A DNA stretch of 64,000 nt from Sphingomonas sp. ATCC 31555 (GTDB taxonomy: Bacteria > Pseudomonadota > Alphaproteobacteria > Sphingomonadales > Sphingomonadaceae), in the NCBI RefSeq assembly GCF_000282895.1, contig NZ_ALBQ01000002.1, positions 1-64,000 on the forward strand. Direction: 5' to 3'. A program made the translations under genes and the position numbers. The notes below the pieces were generated by a model. It searched no databases, was not told the origin of the DNA, and saw only the letters and a list, made by a program, of their open reading frames with translations. This document shows positions 1-64,000 of the stretch, piece by piece (the first letter of the stretch is position 1; each line of letters opens with the position of its first letter).

Positions 1-693
1 GCCGCCGCCGCGCGGCCCGCCACCCGGCCTGCCGCCGCCACCGCCCCGCCGCCGCCGCATCGCGCCGGGGTTCAGCTCGGGCAGTTCCTTCTTGGTGATG
101 CGGCCGTCATGATCGGTGTCGAGCATGTCGAAGCGGCGCTTGGCGGCGCTCAGGAATTCGTTGGGCGTCACCCCGCCGTTCAGCGTCATGTCGGCGGCGG
201 TCACCGGTTCCGGGCTGCCCAGATAGTTGAACCGCGCCAGCCCACTCAGGATCCGGGTGGAGCCGACCGCGGCCGTCTTCTCCTTGCCGTCGCTGCTCAA
301 CGCCGGGCCACCGCCTTCGAATCCGCCGCCGCGCGCTTCGGGGGCGAGCACGGTTTCGTACACTTCGATATCGCCGGGATCGACTTCGCCGTCCGCCTTG
401 CGGTCGAGGATCTTGAACCAGCGCACCGCATCGGCGCGGAACTCGTCCAGCGTCAGTGCGCCGTCGTGATTCGCATCCGCCCCGTCGAACCAGGCGTCCT
501 TGGGCGCAGGGCCGTCCGGCTTGCCGCGAAACGGCTCGCCCATGGGGCTGATGAACAGCGCCCCTCGCGGTCCCCCGCCGGGTCCGCCGGGACCGCCGGG
601 TCCACCGGCACCGCCCGGCGGCGGCGGGCCATCCTGTGCCTGCGCCCCGCTCGCCAGCACCAGCAACAACCCGGCGATCACCTGAATCCGCAT
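1..693 (-). CDS. EF-hand domain exported protein (3' end outside window)
   Basis: The frame is open from the ATG to the window edge (231 codons, no stop), so the C-terminus is missing. Residues 1-19 form a signal peptide ending AQA|QDG. A Gly/Pro-rich linker follows (about 21-45), then EF-hand loops DANHDGALTLDE (about 73-84), a weaker LDRKADGEVDPGD (about 97-109) and LDTDHDGRITKKEL near the distal end, after which the chain becomes Arg/Gly-rich. A GGAGGC Shine-Dalgarno lies just upstream. Inferred role is periplasmic or extracellular Ca2+ binding; no catalytic domain is visible. Confidence 0.85.
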   Translation of the reverse strand, partial: MRIQVIAGLLLVLASGAQAQDGPPPPGGAGGPGGPGGPGGGPRGALFISPMGEPFRGKPDGPAPKDAWFDGADANHDGALTLDEFRADAVRWFKILDRKADGEVDPGDIEVYETVLAPEARGGGFEGGGPALSSDGKEKTAAVGSTRILSGLARFNYLGSPEPVTAADMTLNGGVTPNEFLSAAKRRFDMLDTDHDGRITKKELPELNPGAMRRRRGGGGGRPGGGPRGGG

Positions 694-805
694 CTTCTGC
701 CTCCACCCGATACCAAGCGCTCGCGGCTAGCCGGCGATTGTCGCAGGAGTATGCCGAAAAATTTCAGCTTGGGCGCCGCGCTGCGATTGTGGCAGCAGGC
801 GGGGC

Positions 806-1738
806 ATGACCGGCGCTTCCCCCATCGTCCCCGATACCGAGCATCGCGGCCTGCTCGGTCTGCTTCCGCGCCGCTGGCGGCCCTATGCGCTGCTCGCCCG
901 CTTCGACCGGCCGATCGGCTGGTGGCTGCTGTTCCTGCCCTGCGCCTGGGGGGCGTTGCTCTCCGGGTTGCCCGATGGCGGCGGCTGGCGGATCGGGGCG
1001 ATGCTGCTCGGCGCAATCGCGATGCGCGGATCGGGCTGCGTCTATAACGACATCGTCGATCGCGATCTCGACGCGCAGGTCGAGCGTACCCGCAGCCGCC
1101 CGCTGCCCAGCGGCGCGGTCTCGATGCGCGCGGCGTGGATCTGGCTCGGCGTCCTGCTGGCGATCGGCTTCGGCGTGTGGCTGGCGATGCCCTGGCCCGC
1201 CAAGCTCTGGTCGCTGGCGACATTGCCGGTGGTCGCCGCCTATCCGTTCATGAAGCGCATCACCTGGTGGCCGCAGGCGTTCCTCGGCATCGTCTTCGGC
1301 TCCGGCGCGCTGGTCGGCTTCGTCGCGGGCGATCCCGCGGGCGCGTTCGCCAGCCGCCAGGGGGCCGGATGGTGGCTCTATGCCGGCACCATCCTGTGGG
1401 TGATCGGCTACGACACCATTTATGCGCTGCAGGACGTGGAGGACGATGCGATCGTCGGCGTCCGTTCCTCGGCGCGGCGGATGGGCACGCAGGTCCGCGG
1501 CGGCGTGGCGCTGCTCTATGCCCTCGCGCTGGCGCTCTGGGCCATGGCGTTCTGGACCGTCCGTCCCGATCCGCTGGCGCTGCTCGCGCTGCTGCCCGCC
1601 GCGCTGCATCTCTTCTGGCAGATCGTCACGCTCACGCCCGCCGACGGCGCCAACGCGCTGCGCCGCTTCCGTGCCAATCGCGATACCGGCTTCCTGATGC
1701 TCGCCGCCTGCGCGGTGGTGGGGATGTCCGGACTTTGA
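806..1738 (+). CDS. ubiA: 4-hydroxybenzoate polyprenyltransferase UbiA
   Basis: Membrane prenyltransferase that attaches the polyprenyl tail to 4-hydroxybenzoate in ubiquinone synthesis. The 310-aa protein has about eight hydrophobic segments and both Asp-rich motifs of the UbiA superfamily: NDIVDRDLD at 81-89 and YDTIYALQDVEDD around 202-214, which bind Mg2+-diphosphate. Length is normal for the family. The pmbA-like gene starts 31 bp downstream and the phosphatase gene overlaps that, so the three are probably co-transcribed. Confidence 0.95.
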   Translation: MTGASPIVPDTEHRGLLGLLPRRWRPYALLARFDRPIGWWLLFLPCAWGALLSGLPDGGGWRIGAMLLGAIAMRGSGCVYNDIVDRDLDAQVERTRSRPLPSGAVSMRAAWIWLGVLLAIGFGVWLAMPWPAKLWSLATLPVVAAYPFMKRITWWPQAFLGIVFGSGALVGFVAGDPAGAFASRQGAGWWLYAGTILWVIGYDTIYALQDVEDDAIVGVRSSARRMGTQVRGGVALLYALALALWAMAFWTVRPDPLALLALLPAALHLFWQIVTLTPADGANALRRFRANRDTGFLMLAACAVVGMSGL

Positions 1739-1769
1739 TTTTGTGCCGCGGCAACCCTAAGTCCCGCCG

Positions 1770-3116
1770 ATGCTGAACAACGAACACGCCCTGGAGCGCG
1801 CCGCCGATGCCGTTGCGCGCGCGCGCCGTGCCGGGGCGGACGCCGCCGACGCCGTCTTCTCCGCTGATCGCTCGCTGTCGGTCTCCGTCCGCATGGGCGC
1901 GCTGGAGGATGTCGAGCGCTCCGAATCCGCCGAGCTCGATCTGCGCGTGTTCGTCGGCCGCCGCTCGGCCAGCGTGTCGACCAGCGATCTGAGCGACGAC
2001 GCCCTCGCCACGCTGGTCGAGCGCGCCGTCGCCATGGCGCGCGAAGCCCCGGAAGACCGCTGGGCCGGCCTCGCGCCCGAAGATCGCCTGCTCCACGGCG
2101 CCCCGCCGCATCTCGATCTCGACGACGGGGCCGAGGTGGAACCCGCCGCGCTCAAGGCCCGCGCTCTCGCCGCCGAGGAAGCCGCCCGCGCCGTCCCCGG
2201 CGTCACCAACAGCGAAGGCGCGGGGGCCGGCGCCAGCCGCGTCCAGCTCGCCCTCGCCACCAGCCACGGCTTCGCCGGCGCCTTCGCCCAGACCAGCCAC
2301 GGCATCTCCGCCAGCGTGCTGGCGGGCAGCGGCGGCGCGATGGAGCGCGATCATGCCCATCACTCCGCCCGCCACGCCGCGCTGCTCGAATCGCCGGAAG
2401 CGATCGGCCGTCTCGCCGGCGAGCGCGTCGTCGCCCGGCTCAACCCGCGCAAGATCCCCAGCGGCGCGATGCCGGTGGTGTTCGATCGCCGCGTCTCCTC
2501 GGGCATGCTCGGCCATCTGATCGGCGCGATTTCCGGCGCGGCGATCACCCGCCGCACCAGCTTCCTGCTCGATGCGCTGGGCACGCGGATCTTCGCTCCC
2601 GGCGTGACGATCTGGGACGATCCCCATCGCCCGCGCGGCCTCCGCTCGCGGCCCTTTGACGGCGAAGGATTGCCGGTCAACCGCATGCAGATCGTCCGCG
2701 ACGGGATGCTGGAAAGCTGGCTGCTCGAAAGCGCCGCCGCCCGCCAGCTCGGGCTCGAGCCGACCGGCCATGCCACCCGCGGCGGCGGCGGCGCGCCCGG
2801 CGTCTCGCCCAGCAACCTCTATATGGAAGCGGGCACGATTCCGCCCGAAACGCTGATCGGCGAGATCGACTATGGCCTGCTGGTGGTCGAGCTGATCGGC
2901 CAGGGCGTGAACGGGGTCACCGGCGATTACAGCCGGGGCGCCGCCGGCTTCCTGATCGAAAAGGGCGAAATCACCGTGCCCGTTTCCGAAGTCACCATCG
3001 CCAGCAACCTCAAGGACATGTTCCGTGCGCTCACGCCGGCGAACGATCTGGAGTTCCGCTACGGCATCAACGCGCCGACGCTGCGCATCGACGGGATGAC
3101 GATCGCCGGTGCGTGA
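1770..3116 (+). CDS. pmbA: TldE/PmbA-type metalloprotease subunit
   Basis: 448-aa member of the TldD/PmbA family. In characterised members the TldD partner carries HExxxH and TldE/PmbA lacks it; none is visible here, which favours the PmbA side. The C-terminal signature QGVNGVTGDYSRGAAGFLIE is diagnostic. Known roles of TldD/E are maturation of small peptides and degradation of CcdA antitoxin. No tldD lies in this window. The end overlaps the next gene by 8 bp. Confidence 0.92.
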   Translation: MLNNEHALERAADAVARARRAGADAADAVFSADRSLSVSVRMGALEDVERSESAELDLRVFVGRRSASVSTSDLSDDALATLVERAVAMAREAPEDRWAGLAPEDRLLHGAPPHLDLDDGAEVEPAALKARALAAEEAARAVPGVTNSEGAGAGASRVQLALATSHGFAGAFAQTSHGISASVLAGSGGAMERDHAHHSARHAALLESPEAIGRLAGERVVARLNPRKIPSGAMPVVFDRRVSSGMLGHLIGAISGAAITRRTSFLLDALGTRIFAPGVTIWDDPHRPRGLRSRPFDGEGLPVNRMQIVRDGMLESWLLESAAARQLGLEPTGHATRGGGGAPGVSPSNLYMEAGTIPPETLIGEIDYGLLVVELIGQGVNGVTGDYSRGAAGFLIEKGEITVPVSEVTIASNLKDMFRALTPANDLEFRYGINAPTLRIDGMTIAGA

Positions 3117-3882
3117 ACTCGCTGCTCAGATCGCCAGGGTCGCCGGCCAGGCGGCGCAGCACGCGATGCTGCGCTGGCGCAGCGACTTCGCGCGCTGGGA
3201 AAAGGCGCCGGGCAACCCGGTCTGCGCCGTCGATCTGGAAGTGGATGCGTTGTTGCGCGAACGGCTGCAGCGGCTGGTGCCCGATGCCGGCTGGCTTTCC
3301 GAAGAGACGGTGGACAATGCCGATCGGCTTTCGGCCGATCGCATCTGGGTGGTCGATCCGATCGACGGCACCCGCGATTATCTGCGCGGGCGGCCCGGCT
3401 GGGCCGTCTCGATCGCGCTGGTGGAGCGCGGCCAACCGATCATCGGTGTGCTCGACGCACCGGCGCGGGGCGAAGTGTGGACCGCGCTGGCCGGCGTCGG
3501 CGCCTGGCGCAACGGCAAGCCGCTGCGCGCCGCCGAGCGGGCTGACCTGCCCGGCGCCCGCGTGCCGGCGGACCAACTCCCCAAGGTCGATCGCGATCTG
3601 GTGATGGTCCCCAAGCCCAATTCGATTGCGCTGCGCATCGCCATGGTCGCGGCGGGCGAAGCCGATCTGGTCGCCACGCTGCGCTGGGGCCATGAATGGG
3701 ACATCGCCGCGGCGGTGCTGCTGGCCCGCGAGGCCGGGGCGGCGGTTACCGATGCACTGGGCCAGACGCTGGCGTTCAACACCCCCTCGGGCGAGGCCTA
3801 TGGCGTGCTCGCGACGACGCAGGGCATTCACGCGGCTGCCGTGGCGCGGCTCGCGGATCGGGTGGAGCTGGGGCGGGGATAG
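3109..3882 (+). CDS. Inositol monophosphatase-family phosphatase (CysQ-like)
   Basis: 257-aa Mg2+/Li+-dependent phosphatase. It carries the metal-site motifs SEET (64-67), WVVDPIDGTRDYLRG (80-94, D83 and D86 as metal ligands) and GHEWDIAAA (194-202, D198). The start is GTG inside the pmbA reading frame, indicating translational coupling. The substrate cannot be settled from sequence: 3'-phosphoadenosine 5'-phosphate (CysQ), inositol phosphate or another small phosphate ester are all possible. Confidence 0.85.
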   Translation: MRELAAQIARVAGQAAQHAMLRWRSDFARWEKAPGNPVCAVDLEVDALLRERLQRLVPDAGWLSEETVDNADRLSADRIWVVDPIDGTRDYLRGRPGWAVSIALVERGQPIIGVLDAPARGEVWTALAGVGAWRNGKPLRAAERADLPGARVPADQLPKVDRDLVMVPKPNSIALRIAMVAAGEADLVATLRWGHEWDIAAAVLLAREAGAAVTDALGQTLAFNTPSGEAYGVLATTQGIHAAAVARLADRVELGRG

Positions 3883-3917
3883 CAGGGGCGTTTTCCGCAA
3901 ATCCCGGCCAGATAGGT

Positions 3918-3948
3918 GGTCATCCCCGCGCAGGCGGGGATCCACTGG
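3918..3948. repeat. REP-like palindrome, family C
   Basis: ATCCCCGC (3922-3929) is followed four bases later by GCGGGGAT (3934-3941), inside the longer GTCATCCCCGCG...GGATCCACTGG context common between sphingomonad genes. A degraded cousin (GCCCGCGCGGGAATGG) lies near 3997-4012. The rest of the gap between the phosphatase gene and the next gene holds nothing I recognise. Confidence 0.7.
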
Positions 3949-4147
3949 CGCTGAATCTGCGGTTCTTGCCTCCGGCACAGCGGCAAATCCATGCTCGCCC
4001 GCGCGGGAATGGTGGCGGTTCGCGGGCAGCCACCGCTTCTTCTTCTGTGCGATCCACGTCCATGCAAGGACGGGGCGCGCAGCCGCCAAACCTGATAGCT
4101 CTGCATGCCATCCCAGGCTAGTCTCTAGGCTCAGGGGGGGTGTAGGG

Positions 4148-5149
4148 ATGCGGATCAAACGGGCTCTTGCGCTGTGTGCGGCCGCCATCCTGCTGCCGGC
4201 GGCATCCGATCCACCGCCTGCTTTGGCGCCGTACTTCCACCAAGGCAGATTTGACCCCGGCGATTTCGGCTGGATGCGCGGCCGCTTCCCGGATGCCGGT
4301 CCGGCGGAGGTGCAGGCCTATGCGGCAATCGAAGCATGGATGAGCCGATGTTACGAGGAGGGCGTGGCGCGCACGCGCGAAGAGCTTGCGTCGATGGGAA
4401 TCATGCAAGCGGACCTTTCGGAAACCGGGCCGCGCGATCTGCAGTGCGGTGCCGTGATGATGGCGAACTCCGTGCAGACGCGCTCCGCCGCGACATGGGC
4501 TGACTTTCAGCGCGACCTGCAGGAGGCGCGGCCGGTTGCTTCGAGCTTCCTGCTTGCGTTGCGGCTCACGGAGCGCGGCACCTCGCTCCGGCATGGCGCG
4601 ACACTGGAAGAGCAATTGCTCGTGCGGGTGGTCGGGGAACAGGTGCTGCGAAAGGCTGCCAATTGGGGGCAAGGGGAATTGGCGGATGCGCCACGTCTTT
4701 CCAGCGGTGCCCGGTCGGTGCTCGACGCCTATTTCATGGTCGCTGGTTTCGAACACGATCGCGCCAACACGGGATGGCTGAAGGCGCAGGTCGATCGAGG
4801 CGGCTGGCCGACCATTGCCCAAGCCGGCACCGCCGGATCCAATGCGGCGTGGCTGCTCGTCCAGCATGCCGATGCAGACCCGGCGTTCCAGCTGCGCGCA
4901 CTGCGCCTGATGACGCCGCTGGTCGCTTCGGGCGAGGTGAACAAGCGCAACTACGCATACCTCTATGACCGCATCATGCTCAAGATATCCGGCAAGCAGC
5001 GCTACGCGACGCAAGTGACGTGCAAGGATGGCAGGCGCGTCGCCCAGCCGCTCGAAGATGAAGCCAGGGTGCCGGCCCTGCGGGCGGAGATGGGGCTTGA
5101 GCCATTCGCCGACTATCTGAAGCTGTTCGCCAACTGGGACGGCTGCTGA
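4148..5149 (+). CDS. DUF6624-type exported protein
   Basis: 333-aa protein of unknown function. Residues 1-19 look like a signal peptide (MRIKRALALCAAAILLPAA). The C-terminal half has the block AAWLLVQHADADPAFQLRAL, characteristic of the DUF6624 family, and a conserved YLYDRIMLKISGKQRYATQV stretch. I chose this ATG because it creates the signal peptide and lies just after GTAGGG; the same frame is open further upstream but without coding character. Function unknown. Confidence 0.75.
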   Translation: MRIKRALALCAAAILLPAASDPPPALAPYFHQGRFDPGDFGWMRGRFPDAGPAEVQAYAAIEAWMSRCYEEGVARTREELASMGIMQADLSETGPRDLQCGAVMMANSVQTRSAATWADFQRDLQEARPVASSFLLALRLTERGTSLRHGATLEEQLLVRVVGEQVLRKAANWGQGELADAPRLSSGARSVLDAYFMVAGFEHDRANTGWLKAQVDRGGWPTIAQAGTAGSNAAWLLVQHADADPAFQLRALRLMTPLVASGEVNKRNYAYLYDRIMLKISGKQRYATQVTCKDGRRVAQPLEDEARVPALRAEMGLEPFADYLKLFANWDGC

Positions 5150-5190
5150 CTTCTTGCCTGTGCGGACCTAGTCGTTTGGCCATTGTTCCA

Positions 5191-5580
5191 TATATGTTCT
5201 AACGGTCTCCACGACCGCGCTCTTTGACGTCGTCCACCCATCGTCTTCGCCGCATCCCGGCGCGCGAGCCTGAACGTCTTGGACTTTGCGGGATACAGTC
5301 CCTTGATCCTTCCGCCGCTCCGCGGCTCCCTCCCTTATGGGAGCGGGAAGGGTGAGGGGGATGGGGCAAACCGTGCCGCTCGCATGTGCGACGATCCCGC
5401 CGCGAAACGACGCGAGACCCTAAACTTCCTAAACTTTCGGCCCCACTTCGTCGAAGCCATAGGCCTTCACACCCCCCAAAACTGCGCACGAGCCTAAACT
5501 TCCTAAACTTCGCAATCCGTGCAGCGATCCTGCGGCGGCGTACCGCATCCAGCCCCTGTGCCTTTGCGGGGCGAGCGTGC
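5191..5580. repeat. Repeat block 1, upstream of the 106-aa gene
   Basis: The gap from 5150 to 5592 has no gene. It contains, in order, TATATGTTCT, GCTCTTTGACGTCGTCC (5219-5235), a degenerate CCTGAACGTCTTGGACTTT (5269-5287), a CTCCCTTATGGGAGCGGGA palindrome (about 5327-5348), CCTAAACTTCCTAAACTTT (5419-5437) and CCTAAACTTCCTAAACTTC (5493-5511) followed by CGCAATCCGTGCAGCGATCC. The same elements recur in the same order and near-equal spacing in the gap on the far side of the next gene. Confidence 0.85.
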
Positions 5581-5592
5581 TAAGGCCCCGCC

Positions 5593-5913
5593 ATGTCGAA
5601 ATCCCTGAGCACCAGCGGTGCCATCGATCTGGATGGCGTGACCTATGATTGGCGTCTGCAGCGCGAGCCCCATCTGTCGGACGACGAAGGCTGGAAGGGG
5701 ATGACCATCGCGGTTCTCCAGCGCGATGCCAAGCGCGAAGCCTGGCTGGAATTTCCGGCGCCCAAGCGCCTGCTGAAGGGGCTGCCGCGTGGCCGTCTCC
5801 AGCTGGACGACGCGACGATCGCGCGCTGCGTCCGGTCCGCTCTGTCCGCCGGCTGGGATCCCTTGTCGCGGGGCAAGCCCGAGGTTTTCGTCGTCGACTC
5901 CCAGGGCAATTGA
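5593..5913 (+). CDS. Hypothetical 106-aa protein between repeat blocks
   Basis: Small acidic-basic protein with no signal peptide, membrane segment or motif I recognise. The sequence is not low-complexity, and residues such as WRLQREPHLSDDEGWKGM and LEFPAPKRLLKGLPRGRLQL give it real protein character with normal local codon use. It stands alone between two diverged direct-repeat blocks and has no operon partner. Function unknown. Confidence 0.6.
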   Translation: MSKSLSTSGAIDLDGVTYDWRLQREPHLSDDEGWKGMTIAVLQRDAKREAWLEFPAPKRLLKGLPRGRLQLDDATIARCVRSALSAGWDPLSRGKPEVFVVDSQGN

Positions 5914-5992
5914 ACTGCCAAGGCGGAGCGCTTGCCCAGCCGCACAGCGAACGGCCCATCGGGCCAGGCCTTGCATCGGGCGTATCGTTCTT

Positions 5993-6375
5993 TATATGTT
6001 CTCTTGGCCCGTAACGGCCGCCGCTCTTTGACGTCGTCCGCTCATCATCCCTCGCCGCACAGATGCGCGCGAGCCCGAACTTCCTGAACTTCACGTCGTG
6101 GCGGGTAGCGCGCCTTTCGCTCGACCACCCTCGCCCTTCCGCCGCTCCGTGGCTCCCTCGCTCCCTTTCCCCTCGGTAGAGGGAGGGTGAGGGTGGCAGC
6201 AGGGTCGCAGTCCATCCGCAAAACCGCGTGAGACCCTAAACTTCCTAAACTTCAGGTCTCATCCCAGCCGATGACACAGCGCCGTCACCGCCGCCAAGAT
6301 CGCGCACGAGCCTAAACTTCCTAAACTTCGCAATTTATGCAGCTATCCCGCGGTGGCGCGGATCAGCCCCGCTTC
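5993..6375. repeat. Repeat block 2, downstream of the 106-aa gene
   Basis: Colinear diverged copy of block 1: TATATGTTCT (5993-6002), GCTCTTTGACGTCGTCC (6023-6039), CCCGAACTTCCTGAACTTC (6074-6092), a CCCTTCCGCCGCTCCGTGG...GGGAGGGTGAGGG palindromic stretch (about 6136-6195), CCTAAACTTCCTAAACTTC at 6235-6253 and 6311-6329, then CGCAATTTATGCAGCTATCCCG. The block runs up to the 3' end of purK. No gene is visible in the gap 5914-6362. Confidence 0.85.
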
Positions 6376-7439
6376 ACCCGCGTCACATGCCCCATCTTGC
6401 GCCCGGGCCGGGCCTGGCCCTTGCCGTAGAGGTGGAGATGGGTGCCCGGCTCGGCGAGCAGTTCGGGCCAGCGATCCGCCTCGTCGCCGATCAGGTTTTC
6501 CATCTCGACATGGCTGCCGGTCAGCGCCGTCGAGCCGAGCGGCAGGCCGCAGATCGCGCGGACATGGTTCTCGAATTGCGAGGTCTCGGCGCCCTCGATC
6601 GTCCAGTGGCCGCTATTGTGGACGCGCGGCGCCATTTCGTTGAACACCGGGCCCTGCTCGGTCGCGAAGAACTCGCAGGTCAGCACGCCGATATGGCCCA
6701 GCGCCTCGGCGACGCGGCCGGAGAGTGCCGCCGCCTCGGTCCAGTGGCGGGCGATCTCGGCGGGGGCGGGCAGGGTGGAGCGGGCGAGGATGCCGTCCTT
6801 GTGCTCGTTCCAGGGCGGCGGATAGCTGGCCAGCGTGCCGTCGAGCCCGCGCACCGTAATGATCGAAAATTCGTGGCTGAAGCTGACGAAGCCTTCCAGG
6901 ATCGCCGGCCGCTCGCCGATCGCCGCCCAGGCGGCCTCGGCCTCGGACGCGTCGTGCAGCCGCACCTGGCCCTTGCCGTCATAGCCGAGCCGCAGCGTCT
7001 TCAGGATCGAGGGGGCGCCGATCTTGGCAATAGCGTCGTGGAGCTCGTCGCGGGTGGTGACCAGCGCCCAAGGCGCGGTGCGGCCGCCAAGCTCCGCCAC
7101 GAACGACTTCTCGTTGGCGCGGTCCTGCGCGATTTCCAGGCTTTTGGCGCCTGGTCGGACCGGTACCTTCGCCGCGAGATGCGCGACCGGCGCCAGCGCG
7201 ACATTCTCGAACTCGTACGTCACCACGTCGGCGTGGCTCGCCAGTTCGTCGAGCACGATATGGCTGTGATAATCGGCGCGGGTGAAGCTCGAGGCGGTCT
7301 GCGCGGCGACGCTTTCCTCGTCCGGGGCCAGCACATGCGTGCGATAGCCGAGCTGGGCCGCTGCGACCGCGATCATCCGGCCGAGCTGGCCGCCGCCGAG
7401 GATCCCGATGGTGGAGCCGGGGGGAAGCACGTCGCTCAT
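6363..7439 (-). CDS. purK: N5-carboxyaminoimidazole ribonucleotide synthase PurK
   Basis: 358-aa ATP-grasp enzyme that carboxylates aminoimidazole ribonucleotide using ATP and bicarbonate in purine synthesis. The N-terminus has [11 protein letters not shown], and the ATP-grasp core shows [13 protein letters not shown] and [20 protein letters not shown]. The start codon overlaps the purE stop (ATGA), so PurE and PurK are translationally coupled. The same frame is open upstream but that stretch is the purE gene in another frame. Confidence 0.96.
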
Positions 7440-7921
7440 GCCGGTTCCTCCGCGACGCTTTCGGTCTGGGCGGTGCGCCAGGCCTTGAGCCGCTCGGCAA
7501 GTGCTTCGTCGGCGGTGGCGAGGATCGCGGCGGCGAGCAGCCCCGCATTTTTCGCGCCCGCCTTGCCGATCGCCAGCGTGCCGACGGGAATGCCGCCGGG
7601 CATCTGGACGATCGAATAGAGGCTGTCGATGCCCTTCATCGTCTTGGATTCGACCGGCACGCCCAGCACCGGCAGGTGAGTCATCGCCGCCGCCATGCCG
7701 GGCAGGTGCGCCGCGCCGCCGGCCCCGGCGACGATCACCTTCAGCCCGCGGTCTGCGGCGCCATGGGCATAGTCGTACAGCCGTTGCGGGGTGCGGTGGG
7801 CGGAAACCACCCGGGTTTCGTGCGGTACGCCCAGTTCGATCAGGATGTCGGCTGCGTGGCGCATCGTCTCCCAGTCGGAGGTGCTGCCCATGATGATGCC
7901 GATGAGTGGTGCGTCCGCCAT
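7436..7921 (-). CDS. purE: N5-carboxyaminoimidazole ribonucleotide mutase PurE
   Basis: 161-aa class I PurE that converts N5-CAIR to CAIR in purine synthesis. Signature motifs are IIMGSTSDW (9-17), [10 protein letters not shown] (38-47; active-site His42) and [12 protein letters not shown]. It is the first gene of a purE-purK operon; 4 bp overlap with purK. Confidence 0.97.
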
Positions 7922-7990
7922 TGCCTGCCGCTCTTGGGAAGGGAAGGCGGCTTGTTAGTGGCGCCGTGCCGCTAGGGCAATGGCCAAGGC

Positions 7991-8015
7991 GCCCGGCGCC
8001 GCGATGGCGCCGGGC
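7991..8015. terminator. Perfect hairpin after gpmA
   Basis: GCCCGGCGCC and GGCGCCGGGC form a perfect 10-bp stem with a five-base loop, directly downstream of the gpmA stop and upstream of purE. There is no clear T-run, so it could be a weak or Rho-assisted terminator, or an RNA-stability element. Confidence 0.5.
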
Positions 8016-8023
8016 AGGCCAGG

Positions 8024-8710
8024 TCAACGTTCGTTCAGATAGTAGCGGTCGGTGGCGTTCAGCGCGTCGTCCAGCTGGTAGACGATCGGCTGGCCGGTGG
8101 GGATTTCCAGGCTGACGATCTCATCGTCCGGGATGCCCGACAGGTGCTTGACCAGTGCGCGCAGCGAGTTGCCATGGGCGGCGATCAGCACGCGCTTGCC
8201 GGCCTTCAGCTCGGGGGCGATGCGCTGCTCCCAATAGGGCAGCACGCGGGCGATCGTGTCCTTCAGGCTTTCGGTCTGCGGGATCGGGATGCCGGCATAG
8301 CGGGGATCCTTGGCCAGGTCCCAGGGCGAATCCGCTTCCGGCAGCGGCGGCGGCACGTCGAAGCTGCGGCGCCAGATCTTCACCTGGGCGTCGCCATGCT
8401 TGGCGGCGGTCTCCGCCTTGTCGAGGCCGGTCAGCCCGCCATAATGGCGCTCGTTCAGCCGCCAGTCCTTCTCCTCCGGCAGCCAAAGCCGGTCCATCGC
8501 CTCCAGCGCGAGGTGCAGCGTCTTGATAGCGCGGCTCTGGAAGCTGGTGAAGCACAGGTCGAAGTCCAGGCCCTTGTCCTTCATCAGCGTGCCGGCGGCG
8601 GTGGCTTCGCGCACGCCCTGTTCGGTCAGATCGACGTCCCACCAGCCGGTGAAGCGGTTCTCCAGGTTCCAGGCCGACTGGCCGTGGCGGATCAGAACGA
8701 GGGTGGGCAT
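8024..8710 (-). CDS. gpmA: 2,3-bisphosphoglycerate-dependent phosphoglycerate mutase
   Basis: 228-aa glycolytic enzyme interconverting 3- and 2-phosphoglycerate. [20 protein letters not shown] contains the phosphorylated His9; [14 protein letters not shown] and [14 protein letters not shown] (second catalytic His) are diagnostic of the cofactor-dependent type. Length is normal. It precedes purE on the same strand but a strong hairpin separates them. Confidence 0.97.
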
Positions 8711-8785
8711 GGGCGATCTCCTTGCATCGATATGCCGCCGTCCTTAGCGACATGGGCGACAGGGACAAGCGCAGGAGACGACGCG

Positions 8786-9505
8786 ATGGTTCGGCAGACG
8801 CTGGTCTATGATGGCCCGGGCGGCCCCTTCGAGGGAAGCTTGGTGTGGAACGACGCGGTGGGCGGCACCCGCCCGGCCGTGCTGGTGCTGCCCAATGTGT
8901 TCGGCGCGAAGGATGCTGATGTCGAGAAGGCCGAGGCATTGGCCGGGTTCGGCTATGTCGCGCTGGTCGCCGACGTCTATGGCCAGGGCAAGCGCACTGT
9001 CGGCGGCGATCCCGGCTATGCCCGCTATATGGAGGAACTGAACGCGGATCGCGGCCTGTTACGGGACCGTCTGGCAGCGTCGCTGGCCGCCCTGGCCGGC
9101 CTGGCATTGGTGGACCATGCCCGGATCGCAGCGATCGGCTTCTGCTTCGGCGGCAAATGTGTGCTCGACATGGCACGTGCGGGGCTGCCGATCCTGGGCG
9201 GCGTCTCGTTCCACGGCGTGTACGACCGGCCAGACCTGCCCGCCGAGGCACCGATCGCTACGAAGCTGCTGGTCTGCCATGGCTGGGACGATCCGCTCGC
9301 GCCGCCCGATGCTACGGTCGCCCTTGCCCAGGAACTCACCGATCGCGGTGCCGACTGGCAGCTCCACGCCTATGGCCATGCCGGCCACGCCTTTACGGAT
9401 CTAAGCCGCAAGGACAGTCCCAACCCGGCGATTGCCTACGAACCCCGCGCCGACAGACGCAGCTGGCAAGCGATGATCCAGTTTCTTGGCGAACTCTTCG
9501 CTTGA
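8786..9505 (+). CDS. Dienelactone hydrolase-family protein
   Basis: 239-aa alpha/beta hydrolase. The nucleophile is Cys120 in GFCFGG, with Asp168/169 in GWDDPLAPP and His201 in HAGHAF, the Cys-Asp-His triad of dienelactone hydrolases. The start chosen follows CAGGAGACGACGCG; the longer open frame upstream runs over gpmA. No aromatic-degradation genes are nearby, so the substrate is unknown. Confidence 0.88.
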   Translation: MVRQTLVYDGPGGPFEGSLVWNDAVGGTRPAVLVLPNVFGAKDADVEKAEALAGFGYVALVADVYGQGKRTVGGDPGYARYMEELNADRGLLRDRLAASLAALAGLALVDHARIAAIGFCFGGKCVLDMARAGLPILGGVSFHGVYDRPDLPAEAPIATKLLVCHGWDDPLAPPDATVALAQELTDRGADWQLHAYGHAGHAFTDLSRKDSPNPAIAYEPRADRRSWQAMIQFLGELFA

Positions 9506-9512
9506 GCGGGCA

Positions 9513-9542
9513 GGGGCCGCCGGACCATGTGCCAGCGGCCCC
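9513..9542. terminator. Hairpin between convergent genes
   Basis: GGGGCCGC (9513-9520) pairs with GCGGCCCC (9535-9542) in the 42-bp gap between two convergent genes. Its position suggests a shared bidirectional terminator; T-tracts are weak on both sides. Confidence 0.55.
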
Positions 9543-9547
9543 CGTCT

Positions 9548-10351
9548 TCAATGCACGAAGCGCGCGACAACGTCGCGGTACGACCGTGACACCTTCACCT
9601 GCGCGCCCGAATCGAGCACCAGGAAGCACTCGCCATTGGTGTGCGGCTTCACCTGGCGAACCAGATCGAGGTTGACGATGGTCGAGCGGTGCACCCGCTG
9701 GAACCGGCGCGGATCGAGTCGCTTTTCCAGATCCTTCATCGTCTCGCGCAGGATCAGGGTGTTGTCGCCGGTGTAGATGCACATGTAGTCGCCGGCCGCG
9801 TCGATCCGCTCGATCGTGTCGACATCGACGCGGAAGATCTGGCCACGATCCTTGATGTTGATGAGCTTTTCGAAGCGGTTAGAGGCAGGCTCGGTACCGT
9901 CGCCGCTGGCGATATCGTCCACGGCGTCGGGCGCGACTTCCGCCAGCACTTCCTTCAGCTTCTCCACTTCCTCCACGCCCCGCTTCTCGGTGAGGCGCTG
10001 GCGGACGCGATCGAGCGTGTCGGCAAGCCGGGCCGGTTCAACCGGCTTCATCAGATAATCCACTGCCTGCGCCTCGAACGCTCGGATCGCGTGATCCGAA
10101 TAGGCGGTGACGAACACGAACAGCGGCGGTTCCACCTCCATCAGTCCCTGGATGACGGAAAATCCGTCGAACCCGGGCATTTGGATGTCGAGAAAGACGA
10201 GGTCCGGCTTATGCGTTTTGATCGATCGAATAGCCTCGCGGCCATTGGAGCATTTGTCGATAATTTCGACATCCTCATGCTCCTGGAGCCGGAGCTCGAG
10301 TCCCTGGATCGCCAGAGATTCGTCGTCAACGAGGATGGTACGGATGGTCAT
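9548..10351 (-). CDS. LytTR-family response regulator
   Basis: 267-aa regulator: receiver domain (1-125) with acidic pocket D9-D10, phosphoacceptor D55 in LVFLDIQMPG and Lys in YLMKPVEP; an acidic linker (about 128-165); then a LytTR DNA-binding domain (about 165-267) with KINIKDRGQ-like start, RRFQRVHRSTIVNLD and a KVSRSYRDVV end. The start codon overlaps the stop of the sensor kinase gene (ATGA), making this its cognate regulator. The target genes are unknown; the next upstream gene cluster is a TonB-dependent receptor. Confidence 0.93.
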   Translation of the reverse strand: MTIRTILVDDESLAIQGLELRLQEHEDVEIIDKCSNGREAIRSIKTHKPDLVFLDIQMPGFDGFSVIQGLMEVEPPLFVFVTAYSDHAIRAFEAQAVDYLMKPVEPARLADTLDRVRQRLTEKRGVEEVEKLKEVLAEVAPDAVDDIASGDGTEPASNRFEKLINIKDRGQIFRVDVDTIERIDAAGDYMCIYTGDNTLILRETMKDLEKRLDPRRFQRVHRSTIVNLDLVRQVKPHTNGECFLVLDSGAQVKVSRSYRDVVARFVH

Positions 10352-11496
10352 GCGGCCTCTCGGTTCGGTTCCTCAAGCTGGAACGGTATTTCGATCTCAA
10401 CGCTGAAACCTTCCCCGGGTTTCGTTCGAGTGTCGAAACGATGGTCAGGCCCGAAAGCCTGTGCCAACCGTTCCCGAATATTGGCGAGCCCCACGCCAGT
10501 GGAAAGCGTCGGCCTCGGGCGCGCTTCGATCAATCCCGGACCCGTATCGGACACGGCGATCTGCACCCTATCGCCGGTGAGCCGAGCCGAGACGGTGATA
10601 TCCGCGCCCTCTTCCTGCGGACTGACGGCATATTTGATGGCATTTTCGACCAAGGGCTGCAGCAGCAGCGACGGCAACCGCGCCTTGGCGGCGCGTGGGT
10701 CGAGCTCGAAATGAGTGCGCAACCGCTCGTCGAAGCGCATCTTCTCGATCTCGAGATAAAGCTTCAGCGTCTCGATCTCCTGCGCCAGCGTGACGTGGGC
10801 GGTCGGCTCATTCGCCAGCGTGTAGCGCAAGAAGGAGGAGAGGCGGGACAGCATCACATTGGCCCGCTCGGTCTGCTTGAGCAGGACCAGGGTGGAGATC
10901 GAGTTTAGCGTGTTGAACAGAAAGTGCGGGTTCAACTGGTACCGCAGCATCGCCAGCTGCGCGCTCGACGCCTGGCTTTCTAGAATCTGCATCTGATCGA
11001 TCTGCTGTTCGACGATCAGATAGAAATTGATGCCGAAATAAAGCGCCGACCAGCCCGCCAGCACTGTGAAGGTGAGGAAGCTGTAGCCGATTACACGGGC
11101 GACGGTAATGCCCGGCTCCGCTGCGGTGAACGAATAGGTGAAGGCCTCCAGCACCGCGTAGAGAATCGTACCCGCACCCAGTGTGGCCAAGGTGAGCAGG
11201 ATCGCAGGGATTCGCGGCAGGCTGCGGTAGAAGCCGTACAGCGCGGAGAGCAGCAGCGTGAGGCAATAGCCGACGATCGCCTCGATAATCGCCTTGATGA
11301 TTCCTTCGACCGAAAAGCCGTTAGAGATCGACGAGACCGAGCGCAGCAGCAGATAGCCGCTCCAGCCGGTTGCCTGGAGGATCCAGAAGGCCCGCCCCTT
11401 GTCTTCGAAGAAGGGGCGAGAAAACAGGTCGGGCTTGGAAAGGCCCAAGGTCCGGGCGCTGGTCTGCGGAAGCGAAGTCTTTGCCACGGCGCGCAT
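10348..11496 (-). CDS. LytS/AlgZ-type membrane sensor histidine kinase
   Basis: 382-aa kinase. About four membrane segments lie between residues 38 and 165, followed by a short coiled linker and the His_kinase domain with phosphorylated His191 in YQLNPHFLFNTLNSI. The ATPase part shows PLVENAIKYAV (N-box), DTGPGL (G1) and GVGLANIRERL (G2). It has no extracellular sensor domain, so it probably senses through its membrane segments. It is the first gene of the kinase-regulator pair and is insulated from the upstream receptor gene by a strong terminator. Confidence 0.93.
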   Translation of the reverse strand: MRAVAKTSLPQTSARTLGLSKPDLFSRPFFEDKGRAFWILQATGWSGYLLLRSVSSISNGFSVEGIIKAIIEAIVGYCLTLLLSALYGFYRSLPRIPAILLTLATLGAGTILYAVLEAFTYSFTAAEPGITVARVIGYSFLTFTVLAGWSALYFGINFYLIVEQQIDQMQILESQASSAQLAMLRYQLNPHFLFNTLNSISTLVLLKQTERANVMLSRLSSFLRYTLANEPTAHVTLAQEIETLKLYLEIEKMRFDERLRTHFELDPRAAKARLPSLLLQPLVENAIKYAVSPQEEGADITVSARLTGDRVQIAVSDTGPGLIEARPRPTLSTGVGLANIRERLAQAFGPDHRFDTRTKPGEGFSVEIEIPFQLEEPNREAA

Positions 11497-11520
11497 CTAT
11501 CACCGCCGCGCGCGGTGAGC

Positions 11521-11554
11521 AAAAAAAATGCCGGGCGCGTTTGGCGCCCGGCAT
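11521..11554 (-). terminator. Rho-independent terminator of the TonB receptor gene
   Basis: ATGCCGGGCGC and GCGCCCGGCAT form an 11-bp stem with loop GTTTG. On the minus strand the stem is followed by eight T residues. It sits 26 bp after the receptor stop and just before the kinase gene, so the two units are transcribed separately. Confidence 0.92.
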
Positions 11555-11579
11555 TCCGAAGGTGGTCGAACGGTGCCGC

Positions 11580-14500
11580 TCAGAAGGTGAAGCGGGCGCC
11601 GATGCGGATCGAGTACAACGACTGGTTCGCATAGACCTGATCCGTGGGCGCGGTGAAGGTCGTCGAGCCGCCAGCCGGCGAGTAGCGATACTGAGCGCAG
11701 GGCTGTGCTGCACTGGTCGCCACCGTGCCCGCGCCATCGGGGTTGCCGCTGGTGGTGAGGCACTGCACGCGAACCACGGCCGCGTTGTACGGGAACACGT
11801 ACTCGCGGGTCTGGCCCCAGTTCTTGTTGAGGAAGTTGGTGAAGTTTTCGATATCGCCGAAGATGGTCACGCGCGACTTGCCCAGGCCGGTCGGCAGTTC
11901 CTGTGCAACGTGGAGATCGATGCGGGTGAACCATTTCGAGTTGAAGGCGTTACGCGGTGCGATCTGGCCGCGGTACTTGCCAAGGCCGGACGCGTCGATG
12001 AACGCGTTCACCGCATTGCGCACTTCGGAGCTGCTGTACGACACGAGCGGATCGTTCACTGTCGGAACGTACATCAGATAGCGGTTTCCGCCAGCGCCGG
12101 TGCCTGAGCTCACGCCGGTCGTGCCGAACACCGAGGATCGGCCGCTGCCGAAATCCTGGAAGGTATAGCTGAACGGATGGCCGATGCGCGTTTCGCCGAA
12201 CAGGGAGAAGGTGGTCTTGTAGTCCCCAACGAAAGCGCGTTCGAAGGTTGCGCCATATTTGAAGAAGTACTTCACCTGATCGTTGGAGATGCCATAGGCC
12301 ACGTTGTTCGGATCAACGAACGCGCCGTTGCTATAGTTCGAACCTGCGGTTGATGACGTCGCCGGCGACTGGTCCTTTACGTCCTGATAGGTGAAGCTGC
12401 CGTTGATGTTGACGCCGAAGTCCCAGCTTTTGTCAAAGCGGGCGATGGCGATCAGCGCGCGACCCTTGTTGGTGTTGGTCAGGAAGATGTCGGTGTTGGT
12501 GTTGGTGCTGCCCGCGCCATCGATGATGTTCTGGTAGCGTTGGCGGCCGTCCGGCGTCAGCGAACCGGCGATCGGCTGCGAACGGATGTCGGTGAAGTAC
12601 ACTTGGTTGCGAACCTTCGAGTACAGGAAGTCCGCGCCGAACGTCCATCCGTCGACCGAGTATTCACCGGTCAGCGTAGCGCGCCACTGTGACGGCAGCT
12701 TGAACTGCGGATCCAGCGCGTTGACGGTGGCGTTCGTCGCGACCGTCGCGTTGGTGAGCAGCGTGTTGACCGCCCCCGGGATCGAGGTCCCGCTCACGTT
12801 CGACAGCGCCGCGTTGCCGATCGCGGCGTTGGTAGTGGCGCCCGAGAAGCCGGTCGCAGTGCGGTTGATCTGCACCGAGTTCGTCAGAACGCCGGTGTTC
12901 GAGAAGCTGTTCGACACATAAACGTCGGGCGTGCCGCCGCCGAAGATGCCGCCGCCGCCACGGATGCTCACCCGCGGAACCGGCTGCCAGTCGAAGCCGA
13001 TACGCGGCTGGAAGAGGCCCAGACCGGAGAAGTTGGCGTTGTTCGACCCGATTGTGCGATACTGACCATTAACGATCGCGCCCGAACCGAAGCGCGCCGT
13101 GTACGCAGCGCTACGCGCCGGCGTGCTGTGCATCCCGTACAGATCGTAGCGCATGCCATAGCTGACGTTCAGCGTGGGGGTGACGCGCCACGAATCCATG
13201 ATGCCGAACGTGTAGCTCTGGTACGAGAAGTTCGCTGCCGCATCGTTCGGAACCAGGGACGGGATCGCATTGCCATAGGACATCTGGTTGGCAGTGCGAT
13301 TCTGCAGGTCCGCGATCGAGTCGAAGTAATAGTTGCCGGCGCTGTTCTGCAGGAACGAGTTGAAGACGCTGACGAACTGCATTTCGGTGAAAAGCCGCAG
13401 GTCGTGGTCGTTCTTGGTCACGCGAACCTGGAACAAGCCGCCCCAGGTATCAGTCTTCAACTGATTGGTCTGGCGCGAGCTGTCGGGACCGAACGACACG
13501 ATTGCCGCGTTGTTTTCACACGCCGTCAGCGACGATCCGCTGACAGTCAGCGGAGTCGACGTTTCGTTGGAGCAGACGCGGAACTGCGCGAAACCGCGAC
13601 CGAACAGCGGATCCTGGATGCGCGTGTAGTTCTTGTAGAACACGCGAGCTTCGGTCGAGAAGTCGTCCGACCAGTCCGAGTTCAGCTGCACGACGCCGGT
13701 GTGCAGACGGTTGCCCTGAATATAGGCGTTCGAAGCGAGACCAAGGCCGTACGGCTGGTTGGTGAAGGTGTTGTTGAGCAGGTTGATGGCGTCGTTGGCG
13801 TAGGTGTACGTCACCGACATGCGCTGCTTGTCGCTAATGTTGGCGTCGATACGTGCAACGACACGGTCGTCCTTGTCGCCCGAATCCCGCAGCACGCCGC
13901 CGGTGTTGTAGTTATAAACGCTGTTCGCGATCGCGCTGATGCGATCGATCTGCGCCTGGGTCACGCCCGGGATGACCGTGCCACCGTTGTTCCCGACGGG
14001 ACCTTCGACGATGGGGCGGCCGCCGCGCAGACGCTCGCCGGCGACCATGAAGAACACCTTGTCCTTGATGATCGGACCGCTGAGCTCGGCGCCGAAGTTG
14101 TCGACCTTGAAGTTCGGGACATTGACCGTCACGCCCTTGGTCTTGTTGCCGACGAATTCGTCACCCGAGCGTGCGTAGAAACCGCTGCCGTGGAACTCAT
14201 TGGTGCCGGACTTCAGTACGATGTTGATCGCGCCGCCCTGGAAATTGCCTTCGCGCACGTCATACGGCGCAACCTTGGCTTGGAACTGGCCGATCGCGTC
14301 GAGCGGAATCGGCGAGCGGCGGCTGGGCAAACCATCGGTGTTAAGGCCGAAATTGTCCGTGATCGGCACGCCGTCGACCGTGAAGCGGTTGTAGCGCGCA
14401 TTCTGGCCCGCGAACGAGATCGCGCGGCCGCCCGTGGGGGTATCGTCCAGCCGCGCGAACGGATCGCGCCGCGACAGGTCGCGAATGTCACGGTTAAGGC

Positions 14501-14936
14501 TGGCGACGTTGGCGATCTGCTCGGCGGAGAGCACAGTTGCCGGCCCCTGCGAGATCGAGCGCGCACCGCGGACGGTGCTGGCGGTGACGACGATTTCCTG
14601 GCCTTGGGCAACCAGTTCGATCGGAAGATCGAACGACTGGGCGGCGATGGTATAGATGTCCGTCACCGACGAATTCGAATAGTTCGCCGCGGTTACTTCG
14701 ACCGTGTACGGGCCGCCCGCGCGCAGACCGGTAAGCGTGAACGTACCGGTGGAATCGGTGCGGGCCGTGGAGCGGGTTCCCGATGCTGCATTGGTCGCGA
14801 CAACCGTCGCATCCGGTACCGGAGCGCCATCAGCCGTCACGGTACCGCGGATGGTGGAGGTGGTTTCCTGCGCGTGCGCGGCAACCGGAATGAGCAGCGC
14901 GGCAGCTGCCACGCCTGCAAGATAGTGCGTTCGCAT
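11580..14936 (-). CDS. TonB-dependent receptor, Oar-like, with N-terminal carboxypeptidase-regulatory domain
   Basis: 1118-aa outer-membrane protein. The signal peptide ends AHA|QE (about residue 22). A CarboxypepD_reg-like domain (about 27-105) with TIRGTVTADGAPVPDATVVA precedes a plug domain (about 120-240; RDLSRRDPFARLDDTP, NRFTVDGVPI) and a long beta-barrel ending in aromatic GARFTF. This architecture is that of Oar-like TonB receptors that import large or unidentified substrates. The gene is monocistronic with its own terminator. Upstream on the minus strand a TTGACT hexamer (about 15038) could be a -35 element. Confidence 0.92.
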   Translation of the reverse strand: MRTHYLAGVAAAALLIPVAAHAQETTSTIRGTVTADGAPVPDATVVATNAASGTRSTARTDSTGTFTLTGLRAGGPYTVEVTAANYSNSSVTDIYTIAAQSFDLPIELVAQGQEIVVTASTVRGARSISQGPATVLSAEQIANVASLNRDIRDLSRRDPFARLDDTPTGGRAISFAGQNARYNRFTVDGVPITDNFGLNTDGLPSRRSPIPLDAIGQFQAKVAPYDVREGNFQGGAINIVLKSGTNEFHGSGFYARSGDEFVGNKTKGVTVNVPNFKVDNFGAELSGPIIKDKVFFMVAGERLRGGRPIVEGPVGNNGGTVIPGVTQAQIDRISAIANSVYNYNTGGVLRDSGDKDDRVVARIDANISDKQRMSVTYTYANDAINLLNNTFTNQPYGLGLASNAYIQGNRLHTGVVQLNSDWSDDFSTEARVFYKNYTRIQDPLFGRGFAQFRVCSNETSTPLTVSGSSLTACENNAAIVSFGPDSSRQTNQLKTDTWGGLFQVRVTKNDHDLRLFTEMQFVSVFNSFLQNSAGNYYFDSIADLQNRTANQMSYGNAIPSLVPNDAAANFSYQSYTFGIMDSWRVTPTLNVSYGMRYDLYGMHSTPARSAAYTARFGSGAIVNGQYRTIGSNNANFSGLGLFQPRIGFDWQPVPRVSIRGGGGIFGGGTPDVYVSNSFSNTGVLTNSVQINRTATGFSGATTNAAIGNAALSNVSGTSIPGAVNTLLTNATVATNATVNALDPQFKLPSQWRATLTGEYSVDGWTFGADFLYSKVRNQVYFTDIRSQPIAGSLTPDGRQRYQNIIDGAGSTNTNTDIFLTNTNKGRALIAIARFDKSWDFGVNINGSFTYQDVKDQSPATSSTAGSNYSNGAFVDPNNVAYGISNDQVKYFFKYGATFERAFVGDYKTTFSLFGETRIGHPFSYTFQDFGSGRSSVFGTTGVSSGTGAGGNRYLMYVPTVNDPLVSYSSSEVRNAVNAFIDASGLGKYRGQIAPRNAFNSKWFTRIDLHVAQELPTGLGKSRVTIFGDIENFTNFLNKNWGQTREYVFPYNAAVVRVQCLTTSGNPDGAGTVATSAAQPCAQYRYSPAGGSTTFTAPTDQVYANQSLYSIRIGARFTF

Positions 14937-15079
14937 CGAGAGTTCCCTTTTTGAGCCTGTGGCTGCCAGTCGCGGCGTTTAACGCCATCTGTCTGGCTGC
15001 CCCCTGCTCGGCTTTGATTGCGGAATTGTGACAGTCAATACGCGCGGAACGTTCCCCAATGGTGCGTTGCAAAAACGCA

Positions 15080-17215
<2,136 letters not shown>

Positions 17216-17269
17216 CTAGGGGATGGGGGCGGTTGATCGCAAGGGGCTTTGCGGCCATCACGTAAACCC

Positions 17270-18433
17270 ATGCGTATTGCGATGATGGTGAAGGTAATTT
17301 TTGGGGCGCTGCTCTGGTTCGTGGTGACGCTGTGCTTGTTCCTTACGCTGGTGCCCCCCTTTCTGGACCGCATCTACTATCGCGGCGCTGAGACCGGGCA
17401 TTTCGATGGGGAGCGTTTTGCCAACCCGGACGGCGGGACGGCACCCGCACCGGCGCTCGCTTTCGTGTTCCTCGCCCATCGCATTTCGAGCGCGGGACGC
17501 CAGCCGCCCTGGCCCACACATGTGCCGGTGATCCCCAGCCGGCCCCCGGCGCGGGTGGCCGGACAGGCGATGAGGGTGACTTGGATCGGTCATGCCACCG
17601 TGCTCATCCAGACGCAGGGCCTCAACATCCTCACCGATCCGGTATGGAGCGAGGCTGCCGGGCCGTTCGGATACGGCCCCCGCCGCGTTGCGGCCCCCGG
17701 CGTCAAGCTATCCGATTTGCCCGCGATCGATCTGATTGTCGTCAGCCACAATCACTATGACCATCTCGATCTGACTACGCTGAAGGCGCTGTGGCAGCGT
17801 GATCGGCCAATGATCGTTACCGGCCTGGGCAATGACAGCGTGATCGGGCAAGCGGGCCTGCCGGCGCGCGGGCTGGACTGGGGACAGCGGCTGACGCTGC
17901 GCCCCGGCATCAACGTGGTGGTGACGCGTAATCACCATTGGAGCAGTCGCTGGTTCGCCGATCGCAACCGCGCGCTCTGGTCCGGTTTCGTGGTAACGCT
18001 GCCGGGTGGCAACCTGTTCTTCGCCGGCGATACTGGGTGGGGCGACGGCAGATGGCCCAAGGAGGCGGCGGCATTGGGCCCGGTGCGGTTCGCTGCCATT
18101 CCCATCGGCGCGTTCCGCTTCAAGCCGGGACAAATGGCTTCAGACGCGCATATCGGCCCGCGCGATGCGATTCGGGTCTGGGAAGAGCTCGGCCGACCCT
18201 GGGCTCTGCCGGTCCATTGGGGCACCTTTCGGCTCTCCTGGGAAGCCTATCGCACCCCGCCGAACATGCTGGCAGCGATGCTCCGTTGTGGCGGGGCCAA
18301 CTCTAGGCACTTCGTCGATCGCACGATCGGGCAGAGTTTCGAGGTACCAGCGATCGGCGTCCGCGGCGCCCCCGCGAGCGATCAAGGTATCGCGAAATGC
18401 CGTGCTGAGGGCGCGTTCGACCGGTTCCGCTGA
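17270..18433 (+). CDS. Membrane-anchored metallo-beta-lactamase-fold hydrolase
   Basis: 387-aa protein with one N-terminal membrane segment (about 7-29), then an MBL fold resembling the UlaG/NAPE-PLD branch. Zinc ligands: H160, H162, D164 and H165 in VVSHNHYDHLD; later FFAGDTGWGD and LPVHWGTFRLSWEAY carry further ligands. I placed the start at an ATG just before the membrane segment; a TTG seven codons upstream is possible. The substrate could be a lactone, phosphodiester or N-acyl phospholipid; sequence does not decide. Confidence 0.85.
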   Translation: MRIAMMVKVIFGALLWFVVTLCLFLTLVPPFLDRIYYRGAETGHFDGERFANPDGGTAPAPALAFVFLAHRISSAGRQPPWPTHVPVIPSRPPARVAGQAMRVTWIGHATVLIQTQGLNILTDPVWSEAAGPFGYGPRRVAAPGVKLSDLPAIDLIVVSHNHYDHLDLTTLKALWQRDRPMIVTGLGNDSVIGQAGLPARGLDWGQRLTLRPGINVVVTRNHHWSSRWFADRNRALWSGFVVTLPGGNLFFAGDTGWGDGRWPKEAAALGPVRFAAIPIGAFRFKPGQMASDAHIGPRDAIRVWEELGRPWALPVHWGTFRLSWEAYRTPPNMLAAMLRCGGANSRHFVDRTIGQSFEVPAIGVRGAPASDQGIAKCRAEGAFDRFR

Positions 18434-18485
18434 TCTTGAGCGCTCTGCTTGGCGGTCCTAAAATGCCCTCAAGGGTGCGGGGCAT

Positions 18486-18929
18486 ATGGGCGGCGACTAT
18501 CAGACAACTATCGATCGCGCGGGCAGGGCGATAGCGGCGGGCAGTGTGCTGGGCGGATTGCTGATCCTGGCGCTGCTGCTGGCCAGCGGCCAGCGTTCGC
18601 CAGCCGGGCTGCTTGCCGGCGGGATGGTCGGCGCTCTGTGTGTCGCGGTTGCGCTGACGGCGGTCGCCGGACCGATCTGGTTGGCGTTGCACGCGTGCGG
18701 ATTTCGCCGCGGCCGTCATGCCGCCTGGCTCATTGGTCTGCTTGGCCTGGGCCTTTTTGCTGGCGTGCAGGGGCACGGCACCGGCCTGTTCACTATCGCC
18801 CCTATCGATACGCGAAGCTGGTTGCTGGGACTTGCCGCCAAGACCGCACTTGGAATCGCCGTCGCAGCGGCGGCGGCGGGTATCGGGATAGTGATGTGGC
18901 GGATCGCCTATAGCTCGATCAGATCCTGA
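18486..18929 (+). CDS. Four-TM hypothetical membrane protein
   Basis: 147 residues with four clear hydrophobic segments (about 17-35, 42-68, 78-96, 113-140) separated by short Arg/His loops. No recognised motif. It may be co-transcribed with the preceding hydrolase gene, 52 bp away. Function unknown. Confidence 0.6.
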   Translation: MGGDYQTTIDRAGRAIAAGSVLGGLLILALLLASGQRSPAGLLAGGMVGALCVAVALTAVAGPIWLALHACGFRRGRHAAWLIGLLGLGLFAGVQGHGTGLFTIAPIDTRSWLLGLAAKTALGIAVAAAAAGIGIVMWRIAYSSIRS

Positions 18930-19021
18930 AATAGGACTCCGCTGCAGATATTTAGGATTCGATCTGCAGATGTTTCTCATGGTAAACTAGCCATGCTCGA
19001 CAGAGAAGATGAGGGGATATC

Positions 19022-19630
19022 ATGCGACAATTGCTTGCGCCGATCGCGGCGGCTTGTCTGGCGCTGCCCATCGCCGCGAACGCGGCGGAGGTCATCACCT
19101 TTACGCCACTTACCAACGCCGCCAACCACAGTGTTAGCGGGCCTTATAGTGAGAAGGGGCTGAAGTTCGCGATGTCGAACACGTTCGGTTTCTTCACCTG
19201 GGGGGCTGGCGCGGCGGCCAATGCCAATCCCGGTGGCGCGACGCTCGCTCCCTCTTTTACCGGCGATCTTACGATCAGCGCAGTCGGCGGCACCGCCTTC
19301 GATCTGCTGCGCTTCGACATCGCCGATGTGATGAACGCCGGCAATGGCGGGCCGATGACGTTCAGCTACGAGACATTGAGCGGCTCGGGTTCCGGGCTGT
19401 TCAATCTCGATCTCACGCCTGGGCTGCAGACCGTCTCGCTCAACCTCACCGATCTGACGCGCTTCACCGTCCAGGTGACGGCGCCTGGTATCCAAATGGA
19501 CAACGTCACCTTCGCGCTTGGTACGACGGCGGTGCCCGAGCCGGCGAACTGGGCGATGCTGATTGGCGGCTTTGGGCTGGTCGGTGGTGTGCTTCGCCGC
19601 CGCCACGCGGGTGCGGCCGTCACTGCCTGA
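19022..19630 (+). CDS. PEPxxWA-CTERM sorting-domain exported protein
   Basis: 202 aa: signal peptide ending ANA|AEV (about 22), a beta-rich Ser/Thr/Gly-rich middle, then the sorting signal [20 protein letters not shown] followed by RRRH. This tripartite tail is recognised by exosortase, which is not encoded in this window. Such proteins are usually surface-exposed and linked to exopolysaccharide. Monocistronic; the short preceding gap is comparatively AT-rich and contains a GAGGGG ribosome site. Confidence 0.88.
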
Positions 19631-19689
19631 ACAAAAAGGGGACGGGGCGCGGCTTTTCAGCTCTGCCGCGTCTCCCCATATTGGCTGCC

Positions 19690-21885
19690 ATGGCCATTCA
19701 GATTCGGACCAATCTCGCGGAGCCCGAAACCGGGCAGAGCTTCATCCCTCACCGCCCGCAGCGCCCGGAAAAGGCCGAGGGCGGCAAGACATTCAAGCTC
19801 GTCTCCGACTATCAGCCCTCCGGCGACCAGCGCTTTGCTATTCCGGAACTGGTCGAGCAGGCGCGCGCCGGCGAGCGTGATCAAGTGCTGCTCGGCGTCA
19901 CCGGCTCGGGCAAGACCTATACCATGGCCAAGGTGATCGAGGAATTGCAGCGCCCCGCGCTGATCCTCGCGCCCAACAAGATCCTCGCCGCGCAGCTCTA
20001 CGGCGAGTTCAAGAGCTTCTTCCCAGAAAACGCGGTCGAGTATTTCGTCAGCTATTATGACTATTACCAGCCCGAAGCCTATGTGCCGCGGTCGGATACC
20101 TATATCGAGAAGGAAAGTTCGATCAACGAGGCGATCGATCGGATGCGCCACTCGGCCACCCGCTCGCTGCTTGAACGCGATGACGTTATTATCGTGGCCT
20201 CGGTTTCATGCCTCTATGGCATCGGCTCGGTCGAGACTTACTCCGCGATGATCTTCGACCTGAAGAAGGGCCAGGTGGTCGACCAGCGCGAGATCATCCG
20301 CAAGCTGGTGGCGCTCCAGTATAAGCGCAACGATGCCGCCTTCGGGCGCGGCGCGTTCCGCGTGCGCGGCGACAATCTTGAGCTGTTCCCGTCCCACTAT
20401 GAGGATACCGCCTGGCGGATCAGCTTCTTCGGCGACGAGATCGAAGAAATCGTCGAGTTCGATCCGCTCACCGGCAAGAAGGTGGCGAGCCTTAATTCGG
20501 TGCGCGTCTATGCCAACAGCCATTATGTGACGCCGGGGCCGACGCTCAAGCAGGCAATGGAGGGCATTCGCCACGAACTTGCCGAACGGCTGAAGGAACT
20601 GGAGGCTGAGGGCAAGCTGCTGGAACTGCAGAGGCTGGAGCAGCGCACCAATTTCGACCTGGAGATGATCGCAGCGACGGGTTCCTGCGCGGGCATCGAG
20701 AATTACAGCCGCTTCCTCACCGGCCGCCTGCCCGGCGAGCCGCCGCCCACGCTGTTCGAGTATCTGCCCGAAAACGCGCTGCTCTTTGTCGACGAGAGCC
20801 ACCAGACGATCGGCCAGATCAACGGCATGTCGCGCGGCGACCACAAGCGCAAATTGACGCTCGCCGAGTACGGCTTCCGGCTGCCGAGCGCGATCGACAA
20901 CCGGCCCTTACGCTTCAACGAATGGGACGCGATGCGGCCGCAGACCACCTATGTCTCGGCCACCCCCGGCGACTGGGAAATGGAGCGCACCGGCGGCGTG
21001 TTCGTCGAGCAGGTGATCCGCCCCACCGGGCTGATCGATCCGCCGGTGGAGATCCGGCCGGTCGAGGAGCAGGTGCAGGACTTGATCCAGGAGTGCAAGG
21101 CGACCGCGGCCAAGGGCTATCGCACGCTCGTCACCACGCTTACCAAGCGGATGGCCGAGGACCTGACCGAATATATGCACGAGGCGGGCGTGAAGGTCCG
21201 CTACATGCACTCGGACACCGAGACGCTGGAGCGCATCGAGCTGATCCGCGACCTGCGGATGGGCGTGTACGACGTGCTGATCGGCATCAACCTGCTGCGC
21301 GAGGGCCTCGACATCCCCGAATGCGGGCTGGTCGCTATCCTCGATGCCGACAAGGAAGGCTTTCTGCGTTCCGAGACATCTCTGATTCAGACGATCGGTC
21401 GCGCCGCGCGTAACGTTGAGGGCCGCGTGATCCTCTATGCCGATCGCATGACCGGCAGCATGGAACGCGCGCTTGCCGAGACCGGCCGCCGACGCGAGAA
21501 GCAGATGGCGTATAACCTCGAGCATGGGATCACGCCGGAGACGGTGAAGAAGAATATCGGCGACATCATTGCCCATGTCGCTTCGAAGGACGGCGTCACC
21601 GTGGAGATAGATGCGGACCGTCCGCACATGGTCGGCCACAATCTGCGCGCGTACATCGAGGAGCTCGAGAAGAAGATGCGCGATGCGGCTGCCAACCTGG
21701 AGTTCGAGGAGGCCGGCCGCCTGCGCGATGAGATTCGATCGCTGGAGGCGGAGGAACTCGGCCTGCCCGAGGGCGAGCGCAAGGCGCCGATCATGGGACG
21801 CTCGAACGAGGGTAAGCCGGGCACGCGCAAGACGCGGTTCGGCAAGCAGACCACGACGAAGTTCGGAGGTCCACGACGGGGGTAG
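19690..21885 (+). CDS. uvrB: Excinuclease ABC subunit B
   Basis: 731-aa UvrB of nucleotide excision repair. Walker [15 protein letters not shown], beta-hairpin region [20 protein letters not shown], motif DESHQT, helicase motifs [26 protein letters not shown] and QTIGRAARN, and a C-terminal UVR domain ([20 protein letters not shown]). The start is placed at MAIQIRTN; a TTG three codons upstream is possible. No LexA box was seen before it, unlike uvrA. Confidence 0.98.
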
Positions 21886-21974
21886 TGCTGCGGCAAGCCG
21901 TTGATTTTCGCCGTCGCTTCAGCGACACTGCGACTTAGCAGCCGAAGCAACCGGCCGATCAGGGGAGATGCCGG

Positions 21975-23111
21975 ATGAAACAGCGTGCAATGATCGCGTG
22001 CGTTGCGCTTGCGGTGCTGGCGGCATGTGGCGGCGGCGGAACTGCTGGCGGCACCATTACGCCGCCGGCCCCGAGCCCGACACCCACGCCGTTGCCGACA
22101 CCGAGTCCTTCGTTGACGCCCGCGGCCCCGATGGCGAGCTACACCCCCGCCGCCGCGTTCCGCCCCACCGCCGGCGTGGCGATCCCTATCGGCAAGTGTG
22201 TCAACTTGGGGAATCATCTCGAGGCGCCGGTCGAAGGCGCCTGGGGACGCGCGATTGTCGACGGTGATTTCGCGATCATCAAGGCAGCCGGCTTCGACAC
22301 GATCCGCCTGCCGGTGCGCTGGTCGAACCATGCAATGGCTGCAGCGCCCTATACGATTGATGCGGCGTTTCTCGCGCGCGTGCGGCACGTGGTCGACACC
22401 GCGCGAGCTGCCAAGCTCAACGTGCTACTCAATCTTCACCATTATGACGAAATGGCCACTGCGCCCGCTGCCCATGCAGAAAGGTTTGCGATGTTGTGGA
22501 AGCAGATCGCAGCGAGCTTCGCTGACGAGCCCGAAGCCAGCGTTTGGTTCGAGCTGATGAACGAGCCCAATGGCGCGCTCAACGACAGCAACCTGCTCGG
22601 CATCCTAACCCCGGCGCTGGCGCAAGTGCGCGCGACCAATCCGACGCGCGCGGTCGTCGTCGGCGGGCAGAACTGGAGTGGGGTGTCGTCGCTGGCGACG
22701 CTGCAACTACCGGACGACCCGCGGCTGGTGGTGACGATCCACACCTATGATCCGTTCGATTTTACTCACCAGAATGCGACCTGGCTTGCCCCGGGCCGGG
22801 TGCCGCCGCTCGGACGGAGCTTCGGCAGTGCGGCCGATCTGCGCGAGCTCGACGCCAATCTGGCGGCAGTTCGCGCCTACATGCAGCGTACCGGTCGGCA
22901 GGTGTTCGTCGGCGAGTATGGCGCCAATGACGATCCTGGCGTTCCGCTGGCGCAGCGCATTCTCTATTACGGCACCGTTTCCGCCGCCTATGCGTCGATC
23001 GGAGTGCAGAGCTGCGCCTGGGCCTATGCCAACACCTTCCGACTGCGTGACGGCGCGTCCTGGCTGCCCGGCATGATGGAGGCGATCCGCACTACGACAA
23101 CGCTGCAATAG
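21975..23111 (+). CDS. Glycoside hydrolase family 5 lipoprotein
   Basis: 378-aa exported beta-glycanase. Lipobox VLAAC (Cys18), a Pro/Thr-rich linker (about 29-52), then a GH5 TIM barrel with GNHLEAPVEG, TIRLPVRWSN, acid/base Glu197 in WFELMNEPNG, HTYDPFDFTHQ and nucleophile Glu314 in VFVGEYGAND. Cellulase/endoglucanase-type activity is likely, but the family also includes mannanases. The next gene encodes another lipoprotein with a similar linker. Confidence 0.9.
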   Translation: MKQRAMIACVALAVLAACGGGGTAGGTITPPAPSPTPTPLPTPSPSLTPAAPMASYTPAAAFRPTAGVAIPIGKCVNLGNHLEAPVEGAWGRAIVDGDFAIIKAAGFDTIRLPVRWSNHAMAAAPYTIDAAFLARVRHVVDTARAAKLNVLLNLHHYDEMATAPAAHAERFAMLWKQIAASFADEPEASVWFELMNEPNGALNDSNLLGILTPALAQVRATNPTRAVVVGGQNWSGVSSLATLQLPDDPRLVVTIHTYDPFDFTHQNATWLAPGRVPPLGRSFGSAADLRELDANLAAVRAYMQRTGRQVFVGEYGANDDPGVPLAQRILYYGTVSAAYASIGVQSCAWAYANTFRLRDGASWLPGMMEAIRTTTTLQ

Positions 23112-23191
23112 CTGCGCGTCTGCGGCGGGCTGCGGCGCGCGTGCGGGGGGTAGCGGTTGAGGTGCTGCTCACACTCGCCCATAAGCCGCGC

Positions 23192-23725
23192 ATGCGTTTG
23201 CTTTCCCTGCTCGCCGGTGCCGGCATCCTTGCGATTGCCGGTTGCGTGCCGGCGCCTTCGACACCGCCGCCCGCACCCGCGCCGCGACCCGTTATCGTGC
23301 CCACTCCGACGCCGTCTCCCACCCCGGCGCCGGCCGCAGATTGGCGCGACTGGCCGCTCACCCCCGGCGACTGGCGCTACCGGGCCGCTTTCTCGGGCGG
23401 CAGCGCAACCTATGGTATCGCGGGGATAACTCCCGTTGCCATCCTGCGCTGCGACCGACCGGCACGCCGCGTGACGCTCTCCCGAACCGGCACCGCGCCC
23501 GCGACCCTCACGCTGCGCACCACCAGCGCCGTCCGTGTCATTCCTGCCGCCCCGGACCCGAATATGGCCGGCATGTTAGCCCTCCACTTCCCGGCGAACG
23601 ACAGTGTCCTCGATGCGATCGGCTTCAGCCGCGGACGGTTCGTGATCGAAGGCGGGGGGCTGCCGGTGTTGGTGATACCGGCCTGGCCGGAAATCCTGCG
23701 CGTGGTGGAGGATTGCCGCCAATAG
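23192..23725 (+). CDS. Hypothetical lipoprotein with Pro-rich linker
   Basis: 177 aa. Signal peptide and lipobox AIAGC (Cys about 19), a Pro/Ala/Thr linker up to about residue 48, then a compact domain beginning DWRDWPLTPGDWRYR with two later Cys residues. The domain is not one I can name. It follows the GH5 gene by 80 bp and may be expressed with it. Function unknown. Confidence 0.65.
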   Translation: MRLLSLLAGAGILAIAGCVPAPSTPPPAPAPRPVIVPTPTPSPTPAPAADWRDWPLTPGDWRYRAAFSGGSATYGIAGITPVAILRCDRPARRVTLSRTGTAPATLTLRTTSAVRVIPAAPDPNMAGMLALHFPANDSVLDAIGFSRGRFVIEGGGLPVLVIPAWPEILRVVEDCRQ

Positions 23726-23791
23726 GACGATGTGGCTCGCCAGTTTGGCCCAGACCCCCAGAATCGCACCGATAAAAATCTTTTACAAGAC

Positions 23792-23821
23792 TTGTTCTGC
23801 GACTCAGGGTCATCCTACATG
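23792..23821 (+). promoter_or_regulatory. Candidate promoter of the 18-codon ORF transcript
   Basis: TTGTTC (23792-23797) and CTACAT (23815-23820) are spaced by 17 bases in a locally AT-richer stretch. They are a plausible but imperfect sigma-70-type pair lying about 55 bp before the mini-ORF start. Confidence 0.35.
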
Positions 23822-23873
23822 TCAAGTGTGTCGAGAGGCACAGGCTCTTCAACAAGCGAAAGGAGGTGATCCG

Positions 23874-23930
23874 ATGTCTCATGGTTCAGCAGTGAGGTCG
23901 GTTCAGTTCGTTCGGGAGACGCGCCGCTGA
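23874..23930 (+). CDS. 18-aa mini-ORF with near-perfect Shine-Dalgarno
   Basis: Reads MSHGSAVRSVQFVRETRR then TGA. Upstream is AAAGGAGGTGATCC, complementary over 14 bases to the conserved 3' end of 16S rRNA, with seven bases between AGGAGG and the ATG, which is ideal spacing. The peptide is basic, has no hydrophobic core and does not resemble an amino-acid attenuator. I know no named family. It is in a 488-bp gap and is followed by hairpins and a terminator. Confidence 0.55.
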   Translation: MSHGSAVRSVQFVRETRR

Positions 23931-24115
23931 GCTTGTCGCGCGGACGGAAGTCCTCCGTCCGTGGTGTCGTGCGGGAGGTATCCTCCTCCAACCAACGCCG
24001 GCAGCTGCAAGCAAAGCGGTCCGCATGGTCTCCCGGGCTGGAGCTCTCCGGCCGCTGACCATGTCGGGGGTCGCCGGGTACCCAGGAGTGGGGCCCGGCG
24101 GCCTCTTTCATTTTT
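23931..24115 (+). ncRNA. Structured RNA tail downstream of the mini-ORF
   Basis: Three stem-loops are visible after the mini-ORF: GGACGGA/TCCGTCC (23942-23960), GGAGG/CCTCC (23974-23986) and the terminator stem. The segment TATCCTCCTCC (23979-23989) could pair with the mini-ORF's own AGGAGG, so the tail could mask or free that ribosome site. Whether it is a regulatory RNA, a leader of the following gene or just the 3' UTR is not decided by sequence. Confidence 0.4.
24070..24115 (+). terminator. Rho-independent terminator before the GGDEF-EAL gene
   Basis: GTCGCCGGG (24070-24078) pairs with CCCGGCGGC (24094-24102), with extra CCC/GGG pairing inside, followed by CTCTTTCATTTTT. It closes the mini-ORF transcript about 100 bp before the next gene. 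Confidence 0.75.
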
Positions 24116-24213
24116 AGCCACATCCTTTCCGCCATTTTGGTTGGTTAGGAAATCCTTACGCTTCCGATATGGACTTGCCCCAACTTGGCTGAGGCCGAGT
24201 CGGGAAGGCAGAG

Positions 24214-25938
24214 ATGCACGCTCCAGGGAACGTCGGAGCGGAGCACCGCATGGGGCATACAGGTCAGGGAGACGCGAGCGTGGTGCGCGACACCTGTCTC
24301 CGCACCATGCTGGAAGCACTGCCTTCGCCGGTCCTGCTCATCGACCGCGCGGACCGCGTGGTCGAAGTCAACGCGGCGTTTTGCGCGCTGTGCGGCAATG
24401 ACCGCAACTATTGGATCTCCACGCCGCTTGACGCCTATCTCCCGCCTCATCAGGTGCAACGCTTCCTCGCCGAGCACGCGCAGGTCTTCGCGACCGGTGA
24501 GGATCTCGAAACCGAGGAAATTGTGCGGGGACAGGACGGACGGTATCGGTACGTCGTTACGCGTCGCCGTTTGATCGATCTTCACGGCGAGTTGCTGGTG
24601 CTGACGATCCTCACCGACGTCACCACCTTGCGCGAGGCCGAAGCACGCGTCCGCCATCTCGCCTATCACGATCCGCTTACCGGGCTGCCCAACCGCACTG
24701 CGCTGAACGAGCAGGTGGACGCGATGCTGGCTACGCAGCCTTCAGCGCATCCCGCGTTGCTACTGATCGACCTTCATCAATTCAAGGACATCAACGACGC
24801 TTTCGGCGATAGCGTCGGCGATGCTCTTCTGCAGGCTTTCGCCAACCGACTCGCGGGCGTGGCCCGCGAGTCGGACCGAGTTGCCCGCACCGGCGGGGAC
24901 ACATTCGCACTGCTGATCGACGACTGCCAGGGCGTCGCGGCGGCCGAAGCGGCGTGCCACCGGCTGCTGACGCTGTCCGAGACGCCATTTGCAAGCCCGG
25001 CGGGCGCAGTGACGCTTGGCCTATCGGTCGGATGCGCTTGGGCCGAGCCGGGCGTGGGGGCGGCGGAACTGCACCGCCGTGCCGAGTTCGCATTGTACGA
25101 AGCCAAGCAGCAGCCTGCCAACGAATTTCGGTTGTTCGATTGTGCATTGGCTGCCGAGGTACAGGCCCGCCGCACCATGGAAGCGGATCTTCGCGCGGCG
25201 CTAGCGGCGGGGAACCAGCTTGACGTCCACTATCAGCCGGTGATCGATGCGAGCGGCCAAAGGGTCGTCTGCGTGGAAGCGCTCGTGCGCTGGAATCATC
25301 CACAGCGGGGAACGATCCCCCCTGCCAGTTTCATTCCGATCGCTGAAACGAGCGGTTTGATCGTCCCGCTGGGCGAATGGGTGCTCGATCGCGCGGCGGC
25401 GATGATGGCCAAATTCCCGAACATCGCGCTCGCGGTGAACCTTTCGCCGATTCAGCTGCGGAGCCCGGAGATCGACACCCGTGTTTTGACGATCTTGGCG
25501 CGACACGGCATGAACCCGGCGCAATTGCAGCTGGAAGTCACCGAAAGTGCGATGCTGGCGATGGACGCATTGGTGCAAGCGCGTCTTTCACGCCTGCGCA
25601 GTGCGGGCGTGCAGCTGGTGCTCGACGATTTCGGCACCGGCTATTCCAGCCTGTCGCATCTGCACAAGCTGGCCATAGACCGGGTGAAGATCGACCAGAG
25701 TTTCGTGCGCGATCTAGGCAGCTCGCAGGATGCACGGGCGATCATCCAGGCAGTGCTCGGCATCGGACAGTCGCTGGGCATTGGGGTAACCGCGGAAGGG
25801 GTGGAAGACGAGATGCAGCAGCTGTTCCTGCGCGCGTCCGGCTGCAACGAATTCCAAGGCTACCTCTTCTCCCGCCCACTCAACGCGCCAGATGCGGTGG
25901 CCTTTCTCGAAGCCCATCGAGCGCGCGAAGCGGCCTGA
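24214..25938 (+). CDS. PAS-GGDEF-EAL protein, probable c-di-GMP phosphodiesterase
   Basis: 574 aa: PAS domain (about 25-135), GGDEF domain (about 148-310) and EAL domain (about 320-570). The GGDEF signature is degenerate, GGDTF, so cyclase activity is doubtful. The EAL catalytic set is intact: VEALVRW, NLSPIQL, LEVTESAM, DDFGTGYSS, VKIDQSF, AEGVED and FQGYLFSRPL. The likely activity is PAS-controlled c-di-GMP hydrolysis. A strong terminator precedes it; its promoter should lie in the ~100 bp before the start, which are AT-richer. Confidence 0.9.
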   Translation: MHAPGNVGAEHRMGHTGQGDASVVRDTCLRTMLEALPSPVLLIDRADRVVEVNAAFCALCGNDRNYWISTPLDAYLPPHQVQRFLAEHAQVFATGEDLETEEIVRGQDGRYRYVVTRRRLIDLHGELLVLTILTDVTTLREAEARVRHLAYHDPLTGLPNRTALNEQVDAMLATQPSAHPALLLIDLHQFKDINDAFGDSVGDALLQAFANRLAGVARESDRVARTGGDTFALLIDDCQGVAAAEAACHRLLTLSETPFASPAGAVTLGLSVGCAWAEPGVGAAELHRRAEFALYEAKQQPANEFRLFDCALAAEVQARRTMEADLRAALAAGNQLDVHYQPVIDASGQRVVCVEALVRWNHPQRGTIPPASFIPIAETSGLIVPLGEWVLDRAAAMMAKFPNIALAVNLSPIQLRSPEIDTRVLTILARHGMNPAQLQLEVTESAMLAMDALVQARLSRLRSAGVQLVLDDFGTGYSSLSHLHKLAIDRVKIDQSFVRDLGSSQDARAIIQAVLGIGQSLGIGVTAEGVEDEMQQLFLRASGCNEFQGYLFSRPLNAPDAVAFLEAHRAREAA

Positions 25939-25945
25939 GCCGCGG

Positions 25946-28549
25946 CTATCCCTCGCGGGCGAGCGCCTTTAGCCGATACAGCGCCTCCAACGCGTCGCGT
26001 GGGCTGAGCGAGTCGACGTCGAGCCCGTCCAGTTCGGCGCGCACGGCATCCACCGTCTCGGCCTTAGCCTGAGCCGCCGCTGCGAAGAGCGGCAGATCGT
26101 CAAGGCCGGCTGCTAGCCCCCCGGTCTTGGCTCGGCCTGCTTCCAGCTTGTCCAGCACCGCCTTGGCCCGCTTTACCGTCGCCGGAGACATGCCGGCGAG
26201 CCGAGCGACGGCGATACCATAGCTGCGATCGGCCGGCCCCTCCGCCACTTCGTGCAGCAGGACGAGATCGCCCTTCCATTCGCGGGCACGCACATGGTGC
26301 AGGGTCAAGGCATCGCAGCGCTCCGCCAGCCGAGTGAGTTCGTGGTAATGCGTCGCGAAGAGGCAGCGGCAGCGGTTTTCCTCGTGGATCGCTTCCACTA
26401 CTGCCCAGGCGATTGCCAAACCGTCATATGTGGAGGTCCCGCGGCCGACTTCGTCCAGGATCACGAAGCTGCGTGGCGTCGCCTGGGCCAGGATCGCCGC
26501 GGTTTCGACCATCTCCACCATGAAGGTGGAGCGACCGCGCGCGAGATTGTCCGACGCGCCGACGCGGCTGAACAGTCGGTCGACCAAGCCGAGTGTCGCT
26601 TTAGCTGCCGGGACATAGCTACCGGCCTGGGCTAACACGGCGATCAGCGCATTCTGACGGAGGAAGGTGGACTTACCGCCCATATTTGGGCCGGTCACAA
26701 GCCACAGTCGCGAGCTTTCCGACAATTGGCAGTCGTTCGCCACGAACCGGCCGCCCGCGCGGGCCACGGCCGCTTCGACGACGGGATGGCGCCCGCCCTC
26801 CACATCGAAGCAGCTATGATCCACCAGCGCCGGACGGGTCCAGCCGCCTTCGGCAGCGCGTTCGGCCAGCCCTGCCGTAACGTCGATACGCGCCAACGCA
26901 TCGGCTGTCGCGGCAATCGCTTCGCGGCGGGCGAGCGCCTGGCCCGTCAGGTCTTCGAGATGCGCTGCTTCGGCGGCGAGGGCATGAGCGCCGGCCTGCG
27001 TTACCTTGACGGCGACGTCGTGCAACTCGGGCGCATTGAAACGGACGACGCCGGCAAGAGTCTGCCGATGGGTAAAGCCGCTGTCCGGCTTCATCAGCGC
27101 ATCGGCAGACCGCGCAGGCACCTCGATATGGTAGCCGAGCACGCCGTTGTGCCGGATCTTGAGCGCCGAGATGCCGGTCCTAGCCCGAAAGGTGCCTTCC
27201 AGCGCAGCGATCGCCCGTCGACCGCCCGCGCCGGCGTCGCGAAGATCGTCCAGCGCGGCATCATAGCCCTCGGCGACATAGCCGCCGTGCGAAGCGTCGA
27301 CCGGGGGCTCGGGCACCAGCGCACGGTTGAGCAGATCAATCAGCGCCCCATGTCCGCGGAGCTGGGGCACCAACTCCCGAAGCAGCAGCGGGGCATCGGC
27401 GATCGCACCGAGCCGTTCGCCGAGTCGCCAAGCGCCGTCGAGGCCGTCGCGGAGCTGGCCTAGATCTCTCGGCGAACCGCGCCCCGCAGCAAGCCGACCA
27501 AGCGCGCGACCGAGATCGGGCAGGGCGCGCAAGGTCGCGCGAACGCTTTCCCGTAGGCCGGAATCGTCGTGGAGATACTGGACAAGGTCGAGCCGAGCGT
27601 CGATCGTCGCCCTGTCCATCAAGGGCGCGGCAATATCGGTGCCGAGCAGCCGGGCGCCGGCGCCGGTGACGGTGCGGTCCACGGCGTCGAGCAGGCTGCC
27701 CTTGCGCGTCCCAGAGGTGCTGACGGTCAGCTCCAGGCTCTCGCGTGTCGCCGCGTCGATCGCCATGGTTGCCTCGGCGCGGCTGACGCGGGGCGGTCGG
27801 AGGAAGGGTAGCGATCCCTTGGCCGTGTGCTCGAGATAAGCGACCAGCCCGCCCGCCGCCGCGAGCCCTGCGCGCGAGAACTGGCCGAAGCCGTCGAGCG
27901 TGGCGACGCCGAACAGCCGCTTCAGCCGAGCCTCGCCGCCGGCGCTGTCGAAATCGATCCTCGGCCGAAGTGCGGTCGCGAGTTCGGGGAATTCGGTAGC
28001 ATCGCCGGCGATCGTCTCGGCGGGGTTCAGCCGGGCGAGCTCGGCGTCAAGCCGCGCTGCCTCGGTCTCGATCAGTTCGAAGCGGCCCGTCGAGATATCG
28101 GCGCACGCAATCGCAACGCCACCCCCAGCCTCCCCTACCGCCGCGCACCAATTGGCGGAGCGGCTGTCGAGCAGGGCTTCCTCAGTCAAGGTCCCCGCGG
28201 TAACGACGCGGATGATCGCGCGGGCCACCAGCGCCTTGGAGCCAGCACGCTTCCTCGCTTCTTCGGGCGTTTCGGTCTGATTGGCGATGGCGACCCGGTG
28301 ACCCGCCTTGATCAGCCGCGCGAGATAAGCTTCCATCGCGTGCACCGGCACGCCGCACATCGGGATCTTCTCGCCGTCATGTTCACCGCGCGCGGTGAGT
28401 GCAATATCGAGCACCGAACTGGCGACCTTCGCATCCTCGAAGAACAATTCGAAAAAGTCGCCCATGCGGTAGAACAGCAGGCAATCCCCCGCCTCTTCCT
28501 TGAGCGCGAGATACTGGGCCATCATCGGAGTAGGGGCGGCGGAAGACAT
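25946..28549 (-). CDS. mutS: DNA mismatch repair protein MutS
   Basis: 867-aa mismatch sensor ATPase. Mismatch-binding FxE is within YRMGDFFELFFEDA near the N-terminus; the ATPase has Walker A TGPNMGGKSTFLRQ, Walker B FVILDEVGRGTSTYDG and the trans-acting FATHYHEL. Length is normal. The partner mutL is not in the window. The start is within a region shared with the divergent gene's upstream sequence. Confidence 0.98.
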   Translation of the reverse strand: MSSAAPTPMMAQYLALKEEAGDCLLFYRMGDFFELFFEDAKVASSVLDIALTARGEHDGEKIPMCGVPVHAMEAYLARLIKAGHRVAIANQTETPEEARKRAGSKALVARAIIRVVTAGTLTEEALLDSRSANWCAAVGEAGGGVAIACADISTGRFELIETEAARLDAELARLNPAETIAGDATEFPELATALRPRIDFDSAGGEARLKRLFGVATLDGFGQFSRAGLAAAGGLVAYLEHTAKGSLPFLRPPRVSRAEATMAIDAATRESLELTVSTSGTRKGSLLDAVDRTVTGAGARLLGTDIAAPLMDRATIDARLDLVQYLHDDSGLRESVRATLRALPDLGRALGRLAAGRGSPRDLGQLRDGLDGAWRLGERLGAIADAPLLLRELVPQLRGHGALIDLLNRALVPEPPVDASHGGYVAEGYDAALDDLRDAGAGGRRAIAALEGTFRARTGISALKIRHNGVLGYHIEVPARSADALMKPDSGFTHRQTLAGVVRFNAPELHDVAVKVTQAGAHALAAEAAHLEDLTGQALARREAIAATADALARIDVTAGLAERAAEGGWTRPALVDHSCFDVEGGRHPVVEAAVARAGGRFVANDCQLSESSRLWLVTGPNMGGKSTFLRQNALIAVLAQAGSYVPAAKATLGLVDRLFSRVGASDNLARGRSTFMVEMVETAAILAQATPRSFVILDEVGRGTSTYDGLAIAWAVVEAIHEENRCRCLFATHYHELTRLAERCDALTLHHVRAREWKGDLVLLHEVAEGPADRSYGIAVARLAGMSPATVKRAKAVLDKLEAGRAKTGGLAAGLDDLPLFAAAAQAKAETVDAVRAELDGLDVDSLSPRDALEALYRLKALAREG

Positions 28550-28634
28550 CGCGTCTCGCTACCGGAAGCACGGGGGGCGGCACAACCGCCGCCATGGGGT
28601 GACGCTGGTGGAAACTGGGGATAAGGCGCGCGCC

Positions 28635-30158
28635 ATGCAGAGCTTTCCATCCTCGCAGATGCCCCGCGTCCTGCGGTGGCGCTGGATCGTGGCGATTGCG
28701 CTCGTATCTGCGCTGCCCTTCCTGTTCGTCCGCATACCGCCGTTGGTCGACGTGCCGGGCCATATTGGCCGCTATGCCGTGGAACTCGCGCCGCCGGCCA
28801 GTCCACTGCTGCGGTACTTCACCTTCCGTTGGGTAGTTGCGCCAAACCTTGCCGCTGATCTGCTGGTAGTGCCGCTTGCTCCGCTGATGGGGCTTGTGCC
28901 GGCGGTCTGGCTTCTCTGCGCGGCAGTTCCCGTCGTGATAACCGGCGGCGTACTCGCCTTGGTGAGGCAGCGCAACGCGAACGGAGCAAGTGCGCTCCCA
29001 TGGGCGCTGCTGTTCGTGTACAATTTGTGGTTCCTATACGGCTTCCTGAATTTCTTTCTGGTCGCCGCGGTCGCGCTTTGGGCTCTTGTCGCCTGGTCGG
29101 CGCTTGAGACCAGACCCCGCCTGCGCGCGGTGCTATTTATCTTCCTCACGCCTGCGATGGTTGTCGGCCATGCCGTCGCGGCTGCTTTGATGGCAGCGTG
29201 GATCACCGGTGTGGCAATTGTCACGCACTGCGAGGGAAGGCGGCCGTGGCGATCCGTTCTGCCGCTGTGGCCGCTGGCGGCCGGCTTGGTGCCGCTGGCC
29301 TTTGCTCCCCGCGCCGGTGGGTCTACCCGGTGGGATTTCCTCGATAAGCTCGACGCCATCGCAACCGCATTGCAGGACCAGAGTCAGTTGCTTGACATCG
29401 GCACGGTGGGAGCCGCGCTGCTCGTGTTTCTGACGGGGCGCTTTTGGGGCGCACGGTTGCGTGCCGGCAATCGGGCGCTGGTGCTGGGCACATTACTGCT
29501 CTTTTTTGCGGCCCCCAGCATCCTGAGCGGTGCGACACGCATTGATGGACGATTGGTCCCGTTCGTTCCACTGCTCGCCCTCGGTCTTCAGGACTGGCGT
29601 TCAGTAACTCCAACGCGCCGTCGATGGGTATCGATACTTGGATGGACGCTGCTGGTGCTGCGCTTCTCCGTTACTACGGTAAGCTTTGCGGACTACGCGC
29701 GGGAGTATCATCGCGAGCTTGCGGCGCTGGAGCATGTCCGGCCAGGTTCGCGGGTACTCAATCTCAGCCTGATGCCCTGCAAAGGTGATCGATGGCGCCG
29801 GGGCCGCACCGAGCATCTCGCCAACCTCGCTACGTTGTTCCGCCAGGCCTGGGTTAATGCACATTGGACCAATGGCGCCGTCCATCTGTTGCAGGTTCGC
29901 TATCGCCCTCGAGGCTATTGGCAGGACCCGTCCCAGATGGTGACCGTGCCGCCCTGCGTGGATCCTGCCATCCCGTTTGAAGCGCGCAGCCGCCACGGGA
30001 TAGCAGAAACCTTGCCGCGCCTGCCGCTCGATCAGGTCGACTATCTCTGGCTGATCGACGTGCCGCTGCCGCCCGGTCCGCGTGACCCGCGACTGGTGCC
30101 GGTCTGGCAGTCAAACGACAGCGCTCTCTACGCAATTCATCATATTAAAGCGACGTAG
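28635..30158 (+). CDS. Polytopic membrane protein of unknown function
   Basis: 507 aa with about ten hydrophobic segments between residues 15 and 370, then a soluble C-terminal part. An early DVPGHIGRYAVEL loop after TM1 and the overall plan resemble membrane glycosyltransferases of the GT-C type, but no diagnostic motif is certain. I put the start at MQSFPSSQ just before TM1, since the longer frame overlaps mutS. Monocistronic. Confidence 0.65.
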   Translation: MQSFPSSQMPRVLRWRWIVAIALVSALPFLFVRIPPLVDVPGHIGRYAVELAPPASPLLRYFTFRWVVAPNLAADLLVVPLAPLMGLVPAVWLLCAAVPVVITGGVLALVRQRNANGASALPWALLFVYNLWFLYGFLNFFLVAAVALWALVAWSALETRPRLRAVLFIFLTPAMVVGHAVAAALMAAWITGVAIVTHCEGRRPWRSVLPLWPLAAGLVPLAFAPRAGGSTRWDFLDKLDAIATALQDQSQLLDIGTVGAALLVFLTGRFWGARLRAGNRALVLGTLLLFFAAPSILSGATRIDGRLVPFVPLLALGLQDWRSVTPTRRRWVSILGWTLLVLRFSVTTVSFADYAREYHRELAALEHVRPGSRVLNLSLMPCKGDRWRRGRTEHLANLATLFRQAWVNAHWTNGAVHLLQVRYRPRGYWQDPSQMVTVPPCVDPAIPFEARSRHGIAETLPRLPLDQVDYLWLIDVPLPPGPRDPRLVPVWQSNDSALYAIHHIKAT

Positions 30159-30251
30159 GGGAATGCGCGGAAAACGCCTTCTGCGGTTTGCAATCGCTGC
30201 TTCGGGCTGCTTTAGGGGCGGAAACAGTCCGAGAAATTAGGAGCCGAACGG

Positions 30252-32507
30252 ATGGCCGAAGAGAGCAACGTCCAGTTTTCCGATCGCGAAGCACTTCGCT
30301 ACCACGCCGAAGGCCGGCCCGGTAAGATCGAGATCGTCGCATCCAAGCCGATGGCAACCCAGCGAGATCTGGCGCTTGCCTATTCACCGGGCGTCGCGGT
30401 GCCGGTGCTGGCCATCTCCGAAAATCCGGCAACCGCCTATGACTATACCGCCAAGGGCAACCTCGTCGCGGTCATCTCCAACGGCACCGCGATCCTGGGC
30501 CTCGGCAATCTCGGCGCGCTGGCGTCCAAGCCGGTGATGGAAGGCAAGGCGGTGCTGTTCAAGCGCTTCGCCGACGTCGACTCGATCGATCTCGAGCTGA
30601 AGACGGAGGATGTCGATCGCTTCATCGACGCGGTGGAACTGATGGAGCCGAGCTTCGGCGGAATCAACCTGGAGGACATCAAGTCCCCTGAATGCTTCGT
30701 GATCGAGCAGACGCTGCGCGAGCGAATGAACATCCCCGTGTTCCATGACGACCAGCACGGCACCGCGATTATCGCCGCCGCTGGCATCATCAATGCGCTG
30801 TATCTCACCGGCCGTGACCTCAAGACGACCAAAATCGTCGTCAACGGTGCCGGCGCCGCCGCGATCGCCTGCACCGAACTGATCAAGGCGATGGGTCTGC
30901 CGCAGGACAACCTGCTGATGTGCGACCGCACCGGCGTGATCTATCAGGGCCGTGAAGGCGTCAACCAGTGGCAGTCGGCTCATGCCGCCAAAACCGACCG
31001 ACGCACGCTGGCAGAAGCTTTGGAGGGCGCGGACGTGTTCCTTGGCCTTTCCGCCGCGAACGCGCTGCCGGCCGAGCTGCTCGCAAAGATGGCACCGAAG
31101 CCAATCATCTTTGCAATGGCCAACCCGGATCCCGAGATCACCCCGCCCGAGGCCAAGCGCGTCCGCCCGGACGTGATCATCGCCACCGGCCGTTCGGATT
31201 ATCCGAACCAGGTCAACAACGTACTCTGCTTCCCGTTCATCTTCCGCGGCGCCCTCGACGTGCGTGCGACGGGGATCAACGATGCTATGAAGGTCGCCGC
31301 CGCGCGCGCGCTGGCCGAACTCGCCCGTCAGCAGGTGCCCGAGGAAGTGGCGACCGCCTATGGCACGTCGCACAGCTTCGGCCCCGACTATATTATTCCG
31401 ACGCCGTTCGATCCGCGCCTCATCGAGATCATTCCCGCCGCCGTCGCCCAGGCGGCGATGGATTCGGGCGTGGCGACCCGCCCGATCATCGACATGACGG
31501 CATATCGCCAGCAACTGCGCGCGCGGATGAACCCGACCACGTCGGTGCTCAGCATGGCCTATGAGGGCGCCCGCGCTCGGCCAAAGCGCGTTATCTTCGC
31601 CGAGGGCGAGGAAGAAGTGGTGCTGCGCGCGGCTATCGCCTTCCAGGAGGGCGGCTATGGCACGCCGGTGCTGGTGGGCCGCGAGTCGGTGCACGATCGC
31701 CTGCGCGAGCTCGGCGCCAACCCGGATCATTTCGAACTGCACAACAGCGTCAACTCGCCGCTGGTCGAGGAAATGGTGGAGACGCTGTACACGCGGCTCC
31801 AGCGCCGTGGCTATCTGCGCCGCGATTGCGAGCGCATGGTCAACCGCGACCGCAACATCTTCGGCACCTTGCTGCTTCGCCTGGGCCATGCCGATGCGAT
31901 GATTACCGGCGTCACTCGCACCTATGCCGAGACGATGCGCCAGGTGCGTCGCGTGATCGATCCGGTCGACGGTCGCACGCCCTTCGGCATCCATGTTCTG
32001 GTTGGCCAGTCGCACACGGTGTTCATTGCCGATACCACGGTGAACGAACGCCCGAGCGGCGAGGAACTGGCAGATATCGCCGAGCGCACTGTGCAGGTCG
32101 CCCGCCGAATGGGCCACGAACCGCGCGTGGCGCTGCTCAGCTACTCCACCTTCGGCAATCCCGAAGGCAAGTGGGTCGACAATATCCGTGACGCGGTGAA
32201 GGTACTCGACGCGCGCGGCGTGACCTTCGAATATGAGGGCGACATGGCGCCGGATGTGGCGCTGAACCCGAAGCTGCTTGCTAATTATCCGTTCGCGCGC
32301 CTGTCCGGTCCGGCGAACATCCTGATCATGCCGGGTCTGCAATCGGCCAACATTTCGGCCAAGCTGCTGCGCGAACTGGGCGGCGATTCCACCATTGGGC
32401 CGATGCTGATCGGCATGGAGCAATCGGTGCAGATCGCACCGATGACTTCCACCGCCAGCGAACTGGTGACGCTGGCGGTGCTCGCCGCGGGCGACATCGC
32501 GCGCTGA
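30252..32507 (+). CDS. maeB: NADP-dependent malic enzyme with phosphotransacetylase-like domain
   Basis: 751-aa fusion converting malate to pyruvate, CO2 and NADPH. The malic domain (about 15-425) has RDLALAYSPGVAVP, TAILGLGNLGALASKPVMEGK, FHDDQHGTA and NGAGAAAIA (NADP site). The C-terminal phosphate acetyltransferase-like domain (about 430-745) is typical of proteobacterial MaeB, where it binds acetyl-CoA for regulation but lacks transferase activity. RBS AGGAGCC precedes the ATG. Confidence 0.96.
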   Translation: MAEESNVQFSDREALRYHAEGRPGKIEIVASKPMATQRDLALAYSPGVAVPVLAISENPATAYDYTAKGNLVAVISNGTAILGLGNLGALASKPVMEGKAVLFKRFADVDSIDLELKTEDVDRFIDAVELMEPSFGGINLEDIKSPECFVIEQTLRERMNIPVFHDDQHGTAIIAAAGIINALYLTGRDLKTTKIVVNGAGAAAIACTELIKAMGLPQDNLLMCDRTGVIYQGREGVNQWQSAHAAKTDRRTLAEALEGADVFLGLSAANALPAELLAKMAPKPIIFAMANPDPEITPPEAKRVRPDVIIATGRSDYPNQVNNVLCFPFIFRGALDVRATGINDAMKVAAARALAELARQQVPEEVATAYGTSHSFGPDYIIPTPFDPRLIEIIPAAVAQAAMDSGVATRPIIDMTAYRQQLRARMNPTTSVLSMAYEGARARPKRVIFAEGEEEVVLRAAIAFQEGGYGTPVLVGRESVHDRLRELGANPDHFELHNSVNSPLVEEMVETLYTRLQRRGYLRRDCERMVNRDRNIFGTLLLRLGHADAMITGVTRTYAETMRQVRRVIDPVDGRTPFGIHVLVGQSHTVFIADTTVNERPSGEELADIAERTVQVARRMGHEPRVALLSYSTFGNPEGKWVDNIRDAVKVLDARGVTFEYEGDMAPDVALNPKLLANYPFARLSGPANILIMPGLQSANISAKLLRELGGDSTIGPMLIGMEQSVQIAPMTSTASELVTLAVLAAGDIAR

Positions 32508-32513
32508 CGACAA

Positions 32514-32548
32514 GGCGAGCATCGGCGGATCAGCCGTCGATGCTCGCC
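32514..32548. terminator. Hairpin between convergent maeB and SDR genes
   Basis: GGCGAGCATCG (32514-32524) pairs perfectly with CGATGCTCGCC (32538-32548). The second arm lies inside the last codons of the SDR gene. It is probably a shared terminator; no long T-run on either strand. Confidence 0.65.
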
Positions 32549-33318
32549 CCCAGCGCGGCATTGACCAGACCACCATCGACCGTGACGGTTTCGCCCACCA
32601 GATAGTCGCCCGCCCGACTGGCGAGGTAGATCGCCGCGCCGGCCATGTCCTCGGCCACGCCGATCCTCTTGGCGGGGATCGCCTGGGCGACGGTGCCGCC
32701 ATGGTCGCGTGCGGCCTTGTTCATGTCGCTGGGGAAGGCGCCGGGGGCGATCGAGGTGACGTGGATCTGATCGCGCACCAGTCGCGCCGCCATGCGCCGG
32801 GTAAGGTGGATCAGCGCCGCCTTGGAGGCCTGATAGCTATAGGTTTCCCAGGCATTGAGCCGCTGTCCGTCGATCGAGGTGATGTTTATCACCTTGGCCG
32901 GGCGCTCGCGCGTGCCGCTGGCCTTGAGCAGGCCATGCAGCGCCTGGGTTAGGAAGAAGGGTGACTTGACGTTTAGGTCCATGACCTTGTCCCAGCCCTT
33001 CTCGGGGAAGCTCTCGAACGGTTCGCCCCAGGCGGCACCGGCATTGTTGACGAGGATGTCGAGCTGCTGCTCCCGGGCGGCCAGATCGGCGGCAAGCGCG
33101 CGGCAGCCGTCGACGGTCGAAACATCATGCGGCAGGGGCACGCAGTTCGGCCCGAGCGCTGCTGCGGTTGCTTCGCAGGCATCCGCCCGGCGCGACGACA
33201 CGTAGACCTTTGCGCCCGAGGCGACGAAGCCCTCGGCGATCATTCGGCCGATGCCCCGCGAGCCGCCGGTTACCAGCGCTACGCGGCCGTCTAGGCGAAA
33301 CAGCGAAGATACGTTCAT
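32530..33318 (-). CDS. SDR-family oxidoreductase
   Basis: 262-aa classical short-chain dehydrogenase: cofactor motif TGGSRGIG (18-25), an SSRRADACEATAAAL segment after strand 2 (basic residues favour NADPH), NNAG, catalytic Ser in NITSIDG and YSYQASK. The closest family I recall is RhlG-like 3-oxoacyl-ACP reductases. It is 47 bp downstream of the acyl-CoA dehydrogenase gene on the same strand, so a joint role in acyl-chain metabolism is plausible. Confidence 0.85.
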   Translation of the reverse strand: MNVSSLFRLDGRVALVTGGSRGIGRMIAEGFVASGAKVYVSSRRADACEATAAALGPNCVPLPHDVSTVDGCRALAADLAAREQQLDILVNNAGAAWGEPFESFPEKGWDKVMDLNVKSPFFLTQALHGLLKASGTRERPAKVINITSIDGQRLNAWETYSYQASKAALIHLTRRMAARLVRDQIHVTSIAPGAFPSDMNKAARDHGGTVAQAIPAKRIGVAEDMAGAAIYLASRAGDYLVGETVTVDGGLVNAALGASIDG

Positions 33319-33365
33319 GCCAAACTCCCTCTCCGAACCCTCTTCCTCGTGGAGGAGGGGCGTTG

Positions 33366-34553
33366 TTACCCACCCCGCTTCAGCATCTCGCGGGCGATGA
33401 TCAGCTGCTGGATCTGGCTGGTGCCTTCGTAGATGCGGAACAGCCGGACATCGCGGTACAGTCGCTCGATCCCATAATCGGCGATGTAGCCTGCGCCGCC
33501 AAAGATCTGGACGGCGCGGTCGGCGACGCGGCCCACCATTTCGCTGGCGAAATACTTTGCTGCCGCCGCCTCCATCGTAGTGCTTGCCCCATGTGCGGGG
33601 CGGTATGCCTCCCGGGCAGTCCGCTGATCCAGCGCATCCTTGGCGGCGGCAGTTTCCAGTACCAGCGCACGCGCGGCCAGCGATTCCGTTTTCGAATCCG
33701 CCAGCATCGCCTGGATCAGCTGGTGCTCGGCGATTGCCTTGCCGAACTGCCGGCGCTGGCTGGCATAGGCCACGCAGTCGGCGATCAGTCGCTCGGCCAC
33801 GCCGACGCAGACGGCAGCGATATGGAGCCGCCCCCGGTCGAGCACCTGCATTGCGATATGGAAGCCTTCGCCCTCCGCCCCAAGCCGGTTCTCCGCAGGC
33901 ACAAGCACATCGTCGAAGATCACGTCGGCAACGCGCGCTCCCTTCTGGCCCATCTTCTTCTCGGGCTCGCCGATTGACACGCCGGGCAGGTCGCGCGGCA
34001 CGAGAAAGGCCGAGACTCCGCGTCCGCCCGCTTCGCTGCCGGTGCGTGCCATCACCGTGAACAGCTGGGCTTTATCGGCATTGGTGATGTAGCGCTTGGT
34101 GCCGCGCAGCCGATAGGCATCGCCGTTGCGATCTGCCCGGGTCTTCACCGAAGCGGAGTCCGATCCCACGTCTGGCTCGGTAAGGGCGAAGCTGGTGATG
34201 ATTTCGCCGCGAGCGATGCGCGGCAACCAGGCAGCCTTTTGTTCTGGCGTGCCAGCGATCACCAGCCCCTGGCTACCAATGCCTACATTCGTGCCGAAGG
34301 CCGAGCGGAAGGCGGGTGTGGTGCGCCCCATCTCCATTGCTACGCGACACTCTTCCGCCATGGTGAGGCCCAGGCCGCCATATTCCTCGCTGATAGAGAG
34401 GCCGAACAGGCCGAGCGCTTTCATTTCCTCGACTATCGATTCGGGCACGGCATCGGCCGCCTCGACCTCCGCCTCCAGCGGGCGAAGCCGCTCCGATACG
34501 AACCGGCGAACGGTGTGGAGCAGTGCGTCGAAGAGCTCCGGTTCGAGCGCCAT
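33366..34553 (-). CDS. Acyl-CoA dehydrogenase
   Basis: 395-aa FAD enzyme oxidising acyl-CoA to enoyl-CoA. Motifs: SEEYGGLGLTMAEE, FALTEPDVGSDSASVKTRA, GTKRYITNA, QRRQFGKAIAEHQLIQ, the C-terminal QIFGGAGYIADYGIERLYRD and IYEGTSQIQQLIIAREML. The base Glu is that in YEGTS. The start at MALEPELF gives normal family length; the frame is open much further upstream over the divergent transporter gene, where it is not coding. Confidence 0.95.
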   Translation of the reverse strand: MALEPELFDALLHTVRRFVSERLRPLEAEVEAADAVPESIVEEMKALGLFGLSISEEYGGLGLTMAEECRVAMEMGRTTPAFRSAFGTNVGIGSQGLVIAGTPEQKAAWLPRIARGEIITSFALTEPDVGSDSASVKTRADRNGDAYRLRGTKRYITNADKAQLFTVMARTGSEAGGRGVSAFLVPRDLPGVSIGEPEKKMGQKGARVADVIFDDVLVPAENRLGAEGEGFHIAMQVLDRGRLHIAAVCVGVAERLIADCVAYASQRRQFGKAIAEHQLIQAMLADSKTESLAARALVLETAAAKDALDQRTAREAYRPAHGASTTMEAAAAKYFASEMVGRVADRAVQIFGGAGYIADYGIERLYRDVRLFRIYEGTSQIQQLIIAREMLKRGG

Positions 34554-34697
34554 GGCATCCTCTCTATTCAAACCACCAGCCCTCATACCGTAAGTTCCTG
34601 CGTCTGCAACCATACTGGATCTTCCAAATGGTTTCGTTTGCCCGGTGGGGAGCCAGTCTGTATCGGACGGGCAGGGGGCGCAGAGGAGAAGAATGCC

Positions 34698-36149
34698 ATG
34701 GCCGGTCGCACCGCCGCCGCACCTGCACCCGTTCCGCCGAGGCGACGGGTGGCGACGCCGACGATGCTCGCCTATGGCTTTGGGGCGGTCGCCTATGGCG
34801 TGAAGGACTTCTGCTTCGTCACCTTCCTGCTGCTGTTCTACAACCAGGTGATCGGGCTGCCCGCCGCGCAGGTGGGTTTCGTCATCATGTGTGCGCTGCT
34901 GCTCGACGCGTTCATCGACCCGCTGATCGGTTTCCTTTCGGATCGGACGCGCGGCCGCTGGGGGCGGCGGCATCCCTGGATGTATGCCTCGGCACTGCCG
35001 ATCGGCATCGGCTGGCTGCTGCTGTGGAACCCGCCGACCTGGTCGCATACGGCGCTGCTCGGCTGGCTGTTCGTCACCGCGGTGCTGGTACGCACTGCGA
35101 TTTCCGCTTTCGAGGTGCCGTCGCAGGCGCTGAGCCCCGAACTCTCCGCCGATTATGAGGAGCGGACCCGGATCATGGCCTATCGCTTCCTGTTCGGCTG
35201 GGGCGGAGGGATGGCAATGCTCGTGCTCTCCTATGCCTGGTTCCTGGCCGAAGGCCCGGGCCAGCCGAACGGCCAGTTCGATCGGGCAGGCTATCCCGGC
35301 TTCGCGCTGGGCGGCGGGCTGCTGATGGTGGTGGCGATCCTCGCCTCGGCCCGGGGCACTCACCATGAGATCCGCAACCTGCCCAAGGTGGAGATCGAAC
35401 GGCAGCCGCTGCGCGAGAGCCTGGGCGAATTGTTCGCGGCGCTCGGCAATCCGGCCTTCCTGGTGCTGATGGCGGCCGGGCTTTGCTATTTCACCGCGCA
35501 GGGCATCAGCTTTTCGATGTCGAACTATCTTTACGCCCATGTCTGGCGGTTCGACAATGTCGCCTTCCAGCTGCTTGGCGGCACGCTGTTCCTGGGCGTC
35601 GTGCTCGCCTTCCTGATCGCTCCCCGGATGGCCCGGCGCTTCGGCAAGCCGGCGGCGGCGACCACGTTCCTGGCGGCTGCGGTGATGCTGTTGACGCTTC
35701 CGTATCTGCTGCGGCTCGCCGGCGCATTTCCGGCGCCCGGCAGCCCGTGGCTGATCCCCCTGCTGTTCGCCATCTTCACCACCAACGCGACCTGCGGCGT
35801 TTCCTCGACGATGCTCGGCGCCTCGATGCTGGCCGATGTCGTCGAACATTCCGAGGTCGACACCGGCCAGCGATCCGAAGGCGTGTTCTTCGCCGGATTC
35901 TTCTTCGTCCAGAAATGCTCGAGCGGGCTCGGCATCTTCCTCACCGGGCTGATCCTCAGTCTCTCCGGCTTCCCCGACGGCGCCAAGCCGGGAACGGTGC
36001 CCGAGGGCGTGATCGACCGGTTCACCCTCATTTTCTGCGCCGTGTACCTGCTGCTCGGCGGCATCGCGGCGTTCTTCTACCGGCGCTTCCCCTTCGGCAA
36101 GGACGAGCATGCCGCCCGGCTGGCGCAGCTCGGCGCGCGGACCGACTGA
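34698..36149 (+). CDS. MFS transporter, GPH (glycoside/cation symporter) type
   Basis: 483 aa, about twelve membrane segments. The loop DAFIDPLIGFLSDRTRGRWG plus RRHPWM is the hallmark of the MelB/GPH branch. The transported solute is probably a glycoside, but no sugar enzymes adjoin to specify it. A GAGGAG ribosome site lies 8 bp before the ATG. Divergent from the acyl-CoA dehydrogenase gene. Confidence 0.9.
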   Translation: MAGRTAAAPAPVPPRRRVATPTMLAYGFGAVAYGVKDFCFVTFLLLFYNQVIGLPAAQVGFVIMCALLLDAFIDPLIGFLSDRTRGRWGRRHPWMYASALPIGIGWLLLWNPPTWSHTALLGWLFVTAVLVRTAISAFEVPSQALSPELSADYEERTRIMAYRFLFGWGGGMAMLVLSYAWFLAEGPGQPNGQFDRAGYPGFALGGGLLMVVAILASARGTHHEIRNLPKVEIERQPLRESLGELFAALGNPAFLVLMAAGLCYFTAQGISFSMSNYLYAHVWRFDNVAFQLLGGTLFLGVVLAFLIAPRMARRFGKPAAATTFLAAAVMLLTLPYLLRLAGAFPAPGSPWLIPLLFAIFTTNATCGVSSTMLGASMLADVVEHSEVDTGQRSEGVFFAGFFFVQKCSSGLGIFLTGLILSLSGFPDGAKPGTVPEGVIDRFTLIFCAVYLLLGGIAAFFYRRFPFGKDEHAARLAQLGARTD

Positions 36150-36157
36150 GCGCGGAA

Positions 36158-36188
36158 ATGCCCGCCAGGTCCTCGACCCGGCGGGCAT
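36158..36188. terminator. Hairpin between transporter and small gene
   Basis: ATGCCCGCC (36158-36166) pairs with GGCGGGCAT (36180-36188), followed on the plus strand by CCTTTCCTCC. It separates two convergent genes and most likely ends both transcripts. Confidence 0.65.
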
Positions 36189-36210
36189 CCTTTCCTCCCC
36201 AGGAAAGACG

Positions 36211-36366
36211 TCAGGCCACGCGGCCCAAGCGGTGGTAGAGGTTGGAGAACTTCACCGATTCCGGCTTGTCCTTCACCGCCTGCAGATGGGCCCCGACGGC
36301 CTCCCGGAGCAGGCGGAAATCCTCGGTGGAGAAGACGGCGCGGCTGCGCTGCGGTTCGTTCGACAT
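36211..36366 (-). CDS. Small 51-aa protein downstream of isocitrate lyase
   Basis: Starts MSNEPQRSRAVFSTEDFRLL and ends HRLGRVA. It follows the isocitrate lyase gene by 12 bp on the same strand and has its own AAGGAGAG ribosome site, so it is the second cistron of an aceA operon. It is mostly helical and charged, with no recognised domain. Its position suggests a role tied to the glyoxylate shunt, but that is only inference. Confidence 0.65.
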   Translation of the reverse strand: MSNEPQRSRAVFSTEDFRLLREAVGAHLQAVKDKPESVKFSNLYHRLGRVA

Positions 36367-36378
36367 CACATACTCTCC

Positions 36379-37668
36379 TTACGCTGCTTCGCTGGTGAAC
36401 TGGGCGGCCTCGGTGCTCTCGGCGAGCGCGGTGGTGGAGCTGGCGCCCCCCGCCACCGTCTGAGCAATGGCGTCGAAATAGCCGGTGCCGACCTCGCGCT
36501 GGTGGCGCGTCGCGGTATAGCCGTCGGCCTCCGCCGCGAACTCGGCCTGCTGCAGCTCCGAATAGGCCGCCATGCCGCGATCCCGATAGCCGCGCGCCAG
36601 TTCGTACATGCCGTAGTTGAGGCTGTGGAAGCCGGCGAGGGTGACGAACTGGAACTTGTACCCCATCGCGCCGATCTCGCGCTGGAAGCGGGCGATGTCG
36701 TCCTTGTCGAGGTTCTTCTCCCAGTTGAAGCTGGGCGAGCAGTTATACGCCAGCATCTTGTTGGGATGCGCCTTCTTGATCGCCTCGGCGAAGCGGCGGG
36801 CATCGTCGAGATTGGGCTTCGACGTTTCCCACCACAGCAGGTCGGCATGCGGGGCGAACGCCAGCCCGCGCTGGATGCAATGGTCGACGCCCGTCCCCTC
36901 CTTGAGGCGGAAGAACCCTTCGGGGGTCCGCTCGCTGGTGAGGAACGCATGGTCCCGCTCGTCGACGTCCGAAGTGATCAGCTTGGCCGATTCCGCATCG
37001 GTGCGGGCGCAGATCACCGTCGGCACGCCGCACACATCCGCCGCCAGCCGCGCCGCATCGAGGTTGCGGATGTGCGCCTGAGTGGGGATCAGCACCTTGC
37101 CGCCGAGATGCCCGCACTTCTTCTCGCTGGCGAGCTGGTCCTCGTAATGCACGCCCGCGGCACCCGCGGCGATGTACGCCTTCATAATCTCGAAGCAGTT
37201 GAGCGGCCCGCCGAAGCCGGCCTCGGCATCGGCGACGATCGGGGCGAACCAGTCGCGGGTCGCGCCGCCTTCCATATGCTCGATCTGGTCGGCGCGCTGG
37301 AGCGTCGCGTTGATCCGCCGCGCCAGCTCCGGCCCGGCATTGGCCGGGTAGAGCGACTGATCGGGGTACATCTGCCCGGCGGTATTGGCATCCGCCGCGA
37401 CCTGCCAGCCCGACAGATAGATCGCCTTCAGCCCGGCCCGGACCATCTGCATCGCCTGGTTGCCGGAGAGCGCGCCGAGGGCATGGACATAATCCTCGGT
37501 GCGCAGCAGCTCCCACAGCTTGAGCGCACCGCGGCGGGCGAGGGTGTGCTCCACCGGCAGCGAACCGCGCAGCCGGGCGACATCCTCCGGCGTGTACGGC
37601 CGGGCGATGCCGTCGAATCGGCCGGCGGGCGCGGGGACGAGATCCTCGAAACGCTGCTGCTGAGGCAT
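36379..37668 (-). CDS. aceA: Isocitrate lyase
   Basis: 429-aa glyoxylate-shunt enzyme splitting isocitrate into glyoxylate and succinate. The signature KKCGHLGGK with catalytic Cys185 is present, with [20 protein letters not shown] early and [13 protein letters not shown] late. Length fits the short bacterial form. Malate synthase is not in the window. A CCTAAACTTCCTAAACTT repeat lies in its upstream region. Confidence 0.98.
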
Positions 37669-37704
37669 TGTGAATTCCTTGACTAAACCATCCGACTTGT
37701 GTGG

Positions 37705-37725
37705 CCTAAGTTTAGGAAGTTTAGG
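37705..37725 (-). repeat. CCTAAACTTCCTAAACTT repeat upstream of aceA
   Basis: On the minus strand it reads CCTAAACTTCCTAAACTTAGG, one of eight copies in this window, here 37-57 bp before the isocitrate lyase start. The rest of the 255-bp gap to the next gene is AT-richer and shows no gene. Confidence 0.75.
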
Positions 37726-37923
37726 ATCGCGATAGATAGCGCCATCAGCAAGCTTGCGAGGTGTAGCTGTGCGAAGTCCGCCGCACTGTCATTGTGTAGA
37801 TGTAAATCCTTTACTCTCCCCATTCACCCGAACAGTGAGTACATATACAGAACAAGGCGTGTGTAGGAAAGACCGCCCGCGCGGCTGGCTCTCGTCGCGC
37901 TGCCGAAGGCGGCGAATGGTGCG

Positions 37924-38448
37924 CTACGCGAGCATCGCCGCGAGGTTGCGCACCGTCCGCAAATTGCGGGTGGTCCAGACGCCGCTGGAGGGGCCGACCC
38001 CCATTTTCGATCGGCCGGATCCGTCGCCGAAATAGAGCCAGAGCGCGTCGCCCTGCAGCACGACACGTTCGTTGTCGCCGGCCCGAGCCTGCAGGGTGGC
38101 GGCGTCTTCGGATGTCGCAGGCTGTTTTCCGATGCAGAGCATGACGAGGTTGGGTGTCTGCTCGCCTTCGGCAGTGAACGGGTTGCTGTCGAGATAGTCC
38201 GCCCATTGCGCGGCGGACCGCGCCACCACGTCGACCGCGAAGCCGAAGCGGGCTTCGAGGGCGCGCTCGAACGCCGCCTCGACGCGGTGCGCCGGTTCGT
38301 CGCTTGTACATAGGAGATTGCCGCTGGCCACATAGGTCTGCGCATCGCGGCAGCCGAGTTCGGCAGCGAGCGCCCGAAGCGCCTGCATCGGTACCCGGCG
38401 ATGCCCGCCGACATTGATGCCCCGCAACAGGACGACATAGTGGGACAT
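37924..38448 (-). CDS. DUF1697 family protein
   Basis: 174 aa beginning MSHYVVLLRGINVGGHRRVP, the conserved opening of DUF1697, followed by AELGCRDAQTYVASGNLLC (also family-typical) and a C-terminal TTRNLRTVRNLAAML. Cytosolic, function unknown. I placed the start at this Met because the family begins there. Confidence 0.88.
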   Translation of the reverse strand: MSHYVVLLRGINVGGHRRVPMQALRALAAELGCRDAQTYVASGNLLCTSDEPAHRVEAAFERALEARFGFAVDVVARSAAQWADYLDSNPFTAEGEQTPNLVMLCIGKQPATSEDAATLQARAGDNERVVLQGDALWLYFGDGSGRSKMGVGPSSGVWTTRNLRTVRNLAAMLA

Positions 38449-38606
38449 GGCAGCTTCCTCTGCGGTGGTAGCGGACATGCTTATCAGCCTTGCCCGGCGC
38501 TGCCAGGGCCATCCGGCGGGCAGCGGCATGGGGCAAGGCGGGCGCAGACCGGCCGATACAATGCGCGGCGCGATGCTTGGCTGCCGCTTGCGGGCAGGCA
38601 CCTACC

Positions 38607-39329
38607 TCAGGCCCGCCGATAAAGCTGGTCGCGGACCTTCAGGAGGTAAGCGCCGACATAGGTGATCGATGCCGCCTTGGTGCTGTCCGCGTAGAACCAG
38701 CTATCGAACGCGTCCGCTTCGTGCGTCGGCGGCGGCACAAAATCGAACAGCCGTTCGCCGCCGCTGCGCAGCTTCCCGGAGAACACCGCGCGCTGATATT
38801 CCAGCTCCAGCCGCCATTCCGGATAGAGCTGCTCGACGAATGCCAGACTGGCCTTGCTCGTCGGCTTCCACCACGGCTTGCCCCGGCGGGCGAGGTGGCG
38901 GATCAGCCGCTTGCGACTGGCGCGCCATTTCTCGGGATCGTCGGTCAACGCGACCGGGCCGACCCATTTCGGCGCGCGCGTGTCGCCCGCCTGTTCCTCC
39001 ATGGCGCGGGCGAAGCGTTCGCGCAGCTCGGGCCACTCCAGCGCATCGACGGCGGCGACCCCCAGCGCGAGATCGTCGGCGTAATTCTCGACATATTGGG
39101 TGAAGCCGCCGTTGCTGACCTGCCCCACGATATCGGCCCACATCATCAAGATGCGCTGCGCGGGCGTAAGCAAGAGATTGCCCGGGCTGCCATAATATTT
39201 CCAGCCTTCGACGTTCATCACCGCCGGGACATGGATGAGGTTCTCGCCCGTCATCCACCAGCGTTCGTCGACATAGCGGGCCGCTTCTTCGAATGCAGTA
39301 TCGGTAAGGATGGGGCGGGTGTCGGTCAC
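38607..39329 (-). CDS. DUF4375 (DMP19-like) protein
   Basis: 240 aa. The central VGQVSNGGFTQYVENYADD is the family hallmark (NGGFxQYxxN), followed by an Arg-rich linker and a C-terminal domain rich in aromatic residues. Members are cytosolic and poorly characterised. It lies between DUF1697 and a methyltransferase gene on the same strand with gaps over 100 bp. Confidence 0.75.
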   Translation of the reverse strand: MTDTRPILTDTAFEEAARYVDERWWMTGENLIHVPAVMNVEGWKYYGSPGNLLLTPAQRILMMWADIVGQVSNGGFTQYVENYADDLALGVAAVDALEWPELRERFARAMEEQAGDTRAPKWVGPVALTDDPEKWRASRKRLIRHLARRGKPWWKPTSKASLAFVEQLYPEWRLELEYQRAVFSGKLRSGGERLFDFVPPPTHEADAFDSWFYADSTKAASITYVGAYLLKVRDQLYRRA

Positions 39330-39440
39330 GCTTGCTCCGGGCAGGGCCGCCGGTCCTCGCGGACGGAGGACGGGCAGCGTTCGGCTTCCGCCGGGATGAC
39401 GGGGTGACGCAGCATGCGTTTCTGCCAGCGCACCCCGGCC

Positions 39441-40187
39441 TTACCCGCGCGTCGTTACCGCATAGAGCGCCACGGCGGCGGCGTTGGAGACGTTGAGGCT
39501 TTCCACCTTGGCCGAGATCGGGAGGCGGGCGAGTTCGTCGCAATGCGCTTCGGTGTTCTGGCGCATGCCTTCGCCTTCGGAGCCGAGCACCAGCGCGATG
39601 CGGCCCTGGTTCGCCACGTCCTTCAGCGTGCCCTTGGCATGGCCGGTGAGGCCGACGCGCCAGAAGCCGGCTTCGGCGATCTCGTCGAGCGCGCGCGACA
39701 GGTTCACCACGCGGACCCACGGCACTACTTCCAGCGTGCCCGCCGCCGAGCGGGCGAGGGTGCCGGTTTCGGGGGGCGCGTGGCGGTCCTGCGTGACGAT
39801 GCCGAGCGCATCGAAGGCGGCGGCCGAGCGCAGGATCGCGCCGACATTGTGCGGATCGGTCACCTGATCGAGCACGAGCAGCGGGCGCTGATCCTCCGCG
39901 CCCTGATCGAGCAGATCGCCCAGCCAGATTTCCTCGAGCGGCTCGACTTCGGCGACGAGACCCTGGTGGGGCGCGTCGGCAGGGACGAGGCGGCCGAGAT
40001 CGGCGACATCGGCATAGGTGATCGGAATGACCGGCGGCAGATCGAGCGCGGACAGCGCCTCGCGCGTGCCCCAGATCTTGCGCACGGTGCGTTCGGGATT
40101 GGCGAGCGCGGCCAGCACCGCGTGGCGGCCGTAGAAGCGGGGCCGCGATGCCGGTGCCTGGCTGGGACGATGTCCGCGACGTTTCAT
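39441..40187 (-). CDS. rlmB: SpoU-family 23S rRNA 2'-O-ribose methyltransferase (RlmB-like)
   Basis: 248-aa TrmH/SpoU (SPOUT) enzyme. A short basic N-terminus, then an RNA-binding substrate domain starting FYGRHAVLAAL, and the SPOUT motifs LVLDQVTDPHNVGAILRSAA, IALVLGSEGEGM and LPISAKVESLNVSNAAAVAL. RlmB methylates G2251 of 23S rRNA in E. coli. The start overlaps the stop of the peptidase gene by one base (TGATG), suggesting coupling. Confidence 0.9.
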   Translation of the reverse strand: MKRRGHRPSQAPASRPRFYGRHAVLAALANPERTVRKIWGTREALSALDLPPVIPITYADVADLGRLVPADAPHQGLVAEVEPLEEIWLGDLLDQGAEDQRPLLVLDQVTDPHNVGAILRSAAAFDALGIVTQDRHAPPETGTLARSAAGTLEVVPWVRVVNLSRALDEIAEAGFWRVGLTGHAKGTLKDVANQGRIALVLGSEGEGMRQNTEAHCDELARLPISAKVESLNVSNAAAVALYAVTTRG

Positions 40188-41797
40188 CAGTGAGCGGCCT
40201 CCGAGGGGAAAGGATAGAATCGATCGGCCGGCGTCGGCGCGGTCGCAAGCGGCGCGCGCGGCAGCGGCTGATCGCTGTTGGCGGCGTTGACCAGGAACGC
40301 GGCGAGAATGATCGCGCCCTGGCGCAGATCGTCGGCCTTCAGATGATCGAACGTGTCGACGTCCGTATGGTGCACCATCGAGCCATAGTCGAGCGGATCC
40401 TGGATGAACTGGAACGCCGGAATGCCCACTGCATCGAAAAACACATGGTCGGTGCTGTCGGTGCGCCGCGCCGAGACGCTGGTGGCGCCCATCGCGCGGA
40501 AGGGAGCGAACCATTGCTCGAAGATCGGCATCGCGGCCGTGTTGCCCTGCGCATAGATGCCGCGAATCTTGCCCGAACCATTGTCGAGATTGAAATAGGC
40601 GGCGAGCTTTGCGTGATCGGGGCCCGGGGTGATCGGGAAGGCGTCGCTCCACGTCAGGTACCGGACGATGCCGGTGGCGCTGGGATCGACCGGACGACGG
40701 GCGATATGGTTCTCTACATAGGCCATCGAGCCGAGCAGGCCCTGTTCCTCGCCGGCCCAGAGCGCGAAGCGGATGGTGCGCTTGGGGCGGATCCCCGAAG
40801 CCTTGATGATGCGGGCAGCTTCCATCACCATCGCCGAGCCGGCGGCATTGTCGGCCGCGCCGTCGCCCATGGCCCAGCTATCGAGATGCGCGCCGGCCAT
40901 GACATAGCCGGCCTTGGCATCGGTGCCGGGGATGTCGGCGAGGATGTTATAGGCCTTGGTATCGCTGTCGTCGAAGCGGCTGGCGGCATCGATTTCCAGC
41001 TCGGGCTTGGCGCCCATCTTCGCCAGACGCGCGAGGCGGCGATAATCCTCGGCGGCGATCTCGATGCCCGGCAGCAGGCCCGACTGGCCGACCTGAAACT
41101 GGCTGTTCTGGCCGTGGACCAGCTTGCCGTTGCGGCTGGACATGGTGGCATAGCCGAGCGCGCCTTCCTCCTTCAGGAACGCGTCGCGCTTGGCGGCGAA
41201 GGCGAAGCGGGCGGCATAGTTGCCGGATGCGGGTTCGCTGTTGGGCAGATCATAATAGTTGCGCTCGGCAAGCTCGGCGTCGGTCCAGCGCTTGAACGGC
41301 GGCTGGAGCGCGTCCTTGATCTCCTTCGGCTCGGTGAGCAGCACGATCTTGCCGCGCAGCTTGCCCTTCAGCGCGGCGAAGGCGGACGGATCGGCCATCG
41401 GCGCCAGCACGACTTCGCCGCGCACGGGGCCGCTGGTGCCCGGCGTCCAGGCGAGCGGGGCTGCGACCAGCTGGAGCGGGCGGGGGGCGACCATGCGCAC
41501 CGACAGCCGCTCGTTCGACCAGCCGCGGCCGAAATCGAAGCCTTCCTTGTGGACATTGGCGAGGCCCCATTCGCGGAACTTGGCCTGCGTCCAATCCTCG
41601 GCCTTGCGCATGCCAGGCGAGTTGGTGAGCCGCGACCCGATCACATCGGTGAGATACTGCGCGATTCGCATCACTTCGGAATGGTTGGTGCCCTGATCGA
41701 CGATGCGATCGGTGGGCGCGGCGGCGGGCACCGTCTGGGCGGCGATCGGCGCGGCGGCGAGCAACGCGGCGGTGATGACGGTGATGGAACGGCGCAT
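40187..41797 (-). CDS. Exported M28-family metallopeptidase
   Basis: 536 aa. Signal peptide MRRSITVITAALLAAAPIAA ends near AQT. A PA-like insert (about 130-250) precedes the M28 catalytic domain, with GAHLDSWAMGDGAADNAAGS and LWAGEEQGLLGS holding the first zinc ligands and the catalytic Glu. Likely a periplasmic aminopeptidase or carboxypeptidase. The start was chosen for the signal peptide and AAGGGGG site; the frame is open for 35 further codons. Confidence 0.92.
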   Translation of the reverse strand: MRRSITVITAALLAAAPIAAQTVPAAAPTDRIVDQGTNHSEVMRIAQYLTDVIGSRLTNSPGMRKAEDWTQAKFREWGLANVHKEGFDFGRGWSNERLSVRMVAPRPLQLVAAPLAWTPGTSGPVRGEVVLAPMADPSAFAALKGKLRGKIVLLTEPKEIKDALQPPFKRWTDAELAERNYYDLPNSEPASGNYAARFAFAAKRDAFLKEEGALGYATMSSRNGKLVHGQNSQFQVGQSGLLPGIEIAAEDYRRLARLAKMGAKPELEIDAASRFDDSDTKAYNILADIPGTDAKAGYVMAGAHLDSWAMGDGAADNAAGSAMVMEAARIIKASGIRPKRTIRFALWAGEEQGLLGSMAYVENHIARRPVDPSATGIVRYLTWSDAFPITPGPDHAKLAAYFNLDNGSGKIRGIYAQGNTAAMPIFEQWFAPFRAMGATSVSARRTDSTDHVFFDAVGIPAFQFIQDPLDYGSMVHHTDVDTFDHLKADDLRQGAIILAAFLVNAANSDQPLPRAPLATAPTPADRFYPFPSEAAH

Positions 41798-41856
41798 GAA
41801 ACCCCCTTGAAACGCAGCGGCGGACGCTATGCATGCAAATCGTGCTGCGCAAGGCG

Positions 41857-41885
41857 TTGACAGGGGCGCGTGGCTGCGGCATTGG
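41857..41885 (+). promoter_or_regulatory. Candidate promoter of tRNA-Tyr
   Basis: Consensus TTGACA (41857-41862), a 17-base spacer, then CATTGG as a weak -10, about 32 bp before the mature tRNA. The -35 match is perfect; the -10 is poor, as is common in alphaproteobacteria. Confidence 0.45.
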
Positions 41886-41916
41886 GCCGCCCTCGCTCGC
41901 AAGCGGCGGTCTCCAT

Positions 41917-42003
41917 GGATAGGTGGCCGAGTGGTTAAAGGCAGCAGACTGTAAATCTGCCGGGCTTCGCCCTACGGTGGTTCGAATCCATCCCTATCCA
42001 CCA
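41917..42003 (+). tRNA. tRNA-Tyr (GTA)
   Basis: 87 nt, class II. The acceptor stem GGATAGG/CCTATCC pairs fully, the anticodon loop is CTGTAAA with anticodon GTA and stem GCAGA/TCTGC, there is a long variable arm, TTCGAATC in the T loop and an encoded CCA end. It is alone, not in a tRNA cluster. Confidence 0.97.
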
Positions 42004-42070
42004 CCGCCGCTGCGAGCGATCCCTCCCGATCGCCGACCCCTGCACGCGGCCAGCGCCGCCGCATCCCCGT

Positions 42071-42271
42071 TCAGCCCCGGCCGTAGACCGCCAGGGTACG
42101 TTCGCGATATTCGATGAGCTGCAGGATGTGATCCAGTTCGCGGATGCGCTGCACCGGCGTCCCATCGCGGATCGCGGCCTCGATCTGCTCGAGCAGATAG
42201 GCGGCACTGCCTGCACCATGGGTCAGGTAAATCGCTTCAGCGCGCTCGATGAGCGTAGAGAGCGGTGTCAC
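42071..42271 (-). CDS. Hypothetical 66-aa protein
   Basis: Helical protein MTPLSTLIERAEAIYLTHGA continuing with an AAYLLEQIEAAIRDGTPVQR segment and a charged second helix. No motif is recognised. It is convergent with the tRNA gene. Composition is that of a real sphingomonad protein, not of a frame shadow; function unknown. Confidence 0.55.
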   Translation of the reverse strand: MTPLSTLIERAEAIYLTHGAGSAAYLLEQIEAAIRDGTPVQRIRELDHILQLIEYRERTLAVYGRG

Positions 42272-42381
42272 CGGCAGTTCCTAGCAAGGGGGAACCGGCC
42301 TCATATCCAAATTGAACTTATCGGCGCAATTACCAATCGCGTTCCAACCCCGGAACAACATTGCTTGCCTGTCCCGCACCG

Positions 42382-42420
42382 GGATTATTCCTGACTTGTC
42401 CGCGCCACCACAAATAATCC
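42382..42420. repeat. Inverted repeat GGATTATT...AATAATCC
   Basis: GGATTATT (42382-42389) and AATAATCC (42413-42420) are perfect 8-base arms 23 bases apart in an AT-richer gap between two divergently oriented small genes. It could be an operator; no regulator is assigned. Confidence 0.35.
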
Positions 42421-42454
42421 AATGTGGACATAAGGGTACGCGGATGATTGAACA

Positions 42455-42631
42455 ATGAACAAACGGGGCGACGGGATCGAGACGGTGTGCAGGCACCTTG
42501 TGGACGCGATCGCGTTGCTCGACCGGGTGGGGGAAGACGCCGAGGCGGCGCACCTGTCGCTGACGCTGGAGCGGCTCAGCAGCAAATACGGAATCAGGGC
42601 TGCAGCCGGGCCCTCACGCGATCCAGGATAA
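42455..42631 (+). CDS. Hypothetical 58-aa protein
   Basis: Begins MNKRGDGIETVCRHLVDAIA and continues as an amphipathic helical protein (LLDRVGEDAEAAHLSLTLER). Its 3' end overlaps the 3' end of the convergent MarR-like gene by 38 bases. Two-helix pattern and codon choice look genuine; no known domain. Confidence 0.5.
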   Translation: MNKRGDGIETVCRHLVDAIALLDRVGEDAEAAHLSLTLERLSSKYGIRAAAGPSRDPG

Positions 42632-43082
42632 GATCGAAATAGCGATCCAGCGCCGCGCGCGTCTGCGCCGAGAGCTCGAGATAGGTGAAACGCCGATCGC
42701 TGGGCAGGTTGCGCTTGTCGATCATCCGGCGTTCCGCCAGCGCGTTGATCCAGCGCAGCGCGGTGGTGGTGGGCACACCGGCCGCGGTGCAGGCGGCGGA
42801 AGTGGAGACGTCGGTCCCCTCGCCCCCGGCGACGTACAGGGTGATGAGGATGTTGAGCGCGGGATCAGCGAACAGATCCGCGGCGACTTCCTGTTCGAGC
42901 AGCGCGCGGCTGTGGAGCAGCAGCCGCGCGATTTCGAGCCGGCCGATCGGCGGCAGCGCCGCGCCGGAAGACGCGGGCTCCGCCTGGCCGGCAAGCTGCG
43001 TGAATAGCCGCTTGATATCGCTGAGCCGCGCGTCGACTTCGTCGAATAACGTGGTGCGATGCGCCCCCAATTTGTCCTCCAT
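42594..43082 (-). CDS. MarR-like winged-helix regulator
   Basis: 162 aa. An N-terminal helical region (about 1-60) with an LLLHSRALLEQEVAADLF dimer-like helix, then a winged HTH: AACTAAGVPTTTALRWINAL as the recognition part, RRMIDKRNLPSDRRFTYLEL as the wing. The ligand is unknown. About 110 bp upstream is free of genes and contains TTCGCAATCGCGAA (43152-43165), a possible operator. Confidence 0.75.
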   Translation of the reverse strand: MEDKLGAHRTTLFDEVDARLSDIKRLFTQLAGQAEPASSGAALPPIGRLEIARLLLHSRALLEQEVAADLFADPALNILITLYVAGGEGTDVSTSAACTAAGVPTTTALRWINALAERRMIDKRNLPSDRRFTYLELSAQTRAALDRYFDLILDRVRARLQP

Positions 43083-43192
43083 CGTTGCCCACGCTTAAGG
43101 CAACTGCCGTCACCGGATCAACACATGGTCGTGCTTACGCGGGCTTAAACCTTCGCAATCGCGAATATGTGCCAGGTTGGACGCAAATATCG

Positions 43193-43864
43193 TCAGAAAA
43201 CCGCGGCGACCAACTGCCCGAATGCATCGGCGCGGTGGCTCATCGCATGTTTTTCGACTGGATCCATTTCGCCGAACGTCATGGCATGGCCTTGCGGCAC
43301 GAACATCGGATCATAGCCGAAGCCCTGAGTCCCGCGCGGCGGCCACACCAGGGTGCCGTGCACCCGGCCCTCGAACCATTCGACATGCCCATCCGGCCAG
43401 GCGAGCGCGAGGGCGCAGACGAAGTGCGCGGCGCGGCTGGTTTCCGGCGGCAGCGCTTCCAGCTTTTCCTGCACACGGCGCATCGCGAGGCCGAAATCGC
43501 GACCTTCGAACGGCGCGACGGGTTCGATCCCGTCCATGCCCGGCGCGGCCATGCCCCAACGCGCCGAATAGATGCCGGGCGAAAGGCCCAGCGCCTCGAC
43601 GCAGAGCCCCGAATCGTCGGCCAGCGCAGGCAGGCCGGACAGGTCGGCCGCCTGCAGCGCCTTCAGCTCGGCATTGGCGACGAAGCTGGTGCCGGTCTCC
43701 TCCGGCTCGGGAAGGTCGAGCTCGGCGGCCGAGACCGGCTCGATCCCATAGGGACCGAGCAGTTCGCGGATCTCGCGCACCTTGCCTTCATTATGGCTGG
43801 CGATCACCAGCCGGCCGGGCGCCAGCTTGCGGATCGCCTGGGGCGCGTCGCCCTCGCCGCTCAT
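43193..43864 (-). CDS. rdgB: XTP/dITP diphosphatase RdgB (HAM1)
   Basis: 223-aa house-cleaning pyrophosphatase removing dITP and XTP. Motifs: [28 protein letters not shown] (catalytic Asp), SARWG, and [20 protein letters not shown]. The start overlaps the rph stop (ATGA). rph-rdgB is a common alphaproteobacterial pair next to hrcA-grpE, as here. Confidence 0.96.
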
Positions 43865-44574
43865 GCGATCGCCTTTCGCTGCGCGTCAAAGATGCGGCCG
43901 CAGCCGATGCGGGCGAGGCGGAGCAGGCGCAGCAGGCCTTCCTCGTCATAGGTCGCGCCCTCGGCGGTGGCCTGCGCCTCGGCGATGTTGCCATTGGCGA
44001 GCAGCACGAAGTTGGCATCGGCATCGGCCGCCGAATCTTCGGGATAGTCGAGGTCGAGCACCGGCGTGCCCTGGTAGATGCCGCAGCTGACCGCCGCCAC
44101 CTGGGTGAGGATCGGATCGGTGGTGATCGCGCCCGCCGCCATCAGCTTGTCGACCGCGAGGCGCAGCGCCACCCAGGCGCCGGAGATCGCCGCGGTGCGA
44201 GTGCCGCCGTCGGCCTGGAGCACGTCGCAATCGAGCGTGATCTGGCGCTCGCCGAGCAGCTTGAGGTCGGTGACCGCCCGGAGGGAGCGACCGATCAGCC
44301 GCTGGATTTCCTGGGTGCGGCCGGACTGCTTGCCCTTGGCCGCTTCGCGCTGGCCGCGGGTATGGGTGGCCCGGGGGAGCATGCCATATTCGGCCGTCAC
44401 CCAGCCTTCGCCCTTGCCGCGCAGGAACGGCGGCACACGCTCTTCGACACTGGCGGTGACGAGCACGCGGGTGTCGCCGAAGCCGATCAGCACCGAACCT
44501 TCGGCGTGGCGGGTGAAGTTCGGGGTGATGGTGATTTCCCGCATTTCGTCGGGGGCGCGGCCGGATGGGCGCAT
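43861..44574 (-). CDS. rph: Ribonuclease PH
   Basis: 237-aa phosphorolytic 3'-5' exoribonuclease that trims tRNA 3' ends. [16 protein letters not shown] opens the protein; later [35 protein letters not shown] and [20 protein letters not shown] carry the catalytic and phosphate-binding residues. I chose the second of two close ATGs because its AGGAG site is ten bases upstream; the first is only one base from it. Confidence 0.96.
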
Positions 44575-44664
44575 CTGCTTCATTCTCCTGAAAGGTCGAA
44601 CCGGGCACCTAGACCGGGCAGGCGCGTTCCGCCAGTGTCGCACATGCTTGGGAGAAAGACACGA

Positions 44665-45228
44665 ATGCGCGTGTTGGTTGCAGCTTTGGTGAGCACGATT
44701 GCGCTGAGCGGGTGCATTCCGCAGGGGAGGGCGCCCGTTACCGCCCCGCGGCCGGCACCCGCCACGCCCGCACGCCCCGCTCCGCCGCCGACCGCCGAGG
44801 CGCCCATGCCGATCGTGCGGGGCGAAATGCTCCGCTACACCACCAGCCCCTGTTTCGGCGCATGCCCGGTCTATACCGTGACGGTGCGGCCGGACGGGAC
44901 GGGGACATTCGAGGGGCAGCGCCACACCGCCGTCACCGGGGTGCGCGACTTTCGGGTAACGCCGGCGCAATATGAGGCTTTCCTCGCCCGGCTCGCTCCC
45001 TATCGGCCGCGTAGTGGGACGGTGCGCATCGCCCCAGGCGAGCCCGGCTGCGGCCAGGCGGCGACCGATCTGCCGAGCGTGGAGGTGCAGTGGGACGGCA
45101 AGGCGGGGCACCGGGCGCTTTCCTATTATTTCGGTTGCGATCGCGAACGGAACCAGCGCATGGCCGATGCCCTTGGATCGGCGCCGGACCTGCTGCCGAT
45201 CGCCAGCCTGATCGGTGCGCGGCCTTGA
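44665..45228 (+). CDS. DUF6438-type lipoprotein
   Basis: 187 aa. Lipobox ALSGC (Cys17), a Pro/Ala linker (about 22-45), then the DUF6438 opening [20 protein letters not shown] with its conserved Cys pair. Later Cys residues (GEPGCG, YYFGCD) could make a second disulfide. Likely anchored in the outer membrane; function unknown. Divergent from rph. Confidence 0.82.
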
Positions 45229-45263
45229 AGCGGGCACCCGGGCCTGCCTAGATTGTACCAGCC

Positions 45264-46307
45264 ATGATCACCCCGCCGATCCACGAGCTGACCGACCGGG
45301 CCCGGGACGTGTTCCGGATCGTGGTGGAATCCTATCTGGACAGCGGCGCGCCGGTGGGATCGCGTACCATCTCGCGCATCTCCACGCTCAACCTGTCCCC
45401 CGCTTCGATCCGCAACGTGATGCAGGATCTGGAAGAGCTGGGCCTGCTCGCCGCACCACATACCAGCGCCGGACGGATGCCGACCGAGAGCGGGCTGCGC
45501 CTGTTCGTCGACGGCATGATGCAGGCGAGCGAACCCTCCGCCGAGGAGCGCGCGGCGATCGAATCTCGGGCTGGGCGGGGCGGGCCGGTGGAGGATGCGA
45601 TCGCCGGCACCACGGCGGCGCTGTCCGGGCTTTCGGCCTGTGCCGGGCTGGTGCTGGTGCCCAAGGCCGAGACCGTGCTGCGCCAGTTCGGCTTCGTGCC
45701 CCTGAGCCAGGACCGCGCGCTGGCCGTGCTGGTGGGCGAGGACGGATTGGTGGAGAACCGGGTGGTGGAGCTGCCCGGCGGCGTCGACCCGATGTCGCTG
45801 CAGCGCGCCGCCAACTATATGAGCGCGACGCTCGCCGGGCTCACCCTGGCGGAGGCGCGGGGTCGCATCGAGCGCGAGTTGCGCAGCCAGCAGGCGGCAC
45901 TGGACGCCGCCGCCGCCGATCTGGTGGAGCGTGGGCTGGCGGTGTGGAGCGAGGACAGCGGGCGGCGCCCGGTGCTGATCGTGCGCGGCCAGGCCCGGCT
46001 GATCGATGCCGCCGCCGCCGAGGATCTCGATCGCGTCCGCCAGCTGCTCGACGAGCTGGAGGGCAAGGAGGAGATCGCCCGCCTGCTCGACAGCGCCCGG
46101 GAAGGCGAAGCGGCACGGATCTTCATCGGATCGGAAAACAAATTGTTCGCGCTTTCCGGCTCCTCCGTCATCGCCAAGCCGGTGCGATCGATGGACGGCC
46201 GCGTCGTCGGCGTTGTCGGCGTGATCGGGCCGACGCGGTTGAACTATGCCCGCGTCGTGCCCATGGTGGATTTCACGGCGGCCACATTGGCCCGTTTGCT
46301 GGCCTGA
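45264..46307 (+). CDS. hrcA: Heat-inducible transcription repressor HrcA
   Basis: 347-aa repressor that binds CIRCE operators before groESL/dnaK-type operons. An N-terminal winged HTH contains [20 protein letters not shown] and [11 protein letters not shown]; the C-terminal part ends in [20 protein letters not shown]. No CIRCE inverted repeat is visible within this gap, so autoregulation is not evident. grpE follows after 15 bp in the same operon. Confidence 0.97.
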
Positions 46308-46322
46308 AGAAAACAGGGAACC

Positions 46323-46880
46323 ATGTCCGAACATACTGAAAATACCGAACCGACCCAGGGCGAAACGCTGCGCGACGAGACCGCGCAGGCAGCACCGGAA
46401 GTGGCGGAGCACGACCGTGTCGCCGAACTGGAGGCGCAGCTGGCCGAGGCCAAGCAGGCGCATCTCTATGTCCAGGCCGACATGCAGAACCTCCGCCGCC
46501 GGACCGAGAAGGAAGTGGCGGACGCCCGCGCCTATGCCGCGACCAATTTCGCTCGCGACATCCTGTCCGTGGCCGACAATCTCGGACGGGCGCTGCAGGC
46601 CATTCCGGCCGAGCTGCGCGAGGACGAGAAGCTGAAGGGTCTCGTCACCGGCCTGGAAGCCACTGGCCGCGAGCTGGAGGCGGTGTTCGGCCGCAACGGC
46701 ATTTCCAAGATCGTCGCGCTGGGCGAGATGCTCGATCCCAACAAGCACCAGGCGATGATGGAAATGCCGGTGGCCGACAAGGAGCCCGGCACCGTGGTGC
46801 AGGAGATCCAGGCGGGTTACCTGATCAAGGACCGGCTGCTGCGCCCGGCGCTGGTTGCCGTCGCCAAGAAGCCCGACTGA
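46323..46880 (+). CDS. grpE: Nucleotide exchange factor GrpE
   Basis: 185-aa co-chaperone of DnaK. An acidic N-terminus, a long coiled-coil (about 35-95; AELEAQLAEAKQAHLYVQAD) and the C-terminal beta domain with DPNKHQAMMEMPVADKEPGT. Second gene of the hrcA-grpE operon; dnaK is not in the window. Confidence 0.97.
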   Translation: MSEHTENTEPTQGETLRDETAQAAPEVAEHDRVAELEAQLAEAKQAHLYVQADMQNLRRRTEKEVADARAYAATNFARDILSVADNLGRALQAIPAELREDEKLKGLVTGLEATGRELEAVFGRNGISKIVALGEMLDPNKHQAMMEMPVADKEPGTVVQEIQAGYLIKDRLLRPALVAVAKKPD

Positions 46881-47013
46881 CCGGCGACGCCGTTCGTCGC
46901 ATCGCGGCACATCCATGCCGCCGCCTTCGGTTGACACCGGGCGGGGCCGGGGCCATCTGGCGTCCGGCCCCGCCGAAGGTGCGGCCATTCGCCAACGGAT
47001 CCGAGAAGGAACC

Positions 47014-47076
47014 ATGCCAAGCAACGATCAAAGTAGACCGACCGCGCCGTCCAGGGCCGCCGCCGCGCTGATCTGA
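47014..47076 (+). CDS. Possible 20-codon upstream ORF
   Basis: A short frame preceded by GAGAAGGAACC. It lies 60 bp before the DUF1003 gene and is followed by the hairpin ACCGGCC/GGCCGGT (about 47098-47118), just ahead of the DUF1003 ribosome site. A leader peptide is conceivable, but the frame could be chance. The remaining gap after grpE has no other gene. Confidence 0.3.
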   Translation: MPSNDQSRPTAPSRAAAALI

Positions 47077-47136
47077 TCGTTGCCGATCACCTTGCGCACC
47101 GGCCCCAGGGCGGCCGGTCGGCAGTGAGGTGTTCCC

Positions 47137-47583
47137 ATGAATGCAGCCATTCGTTTCCTGAACGACCTGCGCCGGATCGGCGGCGCGTCGCGGGACCTCA
47201 ACACGGTGTTCGACGAACGCCTGACCTTCGGCGAGCGCCTTGCCGACCGGGTTGCGGCGGTCGGCGGATCCTGGGGGTTCATCATCGGCTTCGGGGTGTT
47301 CCTCGGCGCCTGGGCGGTGCTCAACACCGTCATCCTGGCGGCGCACGCCTTCGACCCGTTCCCGTTCATCTTCCTCAACCTGATGCTGTCGATGCTCGCG
47401 GCATTGCAGGCGCCGATCATCATGATGAGCCAGAACCGACAGGCGGCCAAGGACCGGCTGGAGGCGCGGCTCGATTATGAGACCAACCTGCGCGCCGAGG
47501 CGCAGATCGAGGAACTGCACGCCAAGATCGACGCGCTGCATGCCGATATCGCGCGGCTGGCGGCAGCCGCCGCGCCGCGCTGA
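47137..47583 (+). CDS. DUF1003 membrane protein
   Basis: 148 aa. The central ADRVAAVGGSWGFIIGFGVF starts the first of two membrane segments (about 43-65 and 75-95; LNLMLSMLAALQAPIIMMSQ), followed by RQAAKDR and a coiled C-terminus, matching DUF1003. Function unknown; some homologues sit near metal-ion transport genes but none is here. Confidence 0.85.
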   Translation: MNAAIRFLNDLRRIGGASRDLNTVFDERLTFGERLADRVAAVGGSWGFIIGFGVFLGAWAVLNTVILAAHAFDPFPFIFLNLMLSMLAALQAPIIMMSQNRQAAKDRLEARLDYETNLRAEAQIEELHAKIDALHADIARLAAAAAPR

Positions 47584-47589
47584 ACGGCA

Positions 47590-47787
47590 TCAACAGGCGA
47601 CGGCGCGCGCCTCTTTTTCGGCTTCGTTGAGCGCGCGCTGGGTGGCGACGCGCTCGGCGCGGACGGCCATGGCTTCCCAGGCGGCCTGGGCGCGGAGATG
47701 GCGGTCGCGGACATTGTCGAGATCGCTCTGGGCGGCGGCGGACCCGGCTTCATCGGCGCGGGCGCGGAACAGTTCGATTTCGGTCAT
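47590..47787 (-). CDS. Hypothetical 65-aa helical protein
   Basis: A single charged helix-rich chain starting MTEIELFRARADEAGSAAAQ and ending in VAC. No known domain. The start could also be 13 codons upstream. It is convergent with the DUF1003 gene, 6 bp away. Function unknown. Confidence 0.5.
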   Translation of the reverse strand: MTEIELFRARADEAGSAAAQSDLDNVRDRHLRAQAAWEAMAVRAERVATQRALNEAEKEARAVAC

Positions 47788-47829
47788 CGGCGGGCTCTCT
47801 CTCGGCGCTGGAGGAAAGAAGGACATGTG

Positions 47830-47859
47830 AAAACGGCGGCCCCGGATGGGACCGCCGTT
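47830..47859 (-). terminator. Terminator of the cold-shock gene
   Basis: AACGGCGG (47832-47839) pairs with CCGCCGTT (47852-47859), with CCC/GGG inside. On the minus strand the stem ends in GTTTTC. It is 11 bp after the cold-shock stop. Confidence 0.75.
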
Positions 47860-47870
47860 CGCATTTCAGG

Positions 47871-48083
47871 TCAGTCGGCCGACTGGAGGTTCACCGCGGC
47901 CATCTTGCCGCGACGATCCTGTTCCAGCTCATAGGTCACGCGCTGGTTCTGCTGCAGCGTGATCATGCCGGCGCGTTCCACCGCCGTGATGTGGACGAAG
48001 GCGTCGTTGCCGCCGGTATCCGGCGCGATGAAGCCATAGCCCTTGTCGGCGTTGAAGAATTTGACGGTTCCGGTGATGCTCAT
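47871..48083 (-). CDS. Cold-shock protein (CspA family)
   Basis: 70 aa single CSD RNA chaperone: GTVKFFNADKGYGFIAPD contains RNP1, and DAFVHITAVERAG contains RNP2. Length is standard. About 120 bp of GC-rich sequence upstream may be a structured 5' leader of the kind that regulates csp genes, though no motif can be named. Confidence 0.95.
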   Translation of the reverse strand: MSITGTVKFFNADKGYGFIAPDTGGNDAFVHITAVERAGMITLQQNQRVTYELEQDRRGKMAAVNLQSAD

Positions 48084-48204
48084 AGCGTTTCCTTACATTG
48101 TCGGCGCGCCCCGTGCGGGCGGACCTCGCGCTTCAGGGGCAGGGATGGAAGGAAAGCGGAGCCGCAAAGCACCAATAACCGTCGATTTGCGACTGTAGCA
48201 GCCC

Positions 48205-49593
48205 CTATGTGGGCGCATGCCCCCCCGAATGCAATGGCGCCGACCGCCCCTGCGGCAGGGCGGGCGCTTTGCGGGACCTGCCGCGCGCGCCGCCGACGCC
48301 CGGTTTTCCGCGGCTTTTTCCGGGACCGGACGCGCCGCCGGACTTTCTTTTGCGCGCGGGAGCATCGGCGGATGCCGCCGGCAAGGGCAGGGCCGTGGCG
48401 GGGGCGCCGATTTCCCCCTCCTCCTTCCTGCTCCCACAGGGGAAGAGCGGGTCCGAATGCTCCGGCTCCTTCGCCTCTTCCGCCTCTTCCGCGCCATACG
48501 CCTCCGTTGCCGCTTCCGCCGCTTCCGCCTCCGCCGCCGCTTCCTCTTCCGCGAAAAAGGCGTCGCGCAGTTCGGCCTCGCGGGCGCGGCGCGCCGCCAG
48601 TTCGGCGCGGATCGGGGCTTCGATCACGTCCTCTTCCTCGAGCGTCAGCGTGCGCGCATAGCCTTCCTCGCCATAATGGCCCTCCTCTTCGCCGTAGAAA
48701 TCGTCGGGCGGCGGGAAGCTGGTGCGCCATTCCTGCGCCGCGCTGTTCCACCACACCGGATCGCCACTGGGATTGTCGCACGCGTAAAGTTTAGGAAGTT
48801 TAGGCTCGTGCACGGTTTCCGCCGGGGGCGGCGGCGCGAGGGTGAGCAGGCCCGCCGCCTCGGCCCGCGCCCATTGCTCCGCCGTCCAGCCCGCCCGCTG
48901 CGCCGGATCGAGATCGGCGATCGCCACCGCGTCGCCCGCCGCCGGATCGGCGCGGGTGCGCAGCCAGGCATCGGCGCGGGCGAGCAGGCGGACGGGGGCG
49001 AGATCGTCGGCCGCGCCGTCCACGCCCTCGGCCCCCAGCCGGCGGGCGAGGAACAGCCCGGCGCGCGCCGCGCCGCCTTCCTGCTCGACCAGATCGAGAA
49101 ACGGTTCGAACTCGCCCGCGACGAGCCGGGCGGCGGCATGATCGGCCGGGCCGCTCTCGCGCTCCGACAGCCGATCGAGCCGCGTGAGCATGTGCATCGC
49201 CAGCCGGTTGTCGTGGCGCTGGCGAGTGATGCACGAGCCATCGGGCCGCGTGATCGTCTCGACGCTGCCATGCACCGCGCGTTCGAGCAGCTTGTCGGCC
49301 AGATGTTCGCGCGCGAGCAGCAGCGCCGCCTGCCAGCCGAGCGCGAACGCCGCCCCGCGCGCCGAGCGGCGCAGCGCATAGGCGGCGGTGACCGACATGC
49401 CGAGCGCGTGGCAGATATTGGTGATGGTGTGCCCCTCCGCCAGCATTTCGAGGAACTTGCGCTGTTTGACCGGCGTCCAGCCATCATGCCGCGGCGCGCG
49501 GGTGGGCAGCGGCCCCTTGTCCGCCAGCATATCGAGCGAATGCAGGTCGTCGCCATCGGGATGCAGGGTGAGAAGGTCGGCAGAGTCGGTCAT
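48205..49593 (-). CDS. Helix-turn-helix protein with low-complexity tail and embedded repeats
   Basis: 462 aa. The N-terminal part (about 38-110) reads TPVKQRKFLEMLAEGHTITN then ICHALGMSVTAAYALRRSAR, a TerS-like HTH. A middle domain (about 110-260) follows, then an acidic Glu/Ala-rich stretch (about 330-375) and a basic tail (KRKSGGASG...). HEPKLPKLY at about residues 264-272 is translated from an intergenic-type repeat, and a PLFPCGSRKEEGEIG stretch near 380-395 from another. RBS CAGGAGAC fixes the start. Function unknown; terminase-like DNA binding is inference. Confidence 0.7.
   Translation of the reverse strand: MTDSADLLTLHPDGDDLHSLDMLADKGPLPTRAPRHDGWTPVKQRKFLEMLAEGHTITNICHALGMSVTAAYALRRSARGAAFALGWQAALLLAREHLADKLLERAVHGSVETITRPDGSCITRQRHDNRLAMHMLTRLDRLSERESGPADHAAARLVAGEFEPFLDLVEQEGGAARAGLFLARRLGAEGVDGAADDLAPVRLLARADAWLRTRADPAAGDAVAIADLDPAQRAGWTAEQWARAEAAGLLTLAPPPPAETVHEPKLPKLYACDNPSGDPVWWNSAAQEWRTSFPPPDDFYGEEEGHYGEEGYARTLTLEEEDVIEAPIRAELAARRAREAELRDAFFAEEEAAAEAEAAEAATEAYGAEEAEEAKEPEHSDPLFPCGSRKEEGEIGAPATALPLPAASADAPARKRKSGGASGPGKSRGKPGVGGARGRSRKAPALPQGRSAPLHSGGHAPT
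48786..48804 (-). repeat. CCTAAACTTCCTAAACTTT repeat inside a gene
   Basis: Same 19-mer family as in the intergenic copies, including the preceding GCACGAG, but here within the reading frame of the HTH protein, where it encodes EPKLPKL. The 19-mer plus flanks keeps the frame open. Confidence 0.85.
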
Positions 49594-49745
49594 CGTGCGT
49601 CTCCTGGAAAGCCCAAGCCGACTCGCCAGATATGCCGGAAGCGGGGCTGTAGGAAAGCGTTTTGTTTTCTGTTTGTTCTTTTTTCGGGGGTGGTGTCCCT
49701 CGGCATCGCTGTCCCCCTCACCCTTCCGCGCCTTCGGCGCTCCCT

Positions 49746-49807
49746 CCCTCTCCCACAGGGGGAGCGGGAGCCGGGCAGGCAAACCCCTCTTGCCTGGTGG
49801 GAGAGGG
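49746..49807. repeat. Large imperfect palindrome, family B
   Basis: CCCTCTCCCAC (49746-49756) pairs with GTGGGAGAGGG (49797-49807); inside, CAGGCAA (49776-49782) pairs with TTGCCTG (49790-49796). It can form a long two-tier hairpin. Related TCCC...GGGAG palindromes are in both blocks around the 106-aa gene and in the HTH gene. The rest of this 274-bp gap has no gene. Confidence 0.75.
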
Positions 49808-49867
49808 GGGGGGAGCCGCGCGGCGGGAGGGTGCGGGGGATGCGGGGGGAGACGCCGCCGGCACCGC

Positions 49868-50301
49868 TCAGCGCGGGCGGTGCGTGGTGCCCATGCCGGG
49901 GGTGATGAAGATCGCGGTGCAGCTTTCGCCCGGCGCGACATCGGCGATGTGCCAGGTGCCCGCCACCCCGCAACGTACTACGTTGCGGGGACCCCGGAAG
50001 ACGCGTTGATGGCGTAATCGCCGGGAGCGAGCGCTACGCTTTCGGTGCTGCCGTCGGCATGTTCCTGGTGGAGCGTGCAGGCACCCTGGGTGCAGATCAC
50101 GCGTTCCGCGCCGTGCGGGTGCATCTCCCACGAATCCCAGCGTTCCGAAAAGGCGAACTGCGAGACCAGCCGGCCCTCCTGCCCATCCGCTTCATGGCGG
50201 GCGGCATAGGCCTCGAACCAGTCGGGGCCGGTGAAGTCGGGCTCGACGGTGGCGCTGGCGGCGCGGCCGAGATGGGCGGGGTTGGTGGGGAGGTGGGGCA
50301 T
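49868..50301 (-). pseudogene. Cupin-domain gene broken by a 26-bp palindromic insertion
   Basis: Two reading frames together encode one cupin-like protein. From MPHLPTNPAHLGRAASATVE the frame runs through EMHPHGAERVICTQGACTLH and APGDYAINASSGV, then stops at PAT. Removing the 26 bases of 49965-49990 rejoins it in frame as ASSGVAGTWHIADVAPGES and on to ITPGMGTTHRPR, a 135-aa protein of normal cupin build. The gene follows the orphan antitoxin-like gene by 7 bp. A sequencing or assembly artefact cannot be excluded from sequence alone. Confidence 0.75.
49965..49990. repeat. Inserted 26-bp palindrome with ACCCC direct repeat
   Basis: CCCCGCAACG and CGTTGCGGGG flank TACTA: a perfect 10-bp stem. 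ACCCC occurs immediately before the GCAACG arm (49965-49969) and again right after the second arm (49991-49995), looking like a five-base target duplication. Deleting one repeat unit restores the cupin frame. Confidence 0.8.
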
Positions 50302-50308
50302 GCGGGCG

Positions 50309-50506
50309 TCAGTCGTGCGGCTTTTTGTGCCGGTCGAGGATCGCTTGCACCTGCGCCATCACGACTTCGTGCGGGATGCTGGGTCTGGGGTCGGCGAGCG
50401 CCTTCTCGATCTTGGCGCGAAACCATGCGTCATAGGCTTCCGGCGAGGGGATCGGCCCCGGCGGCGCGTAATCGGAGTCCGGGATGTCGGAGTCGTCCTC
50501 GGGCAT
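50309..50506 (-). CDS. Orphan RelB/ParD-like antitoxin
   Basis: 65 aa. A disordered acidic N-terminus, then YDAWFRAKIEKALADPRPSI and PHEVVMAQVQAILDRHKK, the block typical of small RelB/ParD-type antitoxins. The usual ParE/RelE toxin gene does not follow; the broken cupin gene does, 7 bp on. Orphan antitoxin is the best call, though the N-terminal DNA-binding part is unusual. Confidence 0.5.
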   Translation of the reverse strand: MPEDDSDIPDSDYAPPGPIPSPEAYDAWFRAKIEKALADPRPSIPHEVVMAQVQAILDRHKKPHD

Positions 50507-50616
50507 GGCCGGAGGATATCGCGAACAGGGAGAAGGAAGAAGGGTTTTGCGCGCGGAGGCGCGGAGGCGCGAAGAAGGGAAGGCGCGAAGAAGCGTTGGC
50601 TTCGGCCGCCCCACAC

Positions 50617-50696
50617 CGTGCTCCTGCGAAAGCAGGAGCCTAGGGTTGCGTAGGACCGCCCTTGTGACTCTGGGCTCCTGCTTTCGCAGGAGCACG
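50617..50696. repeat. 24-bp inverted repeat of self-palindromic arms, family D
   Basis: Arm 1 (50617-50640) and arm 2 (50673-50696) are exact reverse complements, 32 bp apart; each contains GCTCCTGC/GCAGGAGC as its own hairpin. It fills most of the gap between the antitoxin-like gene and the DUF5615 gene. Confidence 0.85.
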
Positions 50697-50718
50697 GGGA
50701 GGGATCTCGACGAAGGGA

Positions 50719-51042
50719 TCAGCGCACTTCGATCACCCGCTCGCCTTCGTCGAGGCGCGCTTCGATGACCGGCCACAGCGGATCGAGCCAGAGCCGAAGG
50801 CCGCGATTGCTGATGTTGCCGCAGCGCAGCCAGAGCAGCCGCGAGCGCACCGGCGGATAGCGCAGCAGGAAGTCGTCGTCCTTGGTGACGAGGATCAGCG
50901 CATGGGCTTCGACATGGTCGTGGATCGTGCGGTCCGGCGTCTGGCCGCCGAGCAGGTCGCGCACATGCGCCGCTGCGAGGCCACGGTCTTCGAACCATCC
51001 GCAGAGCGCGGGCGGAAGCTGGGCATCGACCAGCAGCCGCAT
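50719..51042 (-). CDS. DUF5615 PIN-like protein, probable toxin
   Basis: 107 aa, opening MRLLVDAQLPPALCGWFEDR and containing TKDDDFLLRYPP, the acidic residues of the PIN-like DUF5615 family. Its ATG overlaps the DUF433 stop (TGATG). Together the two form a DUF433-DUF5615 pair that behaves like a VapBC-style toxin-antitoxin in genome surveys. RNase activity is family-based inference. Confidence 0.82.
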   Translation of the reverse strand: MRLLVDAQLPPALCGWFEDRGLAAAHVRDLLGGQTPDRTIHDHVEAHALILVTKDDDFLLRYPPVRSRLLWLRCGNISNRGLRLWLDPLWPVIEARLDEGERVIEVR

Positions 51043-51260
51043 CAAGCGGCGCGCACCACCGTGTGATCGACGGCACGCGCGGCATAGGCGAGGCAGGCAT
51101 GGACGTCTTCGCGGACGATATAGGGAAAGTCCGTGAGCAGTTCCTCGACGCTGACGCCATCGGCCAGCGCATCCAGCACATCGCTGACGCGCATCCGGGT
51201 ACCGGCAACGATCGGCCGGCCGCCGCAGACTTGCGGGTCGATGGTGATGCGCGAGGTCAT
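51042..51260 (-). CDS. DUF433 protein, probable antitoxin
   Basis: 72 aa. ITIDPQVCGGRPIVAGTRMR and DVLDALADGVSVEELLTDFP are the DUF433 signature (HTH-like). First gene of the pair, one base overlap with the DUF5615 gene. The last 24 codons also exist as a truncated copy about 300 bp away. Confidence 0.85.
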   Translation of the reverse strand: MTSRITIDPQVCGGRPIVAGTRMRVSDVLDALADGVSVEELLTDFPYIVREDVHACLAYAARAVDHTVVRAA

Positions 51261-51356
51261 GGGAGGAAGATGCGGAGTAAGAGGCGAAGCGTCAAGGGAA
51301 GCGGCATCGGCGTAGCCTGAGTTGGATATAGTATCCCCGGAATTCCCATCGCCGTA

Positions 51357-51429
51357 GCATCAAGCGGCGCGGACCACCGTATGATCGACGGCACGCGCGG
51401 CATAGGCGAAGCAGGCACGGGCGTCTTCG
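51357..51429 (-). pseudogene. Truncated duplicate of the DUF433 3' end
   Basis: These 73 bases match 51039-51111 almost exactly (offset 318): encodes ACFAYAARAVDHTVVRAA then stop. The match ends at GTCTTCG, and the next base begins AT-rich DNA. It is a remnant, not an active gene. Confidence 0.85.
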
Positions 51430-51504
51430 TGAAAATTTCCAAAAGATCAGCAAAGTCTTTGAGTTTTCAAATTTCTAAATTTGGCATTACCGGAATGATG
51501 TATT

Positions 51505-52443
51505 CTAGGTTTGTAAAACCCATTCATTTTCATCGATAATTTCTAATAAAGCCGAAGATAGGGAGTGGATAAGTTTCGAAACGTAATCGATATTTGATAT
51601 TTTAAGTTCTTGTAAGTAACTTAAGAGGTTTCCAAGCTCTCTATCATTATGCGCGCCAATTTTATTGCCAATTGAGTCTATGAGGTTCTGATTTGAATAG
51701 TCATGTCCTGCGACGATGCAAGAGTTAATGCCAAGCCAGGCCTCTAAATTTACCTTAACGGGGAATCGCTCGCTTGAGCCCTTCGCCAATGAAACGGAGA
51801 ATTTGTTACCGGGGCGCTTAGGGGGGGTTACGATTGGGGAAGTTGATACTTCGATAGTCCTATTTTTTAGGGCGCAAATATCTAGCAATATTCTGTCCTT
51901 GGAGCCTAATAATTTTCTTATTATGTTCGCGCAGCCCTCAAGATGGTGGAGTTTTCCTTCTTCAACTAAGGTGCGTAGTTCTAGCAACTGATCATATTGA
52001 GATTTCGCTGCACAAGTTCTAGAAGAAATAAATTTCGCAATATCGGATTTGTACAGTTTTATGAAGTTTCGCCGTCTGTCGGCTCTACTCATGTCTCCCA
52101 ACTTGTTTATATTATCAGTATAATTATAGCTAGAGATGGCTCTGTCCGGACGTCCTGAATTGACCACCAATTTGATTAGATTTTTTCCGCTTAAAATTAT
52201 ACCAATTATACACACAAAAGGTGGTTGCTGGTCAATTTCAAATTGATGATTCTTTACGGCAGAATCGTCATTGAAAATTGTTAAATTGCAGTATCTACCT
52301 TCGAATCTAATCTTTATTAGTGCCCCCTCATGAGGAATATTTATTTCACGAAGGTCTATTGTGCTTTGAATATCTATGATGGAGAAAATCGTGCTGCCCT
52401 CGGAGGAGGCGTTTTCATTGAGGTGCATATGTCTCTCATCCAA
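51505..52443 (-). CDS. AT-rich orphan gene of unknown function
   Basis: 312 aa, about 40 % GC against about 67 % around it, with AT-ending codons, thus foreign. The chain opens MDERHMHLNENASSEGSTIF, has beta-rich and Ile-rich segments first (about 20-110), then helices. Near the C-terminus SIGNKIGAHNDRELGNLL resembles the (A)NKxGGAHxD stretch seen in some HEPN-like or abortive-infection proteins; that is a weak resemblance. No membrane segment. Start may instead be Met6. It lies immediately downstream of uvrA. Confidence 0.6.
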   Translation of the reverse strand: MDERHMHLNENASSEGSTIFSIIDIQSTIDLREINIPHEGALIKIRFEGRYCNLTIFNDDSAVKNHQFEIDQQPPFVCIIGIILSGKNLIKLVVNSGRPDRAISSYNYTDNINKLGDMSRADRRRNFIKLYKSDIAKFISSRTCAAKSQYDQLLELRTLVEEGKLHHLEGCANIIRKLLGSKDRILLDICALKNRTIEVSTSPIVTPPKRPGNKFSVSLAKGSSERFPVKVNLEAWLGINSCIVAGHDYSNQNLIDSIGNKIGAHNDRELGNLLSYLQELKISNIDYVSKLIHSLSSALLEIIDENEWVLQT

Positions 52444-52459
52444 AGCCGGAAGATGTCGC

Positions 52460-55441
<2,982 letters not shown>

Positions 55442-55487
55442 GCGGAACACCTTTGCTGCGGGATCGTGGTGAGTGCCATAGGGGAGG

Positions 55488-55502
55488 GTTCTAGCTTTGT
55501 TC
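55488..55502. promoter_or_regulatory. LexA (SOS) box before uvrA
   Basis: GTTC-TAGCTTT-GTTC, a perfect alphaproteobacterial GTTC-N7-GTTC direct repeat, between uvrA and the divergent lipoprotein gene. It lies 47 bp before the uvrA start. It may affect both genes. Confidence 0.85.
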
Positions 55503-55690
55503 TGAATGGTTTTCCAGAGGGGGAGATAGGAAGCGCAGGCGCCCTCCGCCACCTGTCCGCAGAGCCTTTGCCACCGCCGGCGAAGACGCCGAAGAAACGA
55601 CTTGCCCAGCGGAAGAAAAACAGCCTATCCAGATAGTAACGGCAGCCCGTGGCTTTGCGCTGCACCGACCTTTATTTAGGGGTGGAAGCA

Positions 55691-56878
55691 ATGAAGCGCG
55701 CAACGGCACTGCTGGCGGCAGGAGCGATCCTGCTGACGCCGGCTTGTTCCATGATCGTGAAGGAAACCCGACACAGCGGCGGCTATCCCGGCTATCTGCT
55801 CGACCAGCGGACCTTCGACGCATCCTATTCGAAGAAGCTGCAACTGCTGCGCGCCACGATCATCCTGGCGATGGCGGCCGATATCGGGCGGACGACGGTG
55901 AACGGCCAGGATGCCGACGGCTTCGCCCAGCTGCTGGCCGGTGCCGCGAAGGAGATCAACCACGCCGCGGCCGATCTGTACGATGCGAGCACGACCCAGA
56001 AGGTCTGCTGGACCCGCGACGAATCCCAGACGCCGCCCATTCCCAACCCCGTGCCGACGCCCACCAGCGCCGACGACCGGAATTGCAGCGGCTTCTTCGA
56101 GAATTTCGAAAGCAACGTACCGCTGATCGAATCGCGGATCGTGAAGGTGATGCTGGCGGCGCTGCCCACCGACAAGGCGCGCAAGTTCCTGGAAGACGTG
56201 ACCAAGGGCGACGTGCTGGGCGCCGCATGGAAGGCGGTGGGCGCGGCGGGCGACATCGTCGGCGGCCTGCATGTCGGCTTTGCGCGCTATCGCAGCGGGC
56301 TGGAGACGGTGGCCAGCACCAGCACCGAGTGCAAGGCGACCAATCTGCAAGGCACGAAAGAGCGTTTCCGCGCCGACACGATGACGATCCTGCAGGCGGC
56401 TTCGTGCCTGGGCCTTTCGGAGAAGGATCTGTTCCACAATCCGAACGAGTTGAAGGGCATGGATCTGGCCCAAGGCACGGTGAACCCGCGCGCCTTCCTG
56501 ATGCTGATGCGCGGCGTCGCGGCGGATTGCGTGGCGCTGAACTTCAGCGGCAAGGGCGCGGACCTGACCACCAGCCAGGAGATCCGCGAAAAGGCATGCA
56601 ACAGCATCGGCTTTGCCCCGACCGCGCGGCCCTATCGCTTCAAATCCGGTTCGTCGCCGCGGGCCGAATCCGCGCCGACGGACCAGGGATCGGGACCGGA
56701 CCCCGCGCCCACACACGCCGGGGCTGTCGCCCCGGCCGCAGCTGCGGCTCCCGCCGCAGTGCCGCCAGCGGCAGCGCCGCCCGCAGTGCCGCCCGCAGTG
56801 CCGCCGGCAGTGCCGCCGGCCGGCCCCGCCGCACCGGCCGTTCCACCGGCAGCGCCGGCCCCGCCCGCAGGGACTTGA
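55691..56878 (+). CDS. Hypothetical lipoprotein with Pro/Ala tail
   Basis: 395 aa. Lipobox LLTPAC (Cys19), then a helical domain (about 45-300) with seven or so Cys residues, then a long Pro/Ala tail (from about 335) built of repeats such as AVPPAVPPAVPPAG. The tail is encoded by GCC-rich tandem units. Domain unknown to me. Divergent from uvrA across a gap that includes the LexA box. Function unknown. Confidence 0.65.
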   Translation: MKRATALLAAGAILLTPACSMIVKETRHSGGYPGYLLDQRTFDASYSKKLQLLRATIILAMAADIGRTTVNGQDADGFAQLLAGAAKEINHAAADLYDASTTQKVCWTRDESQTPPIPNPVPTPTSADDRNCSGFFENFESNVPLIESRIVKVMLAALPTDKARKFLEDVTKGDVLGAAWKAVGAAGDIVGGLHVGFARYRSGLETVASTSTECKATNLQGTKERFRADTMTILQAASCLGLSEKDLFHNPNELKGMDLAQGTVNPRAFLMLMRGVAADCVALNFSGKGADLTTSQEIREKACNSIGFAPTARPYRFKSGSSPRAESAPTDQGSGPDPAPTHAGAVAPAAAAAPAAVPPAAAPPAVPPAVPPAVPPAGPAAPAVPPAAPAPPAGT

Positions 56879-57038
56879 TGCGGGGGCCGCTTCCCGACCA
56901 AAGAGGGGCGGGGGAGTGACCTTATCCGTCTGCGTTGCCGGGAAATCAGGACGCGCCCGCTGCTTTTCGGAGCGATGGGCGGATGCCCATTACGAAAAGG
57001 GCTAGACGCAGAGACTGCGTAGCGCGTTTCTCGACATC

Positions 57039-59291
57039 TCAGTAATGATAAGGCGAGCGCTTTGCCCAGATCGTGCCTGGATAGCGGGCGTGGAGCAGGC
57101 GGAAGGCGCGCTTGCTCAGCTGGTTGGTGTTGGTGCTCCAGCGGCCAACGCGGTTTAGCCGGTACAGCGCTTCACCGGCACGGGGATCGCGCGGGTGCGC
57201 GGCGACATAGGCGAGTGCTTCGTCCCATACTGTCAGGCCGATCGTCCCGCCCTTTTCGACCTCCGAGGGGGTACGGAAGGCGTTGCGTTCGCGCAGCGCC
57301 GCAGCCTGGACCGGTTGGGCAAAAGGGGCAATGTGGACCGGGAAAGCGCCGCCGCACTTGTTATCGCAGACAAGATCGGAGCGGGCGTAGCCGTTCTCGG
57401 CGGCGGGATTCCACCAGCTGCCAGGTGCATAGGCGCTGGCGGGCGGAAATTCGGGCGGCGCCATCCTGCGCGGCGCCCGCACCAGCCAAGTGTCCCAATA
57501 GCCGCCGAACGAAGGTTCCGGGCCATGGGGGCGCGTGTAATTGGCGAGATCGGTGCGCAAGCTGGGGATCTTGGCCATCACGAACAGTTCGGCGAAGCGC
57601 TTTTCCGGCCCCGGCCGCGTGCGCAGGATCCGGCGCCAATCCGCTTGGACCTGCGGTAGAAGCGGGGTGAGCGTCCGCGCGCTTTCGTCCACTGCCGTCT
57701 CGTTGCGGAGCAGTACGGCGCGGACGAAGTTGGTTAGCGCGAGATCGAGGCGGAGTTCGGCGGGCAGTTCGGCCATGCGCGCCAATGCAAGCCGATCGGG
57801 CAGCGGCAGGCGATCAATCAGCATCCGTGCATCGTTGCCCAGGCCGACCCAGGCCTGCCCGCGCCGGCCGAGCTGCTCGGCGCTGATCGCTGAGGCATAG
57901 CCGAGGCAATCGCTGGCGCCCGAAACGCAATAGGGCTGGCGCAGCGCATGGGCGGCGAAATCGGCGAGGCTGGTGGCGAGCTGCGCGCGGACGGATAGGA
58001 AAATGTTGCGATCCGACGGGGTGAGATCCGTGCGGGCCAGAAGCGCATCGACCCGACCACGCAGCGTCGCATCGGGCTCCTGGCCGATGCGCAGCCGCAG
58101 CAGATGGTAACGCGCGGTGAGCCAGGCAGGATCGTCGGCCGCGACGCGATCGGCGGCTTGCGTGAGAGCAGCGGCGGTGGCGTCGCTTGGCTCGACGAGA
58201 CTGAGCGCAGCGACCAGCCAGGCCGAGGTGCGAGTCGCCCGCCAGCGTTCAACGGCATGGGTGAGCCCATCGGCGCGGTTGCGGGTGCCGAGCGTCGCGA
58301 TCCAGTCCGCCGTTTCGGGCTTGTGGGGCTTGTCGGCGGACAGGCTCCAATAGTCCTTGAACTTGGCGGCGATGTCGGTCGTCGGCGCCTTTTCGTTGAG
58401 CGCCTGGTCGAGCCGATCGCGTAACGCGGCGGGATTCTCGACATAGTCGAGCACCTGCCGCATCCGTTCCACTTCGCCCTTGCCATAGGTGCCGTCCGGC
58501 GCGGCGGCGAGGGTGTCGATCGCGGCATGGGCCCGGGCGAAGGCGGCGGGATCGCGGGTGGTGCGCGCGGCGCGCTGGATGGTACGGGTCTGGAGGTACA
58601 GCGCCAGCTTCTGCCAGGGCGACGCGGGATCGCGGCCGATCGCGGCGAACGTCGTTTCGGCATCGTCGAGCCGGCCATCGTACAGCGCCAGCGCGGCTTG
58701 CTGGTACAGCCGATCGGCGCGCAGCCAGGCGGGGGCGGCGGGATCGAGCGGGGGCAGGGAGGTGTGGGGCTTGCTGCACGCCTCGAACACGGCGTCCTGC
58801 CCGTCCACCCAGGCACGCACCCAGGGGGAGCTGGCGCCATAGGCGGCGATGCGCGCCTTCAGCGTCGCGGTGGCGGTGGTGAAAGCATCGGCGAAGCAGG
58901 TGGGGATTGTCGTGTAGTCCGGTCCCGGGCGTTCGGTGGCGATCCAGTAGATATCGGTGTCGACGCCGGGCACCTGCCGCCGTGCCGCCAGCCAGACCCC
59001 CGTCAGGTCCTGCCAGTCACCGCAACAGGGGGTGGCGAGCGCCTCTGCGGCGTCCGTGCCGGTGCGCAGCCCGGTCAGCAGCCGCCAGTCGAGATAGCGA
59101 ACCGCCTCCGGCGCGTTGGGCTTGACGATGCCGACCCGCCCCGCCGCGAAGGCGGCCCGGTCGATCGGGTGCAGCGCGTGGCTGGTGACATAATCCAGGA
59201 TCGGGCCATCCCCGCCGCCCGATCCCGATGCCTGCGTCCCCGCCAGCATCGCAATGCCGATCACCGCCGCGAACGACCACCCGCGCTTCAT
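57039..59291 (-). CDS. Large exported protein paired with a DUF3142 lipoprotein
   Basis: 750 aa with a signal peptide (WSFAAVIGIAMLAGTQASG) and a long helical body that looks like degenerate TPR/Sel1-like repeats (DRLYQQAALALYDGRLDDAE). The C-terminal part has aromatic-rich YWDTWLVRAPRRM and ends RSPYHY. Start ATG overlaps the DUF3142 stop (ATGA), so expression is coupled. No catalytic motif is recognised; a scaffold or substrate-binding role is possible. Confidence 0.65.
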   Translation of the reverse strand: MKRGWSFAAVIGIAMLAGTQASGSGGGDGPILDYVTSHALHPIDRAAFAAGRVGIVKPNAPEAVRYLDWRLLTGLRTGTDAAEALATPCCGDWQDLTGVWLAARRQVPGVDTDIYWIATERPGPDYTTIPTCFADAFTTATATLKARIAAYGASSPWVRAWVDGQDAVFEACSKPHTSLPPLDPAAPAWLRADRLYQQAALALYDGRLDDAETTFAAIGRDPASPWQKLALYLQTRTIQRAARTTRDPAAFARAHAAIDTLAAAPDGTYGKGEVERMRQVLDYVENPAALRDRLDQALNEKAPTTDIAAKFKDYWSLSADKPHKPETADWIATLGTRNRADGLTHAVERWRATRTSAWLVAALSLVEPSDATAAALTQAADRVAADDPAWLTARYHLLRLRIGQEPDATLRGRVDALLARTDLTPSDRNIFLSVRAQLATSLADFAAHALRQPYCVSGASDCLGYASAISAEQLGRRGQAWVGLGNDARMLIDRLPLPDRLALARMAELPAELRLDLALTNFVRAVLLRNETAVDESARTLTPLLPQVQADWRRILRTRPGPEKRFAELFVMAKIPSLRTDLANYTRPHGPEPSFGGYWDTWLVRAPRRMAPPEFPPASAYAPGSWWNPAAENGYARSDLVCDNKCGGAFPVHIAPFAQPVQAAALRERNAFRTPSEVEKGGTIGLTVWDEALAYVAAHPRDPRAGEALYRLNRVGRWSTNTNQLSKRAFRLLHARYPGTIWAKRSPYHY

Positions 59292-60034
59292 CGCCACTGC
59301 TCCACCTGCTTGCGTACCGCGTCGAAGGTGGAGGGCGTCCAGCTTCGCGGTGCGAACAAATAGATCCTACGGCCTGTCGGCGCGCGGGCAATGGGGGTGT
59401 CGGCGGAAATTGCGAGTGCCTTTCGGCAAGCGGGTTCCGACCAGTCGCTACCGCCTTCGATCCGGGAGCGGATCGCCGGATCGCCGCGGCCCATGCGGAA
59501 CAGCATCGGCACGATCTCGTCGACCGGCAGGGCGTTGAGCCAATCTTCCTGACACCAGCTGGCGATGGCGGTCATTGATAGCGGAATCTTGCGAGGCAGG
59601 CCGGCGCGAACGTCGCGCAGCACGTCGACCAGGATCTGGCGCTGGGACTGGCGAACCTCGAAGTCGATTTGGACCCGCGGCGTGGGCACGACCCGGGCGA
59701 GATTGAGCGCGGCAGCGGCAACCCGCGCCCGCAGCGCGGGCGTCCAGCGCAGGGGGACGCTGTCGTCGATCTGGATATGGACCACCGCGGTGTTCGGCGG
59801 CTGATCGGTTCGCAAAGGATAATGCCGGCCGCGGGCGAGGAAGCCGTCACCCGCCAGCTCGATGAAGCCGGTCTGGACGGCGATCTCGGTGCCCTTGGGC
59901 AGGAAGCGCAAATCTTCCGGGCGCTCCCACGCCCAGACGACAAGCTGTGGCGCGGGTGCGGCGGGCTTGCAGGCGGCGAGGACGAGGAGGGAGAGAAGGA
60001 GCGCGTGGCGCGCGATGGGGCGGGAGGTTTGCAT
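59288..60034 (-). CDS. DUF3142 lipoprotein
   Basis: 248 aa. Lipobox LVLAAC (Cys22), then VVWAWERPEDLRFLPKGTE, the DUF3142 hallmark, VQIDFEVRQSQRQILVDVLR and IASWCQEDWLN. The fold resembles a TIM-barrel glycosidase-like domain, but activity is unproven. First gene of a two-gene operon with the 750-aa protein. Confidence 0.85.
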   Translation of the reverse strand: MQTSRPIARHALLLSLLVLAACKPAAPAPQLVVWAWERPEDLRFLPKGTEIAVQTGFIELAGDGFLARGRHYPLRTDQPPNTAVVHIQIDDSVPLRWTPALRARVAAAALNLARVVPTPRVQIDFEVRQSQRQILVDVLRDVRAGLPRKIPLSMTAIASWCQEDWLNALPVDEIVPMLFRMGRGDPAIRSRIEGGSDWSEPACRKALAISADTPIARAPTGRRIYLFAPRSWTPSTFDAVRKQVEQWR

Positions 60035-60168
60035 GCCCGCGCAGGCATAAGAGGACGGGCGCGGGCAGGCCAGCGTTCGGTATGCCAGGGCGGACGGCGC
60101 CCCGCGGCATTCCGTTCAGGCTTACGTTATGCCCGCTTCCTGCACACGGGCAGCGAGGGGCCCCTCGA

Positions 60169-61542
60169 TCACCCCGCCATCGCCGCCAGCGCCTTCACCG
60201 TGGCGCGGGCGCCCTGGCCGGGGGTGGTGCCGGCGTCGTTGAAGCTGCTCGCCTGGCGGGCGAGGCGATCGACTTCGCGGGCGAGGTTCTGCGCGGCGGC
60301 GGTGGTTTCCTCCACCATCGCGGCGTTCTGCTGAGTGGCGCGGTCCATTTCGCCGATCGTCGCCGAGACTTCGCTGATCGCGCCGGCCTGGGCCTGGTTG
60401 TCGCTGGCCATCTGGGTGAGGAGGTCGTTCACCGTCGCGACGTCGCCCGAGATGTTGGACAGGGCGCCATCGACCTTCTCGACCATGCCGACCGCGGTGA
60501 CGATATCGGCCTGCGTTGCGGTGAGCTGATCGCGGGCGCGGCCGGCCTCCTCCTCGGCGCGCATGGCGAGCGCCGAGACGAGATCGGCGACCACCGCGAA
60601 GCCGCGGCCCGCCTCGCCGGCGCGCCCCGCTTCGACCGCCGCGTTCATCGCGAGGACGCGCGTCTGGAAGGCGATCTTGTCGAGGCCTTCGATCACATTG
60701 TCGATGCCCTTGGCGCTTTCGGCGACGCGCTCCATCGCGGTCACCGCCTGTTCGGTGATGGTGCGGCCGGTGTCGACGGTGGCCTTGGCGCCGTCCGCGC
60801 GCTCGACGGTGCGGCGGGCGCTCTGCGCGGTGGCCTTGAGGCGCTGGTCCATCTCCTGCACCGAGGCGGCGGTTTCGGCGAGGCTGGCGGCATTGCTTTC
60901 GGTGCGCCGCGCGAGATCGGTGGAGGCCTGGGCGATTTCCTGCGAACCGGTGCGGATCGCGTCCACCGTCTCGTTGATCGCGCCGAGCAGGCTGGCGAGC
61001 GACTTTTCGCGTTCCTGCAGCGCCGCCATCGCGGTGGCGCGGCTGGCCTGTTCCTGCTCGAAATAGATGGAGACCGACATCTCCAGATCGATCAGCGCGG
61101 CAGTGACGATCGCGCGGAGCTGATCGAAGCGGGGATCGGCCTTGGCGGGGAAGAAGGGGAGGCGCGGGCCGGCGGGGGCGGCGCCGATGCTCTGGATGAG
61201 CGAATCGAGGATGATCGCGTAGGAGCCGATATACCATTGCGGCGTGAGGCCGATCTGCGCGTGGCGGGCGCCGATCCGCTTGACGCGGGCGACATAGTCC
61301 CCGTCGAACGCGGCGCCGGCGAGATGGCCCCAATGTTCGGACTGGAGCTGCTTGGCCTTTTCGATGTGGCTCGGGCCCGAGAACATGTTCGCGGTTTCGG
61401 GATAGGCGGCGATCTGGCCGTACAGCCGGTCGAGCGCCGGACGCATCGCGGCGAGGATGGTATCGCGCGCGTCCGCGAGCAGGGCGCGCTTTTCGGCGGT
61501 GTAGCCGACGAAATCGAGGCGGGTCGCGAGTTCCGGATGCAA
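60169..61542 (-). CDS. Globin-coupled methyl-accepting chemotaxis protein
   Basis: 457 aa, soluble. Protoglobin domain (about 1-160) with the proximal His94 in RIGARHAQIGLTPQWYIGSY; a helical linker; then an MCP signalling domain (about 190-450) whose tip reads DKIAFQTRVLAMNAAVEAGR. No membrane segments. A heme-based O2 sensor (HemAT-like) is likely. No che or flagellar genes are in the window. Confidence 0.92.
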   Translation of the reverse strand: MHPELATRLDFVGYTAEKRALLADARDTILAAMRPALDRLYGQIAAYPETANMFSGPSHIEKAKQLQSEHWGHLAGAAFDGDYVARVKRIGARHAQIGLTPQWYIGSYAIILDSLIQSIGAAPAGPRLPFFPAKADPRFDQLRAIVTAALIDLEMSVSIYFEQEQASRATAMAALQEREKSLASLLGAINETVDAIRTGSQEIAQASTDLARRTESNAASLAETAASVQEMDQRLKATAQSARRTVERADGAKATVDTGRTITEQAVTAMERVAESAKGIDNVIEGLDKIAFQTRVLAMNAAVEAGRAGEAGRGFAVVADLVSALAMRAEEEAGRARDQLTATQADIVTAVGMVEKVDGALSNISGDVATVNDLLTQMASDNQAQAGAISEVSATIGEMDRATQQNAAMVEETTAAAQNLAREVDRLARQASSFNDAGTTPGQGARATVKALAAMAG

Positions 61543-61844
61543 GGGGCGTTCCTTCCGTTCAGGGCCGCGCGGACGCGGAATGCTAAGCGGCGTTATAGAA
61601 AGCCGGCCGCGCGGCAGGCCGCGTCAAGTGCAACGAAGTATTGCGCGCACCCCTGTACTTTGGGACATTCAGGGCCGGCCCAGAGTGGCACCCGAGCACT
61701 GTGCGACGCAGCTTCGCCCGCAGTTTTCACCGTCCGATCGCGCGGAAAAAGTGGACTTGAAGCGCCGCGCCATTCCCGCGAGACGTGGAATGCCGGAATA
61801 TCATATCCAGAAATCTTTAAGCGCGTGGCGATAGGGTGCGGATC
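61543..61844. other. Intergenic region between divergent sensor genes
   Basis: 302 bp between the chemoreceptor and the diguanylate cyclase genes. It should hold both promoters. I see no clear consensus pair, no terminator and no small gene; the last 60 bases before the cyclase start are comparatively AT-rich. Confidence 0.6.
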
Positions 61845-63080
61845 ATGGAAGCGTTGAACGCGAACTTCGATCTGTCGACGATGTTCTTCGTGAATGCCCT
61901 GACCTGTGCTTTGTCGACATTGTGCTTCGTGGCGGTGGCGCGGCACCAGCCGCATGGGCCGGTGCGGACCAGCCTGGCGATCTGGGCGGGCGGCAACGCG
62001 CTGCTGGCGCTGGGTTTCGTGCTGCTGCAACTGCCCTACGGGCCCGAGGGCTTTCCCCATCTGACCTTATGGGCGAACCTGACGGTGGATGCAGGACCGG
62101 CGATGGGATTGGTGGCCGCGAACGCCTTTTTCGGCCGGCCGGCGCGCGAGAATTGGCCGCTCGGCTTGGCGCTGGCGATCGCGCTGGCCCAGATCGGCTA
62201 TGGGCTGTCGACCGCGACGCATTACGACTGGGTGATGATGCTGCTGGGCTGCCTGACGCGCGGATCGATGGTGCTGGCGACGGCGCGGGTGCTGTGGCGG
62301 CATGCCGATGCCGAGCAGCGCGGCCCCGCGCGGATGGCCGCGATGTTCCACCTGATCTGGGCAGGCGTGCTGGCGCTGCGGATCATGGTGCTGCTGGACG
62401 GCGACACCAGCGACGCGGCGCTGGAGGCCAGTTCGATCATGGGGCTGACCGCCCGCTTCATGCTGACCTGGGTAATTGCGATCTGCCTGTTGTGGATGAT
62501 CGCGCGGCAGCTCAACGCCCAGCTGATCCAGCACGCCACGCGCGATCCGCTGACGGGCCTGCTCAACCGGCGGGTGATCTGGGAGGCCGGGCTGGCGCGC
62601 GGCAACCGGGCGGCAGCGGTGATCCTGCTCGACATCGATCATTTCAAGGCGATCAACGATCGCTGGGGGCACGGCGTGGGAGACCGGATGCTGGTGATGG
62701 TGGCGCGCCAGATCGCCGCCACGGTGCGCGAGGACGACCTGGTCGGCCGGATCGGCGGCGAGGAATTCCTGGTGCTGCCGGCCGCGACCGGCGCCGAGCA
62801 GGTGGCGACGCTGGCCGAGCGGATCCGCACCGCGATCGCCGGGGCGACGCTGTCGCTGGACGAGGGCGGGACGCTGCAATGCACGGTCAGCATCGGCCAT
62901 GCCCAGGGGCAGGGCGGCGAAGGACGCTGGGACCGGCTGGTCGCGCAGGCCGATTCGGCGCTGTACACCGCCAAGCGGGACGGCCGGAACCGCGTGGTCG
63001 CCGATGCCACGCCGGAGCCGCGCGCGGCGGTGCATCAGAACGCGCGGGTGACGCCGATCGCCGCTGCCGTGCGGGCATAA
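61845..63080 (+). CDS. Membrane diguanylate cyclase
   Basis: 411 aa: about seven membrane segments (about 13-215) and a C-terminal GGDEF domain (about 225-385). The active site is RIGGEEF, with an I-site RxxD (REDD) five residues upstream, so product-inhibited c-di-GMP synthesis is likely. DPLTGLLNRR starts the domain. A GTG three codons upstream is an alternative start. Its 3' end overlaps the convergent barrel gene by 46 bp. Confidence 0.92.
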   Translation: MEALNANFDLSTMFFVNALTCALSTLCFVAVARHQPHGPVRTSLAIWAGGNALLALGFVLLQLPYGPEGFPHLTLWANLTVDAGPAMGLVAANAFFGRPARENWPLGLALAIALAQIGYGLSTATHYDWVMMLLGCLTRGSMVLATARVLWRHADAEQRGPARMAAMFHLIWAGVLALRIMVLLDGDTSDAALEASSIMGLTARFMLTWVIAICLLWMIARQLNAQLIQHATRDPLTGLLNRRVIWEAGLARGNRAAAVILLDIDHFKAINDRWGHGVGDRMLVMVARQIAATVREDDLVGRIGGEEFLVLPAATGAEQVATLAERIRTAIAGATLSLDEGGTLQCTVSIGHAQGQGGEGRWDRLVAQADSALYTAKRDGRNRVVADATPEPRAAVHQNARVTPIAAAVRA

Positions 63081-64000
63081 TCATAGATGCCGATCGACGA
63101 TCGGTTGCGTTCCCATTCGAACCGCACGATCGGCGCGAAGCCGCGCACCTGCAGCCGCCGGAAGGTGGCGCCGACGCCGAGGCTGACGTTCCAGTCCTTG
63201 CGGCGATCGGCGAAGAGGAACAGCCGCGCATCGCCTTCCAGCCGCCGCAGCCCGGCGGTGGCATAGACCGTGGTGCGGCCGAATTCGCGCCAGCCGAGCA
63301 GCGACGCACTGCCCGAGGCGGTGGCGAAGCCGGGATCCCGGGCCGTCTGGCGCGTGGCCGAAAGGGTGATGCTGCCGCCCGCGCGGGGCGAGAAGGCACG
63401 CTCGTAGGCGACCGCGCCGTTCAGCAGCAGGCCGTTCTGAAGCGCATTGTCGCGATAGCGGGTATCGGCGATCGTCGCGCTGGTGGTGAGCTGGGCCCGC
63501 GTGCCGAGCGGGTGCTGCCAATCGATCGCGGCGGTGGCGGTGCGGGCATAGGGATGGTTGCCGTACCAGCGCTGGGTGCCGCCGATCGACGGCCGCAGCC
63601 GATCGCGCCCCAGGCTCCATTCCAGGCCGACCAGCGCCGAGGCGGAGACATCGTTGAAGCGGCTCTGACGATACAGATCGGCCTGGGCGGCCGCGCGCGG
63701 AACGAGCGCGAGGTTGGCGGCGAGGGGCACGCGGGCATAGAGCTGACCGGCGGCGCGGGCGCCGATGCCCGATTGTTCGCGAGCATCGCGCGAGAGCTGG
63801 AGCGGAGCGAGCACGGTATCGAGCGTGGCGGCATCCGTGGCGCGGTTGACGTTGCTGTCCGGCATCAGCGCGACTTCGAGGCTGGCGCCCCAAGGCTTGC
63901 GCGAGCGCAGCGCCGCGGCGAACTGGTCGACGATCTGCACCACCTGCGGCGGCAGCGCGCCGGCCTGGGCCTGGCGGAGTTCGCGACGAGCAGCGCCCTC
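63035..64000 (-). CDS. Slam-like (DUF560) outer-membrane barrel, N-terminus outside window
   Basis: 322 codons, open at the upstream window edge. Residues PPQVVQIVDQF then MPDSNVNRAT open the DUF560 barrel; amphipathic strands follow and the chain ends RTAAAIGVTRAF with a terminal Phe, as outer-membrane barrels do. Slam proteins export surface lipoproteins; the TPR half would be beyond the edge. The cargo gene is not visible. Confidence 0.75.
   Translation of the reverse strand, partial: EGAARRELRQAQAGALPPQVVQIVDQFAAALRSRKPWGASLEVALMPDSNVNRATDAATLDTVLAPLQLSRDAREQSGIGARAAGQLYARVPLAANLALVPRAAAQADLYRQSRFNDVSASALVGLEWSLGRDRLRPSIGGTQRWYGNHPYARTATAAIDWQHPLGTRAQLTTSATIADTRYRDNALQNGLLLNGAVAYERAFSPRAGGSITLSATRQTARDPGFATASGSASLLGWREFGRTTVYATAGLRRLEGDARLFLFADRRKDWNVSLGVGATFRRLQVRGFAPIVRFEWERNRSSIGIYDYARTAAAIGVTRAF

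Follow-up and report, generated by a model that had tools for sequence, protein, structure and literature searches.

In Caulobacter, the sRNA CCNA_R0051, encoded between CCNA_02253 and CCNA_02254, is described in the accessible part of one study as a 209-nt RNA with its own promoter whose level rises 4.4-fold after mitomycin C without exceeding that of stationary phase (PMC6237742), and the accessible tables of another list it as G1, with a TSS at 2404309 on the plus strand of NA1000 (PMC5988900). From its numbering and its place between these two genes, CCNA_R0051 is probably CC2171, the RNA of Rfam family RF01867. It is absent from the 18 Hfq-enriched sRNAs tabulated in the available portion of a further study (PMC11005374), and a Caulobacter Ribo-seq paper states, in its accessible text, that ncRNAs are mostly intergenic and that these are untranslated (PMC4117421), a statement that counts against translation of CCNA_R0051 unless tiny frames were missed. 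In Mesorhizobium, MH_s33, annotated as CC2171, is a 215-nt RNA-seq product, and the nine sRNAs tested there by Northern blot were picked from unannotated candidates (PMC5596092, available part). These likely relatives in Caulobacter and Mesorhizobium are transcribed. Extended Shine-Dalgarno (SD) pairing is described in Staphylococcus aureus, where 30% of initiation sites are estimated to rely on a short extension (PMC13009471, accessible part).

Here we analyze a locus in the first 64,000 nucleotides (forward strand) of contig NZ_ALBQ01000002.1 of Sphingomonas sp. ATCC 31555, a stretch referred to below as the window; the RNA of the locus is called the window RNA. Within the searchable literature, which includes few subscription papers, CC2171/RF01867 is found as table entries only. 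Among the matches listed from that literature, which probably lacks the original CC2171 report, none describes the ORF or the proposed switch discussed below, and those for sphingomonad, anti-SD and dual-function sRNAs include nothing on the window RNA. In hok-type mRNAs, fold-back of the 5′ region onto the 3′ region is inhibitory, and the start region of a tiny ORF is controlled by pairing of the 3′ part of the RNA.

Results

A small RNA gene related to CC2171

We find that the locus is a real conserved small RNA gene and a divergent relative of CC2171; sequence comparison predicts that it stands alone and occupies 23785-24115. An 18-codon ORF, a structured RNA and a terminator following a strong ribosome-binding site, as claimed in an earlier sequence-only reading, are all present at 23858-24115. 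The features are as follows.

23785-23795, + strand: palindrome ACAAGACTTGT, whose CTTG half is a -35-like element; the motif occurs in the upstream regions of relatives
23801-23805, + strand: GANTC (CcrM-type) site, here 6 nt after CTTG
23814-23820, + strand: -10-like CCTACAT, matching in position the CACATT-like hexamers of relatives
23858-23872, + strand: extended SD GAAAGGAGGTGATCC, whose 15 bases are all complementary to the 16S 3′ tail
23874-23930, + strand: 18-codon ORF MSHGSAVRSVQFVRETRR, then TGA; stop position kept in relatives
23880-23890, + strand: 5′ strand of helix H1, CATGGTTCAGC, codons 3-6, complementary to 24054-24063; class covariation and permutation test
23896-23901, + strand: H1 extension GGTCGG, codons 8-10, pairing with CCGGCC at 24048-24053 in the H1-constrained fold; codon 9 invariant
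23974-23986, + strand: GGAGG/CCTCC hairpin from local folding, containing the CCTCCTCC of the earlier reading
24024-24030, + strand: CATGGTC, which duplicates the H1 5′ strand and can pair locally with GACCATG at 24057-24063 (alternative helix)
24048-24063, + strand: 3′ element CCGGCCGCTGACCATG, the H1 3′ strand, conserved after the stop in relatives
24066-24115, + strand: intrinsic terminator

The transcript is predicted to start shortly 3′ of the CCTACAT at 23814-23820, and the RNA is presumably made in Sphingomonas sp. ATCC 31555.

The RF01867 (CC2171) model matches 23850-24023 over its full length with 39 bits (E between 9e-7 and 1.3e-5 according to the search space); because this lies below the gathering score of 75, we file the window RNA as a related subfamily of CC2171 and not as a member. 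Its 5′ block, with GAAAGGAGGUGAUCC and the start codon, is identical at 30 of the first 33 RF01867 consensus positions. RF01867 matches 34 of 61 genomes (our own and relatives), all of the same genus, with one above the cut-off, and the 20 loci fetched from these comprise eight of CC2171 type (L002-L009, 63-77 bits) and 12 of window type (L010-L021, 33-40 bits, including the window's own locus). Wherever the core pattern gave a reading, the CC2171-type loci encode MSHC peptides, whereas those of window type encode MSHGSA. At least one genome (G010) carries both types.

Of 396 genomes of the order, 268 contain a degenerate core pattern, AAAGGAGGTGRTCNRRTGTCTCAT; every match falls within our own family, and together they cover 47 of 84 genera. 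Its backwards control gave 0 among the matches listed for these 396 genomes. The conserved start region is a condition of these pattern searches, as it is of the frame counts below. Scanning named genomes returned at least 119 stretches, and the 80 matches listed are mainly from Sphingomonas, Novosphingobium, Sphingobium, Erythrobacter and kin. In a sample of 385 class genomes, 85 have an RF01867 match at E 0.001, 13 of them above the Rfam cut-off; two core patterns, with matches in 30 and 50 genomes, bring the number with relatives to 99. CC2171-like RNAs are seen in many alphaproteobacterial families (L171-L275), with 13 of the 85 matching genomes passing the Rfam cut-off. A model, R1, built from the alignment A1 described below matched 37 of 200 phylum genomes, 36 of them of the class and one outside it, some of the searched genomes having supplied its sequences and so matching by construction; its listed class misses number 15, giving 36 of 51 class genomes matched if that list is complete, as its order suggests. 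Another draw of the class gave 39 of 162 genomes. The single match outside Alphaproteobacteria (L306) has a similar, plausible layout (ATGTCGAGAGTT..., 18 codons, TAA), which suggests transfer or deeper ancestry.

The ribosome-binding site spans the 16S tail

The 14-base match to the 16S 3′ end on which the earlier reading was built, AAAGGAGGTGATCC at 23859-23872, is present and reaches 15 bases (23858-23872) with the preceding G; the spacing from GGAGG to AUG is 7. The reference end is that of Sphingomonas paeninsulae, GGCTGGATCACCTCCTTTCTAAGGA, a plasmid-borne copy (L276) and not the host's own 16S. In our own draft genome the exact 14-mer matches once, at this site, and each of six relatives likewise has a single match, so that 16S genes seem absent, masked or different in all seven. 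With up to two mismatches the 14-mer is expected 0.21 times per window by chance, and a backwards control pattern also occurs once in our own genome. A lone exact 14-mer in one genome is not beyond chance; it is conservation that makes the match real. Among 71 class relatives, the SD 15-mer is perfect in 41, has one mismatch in 19 and two in 11. Conservation in relatives, on which the sequence-only reading had staked its case, is found for both the ORF and the ribosome-binding site, and the reading stands on this point. In two class genomes (L202 and L237), a 14-15-base SD also precedes secreted-looking proteins of 56 and 55 aa; these pattern hits were excluded as ordinary small secreted proteins by their appearance.

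A 15-base tail match kept across the class, with the 14-mer occurring once in each of six relatives, is what one would expect of a decoy, that is, an RNA that titrates or masks free 16S tails and whose short frame merely releases trapped ribosomes; the 4.4-fold rise of CCNA_R0051 after mitomycin C, to a level not above that of stationary phase (PMC6237742, accessible part), also fits. Such an RNA would, however, have to be nearly as abundant as free 30S, and H1 would be left without a role, and we hold this explanation to be quite unlikely.

Start and stop are kept while the peptide varies

We find that the frame closes after 15-20 codons in all 144 unique family members (unique 66-base stretches from 158 family loci, a set conditioned on the conserved start region) and after exactly 18 in 124 of them; the corresponding probabilities under a shuffle null are 0.14 and 0.02. 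The stop at codon 19 of these 124 is TAA in 70, TGA in 40 and TAG in 14. On a tree of upstream DNA the stop type undergoes 30 parsimony changes (label shuffles: mean 44, minimum 37) and the first base of the stop undergoes none; this parsimony analysis is restricted to the 124 members of exactly 18 codons and is hence conditioned on the stop. Codons 7 and 11-18 accumulate 388 nucleotide changes on the same tree, 143, 163 and 82 at positions 1, 2 and 3, and 245 amino-acid changes. Positions 1 and 2 thus change about twice as often as position 3, the opposite of ordinary coding genes; the fewer third-position changes may reflect codon bias. Because the stop position is kept while codons 7 and 11-18 change freely, start and stop are, as judged from these comparisons, conserved and the peptide is not.

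What is conserved in the family peptide, MSHGS and the S at codon 9, coincides with H1. The class relatives (71 distinct sequences, seven of them from our own genus, frames filtered at 12-38 codons) have frames of 14-36 codons that begin with ATG (36), GTG (30) or TTG (5) and end with TGA (39), TAA (19) or TAG (13), and their peptides have hardly anything in common except Ser at the second codon (69 of 71). The 18-codon frame is probably translated. Near the end of the frame in several non-sphingomonads (L241, L258, L262 and L271) lies G(G/A)(A/G)GCA(G/A)CC, hairpin-like by eye; since its reading frame differs among these loci, it seems to be conserved as RNA and not as peptide.

The very strong SD, the conserved frame and the conserved MSHGS and codon-9 S would all be accounted for by an 18-aa peptide acting as a mini-protein, which we nevertheless judge very unlikely: the conserved codons overlap H1, the class peptides have little more than Ser in common, and the distribution of changes over codon positions (143 and 163 against 82, with 245 amino-acid changes) gives no support to peptide constraint in the synonymous versus nonsynonymous comparison that the earlier reading had proposed. 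Of its suggestion of a highly translated mini-protein or an RNA that interacts with ribosomes, what survives is an RNA suited to meet the ribosome that carries a conserved and probably translated mini-ORF; the peptide as product does not. The peptide as selected product is rejected on the free variation of codons 7 and 11-18, and a hok-like type I toxin mRNA does not fit, the listed peptides being polar by eye and variable.

The same data bear on a classical trans-acting sRNA, whose 5′ block would bind 16S tails or targets and whose frame would be incidental or untranslated. Rfam lists the family as sRNA, H1 is a constraint at the RNA level, and Caulobacter ncRNA regions are reported, in the accessible text, as generally untranslated (PMC4117421). 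The usual start spacing and the interchange of AUG, GUG and UUG (36, 30 and 5 of 71) are nonetheless hard to explain without translation, as are a frame closed in 144 of 144 members and 30 changes of stop type, and CCNA_R0051, if it is CC2171, is missing from the 18 Hfq-enriched sRNAs in the available table (PMC11005374). We regard this reading as doubtful but worth serious consideration.

A predicted long-range helix joins the early codons to the 3′ element

The near-invariant part of the frame, codons 3-6 and 8-10, is complementary to GCTGACCATG (24054-24063) and CCGGCC (24048-24053), which directly precede the terminator. The predicted helix, H1, spans +7 to +17 and +23 to +28 in the window RNA and starts at +4 in class relatives. 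Of 146 unique relatives, 140 carry GACC[AG]TG after the stop, and the remaining six have the one-base variants GCTGACCCATG or GCTGATCCATG there. Both strands are nearly invariant within our own family, and the covariation comes from other families.

We examined covariation on A1, a sequence-only MAFFT alignment of 50 of 83 candidates (38 from the class, three of CC2171 type from our own genus and nine from our own family) with a mean column identity of 36%. Over the nine H1 pairs, 75.8% of cells are paired versus 60.6 in shuffles, double-change (compensatory) cells number 71 versus 27.8, and the covariation score is 0.422 versus 0.184, none of 500 shuffles reaching the observed value in any of the three; partners slid out of register score at most 0.178. 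The count of pairs with any two-sided change, seven of nine, is matched by 138 of 500 shuffles and is uninformative. Independently of A1, duplex energies in 36 non-redundant sequences of the 71 class relatives (5′ blocks below 75% identity) average -14.2 kcal/mol for native strands and -10.2 ± 0.5 kcal/mol for permuted ones (0 of 20000 permutations), the native 3′ strand being the best partner for 8 of the 36 and among the best three for 12. An earlier strand-swap test was weak, most class sequences in it sharing one 5′ strand. These sequence comparisons indicate that H1 is backed by compensatory change across the class, and this pairing between early codons and the segment before the terminator occupies the same A1 columns and register across subtypes, including the CC2171 type. 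RNAalifold on A1 gives three other pairs, with H1 absent, and the RF01867 alignment pairs other window bases at the position of H1.

Folding places the free optimum of the window RNA at -143.8 kcal/mol and the H1-constrained fold at -141.6, 2.2 above it; a local alternative with CATGGTC (24024-24030) lies 4.5 kcal/mol above the free optimum. H1 is not chosen in the unconstrained RNAfold run on the window RNA, where its maximum pairing probability is 0.06. Its probability exceeds 0.5 in 36% of 11 Sphingomonas-type sequences, 49% of 128 family sequences (123 distinct) and all six of CC2171 type; among 51 sequences from the class searches, of which 33 are distinct and four come from our own family, the share is 67%. 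The set used for folding and for the swap test holds 196 of 226 sequences, those with a recognized terminator, and its class loci include duplicates. Among 140 relatives, 48, largely of the Sphingomonas subtype, have CATGGT or ATGGTC between the stop and the 3′ element.

In the predicted free fold of the window RNA most of the SD is hidden (accessibility 0.18); its partners there are the terminator tail and the early codons and do not include CCTCCTCC. The H1 state leaves the SD part GAGGTGAT unpaired. The earlier reading noted that CCTCCTCC can pair with the AGGAGG of the SD, as a self-mask. This element (23982-23989) lies inside the local GGAGG/CCTCC hairpin, and CCTCC occurs between stop and 3′ element in only 40 of 140 relatives, so that a conserved self-mask is rejected on both its distribution and its local folding. 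The early-codon/pre-terminator pairing is conserved and CCTCC (40 of 140) is not. The same count leads us to reject an anti-SD loop sRNA of the "cuckoo" type, that of the Rhizobiales CCUCCUCCC RNAs.

Promoter and gene context

The motif C[AT]AGNCTTG is present in 130 of 145 unique family upstream regions, 56 of which carry the perfect ACAAGNCTTGT. In these 130 regions GANTC lies 16 nt after CTTG in 74 and 6 nt after it in 15, and at the 16-nt offset it often directly precedes the -10-like CACATT hexamer of relatives. The combination of palindrome, fixed GANTC and CACATT-like box resembles a methylation-sensitive promoter with a dyad-binding regulator. By analogy with Caulobacter, we infer a sigma-70-type promoter that may be under CcrM/GcrA control. 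For CCNA_R0051, the accessible published table gives neither a CcrM site nor a GcrA peak (PMC5988900).

The syntenic neighbor is a gene that appears lipoprotein-like by eye (23192-23725); at 148 of 161 loci it lies upstream in the same orientation. It has no match in Pfam and no convincing one in NCBIfam. A GH5 cellulase-like gene (21975-23111) lies between uvrB and this gene, and among the 161 loci it is seen only at the window's own (L012). Downstream, a PAS-GGDEF-EAL gene begins on the same strand 99 bases past the terminator, and the earlier reading had pointed to this arrangement. Its proximity and orientation would suit a leader peptide or an attenuator acting on the gene that follows, and so would the fact that, at 28 of 123 loci, one type of downstream gene recurs on the same strand. 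We find, however, that GGDEF-EAL follows on the same strand in only 4 of 161 loci, that the next genes fall into 63 clusters in the 121 loci with a gene (the largest with 28 loci) and that the next gene is on the same strand in 65 of 123 loci and on the opposite one in 56, while the gene that is syntenic lies upstream (148 of 161). Because downstream genes vary in this way, a leader of PAS-GGDEF-EAL is rejected and the proposed link to that gene is not borne out; an attenuator of the downstream gene in general is extremely improbable.

Discussion

The reading we prefer, at a probability of about 0.5, is that the window RNA is a CC2171-related sRNA whose 15-base ribosome-binding site captures 30S, whose 18-codon frame is translated and whose translation opens H1. 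In this model H1 and ribosome binding would be mutually exclusive, because H1 covers +7 to +17, which the 30S initiation complex must keep single-stranded. Without ribosomes, the RNA would be closed 5′ to 3′ beside the terminator, with the SD part GAGGTGAT open as a docking site; 30S binding across the whole 16S tail would pay for melting of H1, and the ribosome would then clear the frame and depart at the stop, ahead of the 3′ element. The freed 3′ element might pair elsewhere or be attacked, GCUGACCAUG being a candidate stretch for target pairing, and in the Sphingomonas subtype the second CATGGTC could serve as its local partner and create a two-state switch. From this gating it follows that the output would lie in how the RNA is shaped, how stable it is or what it pairs with, and not in the peptide.

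A broader and more speculative form of this idea, which we think unlikely, is that of an ancient alphaproteobacterial ribosome sensor. Complementarity to the full 16S tail, a frame kept only at start and stop and a covarying 5′-3′ helix would together report free 30S, the RNA being open when translated and closed when ribosomes are scarce; in sphingomonads the second partner strand would make it bistable, and a promoter that often has a fixed GANTC would couple it to the cell cycle.

An Rfam family filed as a small Caulobacter sRNA is thus spread over Alphaproteobacteria with the layout of a translated switch, namely a strong start and a kept stop around a freely varying peptide, together with a helix that is backed by covariation and whose formation would compete with initiation. 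Should the preferred reading be true, selection keeps the act of translation and not its product in a stand-alone small RNA, which would offer a direct handle on how ribosome availability is sensed in alphaproteobacteria.

Compared with known systems, the window RNA is closest to CC2171, with which it shares the UCAACAAnCGAAAGGAGGUGAUCC block, the start codon, the UCU second codon and the long-range helix between early codons and the pre-terminator segment. It differs in having 18 codons and MSHGS where CC2171 has mostly 22-26 codons and MSHC, and in the insert with a CATGGTC copy in the Sphingomonas subtype, and CC2171 has so far been described as non-coding. Extended SD initiation in S. aureus, as presented in the accessible part of the report, resembles it in a start-proximal extension of SD-antiSD pairing and in small ORFs (PMC13009471), whereas here one RNA per genome examined spans the entire 16S tail. 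The Rhizobiales CCUCCUCCC anti-SD loop sRNAs (PMC3927594) and Caulobacter SisA-D (PMC12559287), as far as the available parts of these papers describe them, resemble the window RNA in that it contains a CCTCCTCC, but CCTCC is unconserved in the window family (40 of 140) and the conserved element is the SD, not an anti-SD. As in hok mRNAs, the start region of a tiny ORF would pair with the 3′ part of the RNA, but the window RNA encodes no hydrophobic toxin peptide and carries an exceptionally strong SD in place of a hidden one.
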